Assembly (NCBI RefSeq): GCF_006716115.1
Contig: NZ_VFOO01000001.1
Location: forward strand, 1,240,001 to 1,304,000
DNA length: 64,000 nt
From: Subtercola boreus
GTDB lineage: Bacteria; Actinomycetota; Actinomycetes; Actinomycetales; Microbacteriaceae
Reading direction: 5' to 3'
In this document: in pieces, positions 1 through 64,000 of the stretch
How positions within the stretch are numbered: the stretch's first letter is position 1
Layout: the number at the start of each line of letters is the position of its first letter
Translations under genes and position numbers: made by a program
Notes under the pieces: model-generated
Databases searched by the model: none
Seen by the model: the letters and a program-made list of their open reading frames with translations, nothing else
What the model was told of the DNA's origin: nothing

Positions 1-144
1 GCCGAGCACGGCATCGCGCCGGAGACCGAGCTCATCGAGGCGACCGCCGACGCCGTCAACGCGGCGTACGAGCGGGTACTGAAGTCCGACGTGCGCTACC
101 GCTTCGTGATGGACATCAAGACGCTGGCTGACGCCGCCGCCTGA
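1..144 (+). CDS. NAD(P)-dependent zinc alcohol dehydrogenase, C-terminal end (partial)
   Basis: Open from the first base to a TGA at 142-144, so only the last 47 residues are present and the 5' part lies outside the window. The tail, with NAAYERV followed by [10 protein letters not shown], is what closes the YahK/CAD-like zinc-dependent alcohol dehydrogenases, which reduce aldehydes with NADPH in the cytoplasm. That assignment rests on family knowledge of the C-terminal signature, because the zinc and cofactor sites are not visible. The gene ends facing the next one, with a palindromic terminator between them. Confidence 0.7.
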
Positions 145-163
145 TCCCACCCCGTACAACCGA

Positions 164-224
164 ATCGGCGGCCCCCGTCACATCCTCGCGCTATAGCGCG
201 ATGGATGGGCGGAGGGCCGCCGAT
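164..224. terminator. Bidirectional terminator-like inverted repeat
   Basis: An 11-bp arm at 164-174 (ATCGGCGGCCC) pairs perfectly with 214-224. Inside it sits the 14-bp perfect palindrome CGCGCTATAGCGCG at 187-200. It lies between two convergent genes, which fits termination in both directions. No clear T-run follows on either side, so this is inferred from structure and position. Confidence 0.55.
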
Positions 225-241
225 GGCGTTTTCGGGCGGAG

Positions 242-700
242 TCAGACCTGCGGGTCGACGATCACGATCGGGATCTCGCGGTCCGTCTTCTCCTGGTAGT
301 CGGCGTAGTCGGGGTAGAGAGCGACCATCTTCTGCCACAGCGCCGGCTTCTCCTCCGGCGTCGCCGTGCGGGCGGTGCCCCGGATGATCGCACCCTTGTT
401 CTGCACGACGACCTCGGGGTTCGCCTCGAGGTTCAGGTACCAGACCGGATGCTTCGGCGCGCCGCCGAGAGATGCGACGAGGATCTGGCGGCCGTCGTCT
501 TCGGCGCCGATGAGGCAGGTGCGGCGCCATTCGCCGCTCTTCCGGCCCTGCGTCGTCAGCAGCACGAGGGGAGCACCACCCTTGAACGTCGGCTTCTCCC
601 CGTCGGTCGCCAGGTATTCGGCGATCTGCGCCGCCACCCACTCCGTGTCATTGTCGATCGGATTCTCGGGAGATGATCCCGGCGTGTTCTCGATAGTCAT
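242..700 (-). CDS. Deazaflavin-type nitroreductase/quinone reductase family protein
   Basis: This 152-residue protein matches the Ddn-like split beta-barrel family, which in actinobacteria uses F420 (or flavin) to reduce quinones or nitro compounds. Visible hallmarks are the LLTTQGRKSGEWRRT segment, near residues 48-62, and the later HPVWYLNLEANPEV segment; these are the usual GRKSG...PxWYxNL pattern of the family. There is no signal peptide or membrane segment. The start at 700 is supported by a -10 box TAAGCT at 707-712 ending six bases before the ATG, with no ribosome site, suggesting a leaderless message. The physiological substrate cannot be read from the sequence. Confidence 0.8.
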   Translation of the reverse strand: MTIENTPGSSPENPIDNDTEWVAAQIAEYLATDGEKPTFKGGAPLVLLTTQGRKSGEWRRTCLIGAEDDGRQILVASLGGAPKHPVWYLNLEANPEVVVQNKGAIIRGTARTATPEEKPALWQKMVALYPDYADYQEKTDREIPIVIVDPQV

Positions 701-717
701 ACATCGAGCTTAAACAA

Positions 718-745
718 GGATGCCCCGGCTTTCGCCGGGGCATCC
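718..745 (-). terminator. Distal terminator hairpin of the cold-shock gene
   Basis: A perfect 12-bp stem (718-729 with 734-745) has a 4-base loop and is followed on the minus strand by TTGTTTAA. It is the second of two hairpins behind the cold-shock gene, and it lies just upstream of the -10 box of the next minus-strand gene. Confidence 0.75.
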
Positions 746-763
746 CCACAATATTTATTCGCG

Positions 764-787
764 AAGAGAAGCGCGTGCGCTTCTCTT
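764..787 (-). terminator. Proximal hairpin after the cold-shock gene
   Basis: A perfect 11-bp stem (764-774 with 777-787) with a 2-base loop lies directly behind the cold-shock stop codon. Both sides carry the same short AT-rich motif, CAATATTTA on the plus strand (749-757 and 789-797). With the hairpin at 718-745 it forms a tandem terminator. Confidence 0.65.
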
Positions 788-794
788 GCAATAT

Positions 795-998
795 TTACAG
801 GCTGCGGATGTTCTCAGCCTGCGGGCCCTTCGGGCCCTGGGTCACATCGAACTCGACGCGCTGGTTCTCATCGAGCGACTTGTAGCCGTTCGACGAGATG
901 GCCGAGTAGTGAGCGAAAACGTCGGGGCTGCCATCTTCGGGAGCGATGAATCCGAAGCCTTTTTCAGCGTTAAACCATTTGACGGTACCAATTGCCAT
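795..998 (-). CDS. CspA-family cold-shock protein
   Basis: A 67-residue single cold-shock domain that binds single-stranded RNA and DNA and melts RNA structure in the cytoplasm. Both nucleic-acid binding motifs are present: [12 protein letters not shown] (RNP-1 region, from residue 7) and VFAHYSAI (RNP-2 region). The length is typical of the family. The frame stays open upstream, but the ATG at 996-998 is preceded by a strong GGAGGAG site and begins the conserved MAIGTVKWF sequence. About 250 bases of gene-free leader and promoter sequence lie upstream, typical of cold-shock genes, and tandem hairpins lie downstream. Confidence 0.95.
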
Positions 999-1169
999 GT
1001 TAAAACTCCTCCAGGAGCGTTCTATATGAATCCGACTGCCGGATTCTGATAGCGCGGTGCCTGTCATCCATCTTTCAAGCGCAATGGGCAACGGGGCTTG
1101 GCCGCGAGCATTCAGAACTGCGAGGCACAGCAACTTCGTGTTAAACACTACCCCAGTTGTGGGGAAAAG

Positions 1170-1207
1170 AAGAACGGGATTGCGACGTGTGTCGCAATCC
1201 CGTTCTT
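1170..1207. terminator. Strong bidirectional hairpin upstream of cspA and behind tRNA-Leu
   Basis: A perfect 17-bp stem (1170-1186 with 1191-1207) with loop GTGT. It is flanked by A-rich sequence on the left and T-rich sequence on the right, so it can work as an intrinsic terminator on either strand. On the minus strand it lies downstream of the tRNA gene and insulates the cold-shock promoter. Confidence 0.8.
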
Positions 1208-1213
1208 TTTGAA

Positions 1214-1242
1214 GTTTTATTCGCGCATGTCGCGAATAAAAC
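1214..1242 (-). terminator. First hairpin behind tRNA-Leu
   Basis: A perfect 12-bp stem (1214-1225 with 1231-1242) with a 5-base loop lies 12 bases beyond the tRNA 3' end on the minus strand. Together with the hairpin at 1170-1207 it forms a double terminator. Confidence 0.7.
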
Positions 1243-1254
1243 CATCGATACAGC

Positions 1255-1343
1255 TGGTGTCCGAAAGGGGACTTGAACCCCTACGCCCATAACAGGCACT
1301 AGCACCTCAAGCTAGCGCGTCTACCATTTCCGCCACCCGGACA
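1255..1343 (-). tRNA. tRNA-Leu (anticodon GAG)
   Basis: The minus strand folds as a class II tRNA with a long variable arm. The acceptor stem TGTCCGG (from 1343) pairs with TCGGACA, with one G-U pair. The anticodon arm is CTAGC-TTGAGGT-GCTAG, giving anticodon GAG, which reads CUC and CUU. The T-arm contains GGTTCAAGT. The CCA end is encoded at 1255-1257. It is a monocistronic tRNA followed by two hairpins. Confidence 0.95.
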
Positions 1344-1439
1344 GGTGTTGTGGTTACTCCCTTGCAGGAGAACAACAAGGTAAGACGATAGCACGTCTGG
1401 AAGCACCCCAGAACGCACCCCCGCATCCGGCCGTGCCGG

Positions 1440-1454
1440 TAGCGTGTTGGCATG
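1440..1454 (+). promoter_or_regulatory. Leaderless -10 box of the M20 peptidase gene
   Basis: TAGCGT at 1440-1445 is followed by six bases and then the ATG at 1452. Transcription would begin at or next to the A of the start codon, and there is no ribosome-binding site. Confidence 0.6.
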
Positions 1455-2762
1455 ACCCCGACGAGCGACAGAGCCCTCGACCGCACCGCCCACCTCACCC
1501 GCGACCTGATCCGGTTCGACACCAGCAACTACGGCGACGGCAAGTCCAATGGCGAGACGGAGGCCGCGCATTACGTCGAGGCGGAGCTGCAGGCGCTGGG
1601 GCTGAAGCCGCAGCTGTTCGATGCCGCCCCGACGCGCACGAGCGTCGTCGCGCGGGTGGAGGGCGCGAATCCGGATGCTCCCGCCCTCGTCGTGCACGGT
1701 CACCTCGACGTGGTTCCGGCCATCGCCGACGACTGGAGCGTCGACCCGTTCGGCGGCGAGATCAGGGACGGCATGATCTGGGGCCGCGGCGCGGTCGACA
1801 TGAAGAACATGGACGCCATGATCCTGAGTTCGCTCGGCGAGATCCTGGGCTCGGGCCGCCAGCCGGCGCGCGACCTCATCATCGCGTTCTTCGCCGACGA
1901 GGAGGCCGGCGGAGTTCTGGGTTCGCACTTCATGGTCGACGAGCATCCGGAGGTCTTCGAGGGCGCGACCGAGGCGATCTCCGAGGTCGGCGGCTATTCG
2001 ATCGACCTCCAGGGCCAGCGTGCCTACCTCGTGCAGACCGGGGAGAAGGCCCTGATCTGGATCAAGCTCATCGCCCGCGGGCGCGCCGGCCACGGTTCGC
2101 AGATCAACTCCGAGAACGCGATCACGCGCCTGGCCGGCGCCGTGGCGCGGATCGGCAGCCAGGAGTGGCCGGTGAAGCTCACGATGACCACCCGCCAATT
2201 GCTCGACCGGGTGGCCGGCATCCTCGGGCAGGACCCGAAGCGGGTCAGTGCCGAAGAGCTCGCGATCGCCACAGGCACGGCGAGCCGGTTCATCTCCGCC
2301 ACGCTCCGGGCCACGACGAACCCGACGATGCTCGACGCCGGCTACAAAGTGAACGTCATCCCCGACCTCGCCGAGGCGCGGATGGATGTGCGGGTGCTGC
2401 CCGGTGACGAGGTCGAGGTGATGGCGCGCATCCGTGAACTGGCAGGCCCGGATGTCGAGGTCGTCGTCATGCACCAGGACATCGGGCTCGAGACCGCCTT
2501 CGACGGCCCGCTGGTCGACCAGATGATCGCGAGCCTCGGCCGGTTCGATCCGGGTGCCGAAGTGCTGCCCTACCTGCTCTCTGCGGGCACCGACAACAAG
2601 GCCCTCAGCATGCTCGGCATCAAGGGCTACGGCTTCGCTCCGCTGCAACTGCCGGCCGATCTCGACTTCCCGGCGCTCTTCCACGGCGTTGACGAACGCG
2701 TGCCGCTCGACGCACTAGTGTTTGGCACAGATGTTCTGACCGACCTGCTCCTGCGCTACTGA
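1452..2762 (+). CDS. M20/M25/M40 family zinc peptidase (dipeptidase/deacylase-like)
   Basis: A 436-residue cytoplasmic metallohydrolase of the M20 clan (ArgE, DapE, CPG2, carnosinase-like). Two-zinc-site motifs are visible: HGHLDVVP (His84, Asp86), the bridging aspartate in GRGAVDMKNM (Asp116), the catalytic Glu-Glu pair in FFADEEAGG (near residues 150-151), and HGSQ in the dimerisation domain (near 214). The length fits the family. M20 enzymes remove an amino acid or acyl group from peptides or amides; the substrate cannot be decided here. The start is set by the -10 box that ends six bases upstream. The next gene follows after 65 bases on the same strand. Confidence 0.9.
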   Translation: MTPTSDRALDRTAHLTRDLIRFDTSNYGDGKSNGETEAAHYVEAELQALGLKPQLFDAAPTRTSVVARVEGANPDAPALVVHGHLDVVPAIADDWSVDPFGGEIRDGMIWGRGAVDMKNMDAMILSSLGEILGSGRQPARDLIIAFFADEEAGGVLGSHFMVDEHPEVFEGATEAISEVGGYSIDLQGQRAYLVQTGEKALIWIKLIARGRAGHGSQINSENAITRLAGAVARIGSQEWPVKLTMTTRQLLDRVAGILGQDPKRVSAEELAIATGTASRFISATLRATTNPTMLDAGYKVNVIPDLAEARMDVRVLPGDEVEVMARIRELAGPDVEVVVMHQDIGLETAFDGPLVDQMIASLGRFDPGAEVLPYLLSAGTDNKALSMLGIKGYGFAPLQLPADLDFPALFHGVDERVPLDALVFGTDVLTDLLLRY

Positions 2763-2827
2763 AAACCCTGCCGGACCCTGCTGGCTCCTACGCCGCTGAA
2801 GCGTCTCTCGTAATCGAAAGTGTGTGA

Positions 2828-3682
2828 ATGGAATTCCTCCAAGCGATCATCCTCGGCCTCGTCCAGGGCCTGACGGAGTTCCTGCCGATCTCCTCCAGCG
2901 CCCACATCAAGATCGTGGGAGAGCTGATCGGCGCGGGCGGTGACCCCGGAGCGGCATTCACGGCGATCATCCAACTCGGCACAGAGGCCGCCGTGCTGGT
3001 CTTCTTCTGGCGTGACGTGGTGCGGATCGTCTCGAAGTGGGCGAAGTCGCTGGTCGGGCGCGTTCCGCGGAACGACCCGGATGCCCGGATGGGCTGGCTC
3101 ATCATCATCGGCAGCCTGCCGATCGTCATCCTCGGGCTCATCTTCCAGAACCAGATCGAGACCTCGCTGCGGTCGCTCTGGCTGGTGGCCGGCACCCTCA
3201 TCGTGTTCGGCATCCTGCTGGGCGTGGCCGACGCTGTCGGGTCGAAGAAGCGCCGGCTGAAGGAGATCACCTACCCCCAGGGCATCGTCTACGGTCTCGC
3301 CCAGTCGCTTGCGCTCATCCCGGGTGTCTCCCGCTCGGGCGGAACGATCACGGCGGGCCTCCTGATGGGCTTCGAACGGAAGGCCGCTGCACGCTACTCC
3401 TTCCTGCTCGCCATGCCGGCTGTCTTCGGCAGCGGCCTCTACCAGCTCTACAAGAGCATCAAGGAGCCGTGTGTGAGCGCGGCGGCCGGCTGTACTCCCG
3501 AGATCTTCAACGGCGTCGAGACCGGGGTCGCGACCGTCGTCGCCTTCGTGGTGGGCCTTGTGGTGATCGCGTTCTTCATGAACTACATCTCCCGCCGGAG
3601 CTTCCTGCCGTTCGTGATCTACCGCATCGCGCTCGGCATCGTGCTGATCGTGCTGCTGGCCACGAACACCATCGCCGCCTGA
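2828..3682 (+). CDS. uppP: Undecaprenyl-diphosphatase UppP
   Basis: This integral membrane phosphatase recycles undecaprenyl diphosphate to the monophosphate carrier used for peptidoglycan and wall polymers. It also confers bacitracin tolerance. The 284 residues contain both family signatures: Q13-xxx-E17 followed by PISSSAH (His26), and the loop PGVSRSGGT with Arg169. There are about eight hydrophobic segments. It sits between the M20 peptidase and mshC on the same strand, with 55 bases before mshC, so limited co-transcription is possible. Confidence 0.95.
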
Positions 3683-3725
3683 GCCCCGGCACGGCCAGCT
3701 GGTCAGCGGACGCCGCGCCAGAAGT

Positions 3726-3740
3726 TAGAGTTCAGTAGTG
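3726..3740 (+). promoter_or_regulatory. Leaderless -10 box of mshC
   Basis: TAGAGT at 3726-3731 lies six bases before the GTG at 3738. The arrangement is identical to that of the regulator gene at 28371, which also uses TAGAGT. Confidence 0.6.
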
Positions 3741-5018
3741 CATTCCTGGACCTCACCCGACGTTCCCACGCTGGCATCCACGGGGCCCGTTCCCCGCCTG
3801 TTCAACCAGCAGAGCGGTGAGATCGAGGAGGCACCGGGCACCGACGGCGTCGCCGGGCTCTACGTCTGCGGCATCACGCCCTACGACGCCACCCACCTCG
3901 GCCATGCCTCGACCTACCTGGCGTTCGACACGCTGAACCGCCTCTGGCGGTCCGCGGGCCTGGCCGTCGACTACACCCAGAACGTCACCGACGTCGACGA
4001 CCCCCTGCTGGAACGGGCAACAGCGACCGGCGTCGACTGGCGGGAGCTCGCGGCGGAACAGACCGATCTCTTCCGCGGCGACATGGAGGCGCTCCGGGTG
4101 ATCCCGCCGGCGAACTACATCGCTGTCACCGAGGTCGTCGATGAGATCGGGCAGGCCGTGGCCGAGCTGGTCGAGACGGGGTTCGCCTACGGCGTTCCGA
4201 CACCGGACGCCCTGCACGGCGACGCCCGCGACATCTACTTCGACTCCGCTCGCGCCGCGGAGGCGACGACGTGGTTCCTCGGCCTCGAGAGCCGTTACGA
4301 CAGCGCCACGATGCTCGACCTGTTCGCCCAGCGCGGGGGAGACCCGGGCCGCGCGGGCAAGCGCGACCCGCTCGACCCGCTGCTCTGGCGGGTCGCCCGC
4401 GCAGGCGAGCCGGAATGGCCCTCAGCGGTCGGCTCCGGCCGCCCCGGCTGGCACATCGAGTGCGCGGTGATCGCGCTGAAGTACATCGGCCGCGACTTCG
4501 CCGTGCAGGGTGGCGGCTCCGACCTGATCTTCCCGCACCACGAGTTCAGCGCCGCGCACGCGACCGCACTCACCGGGGAGCCGTTCGCGTCGATCCACGC
4601 CCACACCGGCATGGTGGCCTACCAGGGCGAGAAGATGTCGAAGTCGCTCGGCAACCTGGTGCTGGTGTCGAAGCTCCGCGCCGCGGGAGTGGATGCCCGC
4701 GCCATCCGCCTCGCCCTGCTGGCGCACCACTACCGGAGCGACTGGGAGTTCACCGACGCCGACCTCGAGCACGCCTCGGCCCGGCTCGACCGGTGGACGG
4801 GTGCGGCGGGTCGGCGAGTCGACGAGCGGGGCGCGTCCCCTGCGGCCGCACCGGATGCCGTGACCCTCGTCGGCCGCCTGCAGGACGTTCTCGCCGACGA
4901 CCTCGACACGCCCGCGGCACTCGAGCTGCTCGACGGGTGGTTCGGGTCGGCCACGGCCGTTCCCGCGACGGTGCTCGACGCGGTGGACGCCCTGCTGGGC
5001 ATCCGTATCGCCGCCTGA
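3738..5018 (+). CDS. mshC: Cysteine:1D-myo-inosityl glucosaminide ligase MshC
   Basis: Ligates cysteine to GlcN-inositol using ATP, the third enzymatic step of mycothiol synthesis in actinobacteria. The 426-residue protein is a cysteinyl-tRNA-synthetase paralogue. It has the zinc cysteine in YVCGITPYD (Cys44), a HIGH-like HLGH at about residue 53, the WHIEC zinc segment and a KMSKS-type loop near residue 300. It lacks the anticodon-binding tail of true CysRS, as expected for MshC. The GTG start is set by the -10 box six bases upstream. The 3' end runs into a short degenerate repeat. Confidence 0.95.
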   Translation: MHSWTSPDVPTLASTGPVPRLFNQQSGEIEEAPGTDGVAGLYVCGITPYDATHLGHASTYLAFDTLNRLWRSAGLAVDYTQNVTDVDDPLLERATATGVDWRELAAEQTDLFRGDMEALRVIPPANYIAVTEVVDEIGQAVAELVETGFAYGVPTPDALHGDARDIYFDSARAAEATTWFLGLESRYDSATMLDLFAQRGGDPGRAGKRDPLDPLLWRVARAGEPEWPSAVGSGRPGWHIECAVIALKYIGRDFAVQGGGSDLIFPHHEFSAAHATALTGEPFASIHAHTGMVAYQGEKMSKSLGNLVLVSKLRAAGVDARAIRLALLAHHYRSDWEFTDADLEHASARLDRWTGAAGRRVDERGASPAAAPDAVTLVGRLQDVLADDLDTPAALELLDGWFGSATAVPATVLDAVDALLGIRIAA

Positions 5019-5079
5019 GCCGACGCCCCCGGGCCTGAGCCGATGCCCTCAGGCTTGAACTGACGCCCCGGGCCTGGAC
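5013..5079. repeat. Degenerate ~20-bp tandem repeat at the mshC 3' end
   Basis: About three and a half copies of a unit like GCCTGAGCCGACGCCCCCGG begin at 5013, 5033, 5053 and 5072. The first copy contains the mshC stop codon, so the repeat grew out of the end of the gene. It fills most of the gap to the convergent PAC2 gene. Confidence 0.7.
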
Positions 5080-5101
5080 CCGCACGCCGGCGGGCCCCCG
5101 C

Positions 5102-5971
5102 CTACGGCCGCCAGGGCTCCGTGGAACCCGCAGCCGGGCCGTCCCCGCGCTTCCGCAGGTAGCGTTCGAACTCCTGGGCGATGGCCTCGCCGCTCGCCTC
5201 GGGCGAGTCGACCGTGTCGCGGGCCTGTTCGAGCTGCTGGATGTAGGAGGCCATCTCCTCGTCTTCACCCGCCAGCGCGTCGATGCCCGACTCCCATGCC
5301 GCGGCCTCCTCGAGCAGGTCGCCGCGCGGGATGACCACGTGGATCAGTTCTTCGAGCCGGTCGATCAGCGCCAGGGTGGCCTTCGGCGAAGGGGCGTTGT
5401 GCACGTAGTGCGGCACGCTCGCCCAGAGGCTCACCGTCGGGATGCCGAGCTGCTCGGCGGCGTCGGAGAGGATGCTGAGGATGCCCACCGGGCCCTCGTA
5501 GGTGCTCCGCTCGAGCTCCAGCTCCGTTCGCACGCCGTCGTTCTCGCTGGTGGAGTAGATGCTGATCGGGCGGGTGTGCGGCACGTCCGCGAGCATGGCG
5601 CCGAGCAGGACGATACCGGAGACGCCGGCGTCGACGGCGACGTTCAGCACTTCGCTGGTGAACCGCTTCCAGTTGCGGGAGGGCTCGGTGCCGAGCAGGA
5701 GGAAGACCGTCGAGTCCGCGTCGGCGGACGGCCCGTAGATCGTCGCGTTCGGCCAGACCAGGATGCGCTGTCCCTCGTCGTCGAACTCGCTGGTCGGCCG
5801 GTTGAACTGGTAGTCGAAGAAGTCCTCCGAGTCGATCTCCACGATCTCGGCCAGGTCGAGTTGCTCCTTCAGGCTCCGCACCGCAGCGGATGCCGCCTCG
5901 CCGGCGTCGTTCCAGCCCTCGAAGGCGACGACCATCAGTCGGCCGGTCAGGAAATCTTTGCTCTCAGCCAC
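5102..5971 (-). CDS. PAC2 family protein
   Basis: A 289-residue soluble protein of the PAC2 (proteasome assembly chaperone) superfamily, common in actinobacteria. Conserved features include the N-terminal VAFEGWNDAG segment (from about residue 15), a central SGIVLLGAMLADVPHTRP segment, and SLWASVPHYV, typical of the bacterial PAC2 group. Its biochemical role is not established. In this window it stands near pafB and pafC, regulators named from proteasome loci, but no proteasome genes are visible here. The start is a GTG with AGGA further upstream. It diverges from the HAD gene across a region with 13-bp repeats. Confidence 0.85.
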   Translation of the reverse strand: MAESKDFLTGRLMVVAFEGWNDAGEAASAAVRSLKEQLDLAEIVEIDSEDFFDYQFNRPTSEFDDEGQRILVWPNATIYGPSADADSTVFLLLGTEPSRNWKRFTSEVLNVAVDAGVSGIVLLGAMLADVPHTRPISIYSTSENDGVRTELELERSTYEGPVGILSILSDAAEQLGIPTVSLWASVPHYVHNAPSPKATLALIDRLEELIHVVIPRGDLLEEAAAWESGIDALAGEDEEMASYIQQLEQARDTVDSPEASGEAIAQEFERYLRKRGDGPAAGSTEPWRP

Positions 5972-6000
5972 TTCGGGGAAGTCCTCGTGTTTCTCTGGTC

Positions 6001-6051
6001 GTTGCGGTGGGTCTCTGCGGTGGGTGTTGCGGTGGGTCGTTGCGGGCGACC
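6001..6051. repeat. Four ~13-bp tandem repeats between divergent genes
   Basis: GTTGCGGTGGGTC (6001-6013) is followed by a 12-base variant, an exact copy at 6026-6038 and a degraded copy to 6051. The array lies between the start codons of the divergent PAC2 and HAD genes. It could be a regulator site or simple slippage; the sequence cannot distinguish these. Confidence 0.6.
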
Positions 6052-6126
6052 CGCGCGGAAGCGTTCCTCAAGGATAGGCCGTCGTGCCCGGGCGGTCGCC
6101 CCGGGCAGACGGTAGGCTTCGATCCC

Positions 6127-6801
6127 GTGACCGAACAGATTCCTGCCGCCGTTCTCTGGGACATGGACGGCACGCTCGTCGATACCGAGCCGTACTGGAT
6201 GACCGCCCAGACCACTCTCATCGAGGCCTACGGCGGCACCTGGACGCATGAGGAAGCCCTCGATCTCGTCGGTTCCGGCCTCTGGCGCACCGCCCGCACG
6301 ATGCAGGCCAAGGGTGTCGACATGGGAGAGGACGCGATCGTCGACCTGCTGAGCGACCGGGTCATGGAGCAGATCTCCGTGGCCGTGCCGTGGCGCCCGG
6401 GTGCGAAGGAACTGCTGCTCGATCTCCGTCGGGCCGGCATCCCGACGGCCCTGGTCACCATGTCGATCGGTCGGATGGCCGAGCATGTCCGGTCGTTCAT
6501 CCCGTTCGACGCGTTCGACCTCGTGGTCTCGGGCGACGACGTCACGCATCCGAAGCCCCACCCCGAGGCGTACCTCACCGCGGCCGCGCACTTCGGTGCA
6601 GCCCCAGCCGACTGCGTCGCCATCGAAGACAGCCTCGCGGGCACCGCGTCTGCCGTCGCCGCCGGCGTCGTCACCATCGGCGTACCCCATTACCTCTCCC
6701 TCGAGGACAGCGGAGCGCACGTGCTCTGGCCGACCCTCGACGGCCGCCAGGCGGCCGACGTGGTTCGAGTTCTCTCAGATTCAAGGACACCCCACAGATG
6801 A
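6127..6801 (+). CDS. HAD-superfamily phosphatase (beta-phosphoglucomutase-like)
   Basis: A 224-residue HAD-IA hydrolase. Motif I is WDMDGTLVDTE (Asp12 nucleophile, Asp14 acid/base), motif II is LVTMS, and the lysine and acidic motifs appear in KPHPEAY and AIEDSLAG. The small helical cap between motifs I and II is the C1 type found in phosphatases and phosphoglucomutases acting on sugar phosphates; the exact substrate is not evident. A GTG start was chosen because upstream in-frame sequence has no family similarity and a TAGGCT -10 box lies eight bases before it. The stop overlaps the trmI start (ATGA), indicating translational coupling. Confidence 0.88.
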   Translation: MTEQIPAAVLWDMDGTLVDTEPYWMTAQTTLIEAYGGTWTHEEALDLVGSGLWRTARTMQAKGVDMGEDAIVDLLSDRVMEQISVAVPWRPGAKELLLDLRRAGIPTALVTMSIGRMAEHVRSFIPFDAFDLVVSGDDVTHPKPHPEAYLTAAAHFGAAPADCVAIEDSLAGTASAVAAGVVTIGVPHYLSLEDSGAHVLWPTLDGRQAADVVRVLSDSRTPHR

Positions 6802-7859
6802 CCACTTCCCCGCAGCCGATCGTCCCCTCGGTGCCCACCCCCTCGGTGCCCACCCCCCAGTACAGCGGACCGTTCCGGGCCGGCGACCGGGTGCAGCTCA
6901 CCGGGCCGAAGGGCCGGATGAACAGCATCAGCCTCGAGGTCGGCGCCACGTTCCACACCCACAAGGGCTGGATCGAGCACGACAACCTGATCGGCCTGCC
7001 CGACGGCTCGGTCGTCGAGAACTCGATCGGTATCGAGTACCTGGCCCTCCGGCCGCTGCTCACCGACTTCGTGATGGCCATGCCCCGGGGCGCCGCGATC
7101 ATCTACCCGAAGGACGCCGCGCAGATCCTCGCCCAGGCCGACATCTTCCCCGGCGCGACCGTCGTGGAGGCGGGCGTCGGCTCCGGCGCGCTCTCGCTCT
7201 GGCTGCTGCGTGCACTCGGGTCCGGCGGACAGCTCTCCTCCTTCGAACGGCGCGAGGAGTTCGCGGATGTGGCCCGGGCCAACGTCGCCGCGTTCACCGG
7301 CGCCGCACCGCAGAACTGGACCGTCACTGTCGGCGACCTGACGGAGGCCCTCCCGACCGTGCACGCCGACGGGACCGTCGACCGCGTCATCCTCGACATG
7401 CTCGCCCCGTGGGAGTGCATCGAGGCGTTCGCCGCCGCGCTGAAGCCCGGGGGAGTCGTGCTCTGCTACGTCGCCACCGTCACCCAGCTCTCCCGCGTGA
7501 CCGAGACGATCCGGAGTTCCGGCCTCTTCACGAACCCCGATCCGAGCGAGACGATGGTGCGCACCTGGCACGTCGAGGGACTCGCCGTCAGGCCGGACCA
7601 CCGGATGATCGGACACACCGGGTTCCTCGTCACCGCGCGCCGCCTCGCGCCCGGTTCGGTGCTGCCGGAGCTCAAGCGCCGGGCCTCCAAGTCGGAGTAC
7701 TCCGACGACGACGTCGAGGCGTGGACCCCCGGGGCTCTCGGCGAACGCGGGATCAGCCCCAAGAGCCTCCGCAAACGGGTTCGCCAGGCCAGCGCCAGTG
7801 CGAACGCTGCCCTCGCGCGCGAAGCTGAAAACCCGCTCGAAACCGACCCGTTAGACTAG
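6798..7859 (+). CDS. trmI: tRNA (adenine-58-N1)-methyltransferase TrmI
   Basis: Methylates N1 of adenosine 58 in the tRNA T-loop with S-adenosylmethionine and works as a tetramer. The 353-residue protein has an N-terminal beta-barrel, then the SAM site VVEAGVGSGALS (residues 122-133) with the ribose-binding acidic residue in SSFERREE (Glu140), and a DMLAPW segment for the active site. A short duplicated PSVPT unit near residue 12 comes from a 15-bp DNA duplication at 6825-6854. It starts inside the HAD stop codon and belongs to the long operon-like run that continues to lnt. Confidence 0.92.
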   Translation: MTTSPQPIVPSVPTPSVPTPQYSGPFRAGDRVQLTGPKGRMNSISLEVGATFHTHKGWIEHDNLIGLPDGSVVENSIGIEYLALRPLLTDFVMAMPRGAAIIYPKDAAQILAQADIFPGATVVEAGVGSGALSLWLLRALGSGGQLSSFERREEFADVARANVAAFTGAAPQNWTVTVGDLTEALPTVHADGTVDRVILDMLAPWECIEAFAAALKPGGVVLCYVATVTQLSRVTETIRSSGLFTNPDPSETMVRTWHVEGLAVRPDHRMIGHTGFLVTARRLAPGSVLPELKRRASKSEYSDDDVEAWTPGALGERGISPKSLRKRVRQASASANAALAREAENPLETDPLD

Positions 7860-7923
7860 GGCGGCTCGCGGTTGTGAACCGCCGTAGTCACCGAAATCCG
7901 TTGTATACCTGAAATGAGGATCC

Positions 7924-8904
7924 GTGCGTAAGTCCGTCGCGCTCATCGTGGCCGCAGGCCTGCTCGTCGCCCTCGCAGGGTGCAGCTCGTCGGGTGGCAG
8001 TTCGGCCGCCGGATGCACGCCGATGGCCTCCTCGGGAGCCGCCTCCGACCTCGTCACGGCCACCGGCGACCTCGGCACGGCGCCGAAGATCACGTTCGGC
8101 ACACCTCTGAACGCCGGCAGCGACACCGAGGTGAGCGTGCTCATCACGGGCAGCGGCGCGACACTCCCCGCCAACGGCATCGTCTCGGGCGACTACACGC
8201 TGCTCGATGCCACCACCGGCGCGACGGTCACGGCCACCGCCTACGACGGCAAGACCGCCTCGACCTTCCCCATCTCGACAGCGGGCATCCCGGGCATCCA
8301 GAAGGGCCTCGCCTGCGCCACGGTGGGTTCGCGCGTCGCCATCACGATGCCCCCCGCCGACGGTTTCGGCACGGAGGGCAACAGCCAGGCGGGTGTCGGC
8401 GCCAGCGACTCGCTCGTCATGGTCTTCGACATCACGAACGCGTTCGGAACCTCGGCCGACGGGGCCATCCAGCCCGCCGAGGCCGGATTCCCGAGCGTCG
8501 CCCTCGCGCCCGACGGCCGCCCCGGCATCACGATCCCCTCCGGCAGCGTGCCGACCGACCTGCGGGTCGCCGACCTGAAGAAGGGCAGCGGCGTCGCCGT
8601 GGCCGACGGCGACAACGTGATCGTCCAGTACACCGCCGTCGTGTGGGCCGACAAGTCCATCGCTGGCTCGACCTGGGCCGACGGCACGCCGAAGCTCGTG
8701 CAGGCCTCCTCGAGTGACCCGCTGGCGACGACCATCGTGCCGTCGCTGGTCGGCCAGACGGTCGGGTCGCAGTACATCGCAGTCGTTCCGCCCGCCTCCG
8801 GCTACGGGGACACGGCCTCGACCGACGGGAAGATCCCGGCGAACTCGACGCTCGTGTACGTCGTCGACGTGCTCGGCATCCTCCCCGCCGCGCCCGCGCA
8901 ATAA
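7924..8904 (+). CDS. FKBP-type peptidyl-prolyl isomerase lipoprotein
   Basis: A 326-residue exported lipoprotein. It has a short charged start (MRKS), a hydrophobic stretch and the lipobox LAGC with Cys20 as the lipidation site, then a Ser/Gly-rich linker. The C-terminal ~110 residues form an FKBP domain (GDNVIVQYTAVVW ... PPASGYG ... VYVVDVLGI). A weaker FKBP-like repeat precedes it (roughly residues 60-175, with PPADGFG), so two isomerase-like domains are likely. It would catalyse proline isomerisation of exported proteins at the outer membrane face, fitting the nearby Tat genes. GTG start with ATGAGGA upstream. Confidence 0.88.
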   Translation: MRKSVALIVAAGLLVALAGCSSSGGSSAAGCTPMASSGAASDLVTATGDLGTAPKITFGTPLNAGSDTEVSVLITGSGATLPANGIVSGDYTLLDATTGATVTATAYDGKTASTFPISTAGIPGIQKGLACATVGSRVAITMPPADGFGTEGNSQAGVGASDSLVMVFDITNAFGTSADGAIQPAEAGFPSVALAPDGRPGITIPSGSVPTDLRVADLKKGSGVAVADGDNVIVQYTAVVWADKSIAGSTWADGTPKLVQASSSDPLATTIVPSLVGQTVGSQYIAVVPPASGYGDTASTDGKIPANSTLVYVVDVLGILPAAPAQ

Positions 8905-8962
8905 ATCTGCACGCCCACCACGCGCCGGAAACGTGCCGGTGCACCCGTAAAATGGTGTCCTG

Positions 8963-10009
8963 ATGACTGAGACCAGGGGGCCCGCGCCCGTACCCGTCGA
9001 AGAGCGGCTGTTCAGCCTGGTGCTTGCACTGCTCGCGACCGAGGCGGGTCTCACGAAGAACGAGATCCTCTCGACGGTGCAGGGCTACCGCCAGCGCTAT
9101 GTCTTCGGTGGCGACAACGCGACCCTCGAGCGCCAGTTCGAACGCGACAAGGACGACATCCGCGAACTCGGGGTGCCGCTCGAGACCAGCGAGCCGCTCG
9201 ATGAGTCGGGCAGCAACCACAACCTCCGCTACCGGATCCCGAAGGGCTCCTACGACCTGCCGGCTGACATCTCGTTCTCGCCGGAGGAGATCGCCCTGCT
9301 GAACCTCGCGGCAATGGCCTGGCGGGAGGGCTCGCTCTCCCGGGAGTCGCGGCACGCCCTGCTGAAGCTGCGCTCGCTCGGGGTCGACCCGGTCGAGCCC
9401 GTGCTCGGCTACGCCCCGCGCATCCGCACCCGCGATGCGGCGTTCGACCCGCTCACCGACGCCCTCACGCGGAGGGTGCTGGTGCGCTTCCCGTACCTCA
9501 AGCCCGGGGACCTCTCGCCGCGCGAACGCACGGTCGCCCCGCTCGCGCTCGTGCAGCACGAAGGCCGGTGGCACATCACGGGCATCGACCAGCACGCGGG
9601 AGAACCGCGCACCTTCCTGCTCTCCCGGATCGTCGGCCCGGTGAATCGCACCCGCACGCCGTTCGTGAGCGACTCCGTCGGCTCCGCCGAGACCGCCCTC
9701 CGCCAGCTCGACGAGATCTGGGCCGCGAACACCGCGGTGGTGCGGGCCCGGCAGGGCTCCGATGCGGAGACCCGGCTGGTGAACCGGCGGGGGAGCATCC
9801 GGAACCCCGACGACAGCCTCACCCTGCACTTCACCGACCTGCACCTGCTGGCCGACGAACTCGCCGGATTCGGGCCAGAGGTGTTCGTGGATTCGCCGGC
9901 CGAACTGCGGGTGGCCGTGCGCCGCCGCCTCGAACTGACCGTCGCCACCCACCAGCCGCTCGACCGCCCGGCCCCCGACGGAGGTGACGATGCCGAAGAG
10001 ACCGCCTGA
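8963..10009 (+). CDS. pafB: WYL-domain transcriptional regulator PafB
   Basis: A 348-residue regulator with an N-terminal winged-helix region (LTKNEILSTVQGYR, residues ~32-45), a central WCX-type region and a WYL domain. In mycobacteria PafB forms an obligate pair with PafC and activates DNA-damage genes independently of LexA/RecA. The WYL domain is proposed to sense single-stranded DNA. Assignment rests on family features plus the adjacent second WYL gene and the tatA-tatC-helY order, which matches mycobacteria. A TAAAAT -10 box at 8948-8953 lies nine bases before the ATG. Its end overlaps pafC by 20 bases. Confidence 0.82.
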   Translation: MTETRGPAPVPVEERLFSLVLALLATEAGLTKNEILSTVQGYRQRYVFGGDNATLERQFERDKDDIRELGVPLETSEPLDESGSNHNLRYRIPKGSYDLPADISFSPEEIALLNLAAMAWREGSLSRESRHALLKLRSLGVDPVEPVLGYAPRIRTRDAAFDPLTDALTRRVLVRFPYLKPGDLSPRERTVAPLALVQHEGRWHITGIDQHAGEPRTFLLSRIVGPVNRTRTPFVSDSVGSAETALRQLDEIWAANTAVVRARQGSDAETRLVNRRGSIRNPDDSLTLHFTDLHLLADELAGFGPEVFVDSPAELRVAVRRRLELTVATHQPLDRPAPDGGDDAEETA

Positions 10010-10991
10010 GAGGTCGAATTTCGTGCACGCGCAGGACAAGCTCGCGTTCCTGCTCGCGCTGGTGCCCTACCTCCTCGACCGCGACCGGGTCTCCGTGACG
10101 GATGCCGCGACCCACTTCCAGGTCAGTGAGGAGCAGGTGCGGGAGGCCGTGCGCCTGATCGCGGTGTCGGGTGTTCCCGGCGAGACCAGCCAGTACCAGC
10201 ACGGCGACCTCTTCGACATCGCCTGGGACGACTTCGAGCAGAGCGACGAGATCCAGATCACGCACCGTGTGGCTCTCGACGACTCACCGCGGTTCTCCGC
10301 CCGGGAGGCGGCCGCGCTGATCGCCGGCCTGCAGTACCTCCAGGCACTTCCCGAGACGCTCGACAGCGCGGTGCACTCGTCGCTGATGGCGAAGCTGGCC
10401 CGCGGGGCCTCCGAGGTGCCGAGCCAGGTCGCCGTGGCACGCTCCGAGGCGAACGACTCCCTGGTGATCATCCGTTCGGCCGTCGCCGCTGGAGTGCAGA
10501 TCGAGTTCGACTACGTGGGCTCGCGCGGGGCCCGTGAGCACCGGGTGGTGGATCCGCTCCGGATCGACTCCAACAACGAGGACTGGTACCTGCGCGGCTG
10601 GTGCCACACCAGGCAGGGCATCCGCACGTTCCGGCTGGACCGGATGGCCGACCTGACCGTCACGGCGAACCCGAATCTCTACAGCCCGGGCGACCTCGCC
10701 CTCAGCGACAACCTCTTCGATGGCTCAGGTGAGACCCTCGGGGTGGTGCTGGAGGTGCATCCGGCGGCGGTGAGCCTGCTGGGGGAGTACCTGGCGGAGG
10801 GCGCGCCGCAGCTGGAGCGCGGGGCCCTCGTGCAGACGACGGTGCGGGTGGCGCACATCCACGGGCTGAAGAGGCTCGTCGCGAGCCTTCCGGGCGTGGT
10901 GCGGGTCATCGATCCTCCGGAGGCGCGGCGTGCGGTCGAGGAGTGGGCGGCCGAGGCCCTCGCGGCCTACGACGCCGAACCGACTGATTAG
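9990..10991 (+). CDS. pafC: WYL-domain transcriptional regulator PafC
   Basis: The 333-residue partner of PafB. It has an N-terminal helix-turn-helix (VSVTDAATHFQVSEEQV, residues ~33-49) and a WYL domain around residues 150-230 (FDYVGSRGAREHRVVDP ... DWYLRGWCH). The ATG at 9990 is chosen over the in-frame GTG six bases earlier because a GGAGG site ends five bases before the ATG. The 20-base overlap with pafB implies coupled translation and equal production of the two subunits, as expected for a heterodimer. Confidence 0.83.
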   Translation: MPKRPPERSNFVHAQDKLAFLLALVPYLLDRDRVSVTDAATHFQVSEEQVREAVRLIAVSGVPGETSQYQHGDLFDIAWDDFEQSDEIQITHRVALDDSPRFSAREAAALIAGLQYLQALPETLDSAVHSSLMAKLARGASEVPSQVAVARSEANDSLVIIRSAVAAGVQIEFDYVGSRGAREHRVVDPLRIDSNNEDWYLRGWCHTRQGIRTFRLDRMADLTVTANPNLYSPGDLALSDNLFDGSGETLGVVLEVHPAAVSLLGEYLAEGAPQLERGALVQTTVRVAHIHGLKRLVASLPGVVRVIDPPEARRAVEEWAAEALAAYDAEPTD

Positions 10992-11000
10992 ACTCGCTTC

Positions 11001-11348
11001 ATGAGTTGGTGGAGCTGGATCGTGATCTGGGCCGTTCTGGTGCTCGCGATGCTCGGCATGTACGCCCTCCTCGGCTGGCGGCTGTTCAGAAAGGCCAGCG
11101 TCGTGCTCGGCGAACTGAGCCAGCTCGGCGCTCAGGTGGGCAGCGTCCAGGACAACGTCGAGCAGCTCACCCCTGAGCCGAGCGACAACGCGATCCTGCT
11201 CGGCTACGCCGAGATGTACCGCCGCCGCGACATCCAGAGGCAACGCCGTGCAGACGAAAAGGAGCTTCGCAGGGAGAAACGGCTGGAACGGGGTAAACTC
11301 CTCACAACATCCGATTACAGACAAAGGACGTGGCCCCATGCTCGGTAA
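11001..11348 (+). CDS. Small single-pass membrane protein of the tat locus
   Basis: A 115-residue protein with one N-terminal transmembrane helix (residues ~5-27, W-rich start), a short coiled-coil-like segment, and a strongly basic Arg/Lys-rich tail from residue ~75 facing the cytoplasm. I do not recognise a characterised family. Similar small proteins stand between pafC and tatA in related actinobacteria, which is synteny-based inference. A TAGACT box at 10989-10994 lies six bases before the ATG, so an internal leaderless promoter is possible. Its last 11 bases overlap tatA. Confidence 0.75.
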   Translation: MSWWSWIVIWAVLVLAMLGMYALLGWRLFRKASVVLGELSQLGAQVGSVQDNVEQLTPEPSDNAILLGYAEMYRRRDIQRQRRADEKELRREKRLERGKLLTTSDYRQRTWPHAR

Positions 11349-11637
11349 CCTTCAGGGTTGGCATCTCATTGTCATCCTCGCCATCGTGCTCCTTCTCTTC
11401 GGTGCTCCCAAACTCCCCGGTCTCGCCCGGAGCGTCGGCCAGTCGATGCGTATCTTCAAGAGCGAAGTCAAGACGATGAAGTCCGACGACCCGAGCGGCG
11501 CAGAGGCCAAGCCGGCCTCCGCCGAGACCGCCTCGAACATCGCCGAGCCGACGACGCTGAACAAGCCGGCCGACGTGAACGTGGCGAACGTCACCCCCAC
11601 GGACCTCGGTTCGGACCACAACACCGCCTCCAGGTAA
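11338..11637 (+). CDS. tatA: Sec-independent translocase subunit TatA
   Basis: A 99-residue subunit that polymerises to form the Tat channel for folded proteins. It has the short periplasmic start MLGNLQGWHL, one transmembrane helix with the FGAPKLPGLARSVGQSMRIF hinge and amphipathic helix (residues ~22-41), and an acidic, Thr/Ala-rich cytoplasmic tail. An AAAGGACG site precedes the ATG. The tatC gene begins immediately after the stop codon. Confidence 0.95.
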   Translation: MLGNLQGWHLIVILAIVLLLFGAPKLPGLARSVGQSMRIFKSEVKTMKSDDPSGAEAKPASAETASNIAEPTTLNKPADVNVANVTPTDLGSDHNTASR

Positions 11638-12453
11638 GTGGCCGTTCGCTCCAAGGCGGCCGCTCGCCCCAAGAAGAGTGCGAACCGCGACGGGCGAATG
11701 TCGCTCGGTGAGCACCTCGTCGAGTTTCGCAAGCGCATGTTCCGCGCACTCCTCGGAGTTGCGATCGGGGCAGTGGTGGGCTGGCTGATCTCCGACCAGA
11801 TCCTCCTCGCGCTGAGTGCACCCGTCAGTGCCATCACGAGCTCCCAGGGGCGAGCCGCCTCCCTGAACTTCACGGATGTCTCGCAGGCCTTCGACCTGCG
11901 CCTGCAGATCGCCATCACCGTCGGCATCGTACTGGCCTCCCCGATCTGGCTCTACCAGATGTGGGCCTTCCTCGTCCCGGGGCTGACCCGCCGCGAGAAG
12001 CAGTACGCCGTAGGCTTCGTGCTCACCGCGGTGCCCCTGTTCCTCGCCGGCTGTGCCGCCGGCTGGTACGTGCTGCCCCACATGGTGTCGATCCTCACGG
12101 GCTTCGCCCCCCAGGACACGACGAACATCATCAGTGCCGGAACCTACTACTCGTTCGTGCTCAAACTCGTGGTGGCCATCGGTATCGCCTTCGTGCTGCC
12201 CGTCCTGCTCGTGCTGCTGAACTTCGCGGGCATCCTGAGCTCGAAGTCCATCCTGAAGTCCTGGCGGATCGCCATCCTGGTGATCGTGCTGTTCTGCGCC
12301 ATCGCCACGCCGTCGGCGGACGTGTTCTCGATGTTCCTGCTCGCCATCCCGATGGTCGTCCTGTTCTACACAGCGGCGCTCATCTCGTGGATCCACGATC
12401 GCCGCAAGGCCCGAGCGCAGGAGAAGTTCGACGCCGAACTGGTTGTGCCGTAA
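11638..12453 (+). CDS. tatC: Sec-independent translocase subunit TatC
   Basis: The 271-residue, six-helix membrane core of the Tat translocase, which recognises twin-arginine signal peptides. Conserved positions include MSLGEHLVEFRKRM near the N-terminus (the cytoplasmic Glu-containing signal-binding patch) and the FLVPGLTRREK loop. The start is a GTG directly abutting the tatA stop. It shares one base with the helicase start (TAATG). A basic tail ends the protein. Confidence 0.95.
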   Translation: MAVRSKAAARPKKSANRDGRMSLGEHLVEFRKRMFRALLGVAIGAVVGWLISDQILLALSAPVSAITSSQGRAASLNFTDVSQAFDLRLQIAITVGIVLASPIWLYQMWAFLVPGLTRREKQYAVGFVLTAVPLFLAGCAAGWYVLPHMVSILTGFAPQDTTNIISAGTYYSFVLKLVVAIGIAFVLPVLLVLLNFAGILSSKSILKSWRIAILVIVLFCAIATPSADVFSMFLLAIPMVVLFYTAALISWIHDRRKARAQEKFDAELVVP

Positions 12454-14909
12454 TGACGCAGGCGCTGTCCCCGGCCGAGCGGTACGCCCTCAGCCGCACC
12501 AGGGCGACGAACCCTGTCGTCGATGACTTCCGCCAGGGTCTGAAGTTCGACCTCGACCCGTTCCAGATCGCGGCCTGCCAGCTCCTCGAAGCCGGCAACA
12601 GTGTGCTCGTCGCAGCCCCCACCGGAGCGGGCAAGACGATCGTCGCGGAGTTCGCGGTCTTCATGGCGATGCAGTCGACGTCGTCGAAGGTCTTCTACAC
12701 CGCGCCGATCAAGGCCCTCAGCAACCAGAAGTTCCAGGAGTTCGTCGCCGAGTACGGCGCGGCCCAGGTCGGGCTCCTCACCGGCGACACGAACATCAAC
12801 CCCACCGCCCGCATCGTGGTCATGACCACCGAGGTACTGCGGAACATGCTCTACGCGGGCTCCGACCTGCTCGCGAACCTGGCCTTCGTCGTGATGGACG
12901 AGGTGCACTACCTGGCCGACCGGTTCCGGGGTGCGGTGTGGGAAGAGGTGATCATCCACCTTCCGACCTCCGTGCGACTGGTCTCCCTGAGTGCGACCGT
13001 GTCGAACGCCGAAGAGTTCGGCGACTGGCTGCAGGCCGTGCGCGGCGACACCGAGGTCATCGTGTCGGAGGAACGGCCCGTCCCACTCGACCAGCACATG
13101 CTCGTGCGTCACAAGCTGCTCGACCTCTTCGACGGCACGGGGCAGGCCACGACGAGCCGGGTCAATCCGGAGCTGATGCGCATCGCGCGGTCGACGGGCG
13201 CTCCCCAGTCGCGGAACGGCAACCGCTCGGGCGGCAACGATCGCCGGGGCCGCAACTCGTCGAAGTACCGGCCGAACCACACGCAGGCTCCGCGGATGGA
13301 CCGTGCGGAACTGACCGACCTGCTCGACGAGCACAACCTCCTTCCCGCCATCTTCTTCATCTTCAGCCGGGTCGGCTGCGACCAGGCCGTGAAGCAGGTG
13401 CTGCGTGCTGGCGTCCGCCTGACGACGACCGAGGAGCGCGAAGAGATCCGGCGCATTGTGGATGAGCGCTGCCGCACCCTGCTCGACGAAGACCTCGCCG
13501 TGCTGGGCTACTGGGAGTGGCTGGAAGGCCTAGAACGGGGCGTCGCCGCTCACCACGCGGGCCTGCTGCCCGCCTTCAAGGAGGTCGTGGAGGAACTCTT
13601 CCAGAAGAAGCTCGTGCGCGTCGTCTTCGCGACCGAGACCCTCGCACTCGGCATCAACATGCCCGCGCGCACCGTGGTGCTCGAGAGCCTCGAGAAGTTC
13701 AACGGCGAAGCCCGCGTTCCGATCACGCCGGGGGAGTACACCCAGCTCACCGGGCGGGCGGGGCGACGCGGTATCGACGTGGAAGGTCATTCGGTCATCC
13801 AGTGGCGTGACGGCATCGACCCGCAGGCCGTCGCCTCGCTGGCCTCCCGTCGGAGCTATCCCCTCAACTCGAGCTTCCGGCCGACCTACAACATGGCGGT
13901 CAACCTCATCGACCAGTTCGGTAGGGCCCGCACCCGCGACTCGCTCGAACTGTCGTTCGCCCAGTTCCAGGCCGACCGCGCCGTCGTCGACCTCGCCCGG
14001 AAGGTGCGGTCGCAGGAGGAGACGCTGGAGGGCTACCAGAAGGCGATGAGCTGCCACCTCGGGGACTTCTCGGAGTATGCGGCGCTCCGGCGTGAACTCA
14101 GCGACGTCGAACGCTCCGGTGCCGGCCGGGCCGACACCCAGACCCGGGCCGAACGCGACAGTCGGCAGAAGAAGATCACCGACCTGCGTCGACGCATGAA
14201 GGCGCACCCGGTGCACGTCTGCCCTGAGCGCGAGCACCACGCCAGGTGGGCCGAACGCTGGTTCCGCCTCCGCCGGGAGACCGACCAGCTCGTGCAGCAG
14301 ATCAACACCCGTACCGGCGCGATCGCGAAGGTCTTCGACCGGATCACCGAGGTGCTGATGCAGCTCGACTACCTGAAGGCCGACCCGGCGGGGGAGCTGA
14401 CGCTCACCGACTCCGGAAAGACCCTGAAGCGGATCTACGGGGAGCGCGACCTGCTGGTGGCGGAGTGCATCCGCCACGGCGCGTGGGCGAACCTCGATCC
14501 GGCCGGGCTCGCCGCGATGGCCTGTTCGCTGGTCTACGAACCGCGGCGCGACGAGAACGACCTGCCGGAGCGGTTCCTGCCGCGCGGCGCCTTCCGCGGG
14601 GCGTTGGAAGCGACGCAGAAGATCTGGGAAGACCTGCAGCAGCTCGAGACGCGGCACCGCCTGCCGGGCTCCTCACCGATCTCGGTCGGGCTCGCCAAAC
14701 CGATGAACGAATGGGCGCGTGGAGCGAGCCTCGACACCGTGCTCTACGACGCCGACCTCGCCGCCGGGGACTTCGTACGGTGGACCAAGCAGACGATCGA
14801 TCTGCTCGACCAGTTGCAGAACCAGTACGACCCGAAGGTGGCAACGACCGCCCGCCTGGCCCTCGACCTCGTCAAACGCGGGATCGTCGCCTACTCCTCG
14901 GTGGCATGA
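12453..14909 (+). CDS. helY: Ski2-like DEAD/DEAH-box helicase HelY
   Basis: An 818-residue superfamily 2 RNA/DNA helicase. It has Walker A APTGAGKT (residues ~53-60), the Walker B box DEVH, motif III LSATVSN, and motif VI QLTGRAGRRGID. A C-terminal DSHCT-type region follows, with several Arg-rich helices. A poorly conserved basic insert rich in Asn/Arg (around 245-270) separates the RecA lobes. The same gene follows tatC in mycobacteria, where it is called helY, so the symbol is by family and synteny. Its substrate is unknown. The start overlaps tatC by one base; the stop overlaps lnt. Confidence 0.88.
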   Translation: MTQALSPAERYALSRTRATNPVVDDFRQGLKFDLDPFQIAACQLLEAGNSVLVAAPTGAGKTIVAEFAVFMAMQSTSSKVFYTAPIKALSNQKFQEFVAEYGAAQVGLLTGDTNINPTARIVVMTTEVLRNMLYAGSDLLANLAFVVMDEVHYLADRFRGAVWEEVIIHLPTSVRLVSLSATVSNAEEFGDWLQAVRGDTEVIVSEERPVPLDQHMLVRHKLLDLFDGTGQATTSRVNPELMRIARSTGAPQSRNGNRSGGNDRRGRNSSKYRPNHTQAPRMDRAELTDLLDEHNLLPAIFFIFSRVGCDQAVKQVLRAGVRLTTTEEREEIRRIVDERCRTLLDEDLAVLGYWEWLEGLERGVAAHHAGLLPAFKEVVEELFQKKLVRVVFATETLALGINMPARTVVLESLEKFNGEARVPITPGEYTQLTGRAGRRGIDVEGHSVIQWRDGIDPQAVASLASRRSYPLNSSFRPTYNMAVNLIDQFGRARTRDSLELSFAQFQADRAVVDLARKVRSQEETLEGYQKAMSCHLGDFSEYAALRRELSDVERSGAGRADTQTRAERDSRQKKITDLRRRMKAHPVHVCPEREHHARWAERWFRLRRETDQLVQQINTRTGAIAKVFDRITEVLMQLDYLKADPAGELTLTDSGKTLKRIYGERDLLVAECIRHGAWANLDPAGLAAMACSLVYEPRRDENDLPERFLPRGAFRGALEATQKIWEDLQQLETRHRLPGSSPISVGLAKPMNEWARGASLDTVLYDADLAAGDFVRWTKQTIDLLDQLQNQYDPKVATTARLALDLVKRGIVAYSSVA

Positions 14910-16495
14910 TGACGGCTGTTCTGTCTCGCATCGCCACCAGGCCGCCCGCACCGGGGGCCCTCCCCGTGGCTGCGGAGGTCGCGGGACCCCTGCTCCCGTT
15001 CTGGCTCGCCTGCCTCGCCGCGCTCGGTGGTGGCCTCAGCCTGATGACCGGATTTCCCGGCGCCGACATCTGGCCGCTGACCCTGGTCGGCGTGGCCGGC
15101 ATCCTCGTGAGCCTCATCGGCCAGCGCTGGAACCGGGCCCTGCTGATCGGCCTGATCGGCGGCCTCGCGTTCTGGTGCGCCCACATCTCCTGGCTCACGC
15201 TCTACCTCGGGCCGGTACCCTGGCTCGCTCTGGCCGTGGTCGAGGCCGCCTTCTTCGCCATCGGTGCCGTCACCATCGCGATCGTGTACCGGTTCGCGCC
15301 ACGGGTCTGGCCGACGCGGCTCGGCCGGCTGGGCATCCTGCCGATCGTGGTCGCCGGCCTGTGGACGGCGCGCGAAGCCTTCACCGCTGTCGCCCCGGAG
15401 GGTGGTTTCTCCTGGGGGCGCGTGGCGTTCTCGCAGTCGATGAGCCCGTTCGCCTCGCTCGTCGCCTTCGTCGGCATCTCCGGGCTCAGCTTCCTGCTGG
15501 TCTGGCTCGTGGCGTTCGTCATCCAGCTCTGCCGCGAGGTGGGCGTCTCCGTTCTCTCCCGCGTCACCCTGGCCGTGGGCGCTGTCGCGCTCCTGCTGGT
15601 CGTGCCGGCCTGGCCCGCGCCGACCACGGGCACCACGCGGATCGCGGCTGTGCAGGGCAACACCAAATCCGGACTGCTGGATCGGGTCGAGGCGGGCGAC
15701 AACCTCAACGCGCACATCACCGAGACGCTGAAACTCGAAGGCGACAACGTCGACATGGTGGTCTGGCCCGAGAACGCGTCGGACGTCGACCCCGAAGCAT
15801 CCAGAGCCGCCGCTGCCGACCTCGACTTCATCAGCGGCATCATGAAGGCGCCACTCGTTGTCGGTACGATCGCCGAGCGTGACGGCAAGTTCTACAACAC
15901 CTCGCTGCTCTGGGAGAACGGAACCGTAGCGGACTTCTACGACAAGCGGCACCCCGTTCCGTTCGCGGAGTACATGCCGGCCCGGCCGTTCTTCCGCGCG
16001 CTGGTTCCCGACCTCGTCGACCTCGTGACGCGCGACTACCAGGTCGGCACGACCGATACCGTGATGAACGTCGACGGCGTGGTGGCCGGCATCTCCATCT
16101 GCTTCGACATCACCGACGACAGCGCGGTGCAGGCGATGGTGGATGACGGGGCCCAGGTGATCCTCGCGCAGACCAACAATGCGGACTTCGGCCAGACCGA
16201 CGAGAACCTTCAGCAGCTGGCGATCGCACGCCTCCGGGCCATCGAGACCGGCCGGAGCGTGGTGAACATCTCGACCGTCGGCCACAGCGCGATCATCGCC
16301 CCCGACGGCTCAACCCTCGATGCGATCGCGCCCTACACCCCCGGAGCGATGGTCGACGACGTGCCGCTGTCGACCACGATCACCCCCGCCAGCCTCGTCG
16401 GTCGCGGCATCGAGTGGCTGGTCTCCGGCCTCGGCCTAGCGGGCCTCGCCCTGTCCCTCGTCGCGGCAGCCCGCACCCGCCGCCGCCCCCGTTAA
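14906..16495 (+). CDS. lnt: Apolipoprotein N-acyltransferase Lnt
   Basis: A 529-residue membrane enzyme that transfers an acyl chain from phospholipid to the N-terminal cysteine of lipoproteins. The N-terminal half has six or more hydrophobic helices. The C-terminal half is a nitrilase-fold domain with the catalytic set visible as VVWPENASD (Glu), FYDKRHPVPFAEYMP (Lys) and GISICFDI (Cys). It ends with a last transmembrane helix and a basic tail. Two adjacent ATGs (14906 and 14909) overlap the helY stop, so it is coupled to the operon. The FKBP lipoprotein upstream is a plausible substrate. Confidence 0.92.
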   Translation: MMTAVLSRIATRPPAPGALPVAAEVAGPLLPFWLACLAALGGGLSLMTGFPGADIWPLTLVGVAGILVSLIGQRWNRALLIGLIGGLAFWCAHISWLTLYLGPVPWLALAVVEAAFFAIGAVTIAIVYRFAPRVWPTRLGRLGILPIVVAGLWTAREAFTAVAPEGGFSWGRVAFSQSMSPFASLVAFVGISGLSFLLVWLVAFVIQLCREVGVSVLSRVTLAVGAVALLLVVPAWPAPTTGTTRIAAVQGNTKSGLLDRVEAGDNLNAHITETLKLEGDNVDMVVWPENASDVDPEASRAAAADLDFISGIMKAPLVVGTIAERDGKFYNTSLLWENGTVADFYDKRHPVPFAEYMPARPFFRALVPDLVDLVTRDYQVGTTDTVMNVDGVVAGISICFDITDDSAVQAMVDDGAQVILAQTNNADFGQTDENLQQLAIARLRAIETGRSVVNISTVGHSAIIAPDGSTLDAIAPYTPGAMVDDVPLSTTITPASLVGRGIEWLVSGLGLAGLALSLVAAARTRRRPR

Positions 16496-16501
16496 CGGCC
16501 G

Positions 16502-16554
16502 AAACCCCGAAATTTGCCGGTAATCGGGGTGGATTACGGCAACTTTCGGGGTTT
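16502..16554. terminator. 53-bp inverted repeat between lnt and rbpA
   Basis: The left arm (16502-16525) and right arm (16532-16554) are near-perfect inverted copies ending in AAACCCCGAAA and TTTCGGGGTTT, with a 6-base loop. It lies between the convergent lnt and rbpA genes and reads as a two-way terminator. It could also belong to a dispersed palindromic repeat family; no second copy occurs in this window. Confidence 0.75.
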
Positions 16555-16569
16555 GGATGAGGCGGCGAG

Positions 16570-16935
16570 CTACGCGCCGATTTTGTGCTGGCCGCGTCGG
16601 GCCCGCAGGTAGTCGAGCCGCTCCTGGAGGAGTTCTTCGAGCTCGGGCCGGGTGCGGCGCTCGAGCAGCATGTCCCAGTGGCTGCGAGGCACTTTGGCCT
16701 CGGCACGGTCGAGCACCATCGGTTCGGAACCGATCATGAGAACCGCCTCGTTGCTGCAGAACTTGCACTCCCAGGTCTCGGGCGCTTCTGCTTCGGCTGA
16801 GAAGACCATCTCGGTCTCCTTGCCGCACGTGCTGCACAGGTATGTGTGTGTCATGCGCGGAGAGAAAACGACTCCCTCTTCACTCTGGAGGCTTTGGCCC
16901 CCGAGTCTCATTCCGCGCAAGCTGCGATCTGCCAT
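16570..16935 (-). CDS. rbpA: RNA polymerase-binding protein RbpA
   Basis: A 121-residue actinobacteria-specific transcription factor. It binds the primary sigma factor and RNA polymerase and stabilises the open promoter complex. The sequence starts MADRSLRGMRLGGQS and has a zinc-ribbon-like core with cysteines 34, 37, 57 and 60. It ends in the sigma-interacting helix (RSHWDMLLERRTRPELEELL). A GGGAGGAGACC site precedes the ATG. It converges on lnt across the long inverted repeat. Confidence 0.96.
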   Translation of the reverse strand: MADRSLRGMRLGGQSLQSEEGVVFSPRMTHTYLCSTCGKETEMVFSAEAEAPETWECKFCSNEAVLMIGSEPMVLDRAEAKVPRSHWDMLLERRTRPELEELLQERLDYLRARRGQHKIGA

Positions 16936-17068
16936 TGTGTGGTCTCCTCCCGCTTTGCTTACCTAGGTATAAACCCGTTGCCCGTCCCGATCATTCGGAG
17001 CGATGTCTATTCCCAGAACACTCCCAGATATTCGGATCGTGCGTCTGCCCTTGACTTCGTGTTCGTAG

Positions 17069-17854
17069 TCACCCGCCTTTCCGTTTGGTCTGGGAGACAA
17101 GATCGAGGGCCAGATCGATGCGGTCGGTGATGATCCCGTCGACGCCTGCGGCCAGCAGTTCGGCCATCTTCCGGGGATCGTTGATGGTCCAGATGTGCAT
17201 CTCGACACCGGCCGAATGGATGATACGGAGCATCCGTCTCGTCGGGAATCGGAGCCCCAGGGCCGTCTCGGGAACCTGCACGGCGTCGACGTTCCGGAGC
17301 AGCAGGCGCACCACAGGCGCGAGGCCGAGCGTGCCGGCCAGCAGGGTGAACAGGATGGTGTGCGCGGAGGCGGACGTCGCCGGGCGGAGGGCGCCGGGAA
17401 CCGCGTCCAGGGCGCTCCGTCTGCGGCGATCCGAGAAGGAGGTCAGCAGCACCCGATGCGCAGCCTCTGCGTCGGCGATGGCGCGCGCTGCGGGGACGGC
17501 GGCGGCCGCGGACTTCACGTCGATGTTGAATCTGGTTTCGGGGAACTCCCGCAGGGCATCCAGCAACGTACAGAAGCCGTGACCGCCACCCAGGTCGAGC
17601 GCGGCCAGCTCGGTAGCCGTCAAGGTCTCGATCGTGCCCTCGACCCCGAGCAGGCGGCTGAGGTCAGGATCGTGCGCCACGACGGCAACACCGTCCCGGG
17701 AGGCGTGCACGTCGCACTCCACGTAGAGTGCTCCCCGGTCGACCGCAGCGCGGAAGGCGAGGAGTGTGTTCTCGACGTGCTCCGTGCTGAACCCGCGGTG
17801 CGCGAGCAGCCGGGGGAGCGCGGGAGTGAAGTAGCCGGGAGCGGGTCTACGCAC
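17069..17854 (-). CDS. Glycerophosphodiester phosphodiesterase
   Basis: A 261-residue TIM-barrel enzyme that hydrolyses glycerophosphodiesters to glycerol-3-phosphate and an alcohol. Active-site signatures are present: LLAHRGFSTEHVENT (His, Arg, Glu), the metal pair in YVECDVHASRDG, VVAHD, FNIDVK and the final GVDGIITDRIDLA. No signal peptide is evident, so it is probably cytoplasmic. The start is a GTG at 17854, whose first eight bases overlap the end of the SPFH gene; longer in-frame starts would give an unrelated Arg/Pro-rich extension. It is the last gene of the nfeD-SPFH-GDPD run. Confidence 0.88.
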   Translation of the reverse strand: MRRPAPGYFTPALPRLLAHRGFSTEHVENTLLAFRAAVDRGALYVECDVHASRDGVAVVAHDPDLSRLLGVEGTIETLTATELAALDLGGGHGFCTLLDALREFPETRFNIDVKSAAAAVPAARAIADAEAAHRVLLTSFSDRRRRSALDAVPGALRPATSASAHTILFTLLAGTLGLAPVVRLLLRNVDAVQVPETALGLRFPTRRMLRIIHSAGVEMHIWTINDPRKMAELLAAGVDGIITDRIDLALDLVSQTKRKGG

Positions 17855-18851
17855 CCGGGGTGGTCTCGATGGTCGGCTTCGCGAGCGTGGCCGGCGCGGC
17901 CGGGCCCCCGGTCGCTGCACCGGTTCCGGAGCCGGACCCTGCTGCGGCGGCCGCAGCGGCTCCCCGGTCGCCGAACGCCTGCCCGATACCCTTCAGCGCC
18001 TCGGTGAGCTCGCTCGGGATGACCCAGAGCTTGTTCGCGCTGCCCTCCGCGAGCTTCGGCAGCGTCTGGAGGTACTGGTAGGCGAGCAGCATCTGGTCGG
18101 GCTTGCCGCGGTGGATCGCCTCGAACACCGTCGTGATGGCCTGCGCCTCACCCTCGGCCCGGAGCACGGCCGCCTTCGCGTCACCCTCGGCGGAGAGGAT
18201 GGCCGACTGGCGGTGACCCTCCGCAGAGAGGATGGCCGACTGCTTCGTTCCCTCGGCGGTCAGGATGACGGCGCGGCGCTCACGCTCGGCGCGCATCTGC
18301 TTCTCCATCGAGTCTTGGATGGACAGGGGCGGATCGATTGCCTTGAGCTCGACCCGGCCCACCCGGATGCCCCACTTGCCGGTGGCTTCGTCGAGCACGA
18401 TGCGGAGCTTGCTGTTGATCTCGTCGCGTGAGGTCAGCGCCTCTTCGAGGTTCAGCCCGCCGACGACGTTCCGGAGGGTCGTTGTCGCCAGCTGTTCGAC
18501 GGCGCCGAGGTAGTTCGCGATCTCGTAGGTCGCGGCGCGGGCATCCGTCACCTGGAAGAAGACGACGGTGTCGATGGAGACCACCAGGTTGTCTTCGGTG
18601 ATCACCGGCTGCGGCGGGAACGACACGACCTGCTCGCGGAGGTCGATCAGGGGGCGGAGCCGGTCGATGAACGGGACCAGCAGGTTCAGCCCGGGCATGA
18701 GTGTCTTGTGGTACTTGCCGAGTCGCTCGACAACGCCGGCGCTGGCCTGCGGGATGATGCGGATGGCTTTGGCCAGCGTGACGATCACGAAGATGACGAC
18801 GATCACCACCACGATGACGGCGATCACGGAGCCTACGGAGAAGTCGTTCAC
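17847..18851 (-). CDS. SPFH/Band 7 (stomatin-like) membrane protein
   Basis: A 334-residue protein anchored by one N-terminal helix (residues ~8-27, Val/Ile-rich), followed by a Band 7 domain (IIPQASAGVVERLGKY ... GIRVGRVELKAIDPP). It continues with a long helical region containing repeated ILSAEGHRQSAILSAEG-type units and an Ala/Gly/Pro-rich tail. Such proteins assemble ring-shaped scaffolds in the membrane and pair with NfeD partners. The partner gene lies immediately upstream and overlaps by four bases (ATGA), which strongly supports a functional pair for membrane quality control. Confidence 0.9.
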   Translation of the reverse strand: MNDFSVGSVIAVIVVVIVVIFVIVTLAKAIRIIPQASAGVVERLGKYHKTLMPGLNLLVPFIDRLRPLIDLREQVVSFPPQPVITEDNLVVSIDTVVFFQVTDARAATYEIANYLGAVEQLATTTLRNVVGGLNLEEALTSRDEINSKLRIVLDEATGKWGIRVGRVELKAIDPPLSIQDSMEKQMRAERERRAVILTAEGTKQSAILSAEGHRQSAILSAEGDAKAAVLRAEGEAQAITTVFEAIHRGKPDQMLLAYQYLQTLPKLAEGSANKLWVIPSELTEALKGIGQAFGDRGAAAAAAAGSGSGTGAATGGPAAPATLAKPTIETTPGA

Positions 18852-19321
18852 AGGAGTGCTTTCTCTTCGGGAGCGACCAGTGCGGTCGCCCCATCGATTG
18901 CCTTGACGAAGACGAGCTGGCCCGGCAGGAGCTGTTGGTCGATCGCGGTGGGGAAGACCCTGGCAGTCCAGGTGTCGCCGTTGCTGAGCTTGACACTGCC
19001 GGTGGTGTCGGTGACGGCCTGGAGCACCTGGCCCTCGAGGCCGAGCATGGCTGCGATGCCGGTCGGCGTCTCGTCACTGCCGCGGTGCAGCCGCCGGAGG
19101 AGCGGTGGCCTCAGCGTGAAGATGAGGAGCAGCGCGAGCACGGCGGCGATAACCGCCTGCAGCAGGAACGGTGCCCCGGCGAAGTGCGAGACCAACCCGC
19201 CGACGCTGCCGACCGCGAGCATCACGAACAGGAGGTCGAGAGTGAGCGTCTCGATCACGAGGAAGATGAGGATCAACGCAAGCCAGATCACCCACGCGTA
19301 CGAGGCCAGGAATTCTGCCAT
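18848..19321 (-). CDS. NfeD family membrane protein
   Basis: A 157-residue short-form NfeD. It has three to four hydrophobic helices in residues ~5-80 and a C-terminal OB-fold domain (LGLEGQVLQAVTDTTGSVKLSNGDTW is the region; the key pattern is GxxGxxxxxL...GxVxLxGExW). It stabilises or organises SPFH scaffolds. The ATG at 19321 is preferred over an earlier in-frame start because AAGGAG stands at correct spacing. Its stop overlaps the SPFH start. Confidence 0.87.
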   Translation of the reverse strand: MAEFLASYAWVIWLALILIFLVIETLTLDLLFVMLAVGSVGGLVSHFAGAPFLLQAVIAAVLALLLIFTLRPPLLRRLHRGSDETPTGIAAMLGLEGQVLQAVTDTTGSVKLSNGDTWTARVFPTAIDQQLLPGQLVFVKAIDGATALVAPEEKALL

Positions 19322-19475
19322 GAGCTGCTCCTTCGCTGTCGTTGCTTCATATGAAACTACCAGTCGAGCCTCGGTGGATACGAAGTTCACAGGTCATGCC
19401 TTGGTAGTCTCATCTGCGGAAACGCAAGCACCCTTCCCCGCGGCCAGAGCCGCGCCCCGACGACAGGAGCACGAC

Positions 19476-20249
19476 GTGTCAAACCCCCTCACTCCCGGAT
19501 CTCTCGCCGGCAAGCGGGTTCTCGTGACCGGGTCGAGCCGCGGTGTCGGCGCCGACACCGTGACCTACTTCGCCGAGGCGGGCGCGAGCGTCGTCATCAA
19601 CTACCGCAACAAGGAGGCGCGGGCGAACAAGCTCGCCGACAAGCTGCGTGCCGAGGGGGCGACGGCCATCACCGTGGGCGCCGACCTCACCGACGCGGCA
19701 TCCGTCGCCAGCATGTTCGAAACGGTGCAGGAGGAGCTCGGGGGCCTCGACATCCTCGTGCTGAACGCCTCGGGCGGCATGGAGAGCGGCATGGCGGCCG
19801 ACTACGCACTCACCCTGAACCGAGACGCGCAGGTCGACCTGCTGACCAGCGCTCTGCCGCTGCTCCAGCCGGGATCCCGCGTGGTGTTCGTCACGAGCCA
19901 CCAGGCGCACTTCATCCGCACCACCGAGACGATGCCCGAGTACGAACCTGTCGCTCTCAGCAAGCGCGCCGGCGAGGACGCGCTCCGCTCGCTCATCCCG
20001 CGCCTCGACGAAGCGGGCATCACCTTCGTCGTCGTCTCGGGCGACATGATCGAGGGCACCATCACCGCGACACTGCTCGAGCGGGCGAACCCGGGCGCGA
20101 TCAGCGCGCGCAAGGAGTCGGCCGGCCGGCTCTACAACGTCGCAGAGTTCGCCGCGGAGGTTGCCGCTGCCGCCGTCGAGCCGATCCCCGAGAAGCACAC
20201 CCGATACGTCGGCGACGTGTCGGGTTTCGCGCCCGAGCTGACGGACTGA
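19476..20249 (+). CDS. Short-chain dehydrogenase/reductase with atypical active site
   Basis: A 257-residue Rossmann protein. The cofactor site is TGSSRGVGA (residues ~17-25), the NADP-favouring NYRN segment follows, and NASGGM matches the usual NAG position. The expected YxxxK catalytic pair is not in register: the lysine is in VALSK, with Val where the tyrosine should be, although a Tyr lies seven residues before the lysine. The Ser in FVTSHQAHF is retained. It may therefore be a non-canonical oxidoreductase or a binding protein. GTG start with AGGAG nine bases upstream. The Nudix gene follows closely. Confidence 0.85.
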   Translation: MSNPLTPGSLAGKRVLVTGSSRGVGADTVTYFAEAGASVVINYRNKEARANKLADKLRAEGATAITVGADLTDAASVASMFETVQEELGGLDILVLNASGGMESGMAADYALTLNRDAQVDLLTSALPLLQPGSRVVFVTSHQAHFIRTTETMPEYEPVALSKRAGEDALRSLIPRLDEAGITFVVVSGDMIEGTITATLLERANPGAISARKESAGRLYNVAEFAAEVAAAAVEPIPEKHTRYVGDVSGFAPELTD

Positions 20250-20253
20250 CCGG

Positions 20254-20745
20254 ATGCCCGCCGCCCACCAGCCGGCCTCCGAGCACCCGGGTTTCGACTT
20301 CAGCAAATCGCGCGTGCTGCTGTTCGACAGCGACGACCGGGTGCTGCTCTTCCTGACGAAGGCCAACGTGCCGACGAACCCGACGCGCTGGGTCACGCCG
20401 GGCGGGCACGTGGAGCCGGGGGAGTCGCACCCGGAGGCCGCGGCACGGGAACTCTTCGAGGAGACCGGGCTGGCGGTGGAGGCGAAGGCGCTCGGTGCAC
20501 CTATCCGCACGCGGGAGTTCAGCGACGAACGGGCGCCCGGCGTCTTCAAGACCAACTACGAGGAGTGGTTCGTCTTCCGCACGGTGCAGTTCGAACCCGT
20601 CAGCGCGAACTGGACGCCGGAGGAGCACGTCGACATGGAGGCGAGCCGTTGGTGGGCCCTCGGCGACCTCGAGACCACGACCGAGAGCATCGAACCGGAT
20701 GACCTCACCACGGTCATCCGGAACGAGCTCGCGAAGCGCGCCTGA
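20254..20745 (+). CDS. Nudix hydrolase
   Basis: A 163-residue pyrophosphohydrolase with a complete Nudix box, residues ~51-73 (GHVEPGESHPEAAARELFEE and TGL). The catalytic glutamates in REL.EE bind Mg2+. Family members cleave nucleoside diphosphates linked to another moiety; the substrate is not evident. It begins four bases after the SDR stop and so is probably co-transcribed with it. It converges on the HdeD-like gene with only three bases between them. Confidence 0.88.
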   Translation: MPAAHQPASEHPGFDFSKSRVLLFDSDDRVLLFLTKANVPTNPTRWVTPGGHVEPGESHPEAAARELFEETGLAVEAKALGAPIRTREFSDERAPGVFKTNYEEWFVFRTVQFEPVSANWTPEEHVDMEASRWWALGDLETTTESIEPDDLTTVIRNELAKRA

Positions 20746-20748
20746 CCG

Positions 20749-21345
20749 CTACTTCGCGACGCGGGCCTTCGGCGTGCGGCCGAGGGTGATCGCCGACGCG
20801 GCCTGGAAGATGCCGAGCACGATGAAGGTCCACGCGGCGAACACGGTCAGCACGGCGAGCGACGGGATCGGTGAGAGCAGGAACACGATGCCCGCGACGA
20901 TCGAGAGCACACCGAGGAGCGTGCCGTACCACTTCGACGAATCGTTGACCGTCTGGGTGAGGGCGAGCACACCCTCGAAGACCCACGAGAAACCGATGAC
21001 GAGGCCCAGCACCGTGAGCGAGGCAAAGGGGTTCCGAAGCGCGATGACGCCCGCGACGAGCAGCAGCACGCCGAGGATGACGCTCAGCACCCGGGTGCCC
21101 GGGGAGAGCGTGCCGTTGATGATGCCGACGAAGATACGCATCAGCCCGACGACGAAGAAGTAGAGACCGAAGAGGAACGCGACCAGTTCGAGTGTGGAAC
21201 CCGGCCAGACCAGCACGAGCACGCCGACGAGCACCGAGAGCACCGCGCCGATCCAGAGAGCGATCTTGAAGTGTCGCAGCACCACCGGTGCCGGGTCTTC
21301 GGTGTACAGCGAGAACCGCAGTTGGTTCGTGGGTGGTGTCGACAT
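20749..21345 (-). CDS. HdeD/DUF308-like six-helix membrane protein
   Basis: A 198-residue protein made almost entirely of six hydrophobic helices with short loops, arranged as repeated Gly-rich pairs (VLSVLVGVLVLVWPGSTLEL, then VIALRNPFASLTVLGLVIG). This repeated W/R-P-x-x-S/T pattern is typical of the HdeD family, linked in enterobacteria to acid resistance; its actinobacterial role is unproven. A GAGGGG ribosome site lies five bases before the ATG. Confidence 0.82.
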   Translation of the reverse strand: MSTPPTNQLRFSLYTEDPAPVVLRHFKIALWIGAVLSVLVGVLVLVWPGSTLELVAFLFGLYFFVVGLMRIFVGIINGTLSPGTRVLSVILGVLLLVAGVIALRNPFASLTVLGLVIGFSWVFEGVLALTQTVNDSSKWYGTLLGVLSIVAGIVFLLSPIPSLAVLTVFAAWTFIVLGIFQAASAITLGRTPKARVAK

Positions 21346-21401
21346 TGTTACCCCTCAGTGTGTTGTGTCCAGGTTCAGAGAACGCCCAGGTGCCGGTGAC
21401 A

Positions 21402-21896
21402 TCAGACTGCGCCGATGTCCTCGTTCCAGAGTTCGGAGGACTCTGCTATGAATGCTCCCATCATCTGGATCAGCCCCGCATCATTTACCACCGTGAGTTC
21501 GGCTCCGTGCTCCTGGGCCCAGTGCTGGCCGCCGAGGAAGTTCACGTCGTCCCCGACGACGACCCGGCCGATCCCGAACTGGCGGATGAGCCCTGAGCAG
21601 TACCAGCACGGCGAGAGCGTCGTCACCATCACCGTGTCGCGGTAGCTCCGCTGCCGGCCGGCGTTCCGGAAGGCGCTCGTCTCACCGTGCATCGACGCAT
21701 CGTCGTCCTGCACGCGCCGGTTGTGTCCGCTCCCGAGCAGTACCCCGTCACGGGTGAACAGGGCGGCGCCGATCGGGATGCCGCCCTCCGCGGCGCTCCG
21801 GGCGGCTTCGGCTTTCGCGACGGACAGCATCGCGTCATCCGTCGGATAGATCGCGCCGACGACGATCGCGACCGCCGCGGTCTCGGTGCCGCTCAC
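21402..21896 (-). CDS. Cytosine deaminase of the zinc CDA (fungal Fcy1-like) type
   Basis: A 164-residue deaminase that would convert cytosine to uracil. Zinc ligands and catalytic base are visible as HGE (His70, Glu72) and SPCWYC (Cys97, Cys100). The following VVVGDDVNFLGGQ and the C-terminal ELWNEDIG closely resemble the yeast cytosine deaminase core and tail rather than the amidohydrolase CodA of enterobacteria. The GTG start overlaps the permease stop by four bases (GTGA), so the two are translated together and jointly salvage cytosine. A shorter form from an internal ATG is possible. Confidence 0.85.
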   Translation of the reverse strand: MSGTETAAVAIVVGAIYPTDDAMLSVAKAEAARSAAEGGIPIGAALFTRDGVLLGSGHNRRVQDDDASMHGETSAFRNAGRQRSYRDTVMVTTLSPCWYCSGLIRQFGIGRVVVGDDVNFLGGQHWAQEHGAELTVVNDAGLIQMMGAFIAESSELWNEDIGAV

Positions 21897-23335
21897 GCGA
21901 CGTCGTCCGCAGCGTCGACGCCGGTCACGTCGGACGGCGTCGTGCCGAGCGGGCCGCCGAGTCTCGGCCGGAAGGCCCGGAACAGCAGGGCGTAGAGCAC
22001 TGCTCCGAGAACGAACCCGACGATCGCCGTCAGGTCGCCGACTTCGGGTGCCGCGGCCGGCACGATACCGACGAAGAAGGTCTGGTTGGAGAACAGCCAG
22101 ATCGAGACGACGAGACTCACGACGAAGGCGATCACGCCCGCCGCGTTCCGGTACTTCACGTGCTCGGGGACGATCGAGGCGATCTCGGTGCCGCGCCGGA
22201 GGAACCGGTCGACGAGGATCACTCCGAGCCACGGAGCGATCCAGTAGGCGATGACGAGCAGGAAGTTCTCGTACGTGGATCCCGCGTCGGGGATCGCGCT
22301 CCAGGCGAGGAAGAAGCCGATCACGCCGAACCCGAGCGCGATCAGTGCGCGGCGGAGGGCGAACGGGATCCTGATGCCCGCCGCGAGGAACGACATCGCC
22401 CCCGAGTAGACGTTCAGGGCGTTCGCCGCGATGGCACCCACGGTGATCGCGATGAGGGTGAGATCCCGGATGACCGGGGGCATCGACATCGTGAACGAAC
22501 CGGTCGGGTCGCCCGGGTCGAACCCGGCGATCGTGGCCGCCGCGGCACCAGCCGCCATCAGCACGGCGCAGGAGACGAAGTTGCCGAGCCCCGCGGCCCA
22601 GCCCACCGAGGCCTTCCGCACCGAGGCCGGCAGGTACCTGCTGTAGTCGGCAGCGTAGGGGTTCCAGCCGGCCGCGTAGCCGAAGGCCGCACCCGCCGCC
22701 AGGGTGAAGCCGCCGAAGCTGAACGAACTGCCGTCGACCACGACGCCGAGGTCGGCATGCACGAAGATCGTCACCGTGGCGACGAGGAAGATCGCTCCGA
22801 GCACGAAGCTCGCGTAGCGCTCGAAGACCTGCACGAGGTCGTGCCCGATGAAGGCGACCGCCACTTCCACCACCACCACGATGAGCAGGGCGAGCACGGG
22901 GGACATGCCGGTGAGGGTCGAGAGGGCAAATGCGCCGCTCACCGAATTGACGGTGAACCAGCCGAGGCCCGCCATCACCGTGTTGATGGCGGCGGGCAGG
23001 ATGTTGCCGCGGTAGCCGAAGGCTGTACGGCTGAGGACCATCTGGGCGAGGCCCTCCCGCGGGCCCCAGGTGGAGAGGATGCCCTGCGTGAGGGCACCGG
23101 CCGCGCTGCCGAGCACGAGGGCGGCCATGGCCTGCCAGAAGCCGAGCCCGAAGAAGGCGACGGCGATCACCCCGACGAAGACCGTGGCGAACTCGAGGTT
23201 CGGCGCCGTCCAGGTGGAGACGAGCTGCCAGGGCGAACCGTGCCGCCGGTCGGCGGGGATGGCCTCGATGCCACCCGGTTCGATGCGGGATGGGGCCGGA
23301 GCCGGGGATGCCTTCGTGAGGGTGCTGTCGCTCAT
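21893..23335 (-). CDS. codB: NCS1-family cytosine/purine permease
   Basis: A 480-residue, roughly 12-helix symporter of the NCS1 family. It has the conserved start region SPWQLVSTWTAPNLEF, the GWNPYAADYSRYLP segment and NALNVYSGAMSF; these are hallmarks of cytosine/purine permeases such as CodB. The downstream overlapping deaminase makes cytosine the likely substrate, which is inference from the operon. The ATG is six bases after a TAGGAT box, so the message is probably leaderless. A perfect 11-bp inverted repeat lies immediately upstream of that box. Confidence 0.87.
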   Translation of the reverse strand: MSDSTLTKASPAPAPSRIEPGGIEAIPADRRHGSPWQLVSTWTAPNLEFATVFVGVIAVAFFGLGFWQAMAALVLGSAAGALTQGILSTWGPREGLAQMVLSRTAFGYRGNILPAAINTVMAGLGWFTVNSVSGAFALSTLTGMSPVLALLIVVVVEVAVAFIGHDLVQVFERYASFVLGAIFLVATVTIFVHADLGVVVDGSSFSFGGFTLAAGAAFGYAAGWNPYAADYSRYLPASVRKASVGWAAGLGNFVSCAVLMAAGAAAATIAGFDPGDPTGSFTMSMPPVIRDLTLIAITVGAIAANALNVYSGAMSFLAAGIRIPFALRRALIALGFGVIGFFLAWSAIPDAGSTYENFLLVIAYWIAPWLGVILVDRFLRRGTEIASIVPEHVKYRNAAGVIAFVVSLVVSIWLFSNQTFFVGIVPAAAPEVGDLTAIVGFVLGAVLYALLFRAFRPRLGGPLGTTPSDVTGVDAADDVA

Positions 23336-23341
23336 GGAGCG

Positions 23342-23380
23342 ATCCTACGAGCGGGCACCCGGCGAGCATCCGGGTGCCCG
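23342..23380 (-). promoter_or_regulatory. codB promoter with adjoining perfect inverted repeat
   Basis: On the minus strand TAGGAT (23347-23342) ends six bases before the codB ATG. Directly upstream, CGGGCACCCGG at 23352-23362 is mirrored perfectly at 23370-23380 with a 7-base spacer. This covers the -14 to -45 zone where a repressor would block -35 contact. It may be an operator controlling cytosine uptake; the binding protein is not identifiable here. Confidence 0.55.
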
Positions 23381-23501
23381 GCATTTGTCACACACTGTTT
23401 ACACGGTTGTCCAGAGACCCGAACGGGGGCTGCCGGGGCCCGGGTGCGTCATCTAGCGTCGAAGACTTGGGCCGAGAGGCATTCTCACGAAACGGACGCT
23501 G

Positions 23502-23701
23502 TGAACACGACGGGTAGGCACCTCCACAGTGCAGAGCGCGACGTGCGGCGGAGACTCCGGCTGGTGGAGCCGCTGCCCGCCGAGAGTCAGTCGTGGTACG
23601 TGCCGGAGATCCGCGAGCAGGGCGAGGAATCGAACGACGAACTGTTCACGACGCTGCGACCGGTGAGTCCACTCCGGCCTCGCGACGCTGCTGGGGAGTG
23701 A
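23502..23701 (+). CDS. Possible small hypothetical protein
   Basis: A 66-codon frame from a GTG with GC-rich third positions similar to neighbouring genes. It encodes a charged protein ([16 protein letters not shown] region) without a recognisable family. A TAGCGT hexamer lies about 40 bases upstream. It overlaps the 3' end of aspS by 56 bases on the opposite strand, which is a warning sign. It occupies most of the 310-base gap between codB and aspS; otherwise that gap holds only the codB control region. Confidence 0.3.
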
Positions 23702-25421
23702 TCGGGGCGGGCGCCTCGGTCAGCGCATCGACGCCACCACCCGACTTCGGGAAGGCGATCACCTCGCGGATCGACGACGCCCCTGAGAGCAGGGCGCAGA
23801 TCCGGTCCCAGCCGAACGCCATTCCGCCGTGCGGCGGGGCGCCGAACTCGAATGCGTCGAGCAGGAAGCCGAACTTCGCCTCCGCATCCTCGGGGCTCAG
23901 CCCCATGACGGCGAAGACGCGTTCCTGGATGTCGCGGCGGTGGATGCGGATCGAACCCCCACCGATCTCGTTGCCGTTGCAGACCAGGTCGTAGGCGTAG
24001 GCCAGCGCCTCGCCCGGATCGGTGTCGAACGTGTCGATCGATTCGGGCTTGGGGGAGGTGAAGGCGTGGTGCACTGCCGTCCAGGCTCCGGAACCGACCG
24101 CGACGTCCCCGGCCGCAACAGCGTCTCCAGCGGGTTCGAAGAGCGGAGCATCCACCACCCAGAGGAACGACCAGGCCGACTCGTCGATGAGACCTGTGCG
24201 GTGGCCGATCTCGAGGCGCGTCGCACCCAGCAGGCTCTGGGCCGCGGTGCGCGTGCCGGCGGCGAAGAAGATCGCGTCGCCGGGTTCTGCGCCGACGGCC
24301 GCCTGCAGGCCCGCGCGCTCTGACTCTGAGAGGTTCTTGACGACCGGGCCGCCGAGTTCGCCGTCTTCCCCGACGAGAACGTAGGCGAGGCCCTTGTGGC
24401 CGCGCTGCTTCGCGAACTCCTGCCACTCGTCGAGGGTGCGGCGCGACTGCGCGGCACCTCCGGGCATGACGACGGCGCCGACATAGGGGGCCTGGAAGAC
24501 CCGGAACGCGGTGCCCGCGAAGTAGTCCGTGAGTTCGGTGAGCGGGCTGTCGAACCGCAGGTCGGGCTTGTCGGAGCCGTACCGGTCCATCGCCTCGCGG
24601 TAGGTGATCCTGAGGAACGGGGCGGATGTCTCGTGCCCGACCAGGGCCCAGATGCTGTGTGCGAGCTCCTCCGCGAGTTCGATCACATCGTCCTGGTCGA
24701 CGAAGCTCATCTCGAGGTCGAGCTGGGTGAACTCCGGCTGCCGGTCGGCGCGGAAGTCCTCGTCGCGGTAGCAGCGCGCGATCTGGAAGTACTTCTCCAT
24801 ACCCGCCACCATCAGCAGCTGCTTGAACAGCTGCGGACTCTGCGGCAGCGCGTACCAGCTGCCCGGCCGGAGCCTGGCCGGCACCAGGAAGTCGCGGGCA
24901 CCCTCCGGAGTGGACCGGGTGAGGGTCGGAGTCTCGATCTCGACGAAACCGCGGTCGCCGAGCACGGTGCGGGCGACCCGGTTGACGTCGGAGCGGAGGC
25001 GGAGCGCCGCAGCCGGCGCCGGACGGCGGAGGTCGAGGTAGCGGTACTTGAGGCGGGTCTCCTCGCCCACGCTCACCCGGTCGTCGATCGGGAACGGCAG
25101 CGGAGCCGACGTGTTCAGGATCTCGATGCCGGCCACCGACACCTCCACCTCACCGGTCGGCAGGTCGGGGTTCGCGTTGCCCGCGGGGCGCACCTGCACC
25201 ACGCCGTCGATGCGGATGCAGTACTCGTCGCGCAAATCGTGAGCGCCCGAAGCATCCAGGACCTCGTCGCGCACGACGACCTGCACGATGCCCGACGCGT
25301 CACGGAGGTCGAGGAAAGCGACGCCGCCGTGGTCCCGCCGGCGCGCCACCCACCCGGCGAGGGCGACGGTCTGGCCGGCGTGTTCGGCGCGCAGGGTGCC
25401 GGCTTCGTGGGTGCGGATCAC
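23646..25421 (-). CDS. aspS: Aspartate--tRNA ligase
   Basis: A 591-residue class II bacterial-type AspRS that charges tRNA-Asp (and possibly tRNA-Asn) with aspartate. It has an N-terminal OB-fold anticodon domain ([20 protein letters not shown]), motif 2 ([20 protein letters not shown] region), the bacterial GAD insertion in the middle, and motif 3 [10 protein letters not shown] near the C-terminus. The length is typical. GTG start with GAAGGA about nine bases upstream. It appears to be transcribed alone. Confidence 0.95.
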
Positions 25422-25519
25422 AGGGAACGTCCTTCGGGTCGGAGATCTGGGGCCCTCCCATCGTAGAGGCGGGCGCACCGCCCCGGCTCTGGATGTCGCC
25501 CCCACCCCATTCTCAGAGC

Positions 25520-25540
25520 ATGCTGTCATTCTGCTAGCAT
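25520..25540 (+). promoter_or_regulatory. Toxin-antitoxin promoter/operator
   Basis: TAGCAT at 25535-25540 is a good -10 box 20 bases before the antitoxin ATG. It lies within two related 8-mers, TGCTGTCA (25521-25528) and TGCTAGCA (25532-25539), and an ATGCT/AGCAT inverted pair spans the site. Half-sites of the TGCTATCA type are known for FitA-like antitoxins, so autoregulation is likely. Confidence 0.5.
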
Positions 25541-25559
25541 TTGAGGAGGAGGTGCCCTG

Positions 25560-25802
25560 ATGGCAACAGTGACGGTACGCAACCTCGACGCGGGCGTGAC
25601 GGACAGGTTGAAGGCTCTCGGCCAGTCGCACGGACGGTCGATGGAGGCAGAGGTTCGCGCGATTCTCACCTCGGCCGTGGCGGAGGTCTCCACGCCGACC
25701 GGCCTCGGTTCGCGGATTCGCGACACCTTCGCGCGATTCGACATCGGCGACGAGTTCGAGATGAAGCGGGAAGCAACACAGCCTGTAGTATTTGACGAAT
25801 GA
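25560..25802 (+). CDS. FitA/VapB-type ribbon-helix-helix antitoxin
   Basis: An 80-residue antitoxin. Residues 1-45 form a ribbon-helix-helix DNA-binding unit ([33 protein letters not shown]), and the C-terminal portion with acidic residues and a bulky tail would wrap the toxin active site. A strong GAGGAGGAGG site precedes the ATG. The stop overlaps the toxin start (ATGA), the usual arrangement for excess antitoxin and tight coupling. Its PIN-domain partner follows. Confidence 0.88.
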
Positions 25803-26221
25803 TCATTTTGGACACGAACGTGGTCTCCGAGGCGATGCGCCGCCGCGGAGACCCAGCTGTCGCCGCCTGGCTCGATCGGCAGCACGGCAGGGTGATGTGC
25901 ATCACCGCTGTGACGGCTGCCGAACTGCTGCGGGGGGTGGCGCTCCTTCCCGAGGGGAAGCGGAAGGCCGACCTGGCGGGCGCCGTCGCCCTGCTGCTCG
26001 AGACGGAGTTCGAAGGGCGCATCCTGCCGTTCGACGAGCAGGCGGCCGTCAACTATGCCGATCTCTCAGCTCGTCGCCAGCGCCGTGGCCTGTCGACGAG
26101 CGTCGCCGACACGATGATCGCGGCCATAACCGAGGTGTCGGGCGCGGAGGTGCTGGCCACGCGGAACGTCGGTGACTTCGACGGAATCCGGGTGGAAGTT
26201 CTGAACCCCTGGGTCGACTGA
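25799..26221 (+). CDS. PIN-domain toxin (VapC/FitB type)
   Basis: A 140-residue ribonuclease toxin. The PIN acidic residues are present: Asp5 in ILDTN, Glu42 in AAELLRG, Asp104 in SVADTMIAA and Asp126 in NVGDFDG. All four Mg2+-binding positions are intact, so the toxin looks functional. Family members cleave tRNA or rRNA to slow growth. It overlaps the antitoxin by four bases. The pair sits between aspS and unknown genes and may be horizontally mobile, but no mobility genes or attachment sites are visible. Confidence 0.88.
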
Positions 26222-26254
26222 CTCGCTAGAGTCGGGAGTGCGGAAGGACACGCG

Positions 26255-26644
26255 ATGACCGAAGGCACAGCCGAGGAACCGTGGCAGCTGACAACAGCGC
26301 CCGGGTCGTCGAACTACACGATGCACATCGAGGGCGATGAACTCGTCTGCCAGGTCGGCTCGACGAAGCTGACGTACCGGTCCCGGGCCATCGAGGACCT
26401 GCACGGCTGGCTGATCGAGCAGGGCGACTGGGTGCCGCTCGGCGCCGCCGATGAATCGAAGATCGCTGCCGCGGGCAGCATCGAGGAGTGGGGGCGGTCT
26501 GAGGCCAACCCCGTCGGCGGGTGGTACGGGTTGCGGAAGGGCTACCGCGGACGGTTCGGGATGTACCTGCCCCCGTTGCTCGAGAAGCTCGGCCTCGTCG
26601 AACTGACCCATACCCCGCGGAACAACTCGGCCCGCGCGCTCTGA
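26255..26644 (+). CDS. Conserved hypothetical soluble protein
   Basis: A 129-residue protein without signal peptide or membrane helix. It is acidic at the N-terminus, with a region DLHGWLIEQGDWVPLGAADE and a Gly/Tyr-rich stretch (GGWYGLRKGYRGRFGMYLPP) near residues 88-108 that might bind nucleic acid or a ligand; this is only a composition-based guess. No family recognised. A GGAAGGA site lies seven bases before the ATG, and a TAGAGT box is at 26227-26232. It begins 33 bases after the toxin gene but has its own promoter-like box. Confidence 0.7.
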   Translation: MTEGTAEEPWQLTTAPGSSNYTMHIEGDELVCQVGSTKLTYRSRAIEDLHGWLIEQGDWVPLGAADESKIAAAGSIEEWGRSEANPVGGWYGLRKGYRGRFGMYLPPLLEKLGLVELTHTPRNNSARAL

Positions 26645-26695
26645 CCGGCGGCCTCAGGCTGGCGGCTTCAGACCGGCGCCCTCACGCCGGAGGCC

Positions 26696-28306
26696 TCACA
26701 CCGGCGGCCGGAAGGCCGTCTTCGGCGCGCTCGAACCGAGCCCCTGGGACTCGAACTCGGCGAGCACCGCGCCAGAGCCGTCGAACTGCCAGCCGAGCAC
26801 GCGCCAGCCCTGCACGCTCCCGGTGATCTCCACCCCTTCCACCCGGGCACTGCCCGGAATGTCGAGCGGGCCTTCGAAGAACCAGAACTCGGCCGCCGCG
26901 AGCTCCTCGGGGGTCTCGATGATGCGGCGATCCGTGGTGGTGTAGACGAAGGAGTCTGCAGGGTGGTCGTCGAAGACGGCGAGCTTGTCGCCCGACAGAA
27001 GGTCGCGGTACGGCGCGAGTGCGTCGACCTCCGCCTGCTGCGACGCCGCGACGCGCGTCTCGGCCGCCGGGAAGAGCGCTGCCGTGCGGGCACGCAACTC
27101 GGCCAGACCGATGGGCTCACCGGACAGGAGCACCGCGTGCACGCCCGGGACTCCCGAAACCGCCGCCGCGAGCTCCTCACACCCCGCGCGCTCCCGCCCG
27201 ACGGCCTCGGCCGCGAGCACCTGGCCGAAGTCGTACGGCGGGGGAGCAGCCAACTCCGACTCCCACGTCACGAGCAGGCGTTCAGCGCGGTCGACGAAGG
27301 CCTGGAGCGCTGCCGCGGTCTTGTCGTCGAGCCTCGCCTTGTCGTCGAGCGTCGCCTCACCGTCCGACGCCTGCAGCTCGTGCCGCAACGCGTAGACCTC
27401 GTCGAGGGTCGTCGTCGCGGCTGCCGTCACCGGGTCGCCGTACGGGTCGCCTCCCGGGGCCCCGCCCACCCCACCGGCGCGCTCGACCACGATCACCGCC
27501 CCGCACGCCGCATCGGGTTCCACGGCTACCGGGGCCATGATCCGCCCGCGCACCACCTCAAACGAAACCTCGCCGACGGGCGACGGCCCGTCCACCAGGG
27601 CCACCCGGTACCGCCCGTCGTTCTGGTCGAGGAGTTGCCAGTCGCCGCCCCACCCGGATTCCGAGAGGTTGTTCCAGCCACGGATGCTGTCGAACGCGAA
27701 GCCCACCTCCTGGCCGAGAACCCGACCGTCGTTCGCGGTGAACGTGTGGACACTCTCGACCGACGACGCCCCGGCCAACCGCACTCCGTCGCGGAAGCAG
27801 TGCGCCTCGAGTCGCCACACGTCGGGCTCGCCCGCCACGAACACCCGGCCGGTGAGGCGAGGGGCGTCGGGCTCGTCGACTGTGTCGAGACCGAGGAGGG
27901 AACGCGGCAGCATCCACTCGGTGGCGACCGCGTAGCAGTGTTCTCCGGGCAGCTTCATCACGAGCATCCGGCCGTCGTGCAGAAGCTCGTCGACCCCGGG
28001 AACGACATCCGGCTCGGAGACGAGACGCAGGGTGAACGGAACCGCACCCGCCTCGTCGAGGTCGAGTGCGTCGTGCCAGAGCTCCAGGTCGACGGTGGCG
28101 ATCTGCCGATCATCCAGAACCGGAGCCGGCACGCGGTGCTCGAACCACGGAGCCCCGTCAGGCCGGGTGACCGCCCACACCACCTGGCATGCAGCAGCAC
28201 TCGGGCCCAACAGCGTGACGCTCAGCTTCGGGTGCCAGCCCTCGGGGTGGTAGCTTCCGAAGGCGCCGGCAGAGGCGCGCAGTTCGTGTTTGATCACAGC
28301 CGTCAT
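26696..28306 (-). CDS. Hypothetical 536-residue protein
   Basis: No family recognised. It is soluble and acidic, with beta-rich stretches in the first ~280 residues (WHPKLSVTLLG, VEPDAACGAVIVVERAG) and a more helical second half that includes a local duplication (LDDKARLDDKT). The composition and regular codon use show that it is a real gene. The ATG at 28306 lies 64 bases from the divergent regulator gene at 28371, so the two may share a control region. The ribosome site is weak. Confidence 0.7.
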   Translation of the reverse strand: MTAVIKHELRASAGAFGSYHPEGWHPKLSVTLLGPSAAACQVVWAVTRPDGAPWFEHRVPAPVLDDRQIATVDLELWHDALDLDEAGAVPFTLRLVSEPDVVPGVDELLHDGRMLVMKLPGEHCYAVATEWMLPRSLLGLDTVDEPDAPRLTGRVFVAGEPDVWRLEAHCFRDGVRLAGASSVESVHTFTANDGRVLGQEVGFAFDSIRGWNNLSESGWGGDWQLLDQNDGRYRVALVDGPSPVGEVSFEVVRGRIMAPVAVEPDAACGAVIVVERAGGVGGAPGGDPYGDPVTAAATTTLDEVYALRHELQASDGEATLDDKARLDDKTAAALQAFVDRAERLLVTWESELAAPPPYDFGQVLAAEAVGRERAGCEELAAAVSGVPGVHAVLLSGEPIGLAELRARTAALFPAAETRVAASQQAEVDALAPYRDLLSGDKLAVFDDHPADSFVYTTTDRRIIETPEELAAAEFWFFEGPLDIPGSARVEGVEITGSVQGWRVLGWQFDGSGAVLAEFESQGLGSSAPKTAFRPPV

Positions 28307-28358
28307 TGAGCAATCATCAGCTATTCCGCAGCGCACCGCAAGGCGTCCACGCCCGCAT

Positions 28359-28373
28359 TAGAGTTGCGGAGTG
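28359..28373 (+). promoter_or_regulatory. Leaderless -10 box of the AfsR-like regulator
   Basis: TAGAGT at 28359-28364 ends six bases before the GTG at 28371, with no ribosome-binding site, matching the arrangement at mshC. Confidence 0.6.
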
Positions 28374-31250
28374 AGAATCGCGCTGCTCGGCGGCCTGCGG
28401 GTCGAACACGAAGGTCGGCCCATCGCGGTGTCGGGCACGATGCAGCTCGCGGTGCTGTTCCGTCTCACGGTCGACGCGGGCACCGCCGTCAGCTACCGGG
28501 CGATCGCCGAAGACGTGTGGGGGTTGGATGCTCCCCAGAACACCAGGGCGGCCCTGCAGTCCATCGTGTCGAGGCTCCGCTCCCAGCTGCCCGACGGTTC
28601 GATCGAGTCGACGACCGGCGGATACCGGCTGAACCTCCGCCGCGAAGACGTCGATGCCCTCGTCTTCACCGATCTGGTCGACCGGGCCGCGGGTGGGGGC
28701 GCGGATGCTGGACCGAACGCACTCCGGGCCCTCGAGCTCTGGGCGGGGGAGCCGTGGATCCCCTCGCCGAACTTCGACTGGTTCCTCCGCGACCTCAGCC
28801 GCGACCACGCCCTCGCCGTGCAGGTGCGCGGTGCGGACGTCGCCGTCCGGCAGGACTCCGCCATCCCCGCTCCGCTCACCAGCCTGGTCGGCCGCGAGGC
28901 GGAGCTCCACGCGATCGCCGAGCAGCTGACGGGCAACCGCCTGGTCACGATCATCGGCACCGGGGGAGCGGGCAAGACCCGGCTCGCGATCGAGACCGCC
29001 GCGCACCGCGGCAACGCGCTGCTCGTCGAGCTCGCACCCGTCGGGCCGAGCGAGGTCCTGGGCGCGGTGCTGACCGCGACGGGCCGCGAGCTCCGTACGG
29101 CGGAGACCACCGGCGAGTCCAGCCGCACGCGCATCCTGGAGGCCCTGGCCGGTCGCGACGTGCTGCTCGTGCTCGACAACTGCGAACACGTGATCGATGC
29201 GGCGGCCGCACTGTCGGAGGACCTGTTGGCGTCCCTGCCGCGCCTGCGCATCCTCGCCACCAGCCGGGAACCGCTGGGCGTTCCGGGCGAGGCGTTCGTC
29301 GGTCTCGGCTCGCTGCCGCACCCGGAAGACGAACGGATCGGATCGGCGACCTCCGCAGACCTCGCCGCCTTCCCCGCCGTGGAGCTCTTCTGCCAGCGGG
29401 CTCAGTCGGCGCGCGGCCGCCCACTGGAGAGCGACGAGGTCGTGCTGGCCGCCCGAATCTGCACCCGCCTCGACGGGCTCCCGCTCGCCATCGAGCTGGC
29501 CGCCGCCAAGCTCCGCACGATGGAGCCGGGCGAGATCCTGAGCGGCCTCGACGACCGGTTCACCCTGTTGGCCGGCGGCTATCGCACGGGGATCCCGCAC
29601 CACCAGACACTGAAGGCGATGATCGACTGGAGCTGGAGCCTGCTCGATGAGGTTGAGCGCCGCGCCCTGCTCGCCCTGTCGGTGTTCCCGGCCGGAGTGG
29701 GCGTGGTCGAGGCCCGATCCCTGGCCACGGCGCTCGGGCTGCCGGATGCCGCGGTCTTCGACTCGCTGGTCGACAGGTCGCTGCTGCAGCGCACGCGCGG
29801 CCGTTTCCGCGAACTCGAGACCATCCGTGAGTACGGCATCGAGCGGGCCCTCGAAGCCGGCACCCTGGCCGAGGCGAGGGCCGCGCAGGCCGGCTACATG
29901 ATGGAGCGCGCCGCCGACTTCGACCGGATGCTCCGCGGGCCGCGCCTCCTGGAGGGGGTCGCCTGGTTCGACGACGAGGAGGACAACCTGGCCAGCGCCC
30001 TCCGCCATGCGGCCGGCCTGCCGCTGCCGGAGGTGCTGGTACGCCTGACGGTCTCGAGCCTCTGGTACTGGGTGCTCCGCGACCGCAACGAGGACGCGGT
30101 GAACTGGCTCCGCTCCGCGGCCGCCGCAGCCACCGAGGTCGAAGGCGACGAAGCGAAGATCCTCTCCCTGGTGCTGCCGCTGCTCGAGAACTTCTCGGGC
30201 AACGACACCGACCACTTCGACGCGGCCGTGCTCGGCGGGCACCTGCACGACCTGCTCGAGCCTCTCCGCTCGATCGAGTTGGGGCCCGGCAGCCACGAGC
30301 TCCTCCAACTGCTCGGGCCGAGTCTGCTGGCCTTCGCCGAGGTCGCGACCGACGCGGATTGGTTCGCCGCCGTGCGGCTCCCGCGCGGGGAGGAGCTGGG
30401 GCTCGACACCTGGCCGACCGCCGTTCTGCATGTGATGCGGGCCGGAGCGGCGCAGAACCGCGGCGCCGTCGACGAGCTCGGCGCGGAGTCCGAGATCGCC
30501 CTCGACATGCTGGCAGAGGTGGGCGACCGGTGGGGCAGCGCCTTCGCCCAGCGGATGCGGGCGGAGTGGCTCACGCTCCAGGGCCGGCTCGAGGAGGCCC
30601 TCGAACTCGCCGACGCCTCGACCGGCGCCATGCGAGCCATCGCGTCGGCCACCGACTTCGCCCGCGAACAGGGGCTGAGCATCCACCTGCTGTGGCGGCT
30701 CGGACGGTCCGACGAGGCGCGCGCCCGCGTCGAGCGAATCGTCGCCGAGACCGATTCGGGCGGCGATCCGCGGGCTGTCATCCAGGTTCTGGTCAACGCC
30801 CTGCTTCTGGACGTCGCGGTTCGGGATGTCGCGGCGGCGGGCATCCGTGTCGGAAAGATCGACGAGCTGGTCGCCCATTCGACGCTGCCCCTGCAGACCG
30901 TTGCGGTGCTGGAGACGGCGAAGGCCGCGTTGGCCCGCGAACTCGGGGACTTCGACGGCGCAGAGCAGCACCTCCGGACGGCGGCGGAGAGTTCCCTGCA
31001 GAGCCGCGACCAGCCCATCATCGGCAGTGTCGCCATCGGCGCCGGGATGCTGGCCCTCGCCCGGGGCGACGTGGAGACGGCCGTGCGCGCTGCCGATTTC
31101 GCGTCGGCCGTCATCGGCGCGTACGACGCGACGCACCCGGACCTCATGGCGATCAGCGCGGCGGCCGACAGCGCCGGAATCGGGCGCCCTGCCACCGGAG
31201 TGACCGCGCGCCCGGAATCCGTCGGCGTGCTCAGGGACCTGCTCGGCTAG
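28371..31250 (+). CDS. AfsR-like regulator: wHTH, shortened BTAD, NB-ARC ATPase, TPR-like tail
   Basis: A 959-residue STAND-type transcriptional regulator. Residues ~1-88 form an OmpR/PhoB-type winged helix (MRIALLGGLRVEHEG ... TTGGYRL), as in SARP proteins. Only the first part of a bacterial transcriptional activator domain follows (to about residue 160). Then comes an NB-ARC ATPase with Walker A GTGGAGKT near residues 196-203, Walker B LLVLDNCEHV and LATSREPLG. The last 400 residues are helical repeats resembling TPRs. Such proteins sense a ligand through the repeats and activate nearby genes; the convergent exporter operon with phased repeats upstream is a candidate target. Confidence 0.85.
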   Translation: MRIALLGGLRVEHEGRPIAVSGTMQLAVLFRLTVDAGTAVSYRAIAEDVWGLDAPQNTRAALQSIVSRLRSQLPDGSIESTTGGYRLNLRREDVDALVFTDLVDRAAGGGADAGPNALRALELWAGEPWIPSPNFDWFLRDLSRDHALAVQVRGADVAVRQDSAIPAPLTSLVGREAELHAIAEQLTGNRLVTIIGTGGAGKTRLAIETAAHRGNALLVELAPVGPSEVLGAVLTATGRELRTAETTGESSRTRILEALAGRDVLLVLDNCEHVIDAAAALSEDLLASLPRLRILATSREPLGVPGEAFVGLGSLPHPEDERIGSATSADLAAFPAVELFCQRAQSARGRPLESDEVVLAARICTRLDGLPLAIELAAAKLRTMEPGEILSGLDDRFTLLAGGYRTGIPHHQTLKAMIDWSWSLLDEVERRALLALSVFPAGVGVVEARSLATALGLPDAAVFDSLVDRSLLQRTRGRFRELETIREYGIERALEAGTLAEARAAQAGYMMERAADFDRMLRGPRLLEGVAWFDDEEDNLASALRHAAGLPLPEVLVRLTVSSLWYWVLRDRNEDAVNWLRSAAAAATEVEGDEAKILSLVLPLLENFSGNDTDHFDAAVLGGHLHDLLEPLRSIELGPGSHELLQLLGPSLLAFAEVATDADWFAAVRLPRGEELGLDTWPTAVLHVMRAGAAQNRGAVDELGAESEIALDMLAEVGDRWGSAFAQRMRAEWLTLQGRLEEALELADASTGAMRAIASATDFAREQGLSIHLLWRLGRSDEARARVERIVAETDSGGDPRAVIQVLVNALLLDVAVRDVAAAGIRVGKIDELVAHSTLPLQTVAVLETAKAALARELGDFDGAEQHLRTAAESSLQSRDQPIIGSVAIGAGMLALARGDVETAVRAADFASAVIGAYDATHPDLMAISAAADSAGIGRPATGVTARPESVGVLRDLLG

Positions 31251-31330
31251 ATGCTGCCGGCCGGATCCAGCACAGCCGAATCCAGCTCGACCGGATCCAG
31301 CTCGCCCGGATCCAGCTCGGCTAGATCTTG
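31241..31330. repeat. 15-bp tandem repeat flanked by a direct repeat
   Basis: Four units of about 15 bp (CCGGATCCAGCTCG core) begin at 31260, 31275, 31290 and 31305, between two convergent genes. The array is bordered on both sides by GCTCGGCTAGAT, and each copy of that direct repeat carries the stop codon of one of the convergent genes. It looks like local duplication that joined the two 3' ends. No hairpin terminator was seen. Confidence 0.7.
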
Positions 31331-32088
31331 CGCCGGTACGCCCAGGTCGCCAGCGGGAAGAAGACTCCGACCAGCACGATGCAGGAGGCGATCACCCAGA
31401 GCACCTGTCCCGTCGTCGTGTCGCCGGCCACACCGGTCGTTCCGGTGAGGAGCCCCCGCATCGACTCGATCACGTGGGTGACGGGGTTCACCGCCACCCA
31501 GCCCTGCAGCCAGGTCGGCAGGGTCGAGGCCGGCACGAACGTCGACGAACCGAACGTGAGCGGGAAGACGATCAGGAACGACAGGCCCTGCACGGCGCCC
31601 GCGCTCCGCGCGAGCATCCCGATCAGCACGGAGACCCAGCAGAGGCTGACGGCGAACGCGATGATCAGCAGGATCGCAGCGGCGACATGCCACCACGGCG
31701 TGTTGAACTGGAAGCCGATGATGGCGCCGAACACCAGGGTCACGGTGATGGCGATCGAGTGCCGCACGATGTCACCGAGCACAGCGCCGAACAGGGGAGC
31801 GGAGCGCGCGATCGGCAGGGAGCGGAACCTGTCGAAGATGCCCTTCTGGATGTCGGTGTTCAGGTTCACGCCGATGGTGAGTGAGGTGAACATGATGGTC
31901 TGCACGATGATGCCGGGGAGGGCGAACTCGACGTAGGCCCCTGTCGACCCGGCGATCGCACCGCCGAAGATGAAGACGAACACGACGGTGAGGATGATCG
32001 GCTGCAGGGTGACGTCGATGAACTGTTCGGGATTCCGTGTCATCTTGACGACGGAACGTTTGGCGAGGATGAGGGAGTCGCGGATCAT
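31321..32088 (-). CDS. ABC-2 type exporter permease (DrrB-like)
   Basis: A 255-residue permease with six hydrophobic helices. Family features are the N-terminal amphipathic region (SLILAKRSVVKMTRNPEQFIDVTLQPI), the central GIFDRFRSLPIARSAPL loop that contacts the ATPase, and PTWLQGWVAVNPVTHVIESMRG before the last helices. This matches the daunorubicin resistance (DrrB) branch that exports drugs or lipids. The start shares one base with the ATPase stop, so the two subunits are co-translated. Substrate unknown. Confidence 0.9.
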   Translation of the reverse strand: MIRDSLILAKRSVVKMTRNPEQFIDVTLQPIILTVVFVFIFGGAIAGSTGAYVEFALPGIIVQTIMFTSLTIGVNLNTDIQKGIFDRFRSLPIARSAPLFGAVLGDIVRHSIAITVTLVFGAIIGFQFNTPWWHVAAAILLIIAFAVSLCWVSVLIGMLARSAGAVQGLSFLIVFPLTFGSSTFVPASTLPTWLQGWVAVNPVTHVIESMRGLLTGTTGVAGDTTTGQVLWVIASCIVLVGVFFPLATWAYRRKI

Positions 32089-33110
32089 CAGGAGGCCGCT
32101 CCTTTCGTGCTGGTGGAGACGGCGGGGCTGGTGGAGACGGCGGGGCTGGCGGCGTCGGCGGAGCTGGCGGCGTCGTCGTTCTTCGTCTGGCCGGTGAGCG
32201 AGTAGAAGACTTCATCGAGGCTCGGCAGCCGGAGCGACAGCTCCGACACCGAGATGCTCTCGGCGGCGAGGGCGGCGACCACCTGGGTCAGCGCCCCCTC
32301 TCCGGCAACCGGCACCGACAGCAGGTCGGGGGCCGGCTGTTCGGGTTCGCGCGTGCCGAACCGCACCAGCAGTTCCCGCACCCGGGGGAGGGAGGCGACA
32401 TCCGACGGTCGTACTTCGAGCGTCTGGCCGCCCACCTGCCGCTTCAGGCCCTGAGGGGTGTCATGGGCGATGATCGTGCCGTGGTCGATGACGGTGATCT
32501 CGTTGGCGAGCGCATCGGCCTCCTCGAGGTACTGCGTCGTCAGCAGGATGGTCGTGCCCTGCTGCACCAGCACGCGGATCATGTCCCAGACGTCGTCGCG
32601 CTTGGCCGGGTCGAGCCCCGTCGTCGGCTCGTCGAGGAACACCACGGCGGGCCGTCCGATGAGCGAGGCCGAGAGGTCGAGCCGCCGGCGCATTCCGCCC
32701 GAGTAGGTCTTCGCGAGCCGTCCGCCGGCCTCCGTCAGATCGAACTCCTCGAGGAGTTCGGATGCCCGGATCTTCGCCTGCCGTGTTGTGAGGTCGAGCA
32801 GCTGCCCGATCATCACGAGGTTCTGCATGCCGGTGAGGTCCTCGTCGATGCTGGCGAACTGGCCGGTCAGGCCGATCTTCCGCCGCACGGCGGTGGCCTG
32901 GTGCACAACGTCGAGGCCCGAGACCGTGGCGGTGCCGCCGTCCGGTCGGAGCAGGGTGGCCAGGATGCGGACCGCTGTGGTCTTGCCGGCCCCGTTCGGG
33001 CCGAGCACGCCGAGCACCCGCCCCTCCTCGACGGTCAGGTCGATGCCGTTCAGGGCTGTCGTCCTGCCGAATCGTTTGACGAGGCCGTGGGCCTCGATGG
33101 CTGCTGTCAT
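32088..33110 (-). CDS. ABC exporter ATP-binding subunit (DrrA-like)
   Basis: A 340-residue ATPase with Walker A GPNGAGKT, signature YSGGMRRRLDLS, Walker B VVFLDEPTTGLDP and switch histidine neighbourhood LLTTQYLEEAD. The C-terminal DUF4162-like domain (VRPSDVASLPRVRELL onward) is typical of DrrA. A low-complexity Ser/Ala tail contains a duplicated SPAVSTS unit. GAGGAG precedes the ATG. The leader region contains four TGTCA units spaced 10-11 bp apart. Confidence 0.92.
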   Translation of the reverse strand: MTAAIEAHGLVKRFGRTTALNGIDLTVEEGRVLGVLGPNGAGKTTAVRILATLLRPDGGTATVSGLDVVHQATAVRRKIGLTGQFASIDEDLTGMQNLVMIGQLLDLTTRQAKIRASELLEEFDLTEAGGRLAKTYSGGMRRRLDLSASLIGRPAVVFLDEPTTGLDPAKRDDVWDMIRVLVQQGTTILLTTQYLEEADALANEITVIDHGTIIAHDTPQGLKRQVGGQTLEVRPSDVASLPRVRELLVRFGTREPEQPAPDLLSVPVAGEGALTQVVAALAAESISVSELSLRLPSLDEVFYSLTGQTKNDDAASSADAASPAVSTSPAVSTSTKGAAS

Positions 33111-33156
33111 GCGAAAACTCCTCTGCAGAAGCGCGTCAGAATGCGCGTCTGAGAAG

Positions 33157-33210
33157 AGTGTGCGGTGCGGGTGCTGTCGGGCCGCTGTCAGGCCCTGTCA
33201 GCTGTTGTCA
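33157..33210 (-). promoter_or_regulatory. Phased direct repeats upstream of the DrrAB-type operon
   Basis: The plus-strand motif CTGTC(A) occurs at 33174, 33185, 33195 and (as TTGTCA) 33205, so successive copies lie on one face of the helix (spacing 11, 10, 10). On the minus strand they read (C)TGACA and are followed after about ten bases by a CACACT hexamer (33162-33157) that could be a -10. SARP-type regulators bind direct repeats of this geometry. Confidence 0.5.
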
Positions 33211-33248
33211 GCTACAGTCCGGCCGGGGCGCGGGGAGTGGAGGACGAG

Positions 33249-33974
33249 CTAGGCGATGAGCCCGAAACGGCGGGCGTTCAGCACCGCGCCGTAACGGTTC
33301 GTGGCGTTCAGCTTCGCCATCGCCGTCGCCAGGTAGCCCTTCACGGTCACCTCCCGGAGCCCGAGGGCTGTTCCCGCCTCCGCATTCGAGCGGCCGAGAC
33401 CCGCCTGCACCAGCACATCTCTCTCCCGCGGGGAAAGCCGGATGTTCGAACTCTCCATCGGCGACTCCGGTGTTCCCGTCAGCATGGCGAGGCGGCGTTC
33501 GAGGTGATCGACCCGGCGAGCGGCGTCGGCACGGGTGGTGAGCTCCCGCGACAGGGAGGAGACGAGTTCGACGACAGGGTGGGTGAAACCCGACCCGGGG
33601 AAGGTGTCGGCGTGGGACGCCGAGTAGATGACTCCCCGCGCGGCACCCTCGACCGTGATGGGAACGGCGAACAGCCCGACGACTCCCTCCCCGACGACGG
33701 CACCGTCGTAGTCGTGGGTGATGAACCGCGACCCGGCGTAGTCGCTGACGATGCGGGCCCTGTTCTCCGCCATCGCCTGGCCGCCGAGGCCCCGGGCCGG
33801 CTGCACGACGAGGCCGCTGAGATTGCGGGTGCGGGTTCCGACGAAGGAGGTCACCCGCAGCGAACCACCCACCGTGTAGCCGCCGAACGCGAACCCGGTG
33901 CCCGAGGCCTTCGCCACACTCGCGACGGCTCGGTCGAGCATTGACTGCTCGACGTGTCCGAACGGGGGCTCCAT
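33249..33974 (-). CDS. LuxR-type transcriptional regulator with GAF-like sensor
   Basis: A 241-residue regulator. The N-terminal ~150 residues resemble a GAF domain (SFVGTRTRNLSGLVVQPARG, GLFAVPITVEGAARGVIYSA). Residues ~178-241 form a LuxR helix-turn-helix (LSPRERDVLVQAGLGRSNAEAG). The ATG at 33974 is six bases after a TAGGTA hexamer; a GTG six bases earlier is the alternative start. It diverges from the acyl-CoA synthetase gene with about 110 bases between them and may regulate it. GAF-LuxR regulators of this kind often control carbon or fatty-acid metabolism, which is family-level inference. Confidence 0.85.
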   Translation of the reverse strand: MEPPFGHVEQSMLDRAVASVAKASGTGFAFGGYTVGGSLRVTSFVGTRTRNLSGLVVQPARGLGGQAMAENRARIVSDYAGSRFITHDYDGAVVGEGVVGLFAVPITVEGAARGVIYSASHADTFPGSGFTHPVVELVSSLSRELTTRADAARRVDHLERRLAMLTGTPESPMESSNIRLSPRERDVLVQAGLGRSNAEAGTALGLREVTVKGYLATAMAKLNATNRYGAVLNARRFGLIA

Positions 33975-34088
33975 CGCCACTACCTACTTTCGGGGGTAAT
34001 CCGCCTGCCCTAGCCGAATTAGCGTGAACTTTACCACCCAGCCGGTATCCGGCGCCGGTCGGGTTCGCCACATTTCAAGGGAGAAGTG

Positions 34089-36038
34089 ATGCAGCTGCCA
34101 TCCGTTTCGTCAGGTTCGACACCGTACAGCGAGGTCGATGCGTTCAGCAGGACCGACCGGTCCGGTTTCTGGCTGGAGGCAGCGAAGGCCGTCGACTGGA
34201 TCCGCCCTCCGACCGTCGCGATCGAACAGCGGTCGCCCCGGGAGTGGGGCTGGTTCCCCGACGGGGAACTGAACCTGAGCGCCAACGCGCTCGACCGCCA
34301 CGTCGACGCCGGCCGCGGCGACCTGACCGCCCTGCTGTACGACTCCGCGATGACCGGCACCAAGGCCGCCTTCAGTTACCGGGAACTCCGTGACCTGGTC
34401 GCCGACTTCGCCGGGGTGCTGAGAAGCCAGGGTGTCGGCGTCGGTGACCGGGTTCTGGTCTACCTGCCCATGACACCGGATGCCGTGGTCGCCATGCTCG
34501 CCTGCGCGCGGCTCGGCGCCATCCACTCGGTCGTCTTCGGGGGCTTCGCCGCGACAGAACTCGCCGTGCGGATCGACGATGCGACACCGAAGGTCATCGT
34601 CACCGCATCGGGAGGACTCGAGCCCGGCCGGGCCGTCGAGTACCTGCACCTCGTGCGGAAGGCGATCGACCTCGCCGCCCACCGGGTGCAGTCCGTGATC
34701 GTGCGCGACCGGGCCGCGGTGCCCGGCAGCGCAGCCGACTACCAGGGCGACACCGAGGTCGCGTGGCTCGACTGGGAGGAGCTGCTGGTGGATGCCGTAC
34801 CGGCCGCGCCCGTCAGCATGCCCTCTGAGGCACCCCTGTACATCCTCTACACCTCGGGCACCACAGGGAGTCCGAAAGGGATCGTCCGCGACACCGGCGG
34901 TTATGCCGTGGCGCTCGCCTGGGCGATGAAGAACATCTACGGCATCGTGCCGGGGCAGACGATCTTCACCGCGTCCGACGTCGGCTGGGTCGTGGGCCAC
35001 TCGTTCATCGTCTACGGACCCCTGATCGCCGGCGGCACGACAGTGCTCTACGAGGGCAAGCCGGTGGGCACCCCCGACGCCGGAGCCTTCTGGCGGATCG
35101 TCGAGGAGTACCGCGTGAACGCGCTGTACACCGCGCCGACCGCCCTCCGCGCCATCCGCCGTGTCGACGTCGGTCTCGCCGAGCTCGAGCGCTACGACAT
35201 CTCCAGCCTGAAGGCCCTGTATCTCGCGGGGGAACGTCTCGACCCGGAGACCTGGCACTGGGCGAACGACGGTCTCGGCGTGCCGATCGTCGACCACTGG
35301 TGGCAGACGGAGACGGGGTGGTCGATCTGCGCCAACCCGCTCTACATCGAAGCCCTGCCCGCCAAGGCCGGGTCGACGACGGTCCCGATGCCGGGCTTCG
35401 ACGTGAGAATCGTGGATGCCTCGGGATCGACCATCGACGAGCCCGGAGTCGAGGGCAACATCGCCATCGCCCTCCCGCTGCCGCCCGGCGCCCTGATCGG
35501 CATCTGGGGGAGCCCCGAGCGCTATGCCGAGGCCTACCTCAGCGCCTTCCCGGGCTTCTATGCCACGGGCGACGCCGGGCATTTAGACGAGGACGGGTAC
35601 CTCTTCGTCATGGGACGCACCGACGACGTCATCAACGTCGCGGGCCACCGCCTCTCGACGGGTTCCCTCGAAGAGGTGCTGACGCTTCATCCGGCCGTCG
35701 CCGAGTGCGCCGTGATCGGCGTGCACGACGACCTGAAGGGCCAGCGGGCCGCGGGATTCGTGACCCTCAAGATCGGCGTCGACCACCACCCCGACACGCT
35801 CGTCGCCGAGCTGGTCGCCCTGGTGCGCGAGCACATCGGACCGGTCGCCGCCTTCCGGGATGTGACCGTACTCGACCGCCTGCCGAAGACCCGGTCGGGA
35901 AAGATCCTCCGGAAGACCATGCGGCAGATCGTCGACGGGGTGCCGTACACGGTTCCGGCGACGATCGAAGACGTGTCGGTGCTGGATCCTCTGCTCGCGC
36001 TGTTCCGCACCGCGGAGGTGGGGGCGGGCAGCTCGTAG
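34089..36038 (+). CDS. Acetyl/propionyl-CoA synthetase-like ligase (PrpE type)
   Basis: A 649-residue AMP-forming acyl-CoA synthetase. P-loop YTSGTTGSPKGIVRDTGG (residues ~255-272) matches PrpE wording more than acetyl-CoA synthetase. The DVGWVVGHSFIVYGPL, WWQTETG and YATGDAGHLDEDGY motifs are present, as is the C-terminal RSGKILRKTM lysine, which is the usual acetylation switch. It activates propionate or a short-chain acid with ATP and CoA. An AGGGAGA site supports the ATG at 34089 over a GTG one codon earlier. A link with the nearby ketone-oxidation genes is possible only at pathway level. Confidence 0.88.
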   Translation: MQLPSVSSGSTPYSEVDAFSRTDRSGFWLEAAKAVDWIRPPTVAIEQRSPREWGWFPDGELNLSANALDRHVDAGRGDLTALLYDSAMTGTKAAFSYRELRDLVADFAGVLRSQGVGVGDRVLVYLPMTPDAVVAMLACARLGAIHSVVFGGFAATELAVRIDDATPKVIVTASGGLEPGRAVEYLHLVRKAIDLAAHRVQSVIVRDRAAVPGSAADYQGDTEVAWLDWEELLVDAVPAAPVSMPSEAPLYILYTSGTTGSPKGIVRDTGGYAVALAWAMKNIYGIVPGQTIFTASDVGWVVGHSFIVYGPLIAGGTTVLYEGKPVGTPDAGAFWRIVEEYRVNALYTAPTALRAIRRVDVGLAELERYDISSLKALYLAGERLDPETWHWANDGLGVPIVDHWWQTETGWSICANPLYIEALPAKAGSTTVPMPGFDVRIVDASGSTIDEPGVEGNIAIALPLPPGALIGIWGSPERYAEAYLSAFPGFYATGDAGHLDEDGYLFVMGRTDDVINVAGHRLSTGSLEEVLTLHPAVAECAVIGVHDDLKGQRAAGFVTLKIGVDHHPDTLVAELVALVREHIGPVAAFRDVTVLDRLPKTRSGKILRKTMRQIVDGVPYTVPATIEDVSVLDPLLALFRTAEVGAGSS

Positions 36039-36090
36039 CCGCTCGCCGCCGACGCTTGCAGGGCCGTCGAGCACGGGACCGAGGCGCGCG

Positions 36091-36126
36091 TAGCATGGTG
36101 TGTCTGGGCGAATGAGGTCACGCATG
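36091..36126 (+). promoter_or_regulatory. -10 box and ribosome site deciding the start of the hydrolase-ABC fusion
   Basis: TAGCAT at 36091-36096 places the transcription start near 36103. GAGG at 36114-36117 then precedes the ATG at 36124 by six bases. This excludes the earlier in-frame GTG at 36100, which would lie upstream of the expected transcript start. Confidence 0.6.
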
Positions 36127-38769
36127 AGGCACACGGGTCGGCTGGCGGATGCTCGCGCGGGTCGCCGCCGGACGCGGATCGTCATCGCCACCGTCGCCGC
36201 GGCGCTCGTGGTACCGCTTCTGGCGCTGCCAGCGGGGACGGCGTCGGCAGCGGGGCCGGCTTCGACCACCACGACTTCCGCCACCGCCTCCACAACCGCC
36301 GGCCCCGCGGTGCGCTCCTCCTTCGTGCCGGTACCCGAAGCGCCGGGCAGCAGCACGAGCATCCAGATCGACACCGACCTCTACACGCCCGCTACGACCC
36401 CGGCCCCTGCGGTGCTGCTCGCGCACGGCTTCGGGCAGACCAAAGCCGACCTCGCTCCCGAGGCGGAGGAGTTGCAGGCCGCAGGGTTCGTGGTCCTTGC
36501 CTACACCGCCCGCGGTTTCGGCCAGTCCGGCGGGTCGATCGGGCTCGATTCGCTCGACGGTGAGGTTCCGGATGCCCGGGCCCTCGTCGACGTGCTGGCC
36601 GCCGACCCGGCGGTCGAGAAGGTCGGGGACGACCCGGTCGTGGGCGCGGTCGGCGGTTCGTACGGGGGAGCCCTCGCCCTGATGCTCGGGGCGACCGACC
36701 CGCGGATCGACACCGTGGTCGCTGCCATCACCTGGAACGAGCTCTCCGAAGCCCTGGTTCCGGGGTCGGCGGGCAGCGTCGACGGATCCGGTTCGGCGAC
36801 CGCCCGGCTCCGGGACTTCAAGTCCGGGTGGACGACACGGCTGTTCGGCGCGGGCATCACCCCCGGTGCCCCCTGCGGACGCTTCACCCCGGAGTTCTGT
36901 GCGCTCTACGCCAACCTCGTCGCCGGCGGCCAGCCGAGCGCGGCCGACCTGGCCCTGCTGGAACGATCCTCACCCGCCACGGTGCTGTCGGGGATGCGCG
37001 CACCCACGCTCCTGCTGCAGGGCCTCCAGGACAACCTGTTCGGGCTCGACCAGGCCGACGCGAACGCCCGGCAGCTGGCGGCGGCCGGCGCGCCGGTCGA
37101 GGTGCAGTGGTTCAACGGCGGGCACGACGGCGGGGGTATCGGCGGCACCGATACGGTCATCCGGTCGTGGCTCACCGACCATCTGAAGGCGAACGCGCCG
37201 GTGCCCGGAACCTTCAGCTATGCGGTTCCACCGAGCGCGACCGCGTTCGGCCGGATCGTCACGGCGGCCGAGTACCCGGGGCTCGGCGGATCGGGTGACG
37301 CGCTGCAGCTCGCCCTCGACGGCGCCCCGAAGACGATCGTGAACCCGCCGGGCGGCCAGCCGGCCGCCGTCACCGGGCTCCCGGGGCTCGACACCAGCAC
37401 CGCGGCCGGCCGCACGGCGGTGGGGCTGCTGGGCGCCGCGAACTCCCCGGCCGAACAGGCGCAGTTCTCCTCCGCGCCGCTCACCGACCCGGTCGTTCTG
37501 GCCGGGTCCGCCACGGTCCGTCTGAGGGTGGGGGTCACCGACGGCGGTGCGGCAGCCGCCGGTGCGGCGACATCCGGTGCCGCGTCTACGGATGAAGCGC
37601 TGTTGTACGCACAGCTCTCCGTCGCCACGGGGGACGCCGTGCGGGTTCTGCCCGGCGGGGTCGCGCCGATCCGGGTGCCGCTGGCCGGCGACAGCACGGG
37701 CACCCTCGTCACCGTGACCCTCCCGGCCACCGCCTGGAGCTTCACCCCCGGCGACCGGCTGCAGCTGACCATCCGCACCACCGACTCGCAGTTCCAGGGC
37801 CAGGCAGCGCCGGCGGCGTACACCGTCGCCCTCGACGGGCCGATCAGCCTGCCGACCGTCAGCCCGATCGCCACAGACCAGAGCGAGGGACAGCCCTCGG
37901 TGGGCGTGCTGGTCGGCATCGCGGCGACACTGCTGGCGGGCATCCTGCTCGTCGGGTTCGCCGTGCTCCGCAGCCGACGGGCCGCGAGAAGACCTGCCCC
38001 CACCAGCCCTTCTGCCCCCGACCGCCCCGGAACCCCTGTCGACGAAGCAGCCCCGCTCAGCATCCACGGCCTGACAAAACGCTTCCGTTCCGGCTTCCTC
38101 GCGGTCGACGACGTCTCGTTCACCGTGGAGCGCGGGCAGGTGCTCGGCCTGCTCGGCGAGAACGGTGCCGGCAAGACCACAACCCTCCGCATGGTGGCCG
38201 GCCTCATCCGCCCCGACGCCGGAACCGCCACCTCGTTCGGTGTGGAGATCGCACCCGGCTCGCCGGTGCTCGCCCGGGTCGGCTGCTTCATCGAGGGCCC
38301 CGGCTTTCTGCCGCACCTCTCGGGCAGACGCAACCTCGACCTGTTCTGGGCGGCAACCGGCAGGCCGCGGGCCGAGGCCCGGTTCGACGAGGCACTCGCT
38401 GTCGCCGACCTCGGGGGAGCCCTCGCCAAACCGGTGCGCGGCTACAGTCAGGGCATGCGCCAGCGCCTCGCGATCGCCCAGGCCATGCTCGGGATGCCCG
38501 ACCTGCTCATTCTCGACGAACCCACCAACGGGCTCGACCCGCCGCAGATCACGGCCCTCCGCGGGGTGCTGAGGCGCTACGCCGAAGGAGGCCGAACGGT
38601 GATCGTGTCGTCCCACCTGCTCGGCGAGGTCGAGCTGACCTGCTCACACATCGTCGTCATGTCGCACGGGAGGGTCGTCGCCACCGGGCCCGTGGGAGAT
38701 GTCGCGGGCGGCCGGAACCTCGAGGAAGCGTTCCTCTCGCTCATCGGTCCGACGGAGCCGTCAGCATGA
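36124..38769 (+). CDS. Fusion: exported S15/CocE-type alpha/beta-hydrolase, membrane helix, ABC ATPase
   Basis: An 881-residue protein of unusual design. Residues ~1-43 are a basic start plus hydrophobic export segment. Residues ~70-360 form an alpha/beta-hydrolase with nucleophile GGSYGG (Ser179), Asp303 in LQGLQDN and His334 in NGGHDGG. A beta-rich PepX-C-like domain (about 360-580) completes an S15/CocE architecture. One transmembrane helix lies at ~593-615. Residues ~640-881 are a complete ABC ATPase: Walker A GENGAGKT (678-685), signature YSQGMRQR and Walker B LILDEPTNGLDP. The topology puts the hydrolase outside and the ATPase inside. The permease gene overlaps the stop codon. Substrate and physiological role are unknown. 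Confidence 0.85.
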   Translation: MRHTGRLADARAGRRRTRIVIATVAAALVVPLLALPAGTASAAGPASTTTTSATASTTAGPAVRSSFVPVPEAPGSSTSIQIDTDLYTPATTPAPAVLLAHGFGQTKADLAPEAEELQAAGFVVLAYTARGFGQSGGSIGLDSLDGEVPDARALVDVLAADPAVEKVGDDPVVGAVGGSYGGALALMLGATDPRIDTVVAAITWNELSEALVPGSAGSVDGSGSATARLRDFKSGWTTRLFGAGITPGAPCGRFTPEFCALYANLVAGGQPSAADLALLERSSPATVLSGMRAPTLLLQGLQDNLFGLDQADANARQLAAAGAPVEVQWFNGGHDGGGIGGTDTVIRSWLTDHLKANAPVPGTFSYAVPPSATAFGRIVTAAEYPGLGGSGDALQLALDGAPKTIVNPPGGQPAAVTGLPGLDTSTAAGRTAVGLLGAANSPAEQAQFSSAPLTDPVVLAGSATVRLRVGVTDGGAAAAGAATSGAASTDEALLYAQLSVATGDAVRVLPGGVAPIRVPLAGDSTGTLVTVTLPATAWSFTPGDRLQLTIRTTDSQFQGQAAPAAYTVALDGPISLPTVSPIATDQSEGQPSVGVLVGIAATLLAGILLVGFAVLRSRRAARRPAPTSPSAPDRPGTPVDEAAPLSIHGLTKRFRSGFLAVDDVSFTVERGQVLGLLGENGAGKTTTLRMVAGLIRPDAGTATSFGVEIAPGSPVLARVGCFIEGPGFLPHLSGRRNLDLFWAATGRPRAEARFDEALAVADLGGALAKPVRGYSQGMRQRLAIAQAMLGMPDLLILDEPTNGLDPPQITALRGVLRRYAEGGRTVIVSSHLLGEVELTCSHIVVMSHGRVVATGPVGDVAGGRNLEEAFLSLIGPTEPSA

Positions 38770-39617
38770 GCGGGGTCAGCACGCGCATCCACGGCACCAT
38801 GCCGTTCCGGGTCGAGCTCGCGCGCCAGCTGAGCCAGTGGCGGGTGCGCATCGTGCTGCTCATCCTGGTGCTGTTGCCGGTCATCGTGAGACTCGCGTTG
38901 CTCATCGGGGGAGCGCCGACATCCAGCGGCAGCAGCACCAACCAGGCGACAACCCTCGTCGCCCTCGCGCAGGCGAGCGGCGGCACGTTCACCGCATTCG
39001 TGCTGCAGCTCACGCAGGGCTTCCTCGTGACGCTGATCGCCGCCCTGCTCTACGGCGACATGATCGCGGGGGAGGCGTCGCGTTCGACGCTGAAGTACCT
39101 GCTCACGATCCCGGTGCCGCGGCTGCGGCTGCTGGGAGTCAAGGTGGCCGTCGCCACAACACTCCTGCTGGCCGGGCTCGTGGCGTTGACCGTCGTGGCG
39201 CTCGTGGTCGGGCTGGTCTCGTACGGACCGGGCGGGATCCAGGTTCCGGGTGGTCCGCAGCTGTCGCTCGGAGATTCTCTCGGGCGGCTGGGCCTCGCCA
39301 CGGCCACCGGTGCCGCCGGCCTGCTGTGGGCGGCCGGCCTCGGGACGCTCCTGACGGTGTTGTCGAACAGCCCGCTGGCGGCCGCCGGGGGAGTCGTGCT
39401 CGCCTCGATCCTGTCACGGCTGCTCGACTCGATCCCGACGCTCGGCGACCTGCGGATCATCCTGCCGACGCACTACTCGACCGCCTTCGCCGAGTTCCTG
39501 ACCGTGCCGACCGACCTCGGACCGGTGGCGGACTCGGTGCTGTCGGGGCTCGTCTGGGCCCTCGTGCTCGGGACGGTGGCGGCATGGTGGTTCGGACGCA
39601 AGGATGTCTCGGGCTGA
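38766..39617 (+). CDS. ABC-2 family permease partner of the hydrolase-ATPase fusion
   Basis: A 283-residue membrane protein with about six helices (for example residues ~29-48 and 84-105) and the ABC-2 pattern DMIAGEASRSTLKYLLTIPVPR, which contacts the ATPase. Its start overlaps the fusion stop (ATGA), so the two gene products are made together and most likely form one transporter. No substrate can be inferred from the permease alone. Confidence 0.88.
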   Translation: MSGVSTRIHGTMPFRVELARQLSQWRVRIVLLILVLLPVIVRLALLIGGAPTSSGSSTNQATTLVALAQASGGTFTAFVLQLTQGFLVTLIAALLYGDMIAGEASRSTLKYLLTIPVPRLRLLGVKVAVATTLLLAGLVALTVVALVVGLVSYGPGGIQVPGGPQLSLGDSLGRLGLATATGAAGLLWAAGLGTLLTVLSNSPLAAAGGVVLASILSRLLDSIPTLGDLRIILPTHYSTAFAEFLTVPTDLGPVADSVLSGLVWALVLGTVAAWWFGRKDVSG

Positions 39618-39637
39618 GCGGCCCCCGTCCCGCTGCC

Positions 39638-40768
39638 CTACGAGAGGGAGACCACGAGCTTCGCAGCCGACACGCCGGCTCGCTGCAGGTCCATCGCCTT
39701 CTGGAAATCGTCGACGCTGTGTCCGACGACGGTCGTCTTCGGCGTCGCGACGTAAGAACCGTCAGCGAGGGCCGCAGGCAGAAAGTCGCGGAAGATCGCC
39801 CGGCAGATGTCGGTGTTCTTGACATCGGAGCCGAAGATGTACTTCAGGCCGACGCCGTGCGGGCGCGCCGAGAACTGCAGGGCGATGTTCGCGGCGACGA
39901 GCCGGGCGGTGACCCGGGCGCGCTCGAACCTCCCGCGCGACGGGTCGGCGAGCGGTGCGAAATCGACCGGGGGAGTAGCGATGGCGACGAACTTCCTGCC
40001 TGTCGTCCGGGCGAGGATCTTCACACAGGCGGGAGCGCCGGTCGTGCCGAACGAGACAGCGCCGGCCACCGTGCGGCCCCTCAGCGCCGTGATGATGTCG
40101 GCGACCACGGTCGGGCTGGTGTAGTCGAACACCTCCGAGGCCCCGAGCGAGGTGACGTAGCCGAAGTTCTTCGGAGAGGCCGTGGTGATGACGTCGTAGC
40201 CGGCCGCGACGGCGAGCTGGATGGCGTTGCTTCCCACGCTCGTCGAACCGCCCCACACCAGCACGGTCTCCCCTTTTCGCACCGCGTTCGACGACGGGAG
40301 CTGCAGGCCCAGTTGGTTCTTCTGGAAGAGGGCGGATGCTGCGGTCGCGACGGCGAGCGGAAGCACGGCGGCCTCTTCGAACGAGACACCCTCGGGAATC
40401 GGGGAGGCGAGTCGTTCTTCGACGACGGTGTACGTCTGGAAGGCACCCTCGGCGCCGGTGTTGGTGTCTCTGTCGGTGCCGACCGCCAGGGCGAACAGCC
40501 GGTCGCCGGGGGAGAACCGCGTGACTCCGTCGCCGACCTCGACGACCTCGCCCGAGACATCCGTCCCCAGCACAGCCGGGTAGTTCAGCCAACCGTAGAG
40601 GAGGGTGCCCTCGGCCTGGATGATCCAGTCGAGGGGGTTGATCGCGACGGCGCGGTTCTTCACGACGAGCTGGCCGGCGGCCGGACGCGTGTACGGAGCC
40701 GGCCCGACGACGAGTTGTGCGTGCCTCCGCTCGATTCGTGCGGCGAGATTGCGGGGTGAATCTGTCAT
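39638..40768 (-). CDS. Zinc-free MDR alcohol dehydrogenase/quinone reductase-like protein
   Basis: A 376-residue medium-chain dehydrogenase/reductase. It has an N-terminal GroES-like domain (INPLDWIIQAEG, LGTDVSGEVVEVG, FSPGDRLFAL) and a Rossmann domain with VLVWGGSTSVGSNAIQLA at the NADPH site. The structural zinc cysteines of classical ADH are absent, so it belongs to the quinone-oxidoreductase/enoyl-reductase-like branch. The ATG at 40768 has an AGAGGG site. It diverges from a TetR gene, and two matching palindromes between them suggest that TetR represses it. Confidence 0.85.
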   Translation of the reverse strand: MTDSPRNLAARIERRHAQLVVGPAPYTRPAAGQLVVKNRAVAINPLDWIIQAEGTLLYGWLNYPAVLGTDVSGEVVEVGDGVTRFSPGDRLFALAVGTDRDTNTGAEGAFQTYTVVEERLASPIPEGVSFEEAAVLPLAVATAASALFQKNQLGLQLPSSNAVRKGETVLVWGGSTSVGSNAIQLAVAAGYDVITTASPKNFGYVTSLGASEVFDYTSPTVVADIITALRGRTVAGAVSFGTTGAPACVKILARTTGRKFVAIATPPVDFAPLADPSRGRFERARVTARLVAANIALQFSARPHGVGLKYIFGSDVKNTDICRAIFRDFLPAALADGSYVATPKTTVVGHSVDDFQKAMDLQRAGVSAAKLVVSLS

Positions 40769-40795
40769 GGTGAAGGCCCTCTGGTTCCATTCGAT

Positions 40796-40842
40796 TGCAC
40801 ACTGTGCAGTCACTACTGTCGCACATGAGTGCACCGAGTGCA
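40796..40842. promoter_or_regulatory. Twin TetR operators TGCAC-N3-GTGCA
   Basis: Two 13-bp palindromes of the same form, TGCACACTGTGCA (40796-40808) and TGCACCGAGTGCA (40830-40842), lie 34 bp apart centre to centre. They sit in the 96-base gap between the divergent dehydrogenase and TetR genes, one closer to each start. Shared half-sites in this position indicate binding by the adjacent TetR protein. Confidence 0.7.
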
Positions 40843-40864
40843 ATCAGCGTGTACAGTCGGTTCC

Positions 40865-41428
40865 ATGAGCCGCTGGGAACCCAACACGCTGGAAAGACTG
40901 CAGGACGCAGCCATGACGCTCTTCCAGGAGCGCGGGTACGCGAACGTCCCCATCGCCGACATCACCGAGCGCGCCGGACTCACGAAGCGGAGCTTCTTCA
41001 ATCATTTTCCCGACAAGCGCGAGGTGCTCTTCGCCGGGGCAGCCGAACTCGAGGCGACCGTGACGCGCTACCTGGCGGATGCCGACGACGAACGGGAACC
41101 CCTCGACGTGGCCATCGCTGCGCTGGTGATGGCCGGTCGGAGCCTGGCGAAGTACAGCGACTTCGCCCGCCTCCGGGCCCAGGTGATCGCGTCATCATCG
41201 GAGCTGCAGGAACGCAGCCTCATCAAGACCGAATCGCTGGCCGGCGCCATGGCGGCAGCCCTGCAGTCCCGGCAGGTCTCCCCGCGCACAGCACAGCTCA
41301 TCGCCCGCACTGCCGTCACCGTCTTCACCACCGCATATGGGGAATGGTCCGAACGTCCGACTGCCGACTTCGACACGCTCATGCGCGACGTCCTGGCGGA
41401 GCTCACCGAAGCGCTGCGTCCCACCTGA
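40865..41428 (+). CDS. TetR family transcriptional regulator
   Basis: A 187-residue repressor. The helix-turn-helix is in residues ~10-55 (AAMTLFQERGYANVPIADITERAGLTKRSFFNHFPDK), and the remaining helices form the ligand-binding and dimerisation domain. The ATG at 40865 is favoured over a longer in-frame start, which would run into the second operator. It diverges from the quinone-reductase-like gene and presumably controls both. Inducer unknown. Confidence 0.88.
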   Translation: MSRWEPNTLERLQDAAMTLFQERGYANVPIADITERAGLTKRSFFNHFPDKREVLFAGAAELEATVTRYLADADDEREPLDVAIAALVMAGRSLAKYSDFARLRAQVIASSSELQERSLIKTESLAGAMAAALQSRQVSPRTAQLIARTAVTVFTTAYGEWSERPTADFDTLMRDVLAELTEALRPT

Positions 41429-41489
41429 ACCGTGCGCTGATAATGCACATTATGTCAACAAGTTGATTAGTAGGCGGCTCTTTTAGTTC

Positions 41490-41511
41490 TGGAACCAGGC
41501 TGGTGGTTCCA
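41490..41511. terminator. Short hairpin between the TetR and cupin genes
   Basis: TGGAACCA (41490-41497) is mirrored perfectly at 41504-41511 with a 6-base loop, in an AT-richer stretch behind the TetR gene. No T-run follows, so its function is uncertain. Confidence 0.35.
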
Positions 41512-41556
41512 CGGCGCCCCCACCGAATTGCCGCTCATCCCTGGGCGCACAGAAGG

Positions 41557-41575
41557 CTGGCAGAATCAGCGCATG
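41557..41575 (+). promoter_or_regulatory. Leaderless promoter element of the cupin gene
   Basis: CAGAAT at 41561-41566 ends six bases before the ATG at 41573. The surrounding 15-mer CTGGCAGAATCAGCG recurs exactly in front of the small open frame at 44043. Confidence 0.5.
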
Positions 41576-41941
41576 ACCGAATCAGTGGTGAGAGTCACGC
41601 TTCTCGAACAGTCGCTACCCGACACAGCCGTCGGAACCGTGCAGGTGCGACGGATCACGTTGCAACCGGATGTGGCGGGTGGGCCTCACCATCACAACGG
41701 GCCCGTCTTCGGATCCATCGAGTCCGGGTCGGTCTTCTTCCAGGTCGACGGGGGGTCTCCGACAATTCTTCGCGCAGGCGATGTGTTCTACGAACCGGCA
41801 GATACTCTGATCGACCGGTTCGACGCCACTTCTGAAGGTGTGACGTTCCTGGGCTACTTCCTGGTCGGTCCCGACCAAGCCCCTGAGCTGACCCCCGGTC
41901 CCCCGGTTGTCGAACTCCTGCCACACACGGAAGGCCCGTGA
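41573..41941 (+). CDS. Cupin-domain protein
   Basis: A 122-residue single-domain cupin. Motif 1 is GGPHHHNGPVFGSIESG (three consecutive His and a later Glu that can bind metal), and motif 2 is AGDVFYEPADTLIDRF. Such small cupins act as dioxygenases, isomerases or ligand sensors; no substrate is evident. No signal peptide. The ATG at 41573 is set by the -10 element. A broken pdxH-like gene follows on the same strand. Confidence 0.82.
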   Translation: MTESVVRVTLLEQSLPDTAVGTVQVRRITLQPDVAGGPHHHNGPVFGSIESGSVFFQVDGGSPTILRAGDVFYEPADTLIDRFDATSEGVTFLGYFLVGPDQAPELTPGPPVVELLPHTEGP

Positions 41942-41953
41942 GCGGGGCCCGCC

Positions 41954-42328
41954 GTGCGGACTCAACCCTCGCTCACCGGCATCCCACCGGCTCTCGATCC
42001 GGGCAACCTCCCGGATGACCCGACCGAACTGTTCCTGTCCTGGATCCGCGACGCCGCGAACGCCGGGGTTGCCGAACCGCACGCCGCAACACTCGCCACG
42101 GTCGACGAAGAAGGTGCGCCCGACGCGCGCACCCTGATCCTGAAGGACGCGGATGGGCGGGGGTCGCGTTCGCGAGCCAGCGCTCTTCGCGGAAGTTGCC
42201 GGCCAGTGGACGCACTCCGTGTCGACCGACTGATGCGCCACCGTCCCTTGGGCCACCAGTCGCAACCTGCCCGCCGGACGCTGCGGGTCGGGATGCTCGG
42301 CCTGCGACACCGTCATCGGTACGCTTGA
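41954..42328 (+). pseudogene. Frameshifted pyridoxamine 5'-phosphate oxidase fragment
   Basis: From a GTG, about 70 codons match the N-terminal part of PdxH-like FMN oxidases (DPTELFLSWIRDAANAGVAE, then ATLATVDEEGAPDARTLILKD). After GRG near 42160 the expected continuation AFASQRSSRK is found only in the +1 frame (42165-42200), so a one-base change broke the gene. Beyond that neither frame resembles the rest of PdxH, so most of the catalytic barrel and the C-terminal domain are missing. It cannot make an active enzyme. Confidence 0.65.
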
Positions 42329-42335
42329 TCGGATG
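42320..42335 (+). promoter_or_regulatory. Leaderless -10 box of the DUF4190-like gene
   Basis: TACGCT at 42320-42325 lies seven bases before the ATG at 42333, inside the degraded pdxH region. Confidence 0.5.
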
Positions 42336-42767
42336 AGCGATCCAGCCACACCACAACCCGATTCCGTCAGCTACCCGCCCGTGTCTGCCCCGGCCGCACC
42401 GACAGGTGCCCTCGCTTGGGGGCTGAACCTTCTCGGCATCGGAGTCCTGCCCTTCCTGAACCTCTTCCTCTCCGGGATCGTGGTCACGATCGTCGGGATC
42501 ACTCAGAGCAAACGAGGAGGGCTCGCCCGGGTCAACGGGCGCCGGGCCGCCAACTGGGGTCTCACGGTGCTCCTGATCACGCTCCCTTGCGCAGCGGTCT
42601 ACGTCACGGCGATTGTGATCAAGGCGGAGGGCTTCTTCCCGTGGGGCATCGCCATCATCATCTGGGGACTGCTCGGCGTCGTGAACGTGATCGCGGGCAT
42701 CATCGGTCTCGTACAGGCCCGAGCCGGACGTGAAGTGAGATTCCCCGCAATCCCGTTCCTCCGCTGA
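42333..42767 (+). CDS. Small multi-pass membrane protein (DUF4190-like)
   Basis: A 144-residue protein with a Pro/Ala-rich N-terminal ~25 residues and three to four hydrophobic helices from residue ~28 onward. One loop, VGITQSKRGGLARVNGRRAAN, resembles the short cytoplasmic loop of DUF4190/DUF4870-type proteins (ITQ/KRxG...NGxxxA). The function of this family is unknown. It stands alone between the pdxH fragment and a convergent membrane protein. Confidence 0.75.
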   Translation: MSDPATPQPDSVSYPPVSAPAAPTGALAWGLNLLGIGVLPFLNLFLSGIVVTIVGITQSKRGGLARVNGRRAANWGLTVLLITLPCAAVYVTAIVIKAEGFFPWGIAIIIWGLLGVVNVIAGIIGLVQARAGREVRFPAIPFLR

Positions 42768-42825
42768 AGTAATCCGAACCGTCCGCACGGCACGCTCGCC
42801 GCACAATGCCGCAACCGGCGGGCAT

Positions 42826-43932
42826 CTACGCGTGTGTCTGCGCCGCAGCGACGAACAGCACCGCCGGGCCGCCGAGGAGAACGAGAAGACCGGCGGTCTG
42901 CGTGATCCGGCGCCACACGGTGGCACGGGTCTGGATGCGCCGGGCCTGCTCCCCGGCGCTGCCACCGGCGGTGTACCGCGATGCCGACCGGGTGACCTTC
43001 TGCCCGACCGTGTTCATGACGTCGGCGACCGCCTGCCACCAGCTCGGGTCGATGAGCACGTCGAAGTAGCCACGGGTGTAGAGGTAGAGCCGATCATCCA
43101 CGATCTCGACGTCGAATCGGGACGCATTGTCGATCAGGAGCGCCATCACGTCAGGAGTCAGAACGTAGAGCGCTTCCTGTTGGGCTCCCTCCCGGGCGTA
43201 GGTGTCGAAGTATTCATCGAAGTCGCCTTCCAGCCGCACCCGTTCGCCGCCGGCCACGGAGAACGGCATAGCGGCCTCGCCGCGCAGCGAGTGCAGCCAG
43301 ATGTTCGGCATCGACCGTGGGAGTGGGATCTCGGCGAAGACCCAGTCCTGCGTTCGGGCGCGTTCGGAGAAGTGGTAGTACTGCACGTGCCCGACACGCA
43401 ACCTCGGAGTGTCCGACACCAGGAGCGGTGCGACCACGACAGCCCTGCCGCCGGGCGGGGAGAACATCGTGCCGGGGAACCCGGGCACCGAGTTCCCTGC
43501 CGCTCGCACGCTCGCGACCGAGGCCTCCCACTCGAGCTTCACGCGCATCCGGTTGTCGCGTGCAAAACGGCGCAGCAGGAAAAGCCCGATGAGCTGGTAG
43601 TCGAGCCGCCGGTACGGCAGGAGATTCACGATGGGTGCGACAACGAGCGCGACACCGGCGAACAGGATGAACACCACGACGAAGCGGGAGGTGGATGTCG
43701 GCAGCAGGGAATCGGCATGGAAGACCCTCAGCCCCAGGAGCAGAAGCGTGTTCAGGGCCAACCCCACCACCAGCGTGGCCAACGCGAGGAACGAGACGCT
43801 GGTCCTCAGACGCTTCTGCCAGAGCGTCGGGTTGTCCGCCGCCCAGTACTGCTCGATCTCCCGGCGCGGCGGGAGACGCTCGAATGCCGTCGTGTCGAAC
43901 ATGGTGAGGTCGGGGACCGCTGCGGAAGCCAT
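42826..43932 (-). CDS. Hypothetical membrane protein, DUF3137-like organisation
   Basis: A 368-residue protein. It has two hydrophobic helices near residues 47-70 and 84-105, a long beta-rich soluble part (VAPLLVSDTPRLRVGHVQYYHF, FDVEIVDDRLYLYTRG), and a last helix near the C-terminus (residues ~343-362). The layout (helix pair, soluble domain with a final conserved V/I-D-x-x-L-Y-L-Y motif) recalls DUF3137 proteins, but I am not certain. The ATG at 43932 directly follows GGGAGG with no spacing; instead a TAGGCT box ends six bases upstream, indicating a leaderless transcript. Confidence 0.72.
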   Translation of the reverse strand: MASAAVPDLTMFDTTAFERLPPRREIEQYWAADNPTLWQKRLRTSVSFLALATLVVGLALNTLLLLGLRVFHADSLLPTSTSRFVVVFILFAGVALVVAPIVNLLPYRRLDYQLIGLFLLRRFARDNRMRVKLEWEASVASVRAAGNSVPGFPGTMFSPPGGRAVVVAPLLVSDTPRLRVGHVQYYHFSERARTQDWVFAEIPLPRSMPNIWLHSLRGEAAMPFSVAGGERVRLEGDFDEYFDTYAREGAQQEALYVLTPDVMALLIDNASRFDVEIVDDRLYLYTRGYFDVLIDPSWWQAVADVMNTVGQKVTRSASRYTAGGSAGEQARRIQTRATVWRRITQTAGLLVLLGGPAVLFVAAAQTHA

Positions 43933-44026
43933 CCTCCCAGCCTAAACACACCCAACCCACCGCCTTTCCGGTGCAGCGGGCGAGGACCTGCCCGTCTTCT
44001 TCGTCAGGAAGTCGCCAAGCGTCAGT

Positions 44027-44045
44027 CTGGCAGAATCAGCGTATG
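44027..44045 (+). promoter_or_regulatory. Leaderless promoter element before the eamA leader peptide
   Basis: The 15-mer CTGGCAGAATCAGCG (44027-44041) is identical to that at 41557-41571. CAGAAT ends six bases before an ATG at 44043. Confidence 0.5.
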
Positions 44046-44132
44046 GATGCCGCTCTCACCGACTCCCCCGGGCATCACCGGATCGCAGCATCCGAAGCGT
44101 CGGCGTCCGCAGACCCGACCGCAGGCCGATGA
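44043..44132 (+). CDS. Possible 29-residue leader peptide coupled to the EamA gene
   Basis: A short frame, beginning MDAALTDSPGHHR and ending in TAGR, starts six bases after a good -10 element. Its stop overlaps the EamA start codon as ATGA. EamA itself has no ribosome-binding site, so ribosomes finishing this peptide could re-initiate on EamA. The peptide has no recognisable domain; it has two adjacent histidines. Confidence 0.45.
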   Translation: MDAALTDSPGHHRIAASEASASADPTAGR

Positions 44133-45283
44133 TCCGCGCCCTCCGCAACACCGGCGTCCAGGCCGCCCTGATCTCCGCGGTGCTGTTCGGCGCGGGCACG
44201 CCGCTGGCGAAGATCCTGCTCGACGGCGACATCAGCCCGTGGCTACTGGCTGGTCTGCTCTACTGCGGCTCGGGTATCGGGCTCGGGCTCTACCGGCTCA
44301 TCCGGCGTGCACCACGTGTTCGGCTCGCGCGGAACGAGGTCCTGCCGCTGGCCGGCGCGATCCTGTTCGGCGGCATCGCCGGCCCCGTGCTGCTGATGCT
44401 CGGGCTCTCGAACATGCCGGCATCCGGAGCCTCGCTGCTGCTCAACGCGGAGGGGGTCTTCACCGCCGCTCTCGCCTGGTTCGTATTCACGGAGAACTTC
44501 GATCGGCGGATCGCCCTCGGAATGCTGGCGATCGTCGCCGGCGCGATCATCCTGAGCATCCCCTCGGGTGCGAACTTCGGCAACCCCTGGCCGTCGCTCG
44601 CCATCCTCGGCGCCTGCCTCAGCTGGGGACTCGACAACAACCTCACCCGCAAGATCGCCCTCACCGACGCTACGTGGCTCGCCGCAGTCAAGGGCGGTGT
44701 CGCCGGGCCGGTGAACCTCGTTCTGGCCTTCGCACTCGGAGCCCACCTGCCCGGCGCGCTGAACATCGCCGCCGCGATGGTCGTCGGGCTCTTCGCCTAC
44801 GGCATCAGCCTCGTGCTCTTCATCGTCGCCATGCGCCACGTCGGTACCGCGCGCGCTGGCGCCTACTACTCGGTCGCGCCGTTCTTCGGCGCCCTGCTCG
44901 CGGTCTCGCTCGGCGACCCGGTCAGTTGGCCGGTGGTCGTCGCGGGAGCCCTCATGGCCGTCGGCGTCTGGCTGCACCTGACCGAGCGGCACGAACACGA
45001 ACACACCCACGAGGTGTTGACGCACGAGCACTGGCACACCCACGACGAACACCACCAGCATTACCACGAACCCGGCCAGGAGGCCACGCGAGGCGGATGG
45101 CACCGGCACGTGCACACCCACGAACCGCTGACCCACAGCCACGAGCACTACCCCGACAGCCACCACCGGCACGGCCATGCGCGCAGCGCACACCGGCGCG
45201 GCACCCACCAGCACGGCACCCACCAGCACGGCACCCCTCAGCACGGCACCCATCAGCACGGCACCCATCAACACGAAGGCTGA
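44129..45283 (+). CDS. EamA/DMT-superfamily transporter with histidine-rich tail
   Basis: A 384-residue protein. Residues 1-285 form ten membrane helices in two EamA repeats (GAGTPLAKILLDGDISPW, then AGAYYSVAPFFGALLAV). Residues ~288-384 are a cytoplasmic tail packed with histidines (HEHEHTHE, HTHDEHHQHYHE, five GTHQH-like units). The body resembles DMT transporters of small metabolites; the tail suggests metal buffering or sensing, which is inference. The last units come from a 15-bp DNA repeat. Translation probably depends on the overlapping leader peptide. Confidence 0.85.
   Translation: MIRALRNTGVQAALISAVLFGAGTPLAKILLDGDISPWLLAGLLYCGSGIGLGLYRLIRRAPRVRLARNEVLPLAGAILFGGIAGPVLLMLGLSNMPASGASLLLNAEGVFTAALAWFVFTENFDRRIALGMLAIVAGAIILSIPSGANFGNPWPSLAILGACLSWGLDNNLTRKIALTDATWLAAVKGGVAGPVNLVLAFALGAHLPGALNIAAAMVVGLFAYGISLVLFIVAMRHVGTARAGAYYSVAPFFGALLAVSLGDPVSWPVVVAGALMAVGVWLHLTERHEHEHTHEVLTHEHWHTHDEHHQHYHEPGQEATRGGWHRHVHTHEPLTHSHEHYPDSHHRHGHARSAHRRGTHQHGTHQHGTPQHGTHQHGTHQHEG
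45200..45274 (+). repeat. Five 15-bp coding repeats in the EamA His-rich tail
   Basis: The unit GGCACCCACCAGCAC (Gly-Thr-His-Gln-His) occurs at 45200, 45215, 45230, 45245 and 45260 with one- or two-base changes. Because the unit is a multiple of three, copy-number changes would lengthen or shorten the tail in frame. Confidence 0.85.
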
Positions 45284-45325
45284 GCGGCGGCCACCAGTCT
45301 GCGTCGGCGGTCGGCAGGGAGCGGA

Positions 45326-45967
45326 TCAGCGCGCGAACGTGACGTGGATGACGCCGCTCTCGGCGACCTCCGACGTCACGACGTAGTCGCTGCCGAGGTT
45401 CCGCAGGCCATCCCACAGCCGGAGGCCCTGGCCGAGCACAACCGGCGCCAGCGCGACATGGAGGCGGTCGACCAGGCCCGCAGCGAGGAAGTCGCGCACG
45501 GTGCCCGCTCCCCCACCGATCCGGATGTCGCCGCCACCGGCCACCGCCTCCGCCCTCGCGAGGGCTTCCGCAGGGCTCGCGCTGAGAAACTCGAAACGCG
45601 TGCCGTTGGCGAAGTCGATCGGCGCGCGCTCACGACTGGTCAGGACGAGCACGGTGCTGTGGAACGGCGGCTCGTCCTCCCACCAGCCCCGCCACTCGGG
45701 ATCGTCGGGGAAGGTGTGGAATCCGAACATCCCGGCACCCATGATCTCGGCACCGATGCCCTCGAAGTACGCCGCCGCGTAGCGGTCGTCGACCCCCGTG
45801 GTCCCCTCCCCCGCCGTCTCGTGCATCACCCGTTCGCGAAACGTCTTCGTGGCGGCGTAGTGCTCGACGATCCGCCCCCAGTCCGCGCCCATCGGGTTCT
45901 CGGGGGTCTGGTCGGTCGGCATCACGATGCCGTCGAGCGAGAGATTGAGGTCGATGCGAACCGTCAT
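45326..45967 (-). CDS. Dihydrofolate reductase-like (RibD C-terminal) family protein
   Basis: A 213-residue protein of the DHFR/RibD-C fold. The start is VRIDLNLSLDGIV, GAGMFGFHTF is mid-protein, and the NADPH-binding GGGDIRIGGGAGTVRDFLAAGLVDRLHVALAPVVLGQGLRLW stretch is near residues 145-185. Stand-alone members are common in actinobacteria and their substrates are mostly unknown; true folate reduction is unlikely. GGAAGGATC precedes the ATG. It is convergent with the EamA gene. Confidence 0.85.
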   Translation of the reverse strand: MTVRIDLNLSLDGIVMPTDQTPENPMGADWGRIVEHYAATKTFRERVMHETAGEGTTGVDDRYAAAYFEGIGAEIMGAGMFGFHTFPDDPEWRGWWEDEPPFHSTVLVLTSRERAPIDFANGTRFEFLSASPAEALARAEAVAGGGDIRIGGGAGTVRDFLAAGLVDRLHVALAPVVLGQGLRLWDGLRNLGSDYVVTSEVAESGVIHVTFAR

Positions 45968-46001
45968 GAGATCCTTCCGTGTCGTGGGGCCTGCGCCGAC
46001 C

Positions 46002-46163
46002 TCACGCTGCGTCAGTCAGGCGCCGAACGTTGGGATGGTCGGTCTCACGCTCCCTGGCAAGATCGTAGTTCACCTGCATCGCCAGCCATGCCCGGGCGCT
46101 GCTGACTCCCGCCTCATCGAGACGCATTCCACCTGTGATGCCACCCCCTCTGACTTGATTAAG
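46002..46163 (-). pseudogene. Remnant of a HigA-family antitoxin (C-terminal end)
   Basis: The last 41 codons before the stop at 46002 read MRLDEAGVSSARAWLAMQ then VNYDLAREREtdhpnVRRL, which is the conserved end of HigA-type helix-turn-helix antitoxins. A weaker match (GGGIT region) extends to about 46163. The DNA-binding N-terminus and any HigB toxin gene are absent. It is therefore a scar of a lost toxin-antitoxin module, next to a lower-GC gene. Confidence 0.6.
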
Positions 46164-46224
46164 TCTCATATTAGGCGTAGACCGGGTGTGATTCATCGAC
46201 AGCACGCAAGAAACGGAGCACACT

Positions 46225-46887
46225 ATGTCCACTCGATCACAGGCGATCGCTGCAACGGTTTGCGGCGCAGGAATCATCCTCGGCGTAGCCAGTGCGCCAC
46301 CCGCCTTCGCGGATGATTCAGCGTCTCGCTCATCCTCGTTCGTCTCCCAGAGTTGCATCTCCCAGGTGGAGGCAATATCCCGGCAGAAGGGCATCAGGGC
46401 CGACACTGCCACGTCACTCTGCACGGGGACGATCACAACGACTGAAACCGAGCCTCGAGTCGCAACCTCCGCTGAAATGGGAGCGTACGCCGAGGAGAAC
46501 AACCTGAGCGACGCCGCCACGGATGAACTGTTGCTGGCCGCCCTTCAGGGCGAGATCACCTACCGCGATTGGACGCATTCCTACTGGGGCGGATCTCTGC
46601 TGGAGAAGCACGCTGGGCGCACCTTCTGGGACGGTTCGAATGCGTGGATCGCCACCTACCGCGGGCTGACGGGCGCGAATGTGTGCCACTCGGAGGGTGG
46701 AATCGCAGTCGGCTGGGCCGTCACTCCACTCGAGTGCTCTTCCCCCGGTGCTGGCACAAACGCCGACGCTTACTACAGATTCGACGCAAGCGTGGCGTTC
46801 GAAGGAAGCCCTGTGACGCTTGACATTGGGCTGCACTACTCAACGAATGCGACCGGCGATGTATCAACGTGGCAGGTCGGCGGTTGA
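46225..46887 (+). CDS. Hypothetical secreted protein, lower GC than neighbours
   Basis: A 220-residue protein with a clear Sec signal peptide (hydrophobic residues ~8-25, cleavage likely after PPAFA at ~29). The mature part is Ser/Thr-rich and includes four cysteines (SQSCISQ, SLCTG, NVCHS, LECSS) that could form two disulfides. Aromatic stretches (DWTHSYWGG, YYRFDASVAF) suggest a beta-rich secreted domain. I do not recognise the family. Base composition is visibly less GC-rich than the flanks, and a HigA remnant lies upstream, so horizontal acquisition is plausible. GGAG lies seven bases before the ATG. Confidence 0.75.
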   Translation: MSTRSQAIAATVCGAGIILGVASAPPAFADDSASRSSSFVSQSCISQVEAISRQKGIRADTATSLCTGTITTTETEPRVATSAEMGAYAEENNLSDAATDELLLAALQGEITYRDWTHSYWGGSLLEKHAGRTFWDGSNAWIATYRGLTGANVCHSEGGIAVGWAVTPLECSSPGAGTNADAYYRFDASVAFEGSPVTLDIGLHYSTNATGDVSTWQVGG

Positions 46888-46890
46888 CGT

Positions 46891-47205
46891 ATGAACGAGA
46901 CAACCACGCACGAGAGGGTTTCGGCCGTGCCAGCCCATAACCAGCAGCTGTTCCCGGTCGTCGACCGCTGGTTCCTGGCATTCATCGCGCTCGAGGTGGT
47001 CACCTTCCCACTCATTCCTCTCCTGCCGTTGGTCGTGGCGGCAGCAGGCATCGCGACACCGCTTCGCAGGTCGCGATGGCGCCTCTCCGTCCTCTTCAGC
47101 GTCGGCCTCGTCTTGAGCCTCATCGTAGCGGCACCAGTGATACTGGGGCTGCTCGACATCCAGCTCGTTCAGAACGGGCCCGCGCACACGATCCCCGATG
47201 GGTGA
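46891..47205 (+). CDS. Small hypothetical membrane protein
   Basis: A 104-residue protein with two to three hydrophobic helices (about residues 23-50 and 66-90) separated by an Arg-rich loop. It starts three bases after the stop of the secreted protein gene and is presumably expressed with it. It may serve that protein, for example as an immunity or export partner, but this is only a positional guess. No family recognised. Confidence 0.65.
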   Translation: MNETTTHERVSAVPAHNQQLFPVVDRWFLAFIALEVVTFPLIPLLPLVVAAAGIATPLRRSRWRLSVLFSVGLVLSLIVAAPVILGLLDIQLVQNGPAHTIPDG

Positions 47206-47215
47206 ACGGGGGCGC

Positions 47216-48262
47216 TCAGCGCGGGGTCGGGGAGGCGGTGGCGGGTCGCAGGATGAGCGTGCCGGGGTCGATGCTGGCGTCGGCCGGAAGGCCGAGGTCG
47301 CGGTCGAAGACGCGGCGCACCGAGTTGCCGGCGAGGTCTTCGAGGCGGGTGTCGACACGGAGGGCCGCGGGCAGGGAGCCCGGCGCCGGCGTGAAGGTCC
47401 ACTCCGTCGCCGACGATGCAAGCGACGCAGTACCCGGCACCGGATGCCCGCCCTCCCCCACCGCGACGAGACACCGCCGCACGAGGGCCCGATCGAGCGG
47501 GCGGTCGAAGCGCACGACGAGCGGAGCGCCAGTGGCACTCGGCCATCGCACGTTCCAGAGCGCGGGGTCGACCCGCGACCTCACCGGTGGGCCGATGCGG
47601 TAGGTGCGCGAGGCGCCAGCCGCCAGGGCTGCTCCCGACGCGTCGCGCAGCCGGGCATCCACCGCCAGCGTGACGGAGCTGCGCTCCACGAGCGGCGGCC
47701 CGGCCTGCACGTTCGGCTGCAGCCCGCGTTTGATCCGCCCGGGTTCGAGGATCACGGTCAGCCGGCGACCCTCGCGGTCCCAGAGCTCCGGGGGCATGCC
47801 GAGGAGGGAACCCGGAAGCTCGGCACCGCTCTCGTCGAGGAGGGCGACGCACCCGGATGCCGAACCCTCCTCCATCGGAGCCGAGAAGGTCAGCGCGAAA
47901 CGCAGCAGGTTGGCCGGCACCTCGTCGCACGCGGGATCGAACCGTTCGACGACGGTACTCCGCACAAGGCGCACGGCAGGCACGTCGACCCGCGCGAATT
48001 CGAGCCAGGCCTGCCGATCATCCGCTCGCCTGACAACCGCGTAGGCCGTGCCGGCGACCGCAGGAAACCGCGGGGTGAAGTGCCCCACTCCCCCACTCCG
48101 CCGCCAGCTCCCGGCCATCGGCACGAGGTCTGAACCCAACCCGAGCCCGAGCGCGCCCACCGGCACGACCGCCAGTTGCGCAGGGAGGGACGGCCCGCTG
48201 ACCCTGAAGCCGCCCTGCTCCCAGGCCGCCTCAACGTCACTCAGGTCGCTCGGATCGCTCAC
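47216..48262 (-). CDS. Hypothetical 348-residue protein with Ig-like segments
   Basis: No known family is certain. It is soluble and beta-rich. The wording LLRFALTFSAPMEEGSASG, near residues 120-138, and VVRFDRPLDRALVRR, near 250-264, resembles SbsA-type Ig-like domains (F-S-x-P-M/L-D), suggesting two to three such modules. There is no signal peptide, so it is probably cytoplasmic. It starts with a GTG 25 bases after the beta-propeller-like gene and is likely its operon partner. Confidence 0.7.
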   Translation of the reverse strand: MSDPSDLSDVEAAWEQGGFRVSGPSLPAQLAVVPVGALGLGLGSDLVPMAGSWRRSGGVGHFTPRFPAVAGTAYAVVRRADDRQAWLEFARVDVPAVRLVRSTVVERFDPACDEVPANLLRFALTFSAPMEEGSASGCVALLDESGAELPGSLLGMPPELWDREGRRLTVILEPGRIKRGLQPNVQAGPPLVERSSVTLAVDARLRDASGAALAAGASRTYRIGPPVRSRVDPALWNVRWPSATGAPLVVRFDRPLDRALVRRCLVAVGEGGHPVPGTASLASSATEWTFTPAPGSLPAALRVDTRLEDLAGNSVRRVFDRDLGLPADASIDPGTLILRPATASPTPR

Positions 48263-48287
48263 GCCCGCACCGCACCGCGCAGACGGC

Positions 48288-49442
48288 TCAGAGCTCGTCC
48301 GCCCCGAGCGTCCGCAGGTGGATGTCGCCGCCCTCCTCCTGCACGACGACCACGTTCGCCCGGTCTAGGCTCGCCATCCAGGTCACGCCCGGGTGGTCGA
48401 GGTTCTCGCGGGGAACGCCCAGCGACGAACCGTCGTCGGAGAGCCCGAGGTGAAGCGGCTCCTGCCCGGCGATCGACGACACGGGGATCTTCAACAGCGG
48501 GTGGCGCGTGTTCGAGACGAGGAGAAACTCTTCGCCGTCGCGGTCGTACGAGACGAGGCTGAACGGCTGGTTCATCGGGCCGAGCTCGGCGACGGTGCGG
48601 CCGCGCACCAGCCCCTCCCCGCGCAGCTGGTCGAGCGTGAAGTGCACAACCGGCGTGCAGGTGTAGGTGGCGAGGATGCCCCGGCCGCCGTCGAACGGCG
48701 TGAGAGCCCTGATCGGCGACCCGGTCTCGTACTTGCCGTGGTCGACGTGGAAGATCTCGACGGAGGTGCCGGTCGCCGTTCCGTCGAACGGGTACGGAAT
48801 CTGTCGGAGCCGGGAGCTGAATTCCTCGTTGCTGAGGCCGGCCACGAAGAGCGACCCGTCGATCCACGCGAGGTCGGTGATGCTCGACCGGGCTGACGGC
48901 ACCTGCGCGATGTCGAGGGTCACCCCGTGGATCTCGCGCGGCGCGGACCCCGGGTCGATGCCGTCGAGCCAGACGTCCTTCCGTTCGTCGTCCTCCGCGG
49001 GGGCGTCGTCGAGGTCGAAGGATGTCGCGGGCAGCTCGTCCACGTCGACGACGCTGAGCTGGCCGTCCGCCCCGGCCCGCACCAGCGCGGGGCCGGCGTC
49101 GGCGCCGCGCCCCCGGGCGATCGAGAGGTACACCTCGCGCGAAACCGGGTGCACGGCGATCCCCCGGATCACCGCGTCGCCGGGTGCGACACCGAGCAGG
49201 GAGGCCAGTTTCGTGCCCAGTTGGTCGACGCGCACGGCGGGGGCCGCGACATCCAGAGGCTCGGCCGTCTGCTGCTCTGCCGTCTGCTCACCGGCCGTCT
49301 GCTCGGCGGGCAGCTCGAACGCCACCACGCGCGCCCGCGTCACATCGGCGGCGAACAGCACGGCACCACCCTCGAGCGTCGGCGCGGGCGCGAAGAGCAG
49401 CGGACCGGCCGACTGCAGGGTGGAGGTGAGAGTGGACGACAT
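48288..49442 (-). CDS. Hypothetical 384-residue probable beta-propeller protein
   Basis: The regular alternation of short beta-like segments with VxDxDEL and DLAWIDGSLFVAGLSN motifs, plus FLLVSNTRHPLLKIP near the end, suggests a beta-propeller of six or seven blades. A Glu/Gln/Thr repeat (TAEQQTAE-like, residues ~45-60) is low complexity. There is no signal peptide or catalytic motif. ACAGGAG precedes the ATG. It is probably co-transcribed with the Ig-like gene downstream. Function unknown. Confidence 0.7.
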   Translation of the reverse strand: MSSTLTSTLQSAGPLLFAPAPTLEGGAVLFAADVTRARVVAFELPAEQTAGEQTAEQQTAEPLDVAAPAVRVDQLGTKLASLLGVAPGDAVIRGIAVHPVSREVYLSIARGRGADAGPALVRAGADGQLSVVDVDELPATSFDLDDAPAEDDERKDVWLDGIDPGSAPREIHGVTLDIAQVPSARSSITDLAWIDGSLFVAGLSNEEFSSRLRQIPYPFDGTATGTSVEIFHVDHGKYETGSPIRALTPFDGGRGILATYTCTPVVHFTLDQLRGEGLVRGRTVAELGPMNQPFSLVSYDRDGEEFLLVSNTRHPLLKIPVSSIAGQEPLHLGLSDDGSSLGVPRENLDHPGVTWMASLDRANVVVVQEEGGDIHLRTLGADEL

Positions 49443-49552
49443 CGAAGGCTCCTGTCCGGCGGCGGCACTCGCAGCCGTCTTCCACCCTACGCTTCCGTGA
49501 ACCGTGCCAGCCCCCCCGCCGACTGACGCACGGCAGGGGCCGTGAACTGTTT

Positions 49553-50236
49553 TCAGGTGCGGCCGGTGGGGCGGATCGAGAGGGTCTCGATCGTTCCGCC
49601 CGGCGGCAGGTCGACGACCGTGCGGACGGCCGCCGCGACCGACTCGGGGGCGAGGTACAGGCGGGTGTCGTATTCGGCACCCTCTCGCGCGACCTTGGCC
49701 TGCTGCATGGCGGTGTCGGTGCGACCCGGATGCACGCTCGAGACCCGCACGCCGTTCGGCCGCTCCTCCTCGCGGAGAGCATCCGAGAGGGCACGGAGGG
49801 CGAACTTCGAGGCCGAGTACACCGCGCCTCCCGGGGCGGCAGTGAAGCCCGCTCCGCTGTTGATTGTGACGACCAGGCCTTCCGCTCTGCGGAGGGCGGG
49901 CAGCGCGAGGCGGGTCAGTTCGGCCACGGCGAAGACGTTCGCGGCGAATACCGCCTGCCAGGTGGCGAGCTCGGTGAGCTCGACCGTCGAGCCGTCTTCG
50001 ACACCGGCCGAATGCACCAGCACGTCGAGACTGGCGGGCAACTCCGGGAAAGGGCCGACTGCCAGGTCTCCCACGAACGGCTCGGCCGACGGCAGCGCGG
50101 CGACGAGCGCGTCGACCCGTCCGCGGTCGCGCCCGCCGACGAGCACGTGGTGCGTGCGCCCCAGGTCGATCGCCACGGCGCGACCGATGCCGCTCGTGGC
50201 ACCGGTGACGAGAGCGATCGGCCTGGCAGCATCCAT
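49553..50236 (-). CDS. Short-chain dehydrogenase/reductase
   Basis: A 227-residue canonical SDR: cofactor site TGATSGIGRA (residues ~11-20), NADP-type GGRDRGR, HSAG, the catalytic Ser in VTINSGAG, and YSASK with Tyr and Lys. It reduces or oxidises an unknown alcohol/ketone. The ATG at 50236 is seven bases after a TAGCGT box (minus 50249-50244), so I prefer it to the GTG nine bases upstream, which would fall inside that promoter. Confidence 0.88.
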   Translation of the reverse strand: MDAARPIALVTGATSGIGRAVAIDLGRTHHVLVGGRDRGRVDALVAALPSAEPFVGDLAVGPFPELPASLDVLVHSAGVEDGSTVELTELATWQAVFAANVFAVAELTRLALPALRRAEGLVVTINSGAGFTAAPGGAVYSASKFALRALSDALREEERPNGVRVSSVHPGRTDTAMQQAKVAREGAEYDTRLYLAPESVAAAVRTVVDLPPGGTIETLSIRPTGRT

Positions 50237-50256
50237 GGCGTCCACGCTAGCGCGGC

Positions 50257-51990
50257 TCAGCCGCGAGGGCCGAACCGGCCGGCGAGCAACGCGTGCAGCA
50301 GGGGGATCACCGACACGATCATCAGCACCGTGCCGAAGGCCGCGTCGCTCCCGTGAAGCACGGCACCCGCGATGAGCAGGGCGCCGAAGAGCACGGCCGA
50401 GACGACGCGCCGGGCCATGCGCTCGAGCCGGCCGATCCGCCGTTCGATCGCCGGGCTCGTCACCGCGAGGGTGCCGTTCTCGAAGCGGGTCGTGAGGTTG
50501 TCGAGGCGTTTCGGCAGGCGCGCGGTGATCGCGGCGGTCTCGAGGGCCTGCTTCGCGACATCCTGCACCACGTTGCCGCGCTCATCGCGGATGAGCTGCT
50601 GCGCGTACGGCTCGACCGAGTCCCAGAGGTTGAAGCTCGGGTCGAGGGCGCTGCAGACGCCGGAGGTCAGCGACATGGCGCGGATGATCAGCAGGAAGTT
50701 CTCGGGAAGCTGGAACGGCAGCGTGCGCACGACCTCGCTGAACTGGTTGCCGAAGTCCCGGAACTCGCGGGGGTCGACGTCGCGCAGTTCAGCGAACCCC
50801 ATCCCGCCGAAGCGAGCGAACAGCTGGGTCATCGCCTGCTCGAGTTCGGTGGTCTCGGCGTTCGGCAGCAGCACGCCCACGTCGCGAACGGCGTCGACGA
50901 GGCCCTTGCCGTCGCGGGACGCCGCGGCGATCAGCATCTTGCGAAGACCGCTCCGGGTGTTGGCCGGAACGTGGCCCATCATGCCGAAGTCGATGAACGT
51001 CAGCTTCCACGGACGCGCGTCGGAGCCTTCGGGCACGGCGACGGGCGTGACGAAGATGTTGCCGGGATGCGGATCGGCGTGGAAGAAGCCGTTCGTGAAC
51101 AACTGGTCGAACATGACGGCCGCGAAGACCGGTGCGACCTCGGCCGGATCGATCCCTGCGGCCCTGAGCGCCACGTCGTCGGTGATCTTGATCGCGGTCA
51201 CGTCTTCGAGCGTGAGCACGCGGCGGGTGGTGCGCTCCCAGACGACAGCGGGAACACTGACCCGGGCGTCGCCGGCGAAGTCTGCAGCGAATCGTTCTGA
51301 GCTGTGCGCCTCGTGCAGGTAGTCGATCTCCTCGAGGCTGGTCGCCGCGAACTCCTCGACGAGCGCCGGCATGTCGACGCGGTCGGAGACGAGGTGCACG
51401 TGGCTCAGCCAGCCCCCGACGCGGCGGAGTGCAGCCAGGTCGACGTCGATGATGGCGTCGATGCCCGGTCGCTGCACCTTCAGCACGACGGCGTCGAGAC
51501 CGGTGTCTTCGGCAGCGAGCGGAGCGAGCCTGGCCCGATGGGCCTGGCCGAGGGATGCTGCGGCCACCGGCCGCTCATCCACGCTCTCGAAGACCCGACT
51601 AAGGGATACGCCCAGCTCACGCTCGGCGAGCTCGCGGATGGCCGGGAAGGGCACCGGGGGGACTTCGTCCTGCAGGCCCTCGAGCTCCTTGGTGATCTCG
51701 GGCGGCAGCACGTCGAGGCGCGACGACATGAACTGCCCCACCTTGATCATGAGTCCGCCGAGGTCGACGGCGAGTACGTGGAACTTCTGTGCGAAGCGCC
51801 GCATCCGCCTCGACCGGGTGCGGTCGGCGATACGCCGGAGCCCGATCCGGGGAAGGAAGAGCTCGAACCACCAGGTGACGGCCAGGTTCCAGCCCGCGAA
51901 CCGCAAAATGCGGCGGTACCGGGCGCGGGTGTCCCCCGCAGCCGGCACCGCCTTCTTCAGGCCTGTGCGTTCAGGCGGTAGTGCTGTCAA
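50257..51990 (-). CDS. ABC1/UbiB (AarF) family atypical kinase
   Basis: A 577-residue protein kinase-like ATPase linked to quinone and lipid metabolism. Family-specific motifs are present: KxGQ in MIKVGQFMSSR, the Ala-rich loop VAAASLGQAHRA replacing the Gly-rich loop, catalytic lysine VLKVQRPG, HADPHPGN and FIDFGM. Two transmembrane helices at the C-terminus (about 520-560) anchor it. The TTG start at 51990 overlaps the PadR stop (TTGA); a GTG a few codons later is an alternative. It is co-transcribed with the PadR regulator. Confidence 0.85.
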   Translation of the reverse strand: MTALPPERTGLKKAVPAAGDTRARYRRILRFAGWNLAVTWWFELFLPRIGLRRIADRTRSRRMRRFAQKFHVLAVDLGGLMIKVGQFMSSRLDVLPPEITKELEGLQDEVPPVPFPAIRELAERELGVSLSRVFESVDERPVAAASLGQAHRARLAPLAAEDTGLDAVVLKVQRPGIDAIIDVDLAALRRVGGWLSHVHLVSDRVDMPALVEEFAATSLEEIDYLHEAHSSERFAADFAGDARVSVPAVVWERTTRRVLTLEDVTAIKITDDVALRAAGIDPAEVAPVFAAVMFDQLFTNGFFHADPHPGNIFVTPVAVPEGSDARPWKLTFIDFGMMGHVPANTRSGLRKMLIAAASRDGKGLVDAVRDVGVLLPNAETTELEQAMTQLFARFGGMGFAELRDVDPREFRDFGNQFSEVVRTLPFQLPENFLLIIRAMSLTSGVCSALDPSFNLWDSVEPYAQQLIRDERGNVVQDVAKQALETAAITARLPKRLDNLTTRFENGTLAVTSPAIERRIGRLERMARRVVSAVLFGALLIAGAVLHGSDAAFGTVLMIVSVIPLLHALLAGRFGPRG

Positions 51991-52676
51991 TCCTGGGCGA
52001 GGATCGAGTAGATCCGGCGACGTGCCTCTTCGAGCACGGTCACCGCTTCTTTCACCTGCTCGGGCGTTCCGGAGCGACCGACCTGCGAGGCCGCCTGGGC
52101 CAAGTCGATACCGGCCTTCGGCAGGGCGCCGAAGCGGCCGTGCTCGCTCTTGGCACCCTCGGGCTTGCTGCTGTCGGAGCCCCCGGAGGTGCTCCACGGG
52201 TTCGACGGGTTGGCCGCGACACTCACGTGACCGGCCTCGGTGAGCGAGTAGGTCTTGCGACCGTTCGACTCCTCGGAGCTGATCAGGCCCTCGTCGGCGA
52301 GCAACTGCAGGGTCGGGTAGACCGAACCGGCGCTCGGCTTCCAGGTGCCGCCGCTCCGCTCCTCGATCTCGCGGATGATCTGGTAGCCGTGCATCGGCTG
52401 CTCGGCGAGGAGGGCCAGAACGGCAACGCGCACGTCGCCCTTGCCCACCCGGGTGCCCTCACGCTTCTCGAAGCCTCTCTCGGCACCCTTCTCGAAGCGC
52501 GCACGGATCTGGTCGACGGCCTGCCATAGGCCCTCGCCGTTGGCACCCATGTTGCCGAGGTTCAGGTTACCGAGGTTGCCGAGCCCCAGATTGCTGAGAT
52601 TGAAGCCGCCGGCGCCGAATCCGCCGTTGCCGGACCCGCCCGTGCCGAACCCGCCTGTGGGGAATGAACCGCTCAT
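51987..52676 (-). CDS. PadR family transcriptional regulator with Gly/Asn-rich N-terminus
   Basis: A 229-residue regulator. The first ~45 residues are a low-complexity Gly/Asn/Phe/Leu stretch (GNLGNLNLGNMG) absent from classical PadR. The winged helix occupies residues ~80-150 (AVLALLAEQPMHGYQIIREIEERS ... SAGSVYPTLQLLADEGLI). A coiled C-terminal helix follows. AGGAGGTCATC precedes the ATG. Two TATCGTT copies just upstream (minus strand, about 52699-52720) may be its own operator. It overlaps the UbiB-like gene. Confidence 0.87.
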   Translation of the reverse strand: MSGSFPTGGFGTGGSGNGGFGAGGFNLSNLGLGNLGNLNLGNMGANGEGLWQAVDQIRARFEKGAERGFEKREGTRVGKGDVRVAVLALLAEQPMHGYQIIREIEERSGGTWKPSAGSVYPTLQLLADEGLISSEESNGRKTYSLTEAGHVSVAANPSNPWSTSGGSDSSKPEGAKSEHGRFGALPKAGIDLAQAASQVGRSGTPEQVKEAVTVLEEARRRIYSILAQD

Positions 52677-52778
52677 GATGACCTCCTGTAGGAAACGCTA
52701 ACGATACTCAACGATATACAGCGACACACGTGAACGACACCCACGGGCATCCATGCTCAGCAGATCGTCAGCACACGG

Positions 52779-53294
52779 TCAGGCGGGCTGCTCCTCGCGG
52801 TGCGGGAGCTTCCAACCCGGGCGCACGTAGTGGCAGGTGTACCCGGCCGGGTACTTCTCGAGGTAGTCCTGGTGCTCGTCCTCGGCCTCCCAGAACGCGC
52901 CGGCGGGCTCGACCTCGGTGACGACCTTGCCCGGCCAGAGACCGGAAGCGTCGACGTCGGCGATGGTGTCGAGCGCGATAGCCTTCTGCTCGTCTGTCGT
53001 GTAGTAGATCGCCGAGCGGTAGCTGCGGCCGACATCGTTGCCCTGGCGGTTCTTGGTCGACGGGTCGTGGATCTGGAAGAAGAACTCCAGCAGATCGCGG
53101 TACGAGATGATCGACGGGTCGAAGACGATCTCGACGGCCTCAGCGTGGTCGCCGTGGTTGCGGTACGTGGCGTTCGGTGTGTCGCCACCCGAGTAACCCA
53201 CCCGCGTCGAGATGACTCCCGGACGGCGGCGGATCAGCTGCTGCGCTCCCCAGAAACATCCGCCGGCGAGGTTTGCGGTCTCAGTCGTTGCCAT
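52779..53294 (-). CDS. msrA: Peptide methionine (S)-S-oxide reductase MsrA
   Basis: A 171-residue enzyme that reduces the S form of methionine sulfoxide in proteins. Catalytic Cys13 lies in AGGCFWGAQ, followed by [27 protein letters not shown], a complete MsrA signature. A C-terminal cysteine (YTCHYV) may resolve the disulfide. In this organism mycothiol or mycoredoxin could supply electrons, which fits mshC in the window. It begins one base after the msrB stop, so the two are one operon. Confidence 0.95.
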
Positions 53295-53295
53295 G

Positions 53296-53751
53296 TCAGG
53301 CCTCCTTCGTGTCGAACAGGCTGCGGTAGTCACCGTAGCCCTTGGCCTCGAGCTCGTCCAAGGGGATGAACCTGAGTGCCGCGGAATTGATGCAGTAGCG
53401 CAGACCACCCTCTGCGACGGGGCCGTCGTCGAACAGGTGGCCCAGGTGGCTGTCGCCATTCGCCGAACGAACTTCGGTGCGAACCATCCCGTAGGTCTTG
53501 TCGTCGTGGCGCACGACGTTGGCCGGATCGATCGGCCGGGTGAAGCTCGGCCAGCCGGACCGGGAGTCGTACTTGTCGGTGGAGGCGAACAGCGGCTCGC
53601 CGGAGACGATGTCGACGTAGATGCCGTCATCGTGGGTGTCCCAGAACTCACCCGAGAACGCGCGCTCCGTGGCGTTCTGCTGGGTCACAGCGAACTGCTC
53701 GGGGGTCAGCGTTTCAAGGGTGGTGGGGTCTTTGCGGTACACAGTGGTCAT
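53296..53751 (-). CDS. msrB: Peptide methionine (R)-S-oxide reductase MsrB, zinc-free type
   Basis: A 151-residue reductase for the R form of methionine sulfoxide. Core motifs [25 protein letters not shown] and the catalytic cysteine in [13 protein letters not shown] are intact. The two CxxC zinc motifs of many MsrB enzymes are missing: [10 protein letters not shown] has no cysteines where the first pair is expected. It is thus the zinc-free subtype. AAGGAG precedes the ATG. First gene of the msrBA operon. Confidence 0.95.
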
Positions 53752-53876
53752 AGATGTCGCTCCTTGCGTTTCGCGTGGTGCTTCGTGTTTTGTGCTTTGG
53801 GGACCGCTGGCTGCGGCCCTCGATGACTACAACACCGCACCCCGGTGAGAAGTTCCCGTATGCGTGCGATTGTCGG

Positions 53877-54953
53877 TCAGAACGTGCGGGCGAGGGCGCG
53901 GCCGAGCGCGGTGCCCGACGACCACGCTGTGGAGACCGCCGAGCGGGCGCCCCATGCGTCGCCGCAGACCGCGATACGCCCGCGCAGGAGGAACGGTTCG
54001 GGGTGCTGTTCGGCCGGGTTCGAGAACGTCCAGCGGTGAACGAGGGTGGAGGTCGGCGGCACGGTGATGCCAAGCAGCCCTGTGACGGCGTCGGCGACGG
54101 CACCGGCGGCTGACTCCGGATGCTCGAGGTGCTCCCGCGCGAACTCCGCGGTGGTGTGCGCGACCAGCACCGGCGCACCGTCGCCCCGGCGGTCCCCATC
54201 GTCGGCCACGAAGGCCAGCACCGGCGATCCGTTGACGAACGCGCCGTGGAAGTCGGCGGGCCAGTGCCGCTCAGGCCACGACAGCACGACGCTCAGGGTC
54301 GGCTGCCACGCGTCGGCCCCGAGCAGCTCCGAGGATGCGGGTGAGCCCGGTTCGAGCATCCGTGCCGCCTGGGGATCGGGCATGGCCAGCACAACGGTGT
54401 CGTACCGGATGCCCGCCACCTCGCCGCTCTCGGGCACCCCCGCGACGACCGTCTCCTGCTCGACGACGACCCCGTCTTCACGCAGTCGGTCGGCGAGATC
54501 GGTTGCAAGGGAACGCAGACCTGCGGTTGCGGCGTACCGCAGCGGACCTTGCTTGCGTTCGCTCGTTCCGTCGGCGGAGAAGCTTTCGAACGTGTCGGTC
54601 CAGGGGCGCACCAGCCCGCGGGCGATCCAGTCGTCGACGACGGGCCGGAAGTCGGGGACGGTCTGCTGGGTGGGGTCGGGTTGGGGTGCGGGTGCGGCTG
54701 CGGGTTCAGGGGCGGGGTCAGGGGCGGCTGCAGGGACGGTTTCTGCGGCGGCTTCGGGCACGGTGAAGTACCGGGCGCCGATGTCGACGGGGCGATCATC
54801 CACCCGCTTCGTCGCCAGGCGGCCGCCGACGACCCTCCCCCGGTCGACGACCCTGACAGTCGCACCGCCGTCGTGCAGGGCGCGGGCGCAGGCGAGGCCG
54901 GAGATGCCGGAGCCGATGACGAGAACGGACGGGGACGGTGCGGTGGAGGCCAT
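53877..54953 (-). CDS. Renalase-like FAD-dependent oxidoreductase
   Basis: A 358-residue flavoprotein. The N-terminal dinucleotide site is VLVIGSGISGLACARAL (residues ~10-26), then DRGRVVGGRLATKR, the GG-doublet typical of renalase/amine-oxidase-like proteins. The last third contains FAD-contacting AVCGDAWGARSAVSTAW. A Pro/Ala-rich insert near residues 70-97 is unusual and probably a disordered loop. Substrate unknown. GGGAGG lies before the ATG at 54953; the longer open frame upstream is not coding. Confidence 0.85.
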   Translation of the reverse strand: MASTAPSPSVLVIGSGISGLACARALHDGGATVRVVDRGRVVGGRLATKRVDDRPVDIGARYFTVPEAAAETVPAAAPDPAPEPAAAPAPQPDPTQQTVPDFRPVVDDWIARGLVRPWTDTFESFSADGTSERKQGPLRYAATAGLRSLATDLADRLREDGVVVEQETVVAGVPESGEVAGIRYDTVVLAMPDPQAARMLEPGSPASSELLGADAWQPTLSVVLSWPERHWPADFHGAFVNGSPVLAFVADDGDRRGDGAPVLVAHTTAEFAREHLEHPESAAGAVADAVTGLLGITVPPTSTLVHRWTFSNPAEQHPEPFLLRGRIAVCGDAWGARSAVSTAWSSGTALGRALARTF

Positions 54954-55061
54954 GACTCCATCCTCCCGCGCGCAGGGAACGCGGGAGACCCCCTTGTGGC
55001 GATTCATCGGCGCCATCAGCATAAATGAGGCAATGTCAGTGGTTGGTGTTTGACTGTAGAC

Positions 55062-56780
55062 ATGAACCAGCCAGCCGCTCCCGCACCCGACTTCTTGTCT
55101 GTGGTGCAGTGGGTTCTGGATGCCCGGCAGCGCTTCGACGCGTTGCTGGCGTCGGGCGGCGGTGGGGCTGCCGCGCCCTGCGGGCTTGCCGACGACGCCC
55201 TGGTGGCGGCTGTGGTGCAGGTCGAGTCGTTGGGCCGGATCATAGATGGGTTGCGGGTGCAGGTGGCTGGGGAGGTGGCGGCTCGTTCTGCTGCGGAGTT
55301 CGGAGCGGAGGGTCTTGCCCGGTCGCACAACGTGCGGTCGGTCCCGAAGTTCCTGGCGGCGATCACCGGTGCTCGGGCGGAGACGATCATGTCCAGGATG
55401 AAGCTCGCCTCGCAGGTGCACACCACAATGTCTCTCGTGGGTCTGCCGAACCTGCCGAGGTTCCCGCAGGTTGCGGAGGCTCTGGCCCGGGGCGAACTGG
55501 GGGTGGATGCGGCAACGTCGATTACGCGGCGTCTCTCTGAGGCGGCGGCGAAGATCGGGTTCACGGAAGAGGTCTCGGAGGCGGAGGGTGACCTCGTCGC
55601 GTTGGCGCAGCAGACGTCGGGCGGTTTCGGGTATTCCGCGAACCAGGTGGATGATCTGGCGATCCGGTGCCGGGAACACCTCGACCCCGACGGTGCGGAG
55701 CCTCGCGAGGCGGATCTGCACGAGAAGCGGTACCTCGAGCTCAAGGCGCACCGTTCGGGGATGACGTCGATCCGGGGCCTGCTGTCGCCGTCGATGGCGG
55801 CGATCGTCGCGTCGGCGTTGGAGCCGCATACGTCACCCCGTATCGTCGCGTTCCCACCTGACCTATCCGACGCAGCCGACCCGTCGGCGCCCGGCGATGC
55901 CCCGGTCGACGGCTTGACCGCGGATACCCGCACCACGGGTCAGAAGCGCGTCGACGCGCTCGTGAACCTCCTCCAAGTCGCGGCGGGACGGCCGGAGATG
56001 CCGCGCCTGAACGGTGCCGCACCGACCGTGAACCTCCACGCCACCCTCGACGACGTCGTGTCAGGCCGCGGGATCGGCTGGATCGACGGCCTCACCGCCC
56101 CCGTCCCGTACTCAACCGTCGAAACGCTCCTCTGCCACGCGGATGTCATCACGACCCTGTTCGGTGAACACGGGCAGGTCCTTCAGCACGGGAAGACCCG
56201 CCGCCTGTTCACCCCCGCCCAGAACCGCGCCCTCGCGGCGCGGGATGGTGGGTGTGTGTGGCCGGGCTGCGACGCACCCCCGTCCTGGTGCGAAAGTCAC
56301 CATGTCGACGGGTGGCTCTCCGACACGAACCCCGGCGGCCTCACGGACATCGACAATGGGGCGCTGCTCTGCCACTTCCACCATTCGAACGTGCACAAAA
56401 CACACTGGAAACTCACCATCCGAAACGGAACCCCGCACCTGATCCCACCGGACTGGCTCGACTGGACCCAGACCCCAAGGCCCTGCCAACAGAACCGGGC
56501 CAGACAGAAGACCGGCCACCACCCGCCCGGCCCGCACAACCCTGCCCGGCACCGCCCACCCCCGACCCCACCACCCACCCGGCAACCGAGCAACCCTCCA
56601 GCCAGCGACCCTCCCCACAGCGAACCTCCGCACAGCAGCCCCCGACCCGGCCAGCCTCAATCCGGCGAGCTCCGAAACGGCCAGCCTCAATCCGGTGAGC
56701 CTCGACCCGGCCAGCCTCGACCGAGCGACCGGCCACCGACCGAATGGTGGCTCGAACACCGCCAGAGCGACACCGGGTAG
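55062..56780 (+). CDS. DUF222/HNH endonuclease domain protein (13E12-type)
   Basis: A 572-residue protein. Residues ~1-330 are a DUF222 region (VRSVPKFLAAITGARAETIM, EKRYLELKAHRSGMTSIRG). Residues ~395-450 are an HNH nuclease fold with zinc cysteines in CVWPGCD and the HNH residues in CESHHVDGW ... DNGALLCHFHH. The C-terminal ~110 residues are Pro/Gln/Ser-rich and built from short repeats (GQPQSGE, GQPRP). Family members are abundant in actinobacteria and spread as multi-copy genes; their role is unknown. An ATG at 55062 is likely; a TTG four codons earlier is possible. Confidence 0.85.
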   Translation: MNQPAAPAPDFLSVVQWVLDARQRFDALLASGGGGAAAPCGLADDALVAAVVQVESLGRIIDGLRVQVAGEVAARSAAEFGAEGLARSHNVRSVPKFLAAITGARAETIMSRMKLASQVHTTMSLVGLPNLPRFPQVAEALARGELGVDAATSITRRLSEAAAKIGFTEEVSEAEGDLVALAQQTSGGFGYSANQVDDLAIRCREHLDPDGAEPREADLHEKRYLELKAHRSGMTSIRGLLSPSMAAIVASALEPHTSPRIVAFPPDLSDAADPSAPGDAPVDGLTADTRTTGQKRVDALVNLLQVAAGRPEMPRLNGAAPTVNLHATLDDVVSGRGIGWIDGLTAPVPYSTVETLLCHADVITTLFGEHGQVLQHGKTRRLFTPAQNRALAARDGGCVWPGCDAPPSWCESHHVDGWLSDTNPGGLTDIDNGALLCHFHHSNVHKTHWKLTIRNGTPHLIPPDWLDWTQTPRPCQQNRARQKTGHHPPGPHNPARHRPPPTPPPTRQPSNPPASDPPHSEPPHSSPRPGQPQSGELRNGQPQSGEPRPGQPRPSDRPPTEWWLEHRQSDTG

Positions 56781-56921
56781 AACGACGCCGGTGCACGAAG
56801 CAATGATCCCAGCCACTTTGGCCGACCATCCACGGATCATGCGCCGCATGCCGGCCGCACCACCGATCCGGCCACGCGCATCCAGAACCACACCTGCCGA
56901 CGGCAAGCCCGCAGGGCGCGA

Positions 56922-56993
56922 CAGCAGCGCGCAACGCCAGCACAGCAGCAGCGCGCAACGCCAGCGCAGCATCAGCGCGCAAAGTCAGCGTCA
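56922..56993. repeat. Three 24-bp tandem repeats between the HNH and MBL genes
   Basis: CAGCAGCGCGCAACGCCAGC-containing 24-mers at 56922-56945 and 56946-56969 differ at one position; a third copy from 56970 is more divergent and runs into the end of the MBL gene. The region 56781-56990 otherwise contains no gene and no clear terminator. Confidence 0.75.
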
Positions 56994-57764
56994 GTTCGCG
57001 GCGCGTTGCACGGCGGCGACCGCAGCCGCCACTCCCCCGCTCCAGGGTGCGCCGTGGCCGGGGAGCACCCACTTGGCGCCGGTCGGCAGGAGCGCATCGA
57101 GAGACGCAAGAGCGTCGGCCGGCTCGTCCGTGAAGGGTGCCGGCTGCGGGCCGGTGCTTCCGGTGAGCACACTCCGCGTCGTGAGGGCGTCGCCCACGAA
57201 GACGGCACCGACGGCGGGAACGCTGATCGCTATGCTGCCGGGCGAGTGGCCGGGCATCCCGATGATCCCGGGCGATCCGGGCAGCGCGAGCGTCTGGCCG
57301 TCGTGCACTTCGATCACCTCCGTCAGGTGGGTGGTGCGGAGGCCGCCCTTCCGGATCATGTGCCCGAAGAACCCCAGCGTCGCACCGAGCTTCATCTTCT
57401 GCGAGGCGTTCTTCGGCTTCGGTCCGCCTTTCGCCCGCGCGGCGTCGGCCTCGTGCACGTAGACGGGCACTCCATGGTCGCGGCGCAAGCGTTCGGCGAA
57501 GCCGATGTGGTCGGAGTCTCCGTGCGTGAGGATGACCCCCCTGACATCCGCGAGGGGGCGTCCCAGCGCGCGCAGTTCGGCCAGGAAGTCCGACCACTGG
57601 CCGGGGATACCCGCGTCGATGACGGTTATCCCTTCAGGTGTCACGACGAGGTAGAGCGCGACGAGGTCGTCGCCGACGCGGTGGAGCGAAGACGAGGCGG
57701 AGCCCGCGGACGAAGCGGAGACCGGGGACGACGCGGAGCTCGGGGACGAGGAGGAGAGTTTCAT
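56991..57764 (-). CDS. MBL-fold metallo-hydrolase
   Basis: A 257-residue metallo-beta-lactamase-fold enzyme. Zinc ligands are visible in LTHGDSDHIG (HxDxDH-type, near residues 80-88), GMPGHSPGS (His), FVGDAL (Asp) and LPGHGAPW (His). An N-terminal Ser/Ala/Pro-rich stretch of about 25 residues precedes the fold. It likely hydrolyses a thioester or lactone, but the substrate is unknown. A TAGCGT box (minus 57777-57772) ends seven bases before the ATG, inside a palindrome shared with the divergent TetR gene. Confidence 0.87.
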   Translation of the reverse strand: MKLSSSSPSSASSPVSASSAGSASSSLHRVGDDLVALYLVVTPEGITVIDAGIPGQWSDFLAELRALGRPLADVRGVILTHGDSDHIGFAERLRRDHGVPVYVHEADAARAKGGPKPKNASQKMKLGATLGFFGHMIRKGGLRTTHLTEVIEVHDGQTLALPGSPGIIGMPGHSPGSIAISVPAVGAVFVGDALTTRSVLTGSTGPQPAPFTDEPADALASLDALLPTGAKWVLPGHGAPWSGGVAAAVAAVQRAAN

Positions 57765-57765
57765 G

Positions 57766-57808
57766 ATGGCTACGCTACATAGCCATCATGGCTACTGTCA
57801 ATAGCTAT
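57766..57808. promoter_or_regulatory. Two adjoining TetR operators overlapping both divergent promoters
   Basis: ATGGCTA-N7-TAGCCAT spans 57766-57786, and ATGGCTA-N7-TAGCTAT spans 57788-57808. Their centres are 22 bp apart, about two helical turns, with one base between them. The left one covers the MBL -10 box (57772-57777) and the right one overlaps the TetR -10 box TATACT (57806-57811). This explains autoregulation and repression of the MBL gene. Confidence 0.75.
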
Positions 57809-57817
57809 ACTGGGTCC

Positions 57818-58369
57818 GTGCCCACTCCTGACAGAACTTCCCTCGACGCCATCGTGATGGCAGCCCGCGACCTTCTCGAGCAGGACGGCCTGCCCGGACT
57901 CACGATGCAGGCCGTCGCCGAACGTGTGGGCGTGCGGGCCCCCTCGCTCTACAAGCGGGTACGCAACCGCGACGATCTCATTCGTCTGGTGGCCGAGGCG
58001 ACGCTGGTGGAGCTGGCCGCCGAGCTCGATGCCGCGAACGGGGCACGAAAGCTGCTCGGCTCGTTCCGCGCGTTCGGACTCGGCCGGCCGGCAGCCTTCC
58101 GGCTGATCATGACCCCGGGCGATACGCCGTCCGCCGCCGCCGTGAGCGAGGCTCTCGCCGAGACGGTGAGCGCGGGCATCCTGCGCACGGCGCGCGAGCT
58201 CGCGGGCGAACAGGATGCGCTCTTCGCGGCCCGGACACTGACGGCCTGGGCCGCGGGCTTCGTCAGCATGGAACTGAACGGCGGTTTCAACCTCGGCGGC
58301 GACCCGGAGGACGCGTGGGAGTACGGCCTCGAGCGGATCGTCGCGGCGATCAGCGCGAAGCAGACGTAA
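57818..58369 (+). CDS. TetR family transcriptional regulator
   Basis: A 183-residue repressor. The helix-turn-helix spans about residues 10-50 (AARDLLEQDGLPGLTMQAVAERVGVRAPSLYKRV). The C-terminal ligand domain is of the TetR_C_33/WHG type (LLGSFRAFGLGRPAAFRLIM). The start is taken as GTG 57818, six bases after TATACT; the ATG at 57788 would lie within the operators and upstream of that promoter. It diverges from the MBL gene. Confidence 0.85.
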   Translation: MPTPDRTSLDAIVMAARDLLEQDGLPGLTMQAVAERVGVRAPSLYKRVRNRDDLIRLVAEATLVELAAELDAANGARKLLGSFRAFGLGRPAAFRLIMTPGDTPSAAAVSEALAETVSAGILRTARELAGEQDALFAARTLTAWAAGFVSMELNGGFNLGGDPEDAWEYGLERIVAAISAKQT

Positions 58370-58377
58370 CATACCCG

Positions 58378-59421
58378 TCAGCCGCCCGACGACTCCCGCA
58401 CCACCAGCTCCGGCTGGAACACGACCTGCCGCGGCTCGAACCCCGGCGCGCCCTCCGTCTCCTCGAGCAGCAGGCCGACGGCGGTGCGGCCGATGGCCTC
58501 ACTCGGCTGGCGCACCGACGTGAGCGGCACCACCGTGGCCGAGGCGAAGGCGATGTCGTCGTATCCGACTAGCGCGACGTGCCGCGGCACATGCGATTCG
58601 CCCGTCATGTTCATCGCCTGCAGCACCCCCACCGCGAGCAGGTCGTTCGCCGCGAAGATGGCCTCAGGCCACTCCCGGGGGGACCGCGCCGTGACAGCGA
58701 GACCGGCCGCACGGCCTTCGATCACGGAGAGCGCCGGTGTCTCGATCACCTCGAGCCGGGCATCCGGATGCACGGCCACCGCCTGCCTCGCACCCTGGAG
58801 CCGGTCGCTGACCTGCCCGATGCCGAGCGGGCCACCGACGAACGCGACGCGCCGGTGACCGAGCGCGAGGAGATGGGCGACGGCCGCGAAACCGCCGGCC
58901 ACGTCGTCGACCGAGACCGAGGAGAACCGGGTGTCCTCGAGCCGGCGGTCGACGATCACGGCGGGGATCCCACGCGAGCGGAGGGCGACGAGGCGGGTGC
59001 TGTCGCTCGAGACCGGCGAGATCAGCACCCCACGGGTGCGCTGGGACTCGAAGAGATCGAGGTAAGTCGCCTCCCGTTCGAGGCTCTCCGAGCTGTTGGC
59101 GAGCAGCATCGAGTAGCCGTGCTCGGCAGCCTCATCCTCGGCGCCCCGGGCCACGTCGGTGAAGAACGGGTTCGACGCATCGAGCACGATGAGCCCGAAC
59201 GAACTGCTGTGACCGAGACGCAGGCGACGCGCCGCGTCGTTCCGCACGAAACCGAGCTCGGCGATCGCAGCCTGCACACGTTCTGCGACCGGCACAGACA
59301 CTTTGCCCGGACGGTTCAGAACGTTTGAGACGGTTCCGACCGAAACCCCGGCGCGGAGGGCCACGTCGCGGATGCTGACCGAGCCCGGCTCCGCTCGCAC
59401 GATCGGGGGCCTGTCAGTCAT
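58378..59421 (-). CDS. LacI family transcriptional regulator
   Basis: A 347-residue regulator. The LacI helix-turn-helix occupies residues ~14-40 (VSIRDVALRAGVSVGTVSNVLNRP), followed by the hinge helix and a periplasmic-binding-protein-like sugar domain (FGLIVLDASNPFFTDVARG, VALVGYDDIAFA). The ligand is probably a sugar, but no sugar genes are adjacent. A CAGACT box lies six bases before the ATG. A 10-bp tandem TCTATTCGGT repeat (59435-59454) lies between it and the upstream gene. Confidence 0.9.
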   Translation of the reverse strand: MTDRPPIVRAEPGSVSIRDVALRAGVSVGTVSNVLNRPGKVSVPVAERVQAAIAELGFVRNDAARRLRLGHSSSFGLIVLDASNPFFTDVARGAEDEAAEHGYSMLLANSSESLEREATYLDLFESQRTRGVLISPVSSDSTRLVALRSRGIPAVIVDRRLEDTRFSSVSVDDVAGGFAAVAHLLALGHRRVAFVGGPLGIGQVSDRLQGARQAVAVHPDARLEVIETPALSVIEGRAAGLAVTARSPREWPEAIFAANDLLAVGVLQAMNMTGESHVPRHVALVGYDDIAFASATVVPLTSVRQPSEAIGRTAVGLLLEETEGAPGFEPRQVVFQPELVVRESSGG

Positions 59422-59434
59422 CGCACCAGTCTGC

Positions 59435-59454
59435 TCTATTCGGTTCTATTCGGT
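59435..59454. repeat. 10-bp tandem duplication at the end of the monooxygenase-hydrolase gene
   Basis: TCTATTCGGT occurs twice in direct succession, and the second copy contains the stop codon (TAG on the minus strand) of the monooxygenase gene. It lies within the promoter zone of the LacI gene. Confidence 0.7.
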
Positions 59455-61866
59455 GGCTGCCGCAACCGCTGAGGGTTCGACCTCCTGCACCGAGACGCGC
59501 GCCCCGCCGGCCCCCTGCAGGAACTCCTCCACCACCGACGCGAACTCGTCGGGCCGCTCGATCTGCGGCATGTGGCCGGTTCGGGTGAAGACGTGCGACT
59601 CTGCACCCGGCAGCGCGTCCACGGCCGCCCGCAGGTGGCTGAACGGCAGGATGTGGTCGTGGTCGCCCCACACGACGAGGATGGGGATGTGGAGTGACCG
59701 GATGCGCCCGAGCAGTGTCGCGCGCCACTCCGGCCGCACCCCGCGGAACGTCCCGAGATCCCGAGCCACCTCGAGCATCGTGCGGGAGTGGCTGGAGCGC
59801 TGGGAGAGAGCGTAGGAGTGCCCGATCCGCTCCGGGGTCGCCAACGCCCGGTCGTAGAAGACGGCCTGGACGGTGCGCTCGGAGTTCCGCGGGTTCGGTC
59901 GCATCAGCGCCGCCCCGAGCGGCCGGAAGGCCAGCAGCCGCAGCACGAGGGTCACTTCGCTGCCGAAGCCGGCGCTGTCGGCCAGCACGAGGGCGGAGAC
60001 CCGATCGGGATGCGAGGCGGCGAACGTCATCGCCACGGCACCGCCGAGCGAGTTGCCGATCACCGGCACGGCTCCGGTCACGCCGACGGTGTCGAGGTAG
60101 GCGGGCAGGATGCTCGCCAGCGCCCCGAGCGTCGCCGTTCCCCGCACGCGGTTCGAGTAGGCGAACCCGGGGAGGTCGAGGCTGAGCACCCGGTGGGTCG
60201 CTGAGAGCCGGTCGTGCTGTTCCGTCCAGTCCTCGAGGCTCTGGCCGATGCCGTGCAACAACAGTACGGGGTCGCCCGAGCCGGTGTCACGGTGCCGGAG
60301 TCGCACCCCGTCGACGGTCACGAACCCGGTGCCGGGCAGGGCGAGGGGTTTCTCCGCGAGCGTGGGAGTTGCACCCCTCCGGCCGAACCGTACGTCGTCG
60401 GTGATGCGGCCCGCCCGGAACAGACGGAAATCGCGCAAGTAGTTCTGGTGGAGCCGCCACGGCGAACGCTCCCCCTGTTTCGGCAGCGCGTCGACGCTCC
60501 GCAGTACATAGCCGGCCTGCAGATCGATCAGCGGCACGAGGTCTCCCGCGGCAACGTCGGCGGGAGCATCCGGAGTCACCGTCTGGTAGCCGTGCCGCTT
60601 CATGTACTTCAGGAGACGCACCACATAGTTCGCGACGAGGTCGGCCTTGAGGGTCCATGACGCGTTCGTGTAGCCGATAGTGAGCGAGAAGTTCGGCACT
60701 CCCGCGAGCATCATGCCCTTGTAGCTGAGCGTCTTCGGCACGTCGACGGGGCGTCCGTCGACGCTCAGCGTCATCCCGCCGATCACCAGCAGGTTGAGCC
60801 CGGTCGCCGTCACGATGATGTCGGCGTCGAGGCTCTGGCCCGAGGCGAGCCGGATGCCCGTGGGAGTGATCTCGTCGATACGGTCGGTCACGATGTCGGC
60901 GTTCCCCCGGCTGATGGCACGGTAGAGGTCACCGTCGGGAATGGCGCAGAGGCGCTGATCCCACGGCTCGTACGTCGGAGCAAGATGGGTGTCGACGGCG
61001 AAGCCGGCCGGCAGTTTCGCCACGGCGGATCGCCGGAGGATGTCCTTCATCTTCTCGGGCCGACGACGGCTCAGCTGGTAGGTGAACATCGAGTAGCCGA
61101 TGTTCTTCAGCCGAACCACGTCGTATGCCAGCTGGGCGGGCAGCTTTCCGCGCAGACGGTCGGCGAGGTGGTCGCGCGACGGCACCGGCGCGATGTACGT
61201 GGGTGAACGCTGAAGCATCGTCACCTGCTCGGCGGTCTTCGCCAGCGACGGCACCAGGGTGACCGCTGTGGCCCCGCTGCCCACCACGACGACCCGCTTG
61301 CCGGCGTGGTCGAGGTCGGCGGGCCAGTGCTGCGGATGCACGATCCGACCCTCGAACGTGTCGGCCCCCGGGATCGCGGGCGTGAAGCCCTCGTCGTAGC
61401 GGTAGTAGCCCGAGCACACCGAGAGGAACGAGCAGGTGAACGTGACGGTCTGGGCGGCCGGGGCTTCCGCGTCGCCCGCATGGTATTCAGCGGCGGATGT
61501 TCGGAGGGCGGTCACCGTCCAGAGGGCCGTCTCACTCGAGAACGAGGCATCCAGTACCCGGTGGTTCAGCCGGATGCTCGGCTCCAGCCCCTCGTCCTGG
61601 ATGGTGGCGTGGATGTAGTCCCGGATGGAGCTGCCGTCGGCGATCGCCTTCGCGTCGGTCCACGGACGGAAATCGTAGCCGAGCGTGTACATGTCCGAGT
61701 CGGAGCGGATGCCCGGGTAGCGGAAGAGATCCCACGTGCCCCCGACGGAGCTCCGCGACTCGAGGACGGCGAAGGTCGTGCCGGGGAGGGCCCGCTTGAG
61801 GTGACTCGCGGCGCCTATCCCACTGAGGCCGGCGCCGACGATCAGCACATCGATGTGTTCTGTCAT
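59446..61866 (-). CDS. EthA-like Baeyer-Villiger monooxygenase fused to alpha/beta-hydrolase
   Basis: An 806-residue bifunctional protein. Residues 1-~490 closely follow EthA. The FAD site is VGAGLSG (10-16), then GGTWDLFRYPGIRSDSDMYT, the BVMO fingerprint FEGRIVHPQHWP (Phe171, Gly173, His177, Trp181), the NADPH site VGSGAT (195-200), and PKQGERSPWRLHQNYLRD near 452-469. After a short linker, residues ~512-790 are a complete alpha/beta-hydrolase with LLLHGIG, GNSLGG (Ser606), GDHD (Asp737) and TGHMP (His765). The first domain would insert oxygen beside a ketone to give an ester, and the second would cleave it. It is divergent from an EthR-like repressor and leaderless by position of TATCAT. 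Confidence 0.88.
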   Translation of the reverse strand: MTEHIDVLIVGAGLSGIGAASHLKRALPGTTFAVLESRSSVGGTWDLFRYPGIRSDSDMYTLGYDFRPWTDAKAIADGSSIRDYIHATIQDEGLEPSIRLNHRVLDASFSSETALWTVTALRTSAAEYHAGDAEAPAAQTVTFTCSFLSVCSGYYRYDEGFTPAIPGADTFEGRIVHPQHWPADLDHAGKRVVVVGSGATAVTLVPSLAKTAEQVTMLQRSPTYIAPVPSRDHLADRLRGKLPAQLAYDVVRLKNIGYSMFTYQLSRRRPEKMKDILRRSAVAKLPAGFAVDTHLAPTYEPWDQRLCAIPDGDLYRAISRGNADIVTDRIDEITPTGIRLASGQSLDADIIVTATGLNLLVIGGMTLSVDGRPVDVPKTLSYKGMMLAGVPNFSLTIGYTNASWTLKADLVANYVVRLLKYMKRHGYQTVTPDAPADVAAGDLVPLIDLQAGYVLRSVDALPKQGERSPWRLHQNYLRDFRLFRAGRITDDVRFGRRGATPTLAEKPLALPGTGFVTVDGVRLRHRDTGSGDPVLLLHGIGQSLEDWTEQHDRLSATHRVLSLDLPGFAYSNRVRGTATLGALASILPAYLDTVGVTGAVPVIGNSLGGAVAMTFAASHPDRVSALVLADSAGFGSEVTLVLRLLAFRPLGAALMRPNPRNSERTVQAVFYDRALATPERIGHSYALSQRSSHSRTMLEVARDLGTFRGVRPEWRATLLGRIRSLHIPILVVWGDHDHILPFSHLRAAVDALPGAESHVFTRTGHMPQIERPDEFASVVEEFLQGAGGARVSVQEVEPSAVAAATE

Positions 61867-61872
61867 GCACTC

Positions 61873-61935
61873 ATGATAGACACGGTGTCGACTTAATCAA
61901 CACCCTGTTGACTGAGCGCCCGGAATGGCTAGGGT
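61873..61935. promoter_or_regulatory. Divergent promoters with operator for the EthA/EthR-like pair
   Basis: The minus promoter has -35 TTGATT (61900-61895), a 16-base spacer and -10 TATCAT (61878-61873), six bases before the monooxygenase ATG. The plus promoter has -35 TTGACT (61908-61913), a 16-base spacer and -10 TAGGGT (61930-61935), seven bases before the TetR ATG. The palindrome TCAACACCCTGTTGA (61897-61911) overlaps both -35 boxes and is the likely repressor site. Confidence 0.75.
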
Positions 61936-61942
61936 GGGTCGC

Positions 61943-62554
61943 ATGGCCCAACGAGGACGCAGAACGACACGCCTGAGCGGCGACGAGCGGCAGGAGGCGA
62001 TCCTCATCACCGCCGAGACGCTGCTGGCCGAGCGCAGCCTCGACGAGATCTCCATCGAAGACCTCGCGACAGGCGCCGGAATCTCCCGGCCGAGCTTCTA
62101 CTTCTACTTCTCCTCGAAGGACGAGGTGCTGCTCGCGCTGCTCGACCGCGTGATCGGTGAAGTGCAGCAGCGCGTGGTGACGCTCCCCCGCGACTTCGAC
62201 ACCGACCCCGCGGCGGCGTGGCGACGCGCCATCGGCGTGTTCGTCGACGTCTTCGCGGCGCACCGGTCGGTGTCGGCGGCCGCCATCGGGGCGCGGCTCC
62301 GCAACCCCGAGGTGAATGCGCTCTGGTCGTCGGCGATGCAGACCTGGGTGGGCTACGCGACCGATGTGATCGTCGCCGAGCGGGCCCGCGGTGCGGCTCC
62401 GGCGGGAACGGATGCCCGGCAGCTCGCCATCGCCCTGAACCTGATGAACGAACGTGTGCTCTCGGCGGCGTTCAGCGGGGAGACCCCCGCCGTCGACCAG
62501 TCGGTCGCGCTCGACGTGCTGGCGGGCATCTGGATCCGCAGCATCTACAACTGA
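61943..62554 (+). CDS. EthR-like TetR family repressor
   Basis: A 203-residue regulator strongly reminiscent of mycobacterial EthR. The helix-turn-helix region ILITAETLLAERSLDEISIEDLATGAGISRPSFYFYF is near residues 20-56. The C-terminal region ALNLMNERVLSAAFSGE (about 165-181) has EthR wording. EthR represses ethA and binds hydrophobic ligands. The ATG at 61943 is seven bases after TAGGGT; an upstream ATG at 61925 would precede that promoter. The gap to the divergent monooxygenase contains a single 15-bp operator rather than the long EthR site of mycobacteria. Confidence 0.88.
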   Translation: MAQRGRRTTRLSGDERQEAILITAETLLAERSLDEISIEDLATGAGISRPSFYFYFSSKDEVLLALLDRVIGEVQQRVVTLPRDFDTDPAAAWRRAIGVFVDVFAAHRSVSAAAIGARLRNPEVNALWSSAMQTWVGYATDVIVAERARGAAPAGTDARQLAIALNLMNERVLSAAFSGETPAVDQSVALDVLAGIWIRSIYN

Positions 62555-62597
62555 GACTGCTTCTCCGCCGTCAGCAACACAACAGAAAGGCAAGAAC

Positions 62598-63455
62598 ATG
62601 CAGAAGATAACGAAAGTCACCGTGCTCGGAACCGGCGTCCTGGGTTCGCAGATCGCGTTCCAGGCTGCCTGGTTCGGTTACGACGTCACGGCCTACGACC
62701 TCTCCGACGAGCTTGTGGCTGCCGCGCGGGAGCGGTTCGCGAAACTCGCCGGCGTCTACACCGCCGACAAGGTGGGCGGCGGGGGCGAGGGTCGAGGCGA
62801 GCGGGTGCTGGCGGGCATCCGCGTCACCAGCGACCTCGGGGCGGCCGTGGCCGACGCCGACCTCGTGATCGAGGCGGTGCCCGAGAATCTCGACGTGAAA
62901 CGCGACACCTACACGAAGCTCGCCTCCCTCGCTCCGGAGAAGACGATTTTCGCGACGAACTCGTCCACGCTATTGCCGAGCGATCTGAAGGAGTACACCG
63001 GCCGGCCCGACCGCTTCCTCGCCCTGCACTATGCGAACAACGTCTGGCGGCAGAACACGGCCGAGGTGATGGGCACTGCCGACACCGATCCGGCCGTGTT
63101 CCAGGCCGTCGTGGAGTTCGCGACCGGCAGCGGCCTCGTTCCGATCGAGCTCAAGAAGGAGAAGGCCGGTTACGTTCTGAACTCGCTGCTCGTGCCGTTC
63201 CTGAACGCGGCGGCCGGGCTGCTGGTCGGCGGGTTCGCCGACGTCGAGACGATCGACAAGACCTGGCGGATCGCGACCGGCGCACCGGTCGGTCCGTTCC
63301 AGATCTACGACGTGATCGGGCTCACGACGCCGTACAACATCGCGTCGGCCAACCCTGACGCCGGGTCCCAGGCCTTCGCGGCATTCCTGAAGGAGCAGTA
63401 CATCGACAAGGGCAAGCTCGGCGTCGCCACCGGCGAGGGCTTCTACCGGTACTGA
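62598..63455 (+). CDS. 3-hydroxyacyl-CoA dehydrogenase-like protein
   Basis: A 285-residue NAD-dependent dehydrogenase of the 3-hydroxybutyryl-CoA dehydrogenase family. It has VLGTGVLGSQIA (NAD site, residues ~9-20), VIEAVPENLDVKRD, IFATNSSTLLPSDL with the catalytic Ser/Asn area, FLALHYANNVW with His, and the helical C-terminal domain. A charged Gly-rich insert (GGGGEGRGER) lies near residue 57. Some members of this branch act on acyl substrates other than CoA esters. It follows the EthR-like gene by 43 bases on the same strand and may use the carbon freed by the monooxygenase-hydrolase. AAAGG precedes the ATG. Confidence 0.85.
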   Translation: MQKITKVTVLGTGVLGSQIAFQAAWFGYDVTAYDLSDELVAAARERFAKLAGVYTADKVGGGGEGRGERVLAGIRVTSDLGAAVADADLVIEAVPENLDVKRDTYTKLASLAPEKTIFATNSSTLLPSDLKEYTGRPDRFLALHYANNVWRQNTAEVMGTADTDPAVFQAVVEFATGSGLVPIELKKEKAGYVLNSLLVPFLNAAAGLLVGGFADVETIDKTWRIATGAPVGPFQIYDVIGLTTPYNIASANPDAGSQAFAAFLKEQYIDKGKLGVATGEGFYRY

Positions 63456-63520
63456 GAGGCTGCGCTACTGAATCGCAGCGGAGCTGAGTTGTTCCAGCCT
63501 GTGGCTGCGGGCCGGCGCTG

Positions 63521-63937
63521 CTAGCGGGCCGGCCCCAGCAGGATCGCGAGCAGTGCCACCGCGCCGCCGACGATGAACAGCATCGTACCGAGCTGCATCG
63601 TGAGCGTCTTGTTGCGGTCGGCCGTCGGAACATCGACCTCGAGAATCGGGCACCCCGACCATCCGATGAGCCCGACGCTCAGCGCAACCAGGAAGGACGC
63701 GGCCCAGAACAGCACCGCGAGACCGCCGGTGAGGAGCGCCGGGCGCCAGCCCGATGCCGCGAGAACACTGACCACGAGGGCCACGGAACCGACCGCAGCG
63801 ACGAACCAGACCTTGCCGGTCTGCATGATCCGCGTGACGTTCTCCTCGGGACCCATCAGGTGGTGAACGGGCGGCGGCGCCTGCTGCTCCAGGTTGCGTG
63901 CGAAGGAGGAGGCGAAATCAGGAGTCGTGTCGGCCAC
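63521..63937 (-). CDS. Hypothetical membrane protein
   Basis: A 138-residue protein. The N-terminal ~40 residues are soluble (PPPVHHLMGPEENVTRIMQ), followed by three hydrophobic helices (about 41-60, 66-88 and 112-135). Between helices two and three is a polar loop containing CPILEVDVPTADRN. No family recognised. A GTG start with AAGGAAGA is chosen; the longer frame upstream lacks a ribosome site. It converges on the dehydrogenase. Confidence 0.72.
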   Translation of the reverse strand: MADTTPDFASSFARNLEQQAPPPVHHLMGPEENVTRIMQTGKVWFVAAVGSVALVVSVLAASGWRPALLTGGLAVLFWAASFLVALSVGLIGWSGCPILEVDVPTADRNKTLTMQLGTMLFIVGGAVALLAILLGPAR

Positions 63938-64000
63938 GGATCTTCCTTTCAGGAGTGCGGATCTGCCTGAGGCAGACGGTACCACCGGCGGTACCGAAAC

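What the first reader, a model, noticed from the sequence alone, without database searches (positions are those of the whole stretch)
59446..61866. Baeyer-Villiger monooxygenase and esterase joined in one 806-residue protein
The EthA-like half has an intact BVMO fingerprint (FEGRIVHPQHWP), and the C-terminal half has a full Ser606/Asp737/His765 hydrolase triad. A ketone could be oxidised to an ester and cleaved without releasing the intermediate. I know BVMO and esterase genes as neighbours, but a fusion to an EthA-type enzyme under an EthR-type repressor seems rare. A 3-hydroxyacyl-CoA dehydrogenase next door suggests a small ketone-use module.
Basis: partly seen in the sequence, partly recalled or inferred. 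Interest (0 to 1): 0.8.

Follow-up and report, generated by a model that had tools for sequence, protein, structure and literature searches.

The report
Ketone oxidase fused to an esterase
A soil bacterium carries one protein joining two enzymes that normally sit side by side, one that should turn ketones into esters and one that should cut esters, and the same joined protein occurs in related bacteria under a control switch like that of the tuberculosis drug-activating enzyme EthA.

Summary
Confirmed: window 59446-61866 (minus) encodes one 806-residue protein with an intact type I Baeyer-Villiger monooxygenase (BVMO) half and an alpha/beta-hydrolase half with Ser606/Asp737/His765. It is not a sequencing error: the fusion occurs in 10 named genera of Microbacteriaceae and Micrococcaceae, mostly as one clade (34 fused rows, two without the hydrolase). 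Relatives keep the two proteins as neighbouring genes. Other BVMO-hydrolase fusions exist, including Deinococcus radiodurans with another hydrolase family in reverse order. Both halves are under purifying selection. The divergent neighbour is an EthR relative; between them lies a paired inverted repeat found once in the genome, and 59 of 64 related loci carry such pairs. A 3-hydroxyacyl-CoA dehydrogenase or a particular SDR lies nearby, never both at my thresholds (0 of 129). Most likely it converts a ketone to an ester and then to acid plus alcohol. Activity, substrate and channelling are untested; the variable linker and pTM 0.68 lend no support to a rigid channel. BVMO-esterase pairs are known; this fusion in the EthA/EthR family appeared in no listing of six paper searches.

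The parts
59446..61866 (-). fused BVMO-alpha/beta hydrolase gene, 806 aa
60382..61866 (-). BVMO half, residues 1-495 (both Rossmann motifs, both type I fingerprints)
61321..61356 (-). BVMO fingerprint FEGRIVHPQHWP, residues 171-182
   Evidence: in 36 nonredundant fused rows G173, H177, W181 and P182 are invariant and F171 is kept in 35
60331..60381 (-). linker, residues 496-512, variable in length and sequence between relatives
59449..60330 (-). alpha/beta hydrolase half, residues 513-806 (residues 794-806 have pLDDT under 50)
60049..60051 (-). Ser606 nucleophile in GNSLGG
   Evidence: 36 of 36 nonredundant fused rows
59656..59658 (-). Asp737
   Evidence: 34 of 36, exceptions L057 and L065, whose hydrolase match is split in two pieces near the 3' end
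59572..59574 (-). His765
   Evidence: 34 of 36, same two exceptions
61877..61911 (.). paired operator-like inverted repeats TCAACAGGGTGTTGA-N5-TCGACACCGTGTCTA, 20-bp period, between the divergent genes
   Evidence: only place in the genome at up to 2 mismatches; pairs in 59 of 64 related divergent loci
61925..62554 (+). EthR-type TetR repressor, divergent
   Evidence: EthR_C PF21313 E 4.7e-42; M. tuberculosis EthR 1t56 E 1.1e-61
62598..63455 (+). 3-hydroxyacyl-CoA dehydrogenase-family gene (start placed by me at the ATG of MQKITKV within the listed frame), follows the repressor in the same direction
   Evidence: NF006143 398 bits against cut-off 312

Best explanation
A self-contained catabolic enzyme. 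The EthA-type BVMO half uses FAD, NADPH and O2 to insert oxygen next to a ketone, giving an ester or lactone; the C-terminal hydrolase half, tethered by a flexible linker, cleaves that ester to a carboxylic acid plus an alcohol. The dehydrogenase next door (3HCDH family here, an SDR in some relatives) most likely makes the ketone from a secondary alcohol. The EthR-type repressor sits on paired 20-bp-spaced operators between the divergent genes and releases both units when a pathway lipid (ketone or ester) binds its tunnel. Shown by sequence: architecture, catalytic residues, conservation, repeat pairs, gene partners, repeated fusion. Inferred: enzyme activities, order of reactions, lipid-like substrate, repressor binding and inducer, and that the tether raises local concentration rather than forming a closed channel.
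For: Intact BVMO motifs and hydrolase triad. Purifying selection on both halves: window against six Subtercola-type relatives, dN/dS 0.10-0.18 (BVMO) and 0.14-0.30 (hydrolase). The fused hydrolase is kin to hydrolases encoded beside BVMOs (48-58% identity in the actinobacterial loci, 26-47% in plasmid loci L149, L151, L152), while other hydrolases of this genome reach at most 38% over short stretches. Ten Micromonospora loci carry BVMO, SDR and hydrolase in a row, often with overlapping ends. Further fusions with a more distant hydrolase (L144) and in reverse order (D. radiodurans, L150). Dehydrogenase alternation, 0 of 129 with both. A fatty-acyl-CoA ligase gene follows the fused frame in Streptomyces L148. 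Separate BVMO and hydrolase enzymes doing exactly this sequence are published (BpfC/BpfD, PMC12724174 passages).
Against: No activity or substrate was tested. By sequence the hydrolase half is closest among solved structures to HsaD/BphD C-C hydrolases, so an ester substrate is not proven. In two rows of the fused clade the hydrolase half is absent (L023, L068) and in L057/L065 its end is disrupted, so it is dispensable in some hosts. Other Micromonospora loci have BVMO and SDR without this hydrolase. 52 of 129 loci show neither dehydrogenase, though many of those are short stretches, and a more distant SDR-family gene (32%) does lie beside the 3HCDH in L042.
Confidence: 0.72

Rival explanations
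1. The hydrolase half is a C-C bond hydrolase (meta-cleavage type, like HsaD) or another non-esterase, and the fusion serves ring cleavage rather than ester cleavage.
For: Best solved-structure matches of the hydrolase half are HsaD and BphD (116 and 96 bits); the nucleophile elbow GNSLGG is the same as in HsaD.
Against: Where HsaD has GHW at the catalytic His the window has GHM; that the Trp is a mark of this group is recalled. 112 bits against the HsaD cut-off of 400. BVMO products are esters. No ring-cleavage dioxygenase was recognised nearby, but three weaker recurrent neighbour clusters were not annotated.
Confidence: 0.1
2. The dehydrogenase makes 3-ketoacyl-CoA and the BVMO oxidises it, so that the fusion shortens acyl chains by oxidation and hydrolysis instead of thiolysis.
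For: The neighbour scores above the curated cut-off for 3-hydroxyacyl-CoA dehydrogenase, and a relative lies near the BVMO gene in 28 of 78 named loci.
Against: In other relatives an SDR takes its place, which points to a simple hydroxyl-to-ketone step. No BVMO acting on 3-ketoacyl-CoA is known to me (recalled).
Confidence: 0.08
3. The BVMO half is mainly a heteroatom (sulfur, thioamide) oxidase as known from EthA drug activation, and the hydrolase half is an unrelated scavenging esterase.
For: Mycobacterial EthA activates thiocarbamide drugs (PMC5403819 passages), and the BVMO half is 51-55% identical to stand-alone BVMOs beside EthR-like repressors (L128-L145).
Against: Repeated fusion and operon pairing with hydrolases make an ester intermediate more likely; those drugs are man-made.
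Confidence: 0.07
4. The fusion is an artefact of sequencing or assembly that joined two genes.
For: None found for this clade; the hydrolase exists as a separate gene in relatives.
Against: Same fusion in 10 named genera from separate assemblies, with linker sequence and length drifting as expected for real coding sequence.
Confidence: 0.01

Closest known systems
EthA/EthR locus of mycobacteria
   Same: BVMO half 51-55% identical to stand-alone BVMOs beside EthR-like repressors (L128-L145), MTEH start shared with several of them, divergent EthR relative, same kind of paired repeats upstream. L131 is a real EthR locus: its repressor matches M. tuberculosis EthR at 363 bits; L130's scores 222 bits, close to the window's 211.
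   Different: EthA is a single enzyme of about 490 residues (length from L131); here a hydrolase is fused on and a dehydrogenase follows the repressor.
BVMO plus separate alpha/beta hydrolase gene pairs (BpfC/BpfD of Sphingobium yanoikuyae DN12; BVMO-hydrolase clusters of Sphingobium sp. AntQ-1)
   Same: Ketone to ester to acid plus phenol by a type I BVMO and a Ser-Asp-His hydrolase, assayed for BpfC/BpfD (PMC12724174 and PMC9836352, passages).
   Different: Two separate proteins, aromatic substrates; nothing on EthR-type control in the passages seen.
mymA operon of M. tuberculosis (seven genes, PMC13234193 passages; its esterase, SDR and acyl-CoA ligase genes are recalled)
   Same: BVMO in an operon with further lipid or alcohol genes.
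   Different: Unfused (recalled); regulated by VirS, not an EthR-type repressor.
Deinococcus radiodurans WP_010884002.1 (alpha/beta hydrolase fold domain-containing protein)
   Same: Natural hydrolase-BVMO fusion, BVMO half 52% identical.
   Different: Hydrolase at the N-terminus and of family Abhydrolase_3: an independent fusion.

Membership tests
type I Baeyer-Villiger monooxygenase | FxGxxxHxxxW[P/D] fingerprint | tested here: met
   FEGRIVHPQHWP 171-182; pattern as printed in PMC9836352
type I Baeyer-Villiger monooxygenase | [A/G]GxWxxxx[F/Y]P[G/M]xxxD and two GxGxx[G/A] motifs | tested here: met
   GGTWDLFRYPGIRSD 42-56, GAGLSG 11-16, GSGATA 196-201; G11, G13, G16, G42, G43, W45, Y50, P51, D56, G196, G198 invariant in 36 of 36 fused rows
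type I Baeyer-Villiger monooxygenase | fold of CHMO/PAMO/OTEMO | tested here: met
   AlphaFold2 model pLDDT 88.3; the 50 listed Foldseek hits are BVMOs, TM 0.59-0.71 by target length
type I Baeyer-Villiger monooxygenase | oxidises ketones to esters with NADPH and O2 | not testable with these tools
   needs purified enzyme
EthA/EthR system | divergent EthR-type repressor | tested here: met
   E 1.1e-61 to M. tuberculosis EthR over residues 9-208
EthA/EthR system | shared operator between the two genes | tested here: inconclusive
   paired 15-bp inverted repeats, 20-bp period, also upstream of the BVMO in the EthR locus L131; the motif was read off the same sequences, the published EthR footprint was not at hand, binding not tested
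EthA/EthR system | BVMO is a stand-alone protein | tested here: not met
   806 aa with hydrolase domain
alpha/beta-hydrolase serine esterase | GxSxG elbow and Ser-Asp-His triad in the right order | tested here: met
   conserved 36/36, 34/36, 34/36
alpha/beta-hydrolase serine esterase | cleaves esters | not testable with these tools
   needs assay
HsaD-type C-C hydrolase | NCBIfam NF045632 cut-off (400 bits) | tested here: not met
   112.2 bits

The most novel reading that the evidence does not exclude
The fusion exposes the native job of the EthA/EthR family: a lipid-ketone pathway in which EthR senses the long-chain ester (or ketone) and the fused hydrolase destroys that signal, so one polypeptide both makes and erases the inducer. 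EthR was crystallised with a linear ester, hexadecyl octanoate, the kind of product a BVMO would make from a C24 ketone; its physiological ligand is called unidentified (PMC7382501 passages) and EthA's role unknown (PMC5403819 passages). Of the EthR tunnel residues (list recalled), W103, F110, F114, W138, W145, N179 and W207 are kept in 31 of 31 repressors beside fused genes and N176 in 30; M142 in 28, while T121 and F184 are not kept. Against: PMC7382501 notes that the linear ester leaves part of the tunnel empty and suggests larger, branched or cyclic effectors.
Probability: 0.25. Interest if true: 0.8.

Novelty: new variant of a known kind. Interest (0 to 1): 0.55.

Why it matters
The natural role of EthA and the natural ligand of EthR are called unknown in the papers whose passages I saw. 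A conserved fusion of an EthA-type enzyme to a hydrolase, in soil and leaf bacteria, predicts that the natural product is an ester that must be cleaved, and gives a safe system in which to find substrate and inducer. For biocatalysis it offers a natural candidate for a one-protein ketone-to-acid-plus-alcohol conversion and several independent fusion designs to compare.

Tried and rejected
Assembly or sequencing error: rejected by the spread of the fusion. Single origin of the fusions: rejected for L069 (held with the main clade and its two losses, p-AU 2e-87). The test on all 36 same-order fused rows (p 5.6e-65) also forces the two losses outside, so it is a weaker argument; L148 was not tested on its own. 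HsaD-type hydrolase: below cut-off. Dead hydrolase half: rejected by conservation and dN/dS, except L057/L065. Besides the six comparisons with the window, one search ran four other pairs: hydrolase dN/dS 0.24, 0.21 and 0.10, and 0.58 for L043 against the disrupted L057. LacI-family gene 24 nt downstream (58378-59421): besides the window in place only in two S. boreus loci (L038, L063; L009 is the genome of L038), so not counted as part of the module. Wider neighbours as substrate clue: besides the BVMO/hydrolase cluster, the repressor, the 3HCDH and the SDR recur most; three weaker clusters (3-6 loci) were not annotated. Papers: on this question listed 0, 2, 20 of 22, 0, 15 of 23 and 6 papers; none was recognisably on a natural BVMO-esterase fusion. 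I saw those listings with the starts of abstracts, and passages of seven papers; most subscription journals are not in the library.

Full report
What is there. The window holds one uninterrupted gene at 59446-61866 on the minus strand, 806 codons. The N-terminal half carries the two Rossmann motifs and both type I BVMO fingerprints; the C-terminal half is an alpha/beta hydrolase with the elbow GNSLGG (Ser606), Asp737 and His765. An AlphaFold2 model made from an alignment of 69 sequences has mean pLDDT 88.3 and pTM 0.68: two well-predicted domains whose mutual placement is uncertain. The 50 Foldseek hits listed are BVMOs such as cyclohexanone, steroid and phenylacetone monooxygenase and OTEMO. 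The genome is of Subtercola or very close: contig G153:C24, from a genome listed as same genus, has the length of the S. boreus contig of L038, and the BVMO half is 92% identical to S. boreus L063.

How common it is. A scan of one genome per species kept the best 80 of 311 loci. In 32 of these 80 both halves lie in one frame, in 14 the hydrolase is a separate gene downstream, and in 34 no hydrolase above 60 bits was found on that strand within 4 kb; some of the 34 have a more distant one nearby, such as L087 (28%). In 299 genomes of the family, 44 have a match at E 1e-60; in 14, the window's own included, both halves lie in one frame, of which G140 is broken by stops. In 396 genomes drawn from the phylum, 46 have such a match, but only the window's own and G349 (L144) match over both halves in one row, so the fusion is local rather than general. 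Fused genes come from ten named genera: Subtercola, Agreia, Cryobacterium, Curtobacterium, Frondihabitans, Naasia, Rathayibacter, Arthrobacter, Paenarthrobacter and Pseudarthrobacter.

Origin. A tree of 129 nonredundant BVMO halves puts 34 fused rows and two that lack the hydrolase (L023, L068) on one side of a branch with support 95; one fusion with two later losses is the simplest reading. Just outside stands L086, where the two genes overlap but are separate; it is a long branch. Further fusions stand elsewhere: L069, whose nearest kin L100 (Arthrobacter oryzae) has the two genes apart; Streptomyces plasmid L148; L144, with a more distant hydrolase; and D. radiodurans L150, hydrolase first and of family Abhydrolase_3. 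Grouping L069 with the main clade is rejected (p-AU 2e-87). L069, L148 and L144 each rest on one assembly; for L148 the annotation table, which is incomplete by design, lists only the hydrolase part as a CDS although the frame is open throughout. In the tree of hydrolase halves 34 fused and 20 adjacent rows group together (support 97), apart from L144, L152 and other hydrolases of the window's genome.

Selection. Against six Subtercola-type relatives dN/dS is 0.10-0.18 for the BVMO half and 0.14-0.30 for the hydrolase half. Ser606 is kept in 36 of 36 nonredundant fused rows, Asp737 and His765 in 34 of 36; in both exceptions, L057 and L065, the hydrolase match is split near its end. The linker varies: the gap between the matches of the two halves is 37 to 151 nt.

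Regulation. The divergent gene is an EthR relative (M. tuberculosis EthR, E 1.1e-61). Between the two starts lie two 15-bp inverted repeats of the form TCRACANNNTGTYGA (the second with one mismatch), 20 bp apart, at 61877-61911. The pair, searched with a pattern fitted to the window's copy, occurs at one place in the 4.2-Mb genome with up to 2 mismatches; the reversed control pattern gives none. Of 64 nonredundant divergent loci, 59 have at least two copies with up to 2 mismatches, with spacing 20 bp in 60 of 68 gaps; shuffles gave none; L034 and L048 have one copy, L089, L093 and L110 none. The motif was read from these same regions, so the count is descriptive. A locus with a true EthR (L131, 363 bits to M. 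tuberculosis EthR) shows the same repeats beside a stand-alone BVMO, which ties the fusion to the EthA/EthR family; the repressor of L130 scores 222 bits.

Module partners. In the nonredundant set, 41 of 129 loci have an SDR (over 120 bits to the Micromonospora one) and 36 the 3-hydroxyacyl-CoA dehydrogenase (over 60 bits) within about 4 kb, and none has both; 52 have neither, many of them short stretches. The rule depends on these thresholds: L042 has a 32% SDR-family gene beside its 3HCDH. The Fisher value for the 78 named loci (1e-9) ignores relatedness. The two dehydrogenases swap between close relatives: Naasia lichenicola L052 has the 3HCDH and Rathayibacter L053 an SDR just behind the fused gene. 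Ten Micromonospora loci run BVMO, SDR, hydrolase; others have BVMO and SDR only. In Streptomyces L148 an acyl-CoA ligase follows.

How it most likely works. Secondary alcohol to ketone (neighbouring dehydrogenase), ketone to ester (BVMO half), ester to acid plus alcohol (hydrolase half), acid to acyl-CoA elsewhere. The order is inferred from chemistry and gene partnership and matches the assayed separate enzymes BpfC and BpfD (PMC12724174 passages). The reason for tethering may be local concentration, fixed stoichiometry, or removal of an ester that would otherwise build up; a closed channel is not supported by the model or the linker. The hydrolase half is nearest to HsaD/BphD in the PDB but has GHM where HsaD has GHW, so ester specificity remains to be shown.

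Novelty. BVMO-esterase pairs are well known; natural fusion proteins of this type, conserved across genera and tied to EthR-type control, turned up in none of the listings of six paper searches (two of the lists were capped). I file it as a new variant of a known kind. Its main value is that it makes the unsolved natural role of EthA and EthR testable in soil and leaf bacteria.

Noticed in passing
L002 (own genome, G000:C1 about 3961347-3962360): A second BVMO-like gene, 34% identical over residues 2-359; its open frame shows no match to the hydrolase half.
   Followed up: partly
L020 and L061 (Agreia sp. Leaf283): The fused gene is broken inside the BVMO half (stops reported in the match), while the copies of two other Agreia strains (L058, L059) are open.
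   Followed up: no
L023, L068 (the latter Frondihabitans sp. Leaf304): Rows of the fused clade in which the hydrolase half is missing and the BVMO stands alone beside the same EthR-type repressor.
   Followed up: partly
window 58378-59421 (minus): A LacI-family regulator starts 24 nt behind the fused gene on the same strand, followed by a second TetR gene and a metallo-beta-lactamase-fold gene; besides the window this set was seen only in two S. boreus loci of the 80 named ones.
   Followed up: partly
L150 3933-6434 (Deinococcus radiodurans plasmid pMP1): Annotated only as alpha/beta hydrolase fold domain-containing protein (WP_010884002.1), it is a hydrolase-BVMO fusion in the reverse order.
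   Followed up: partly
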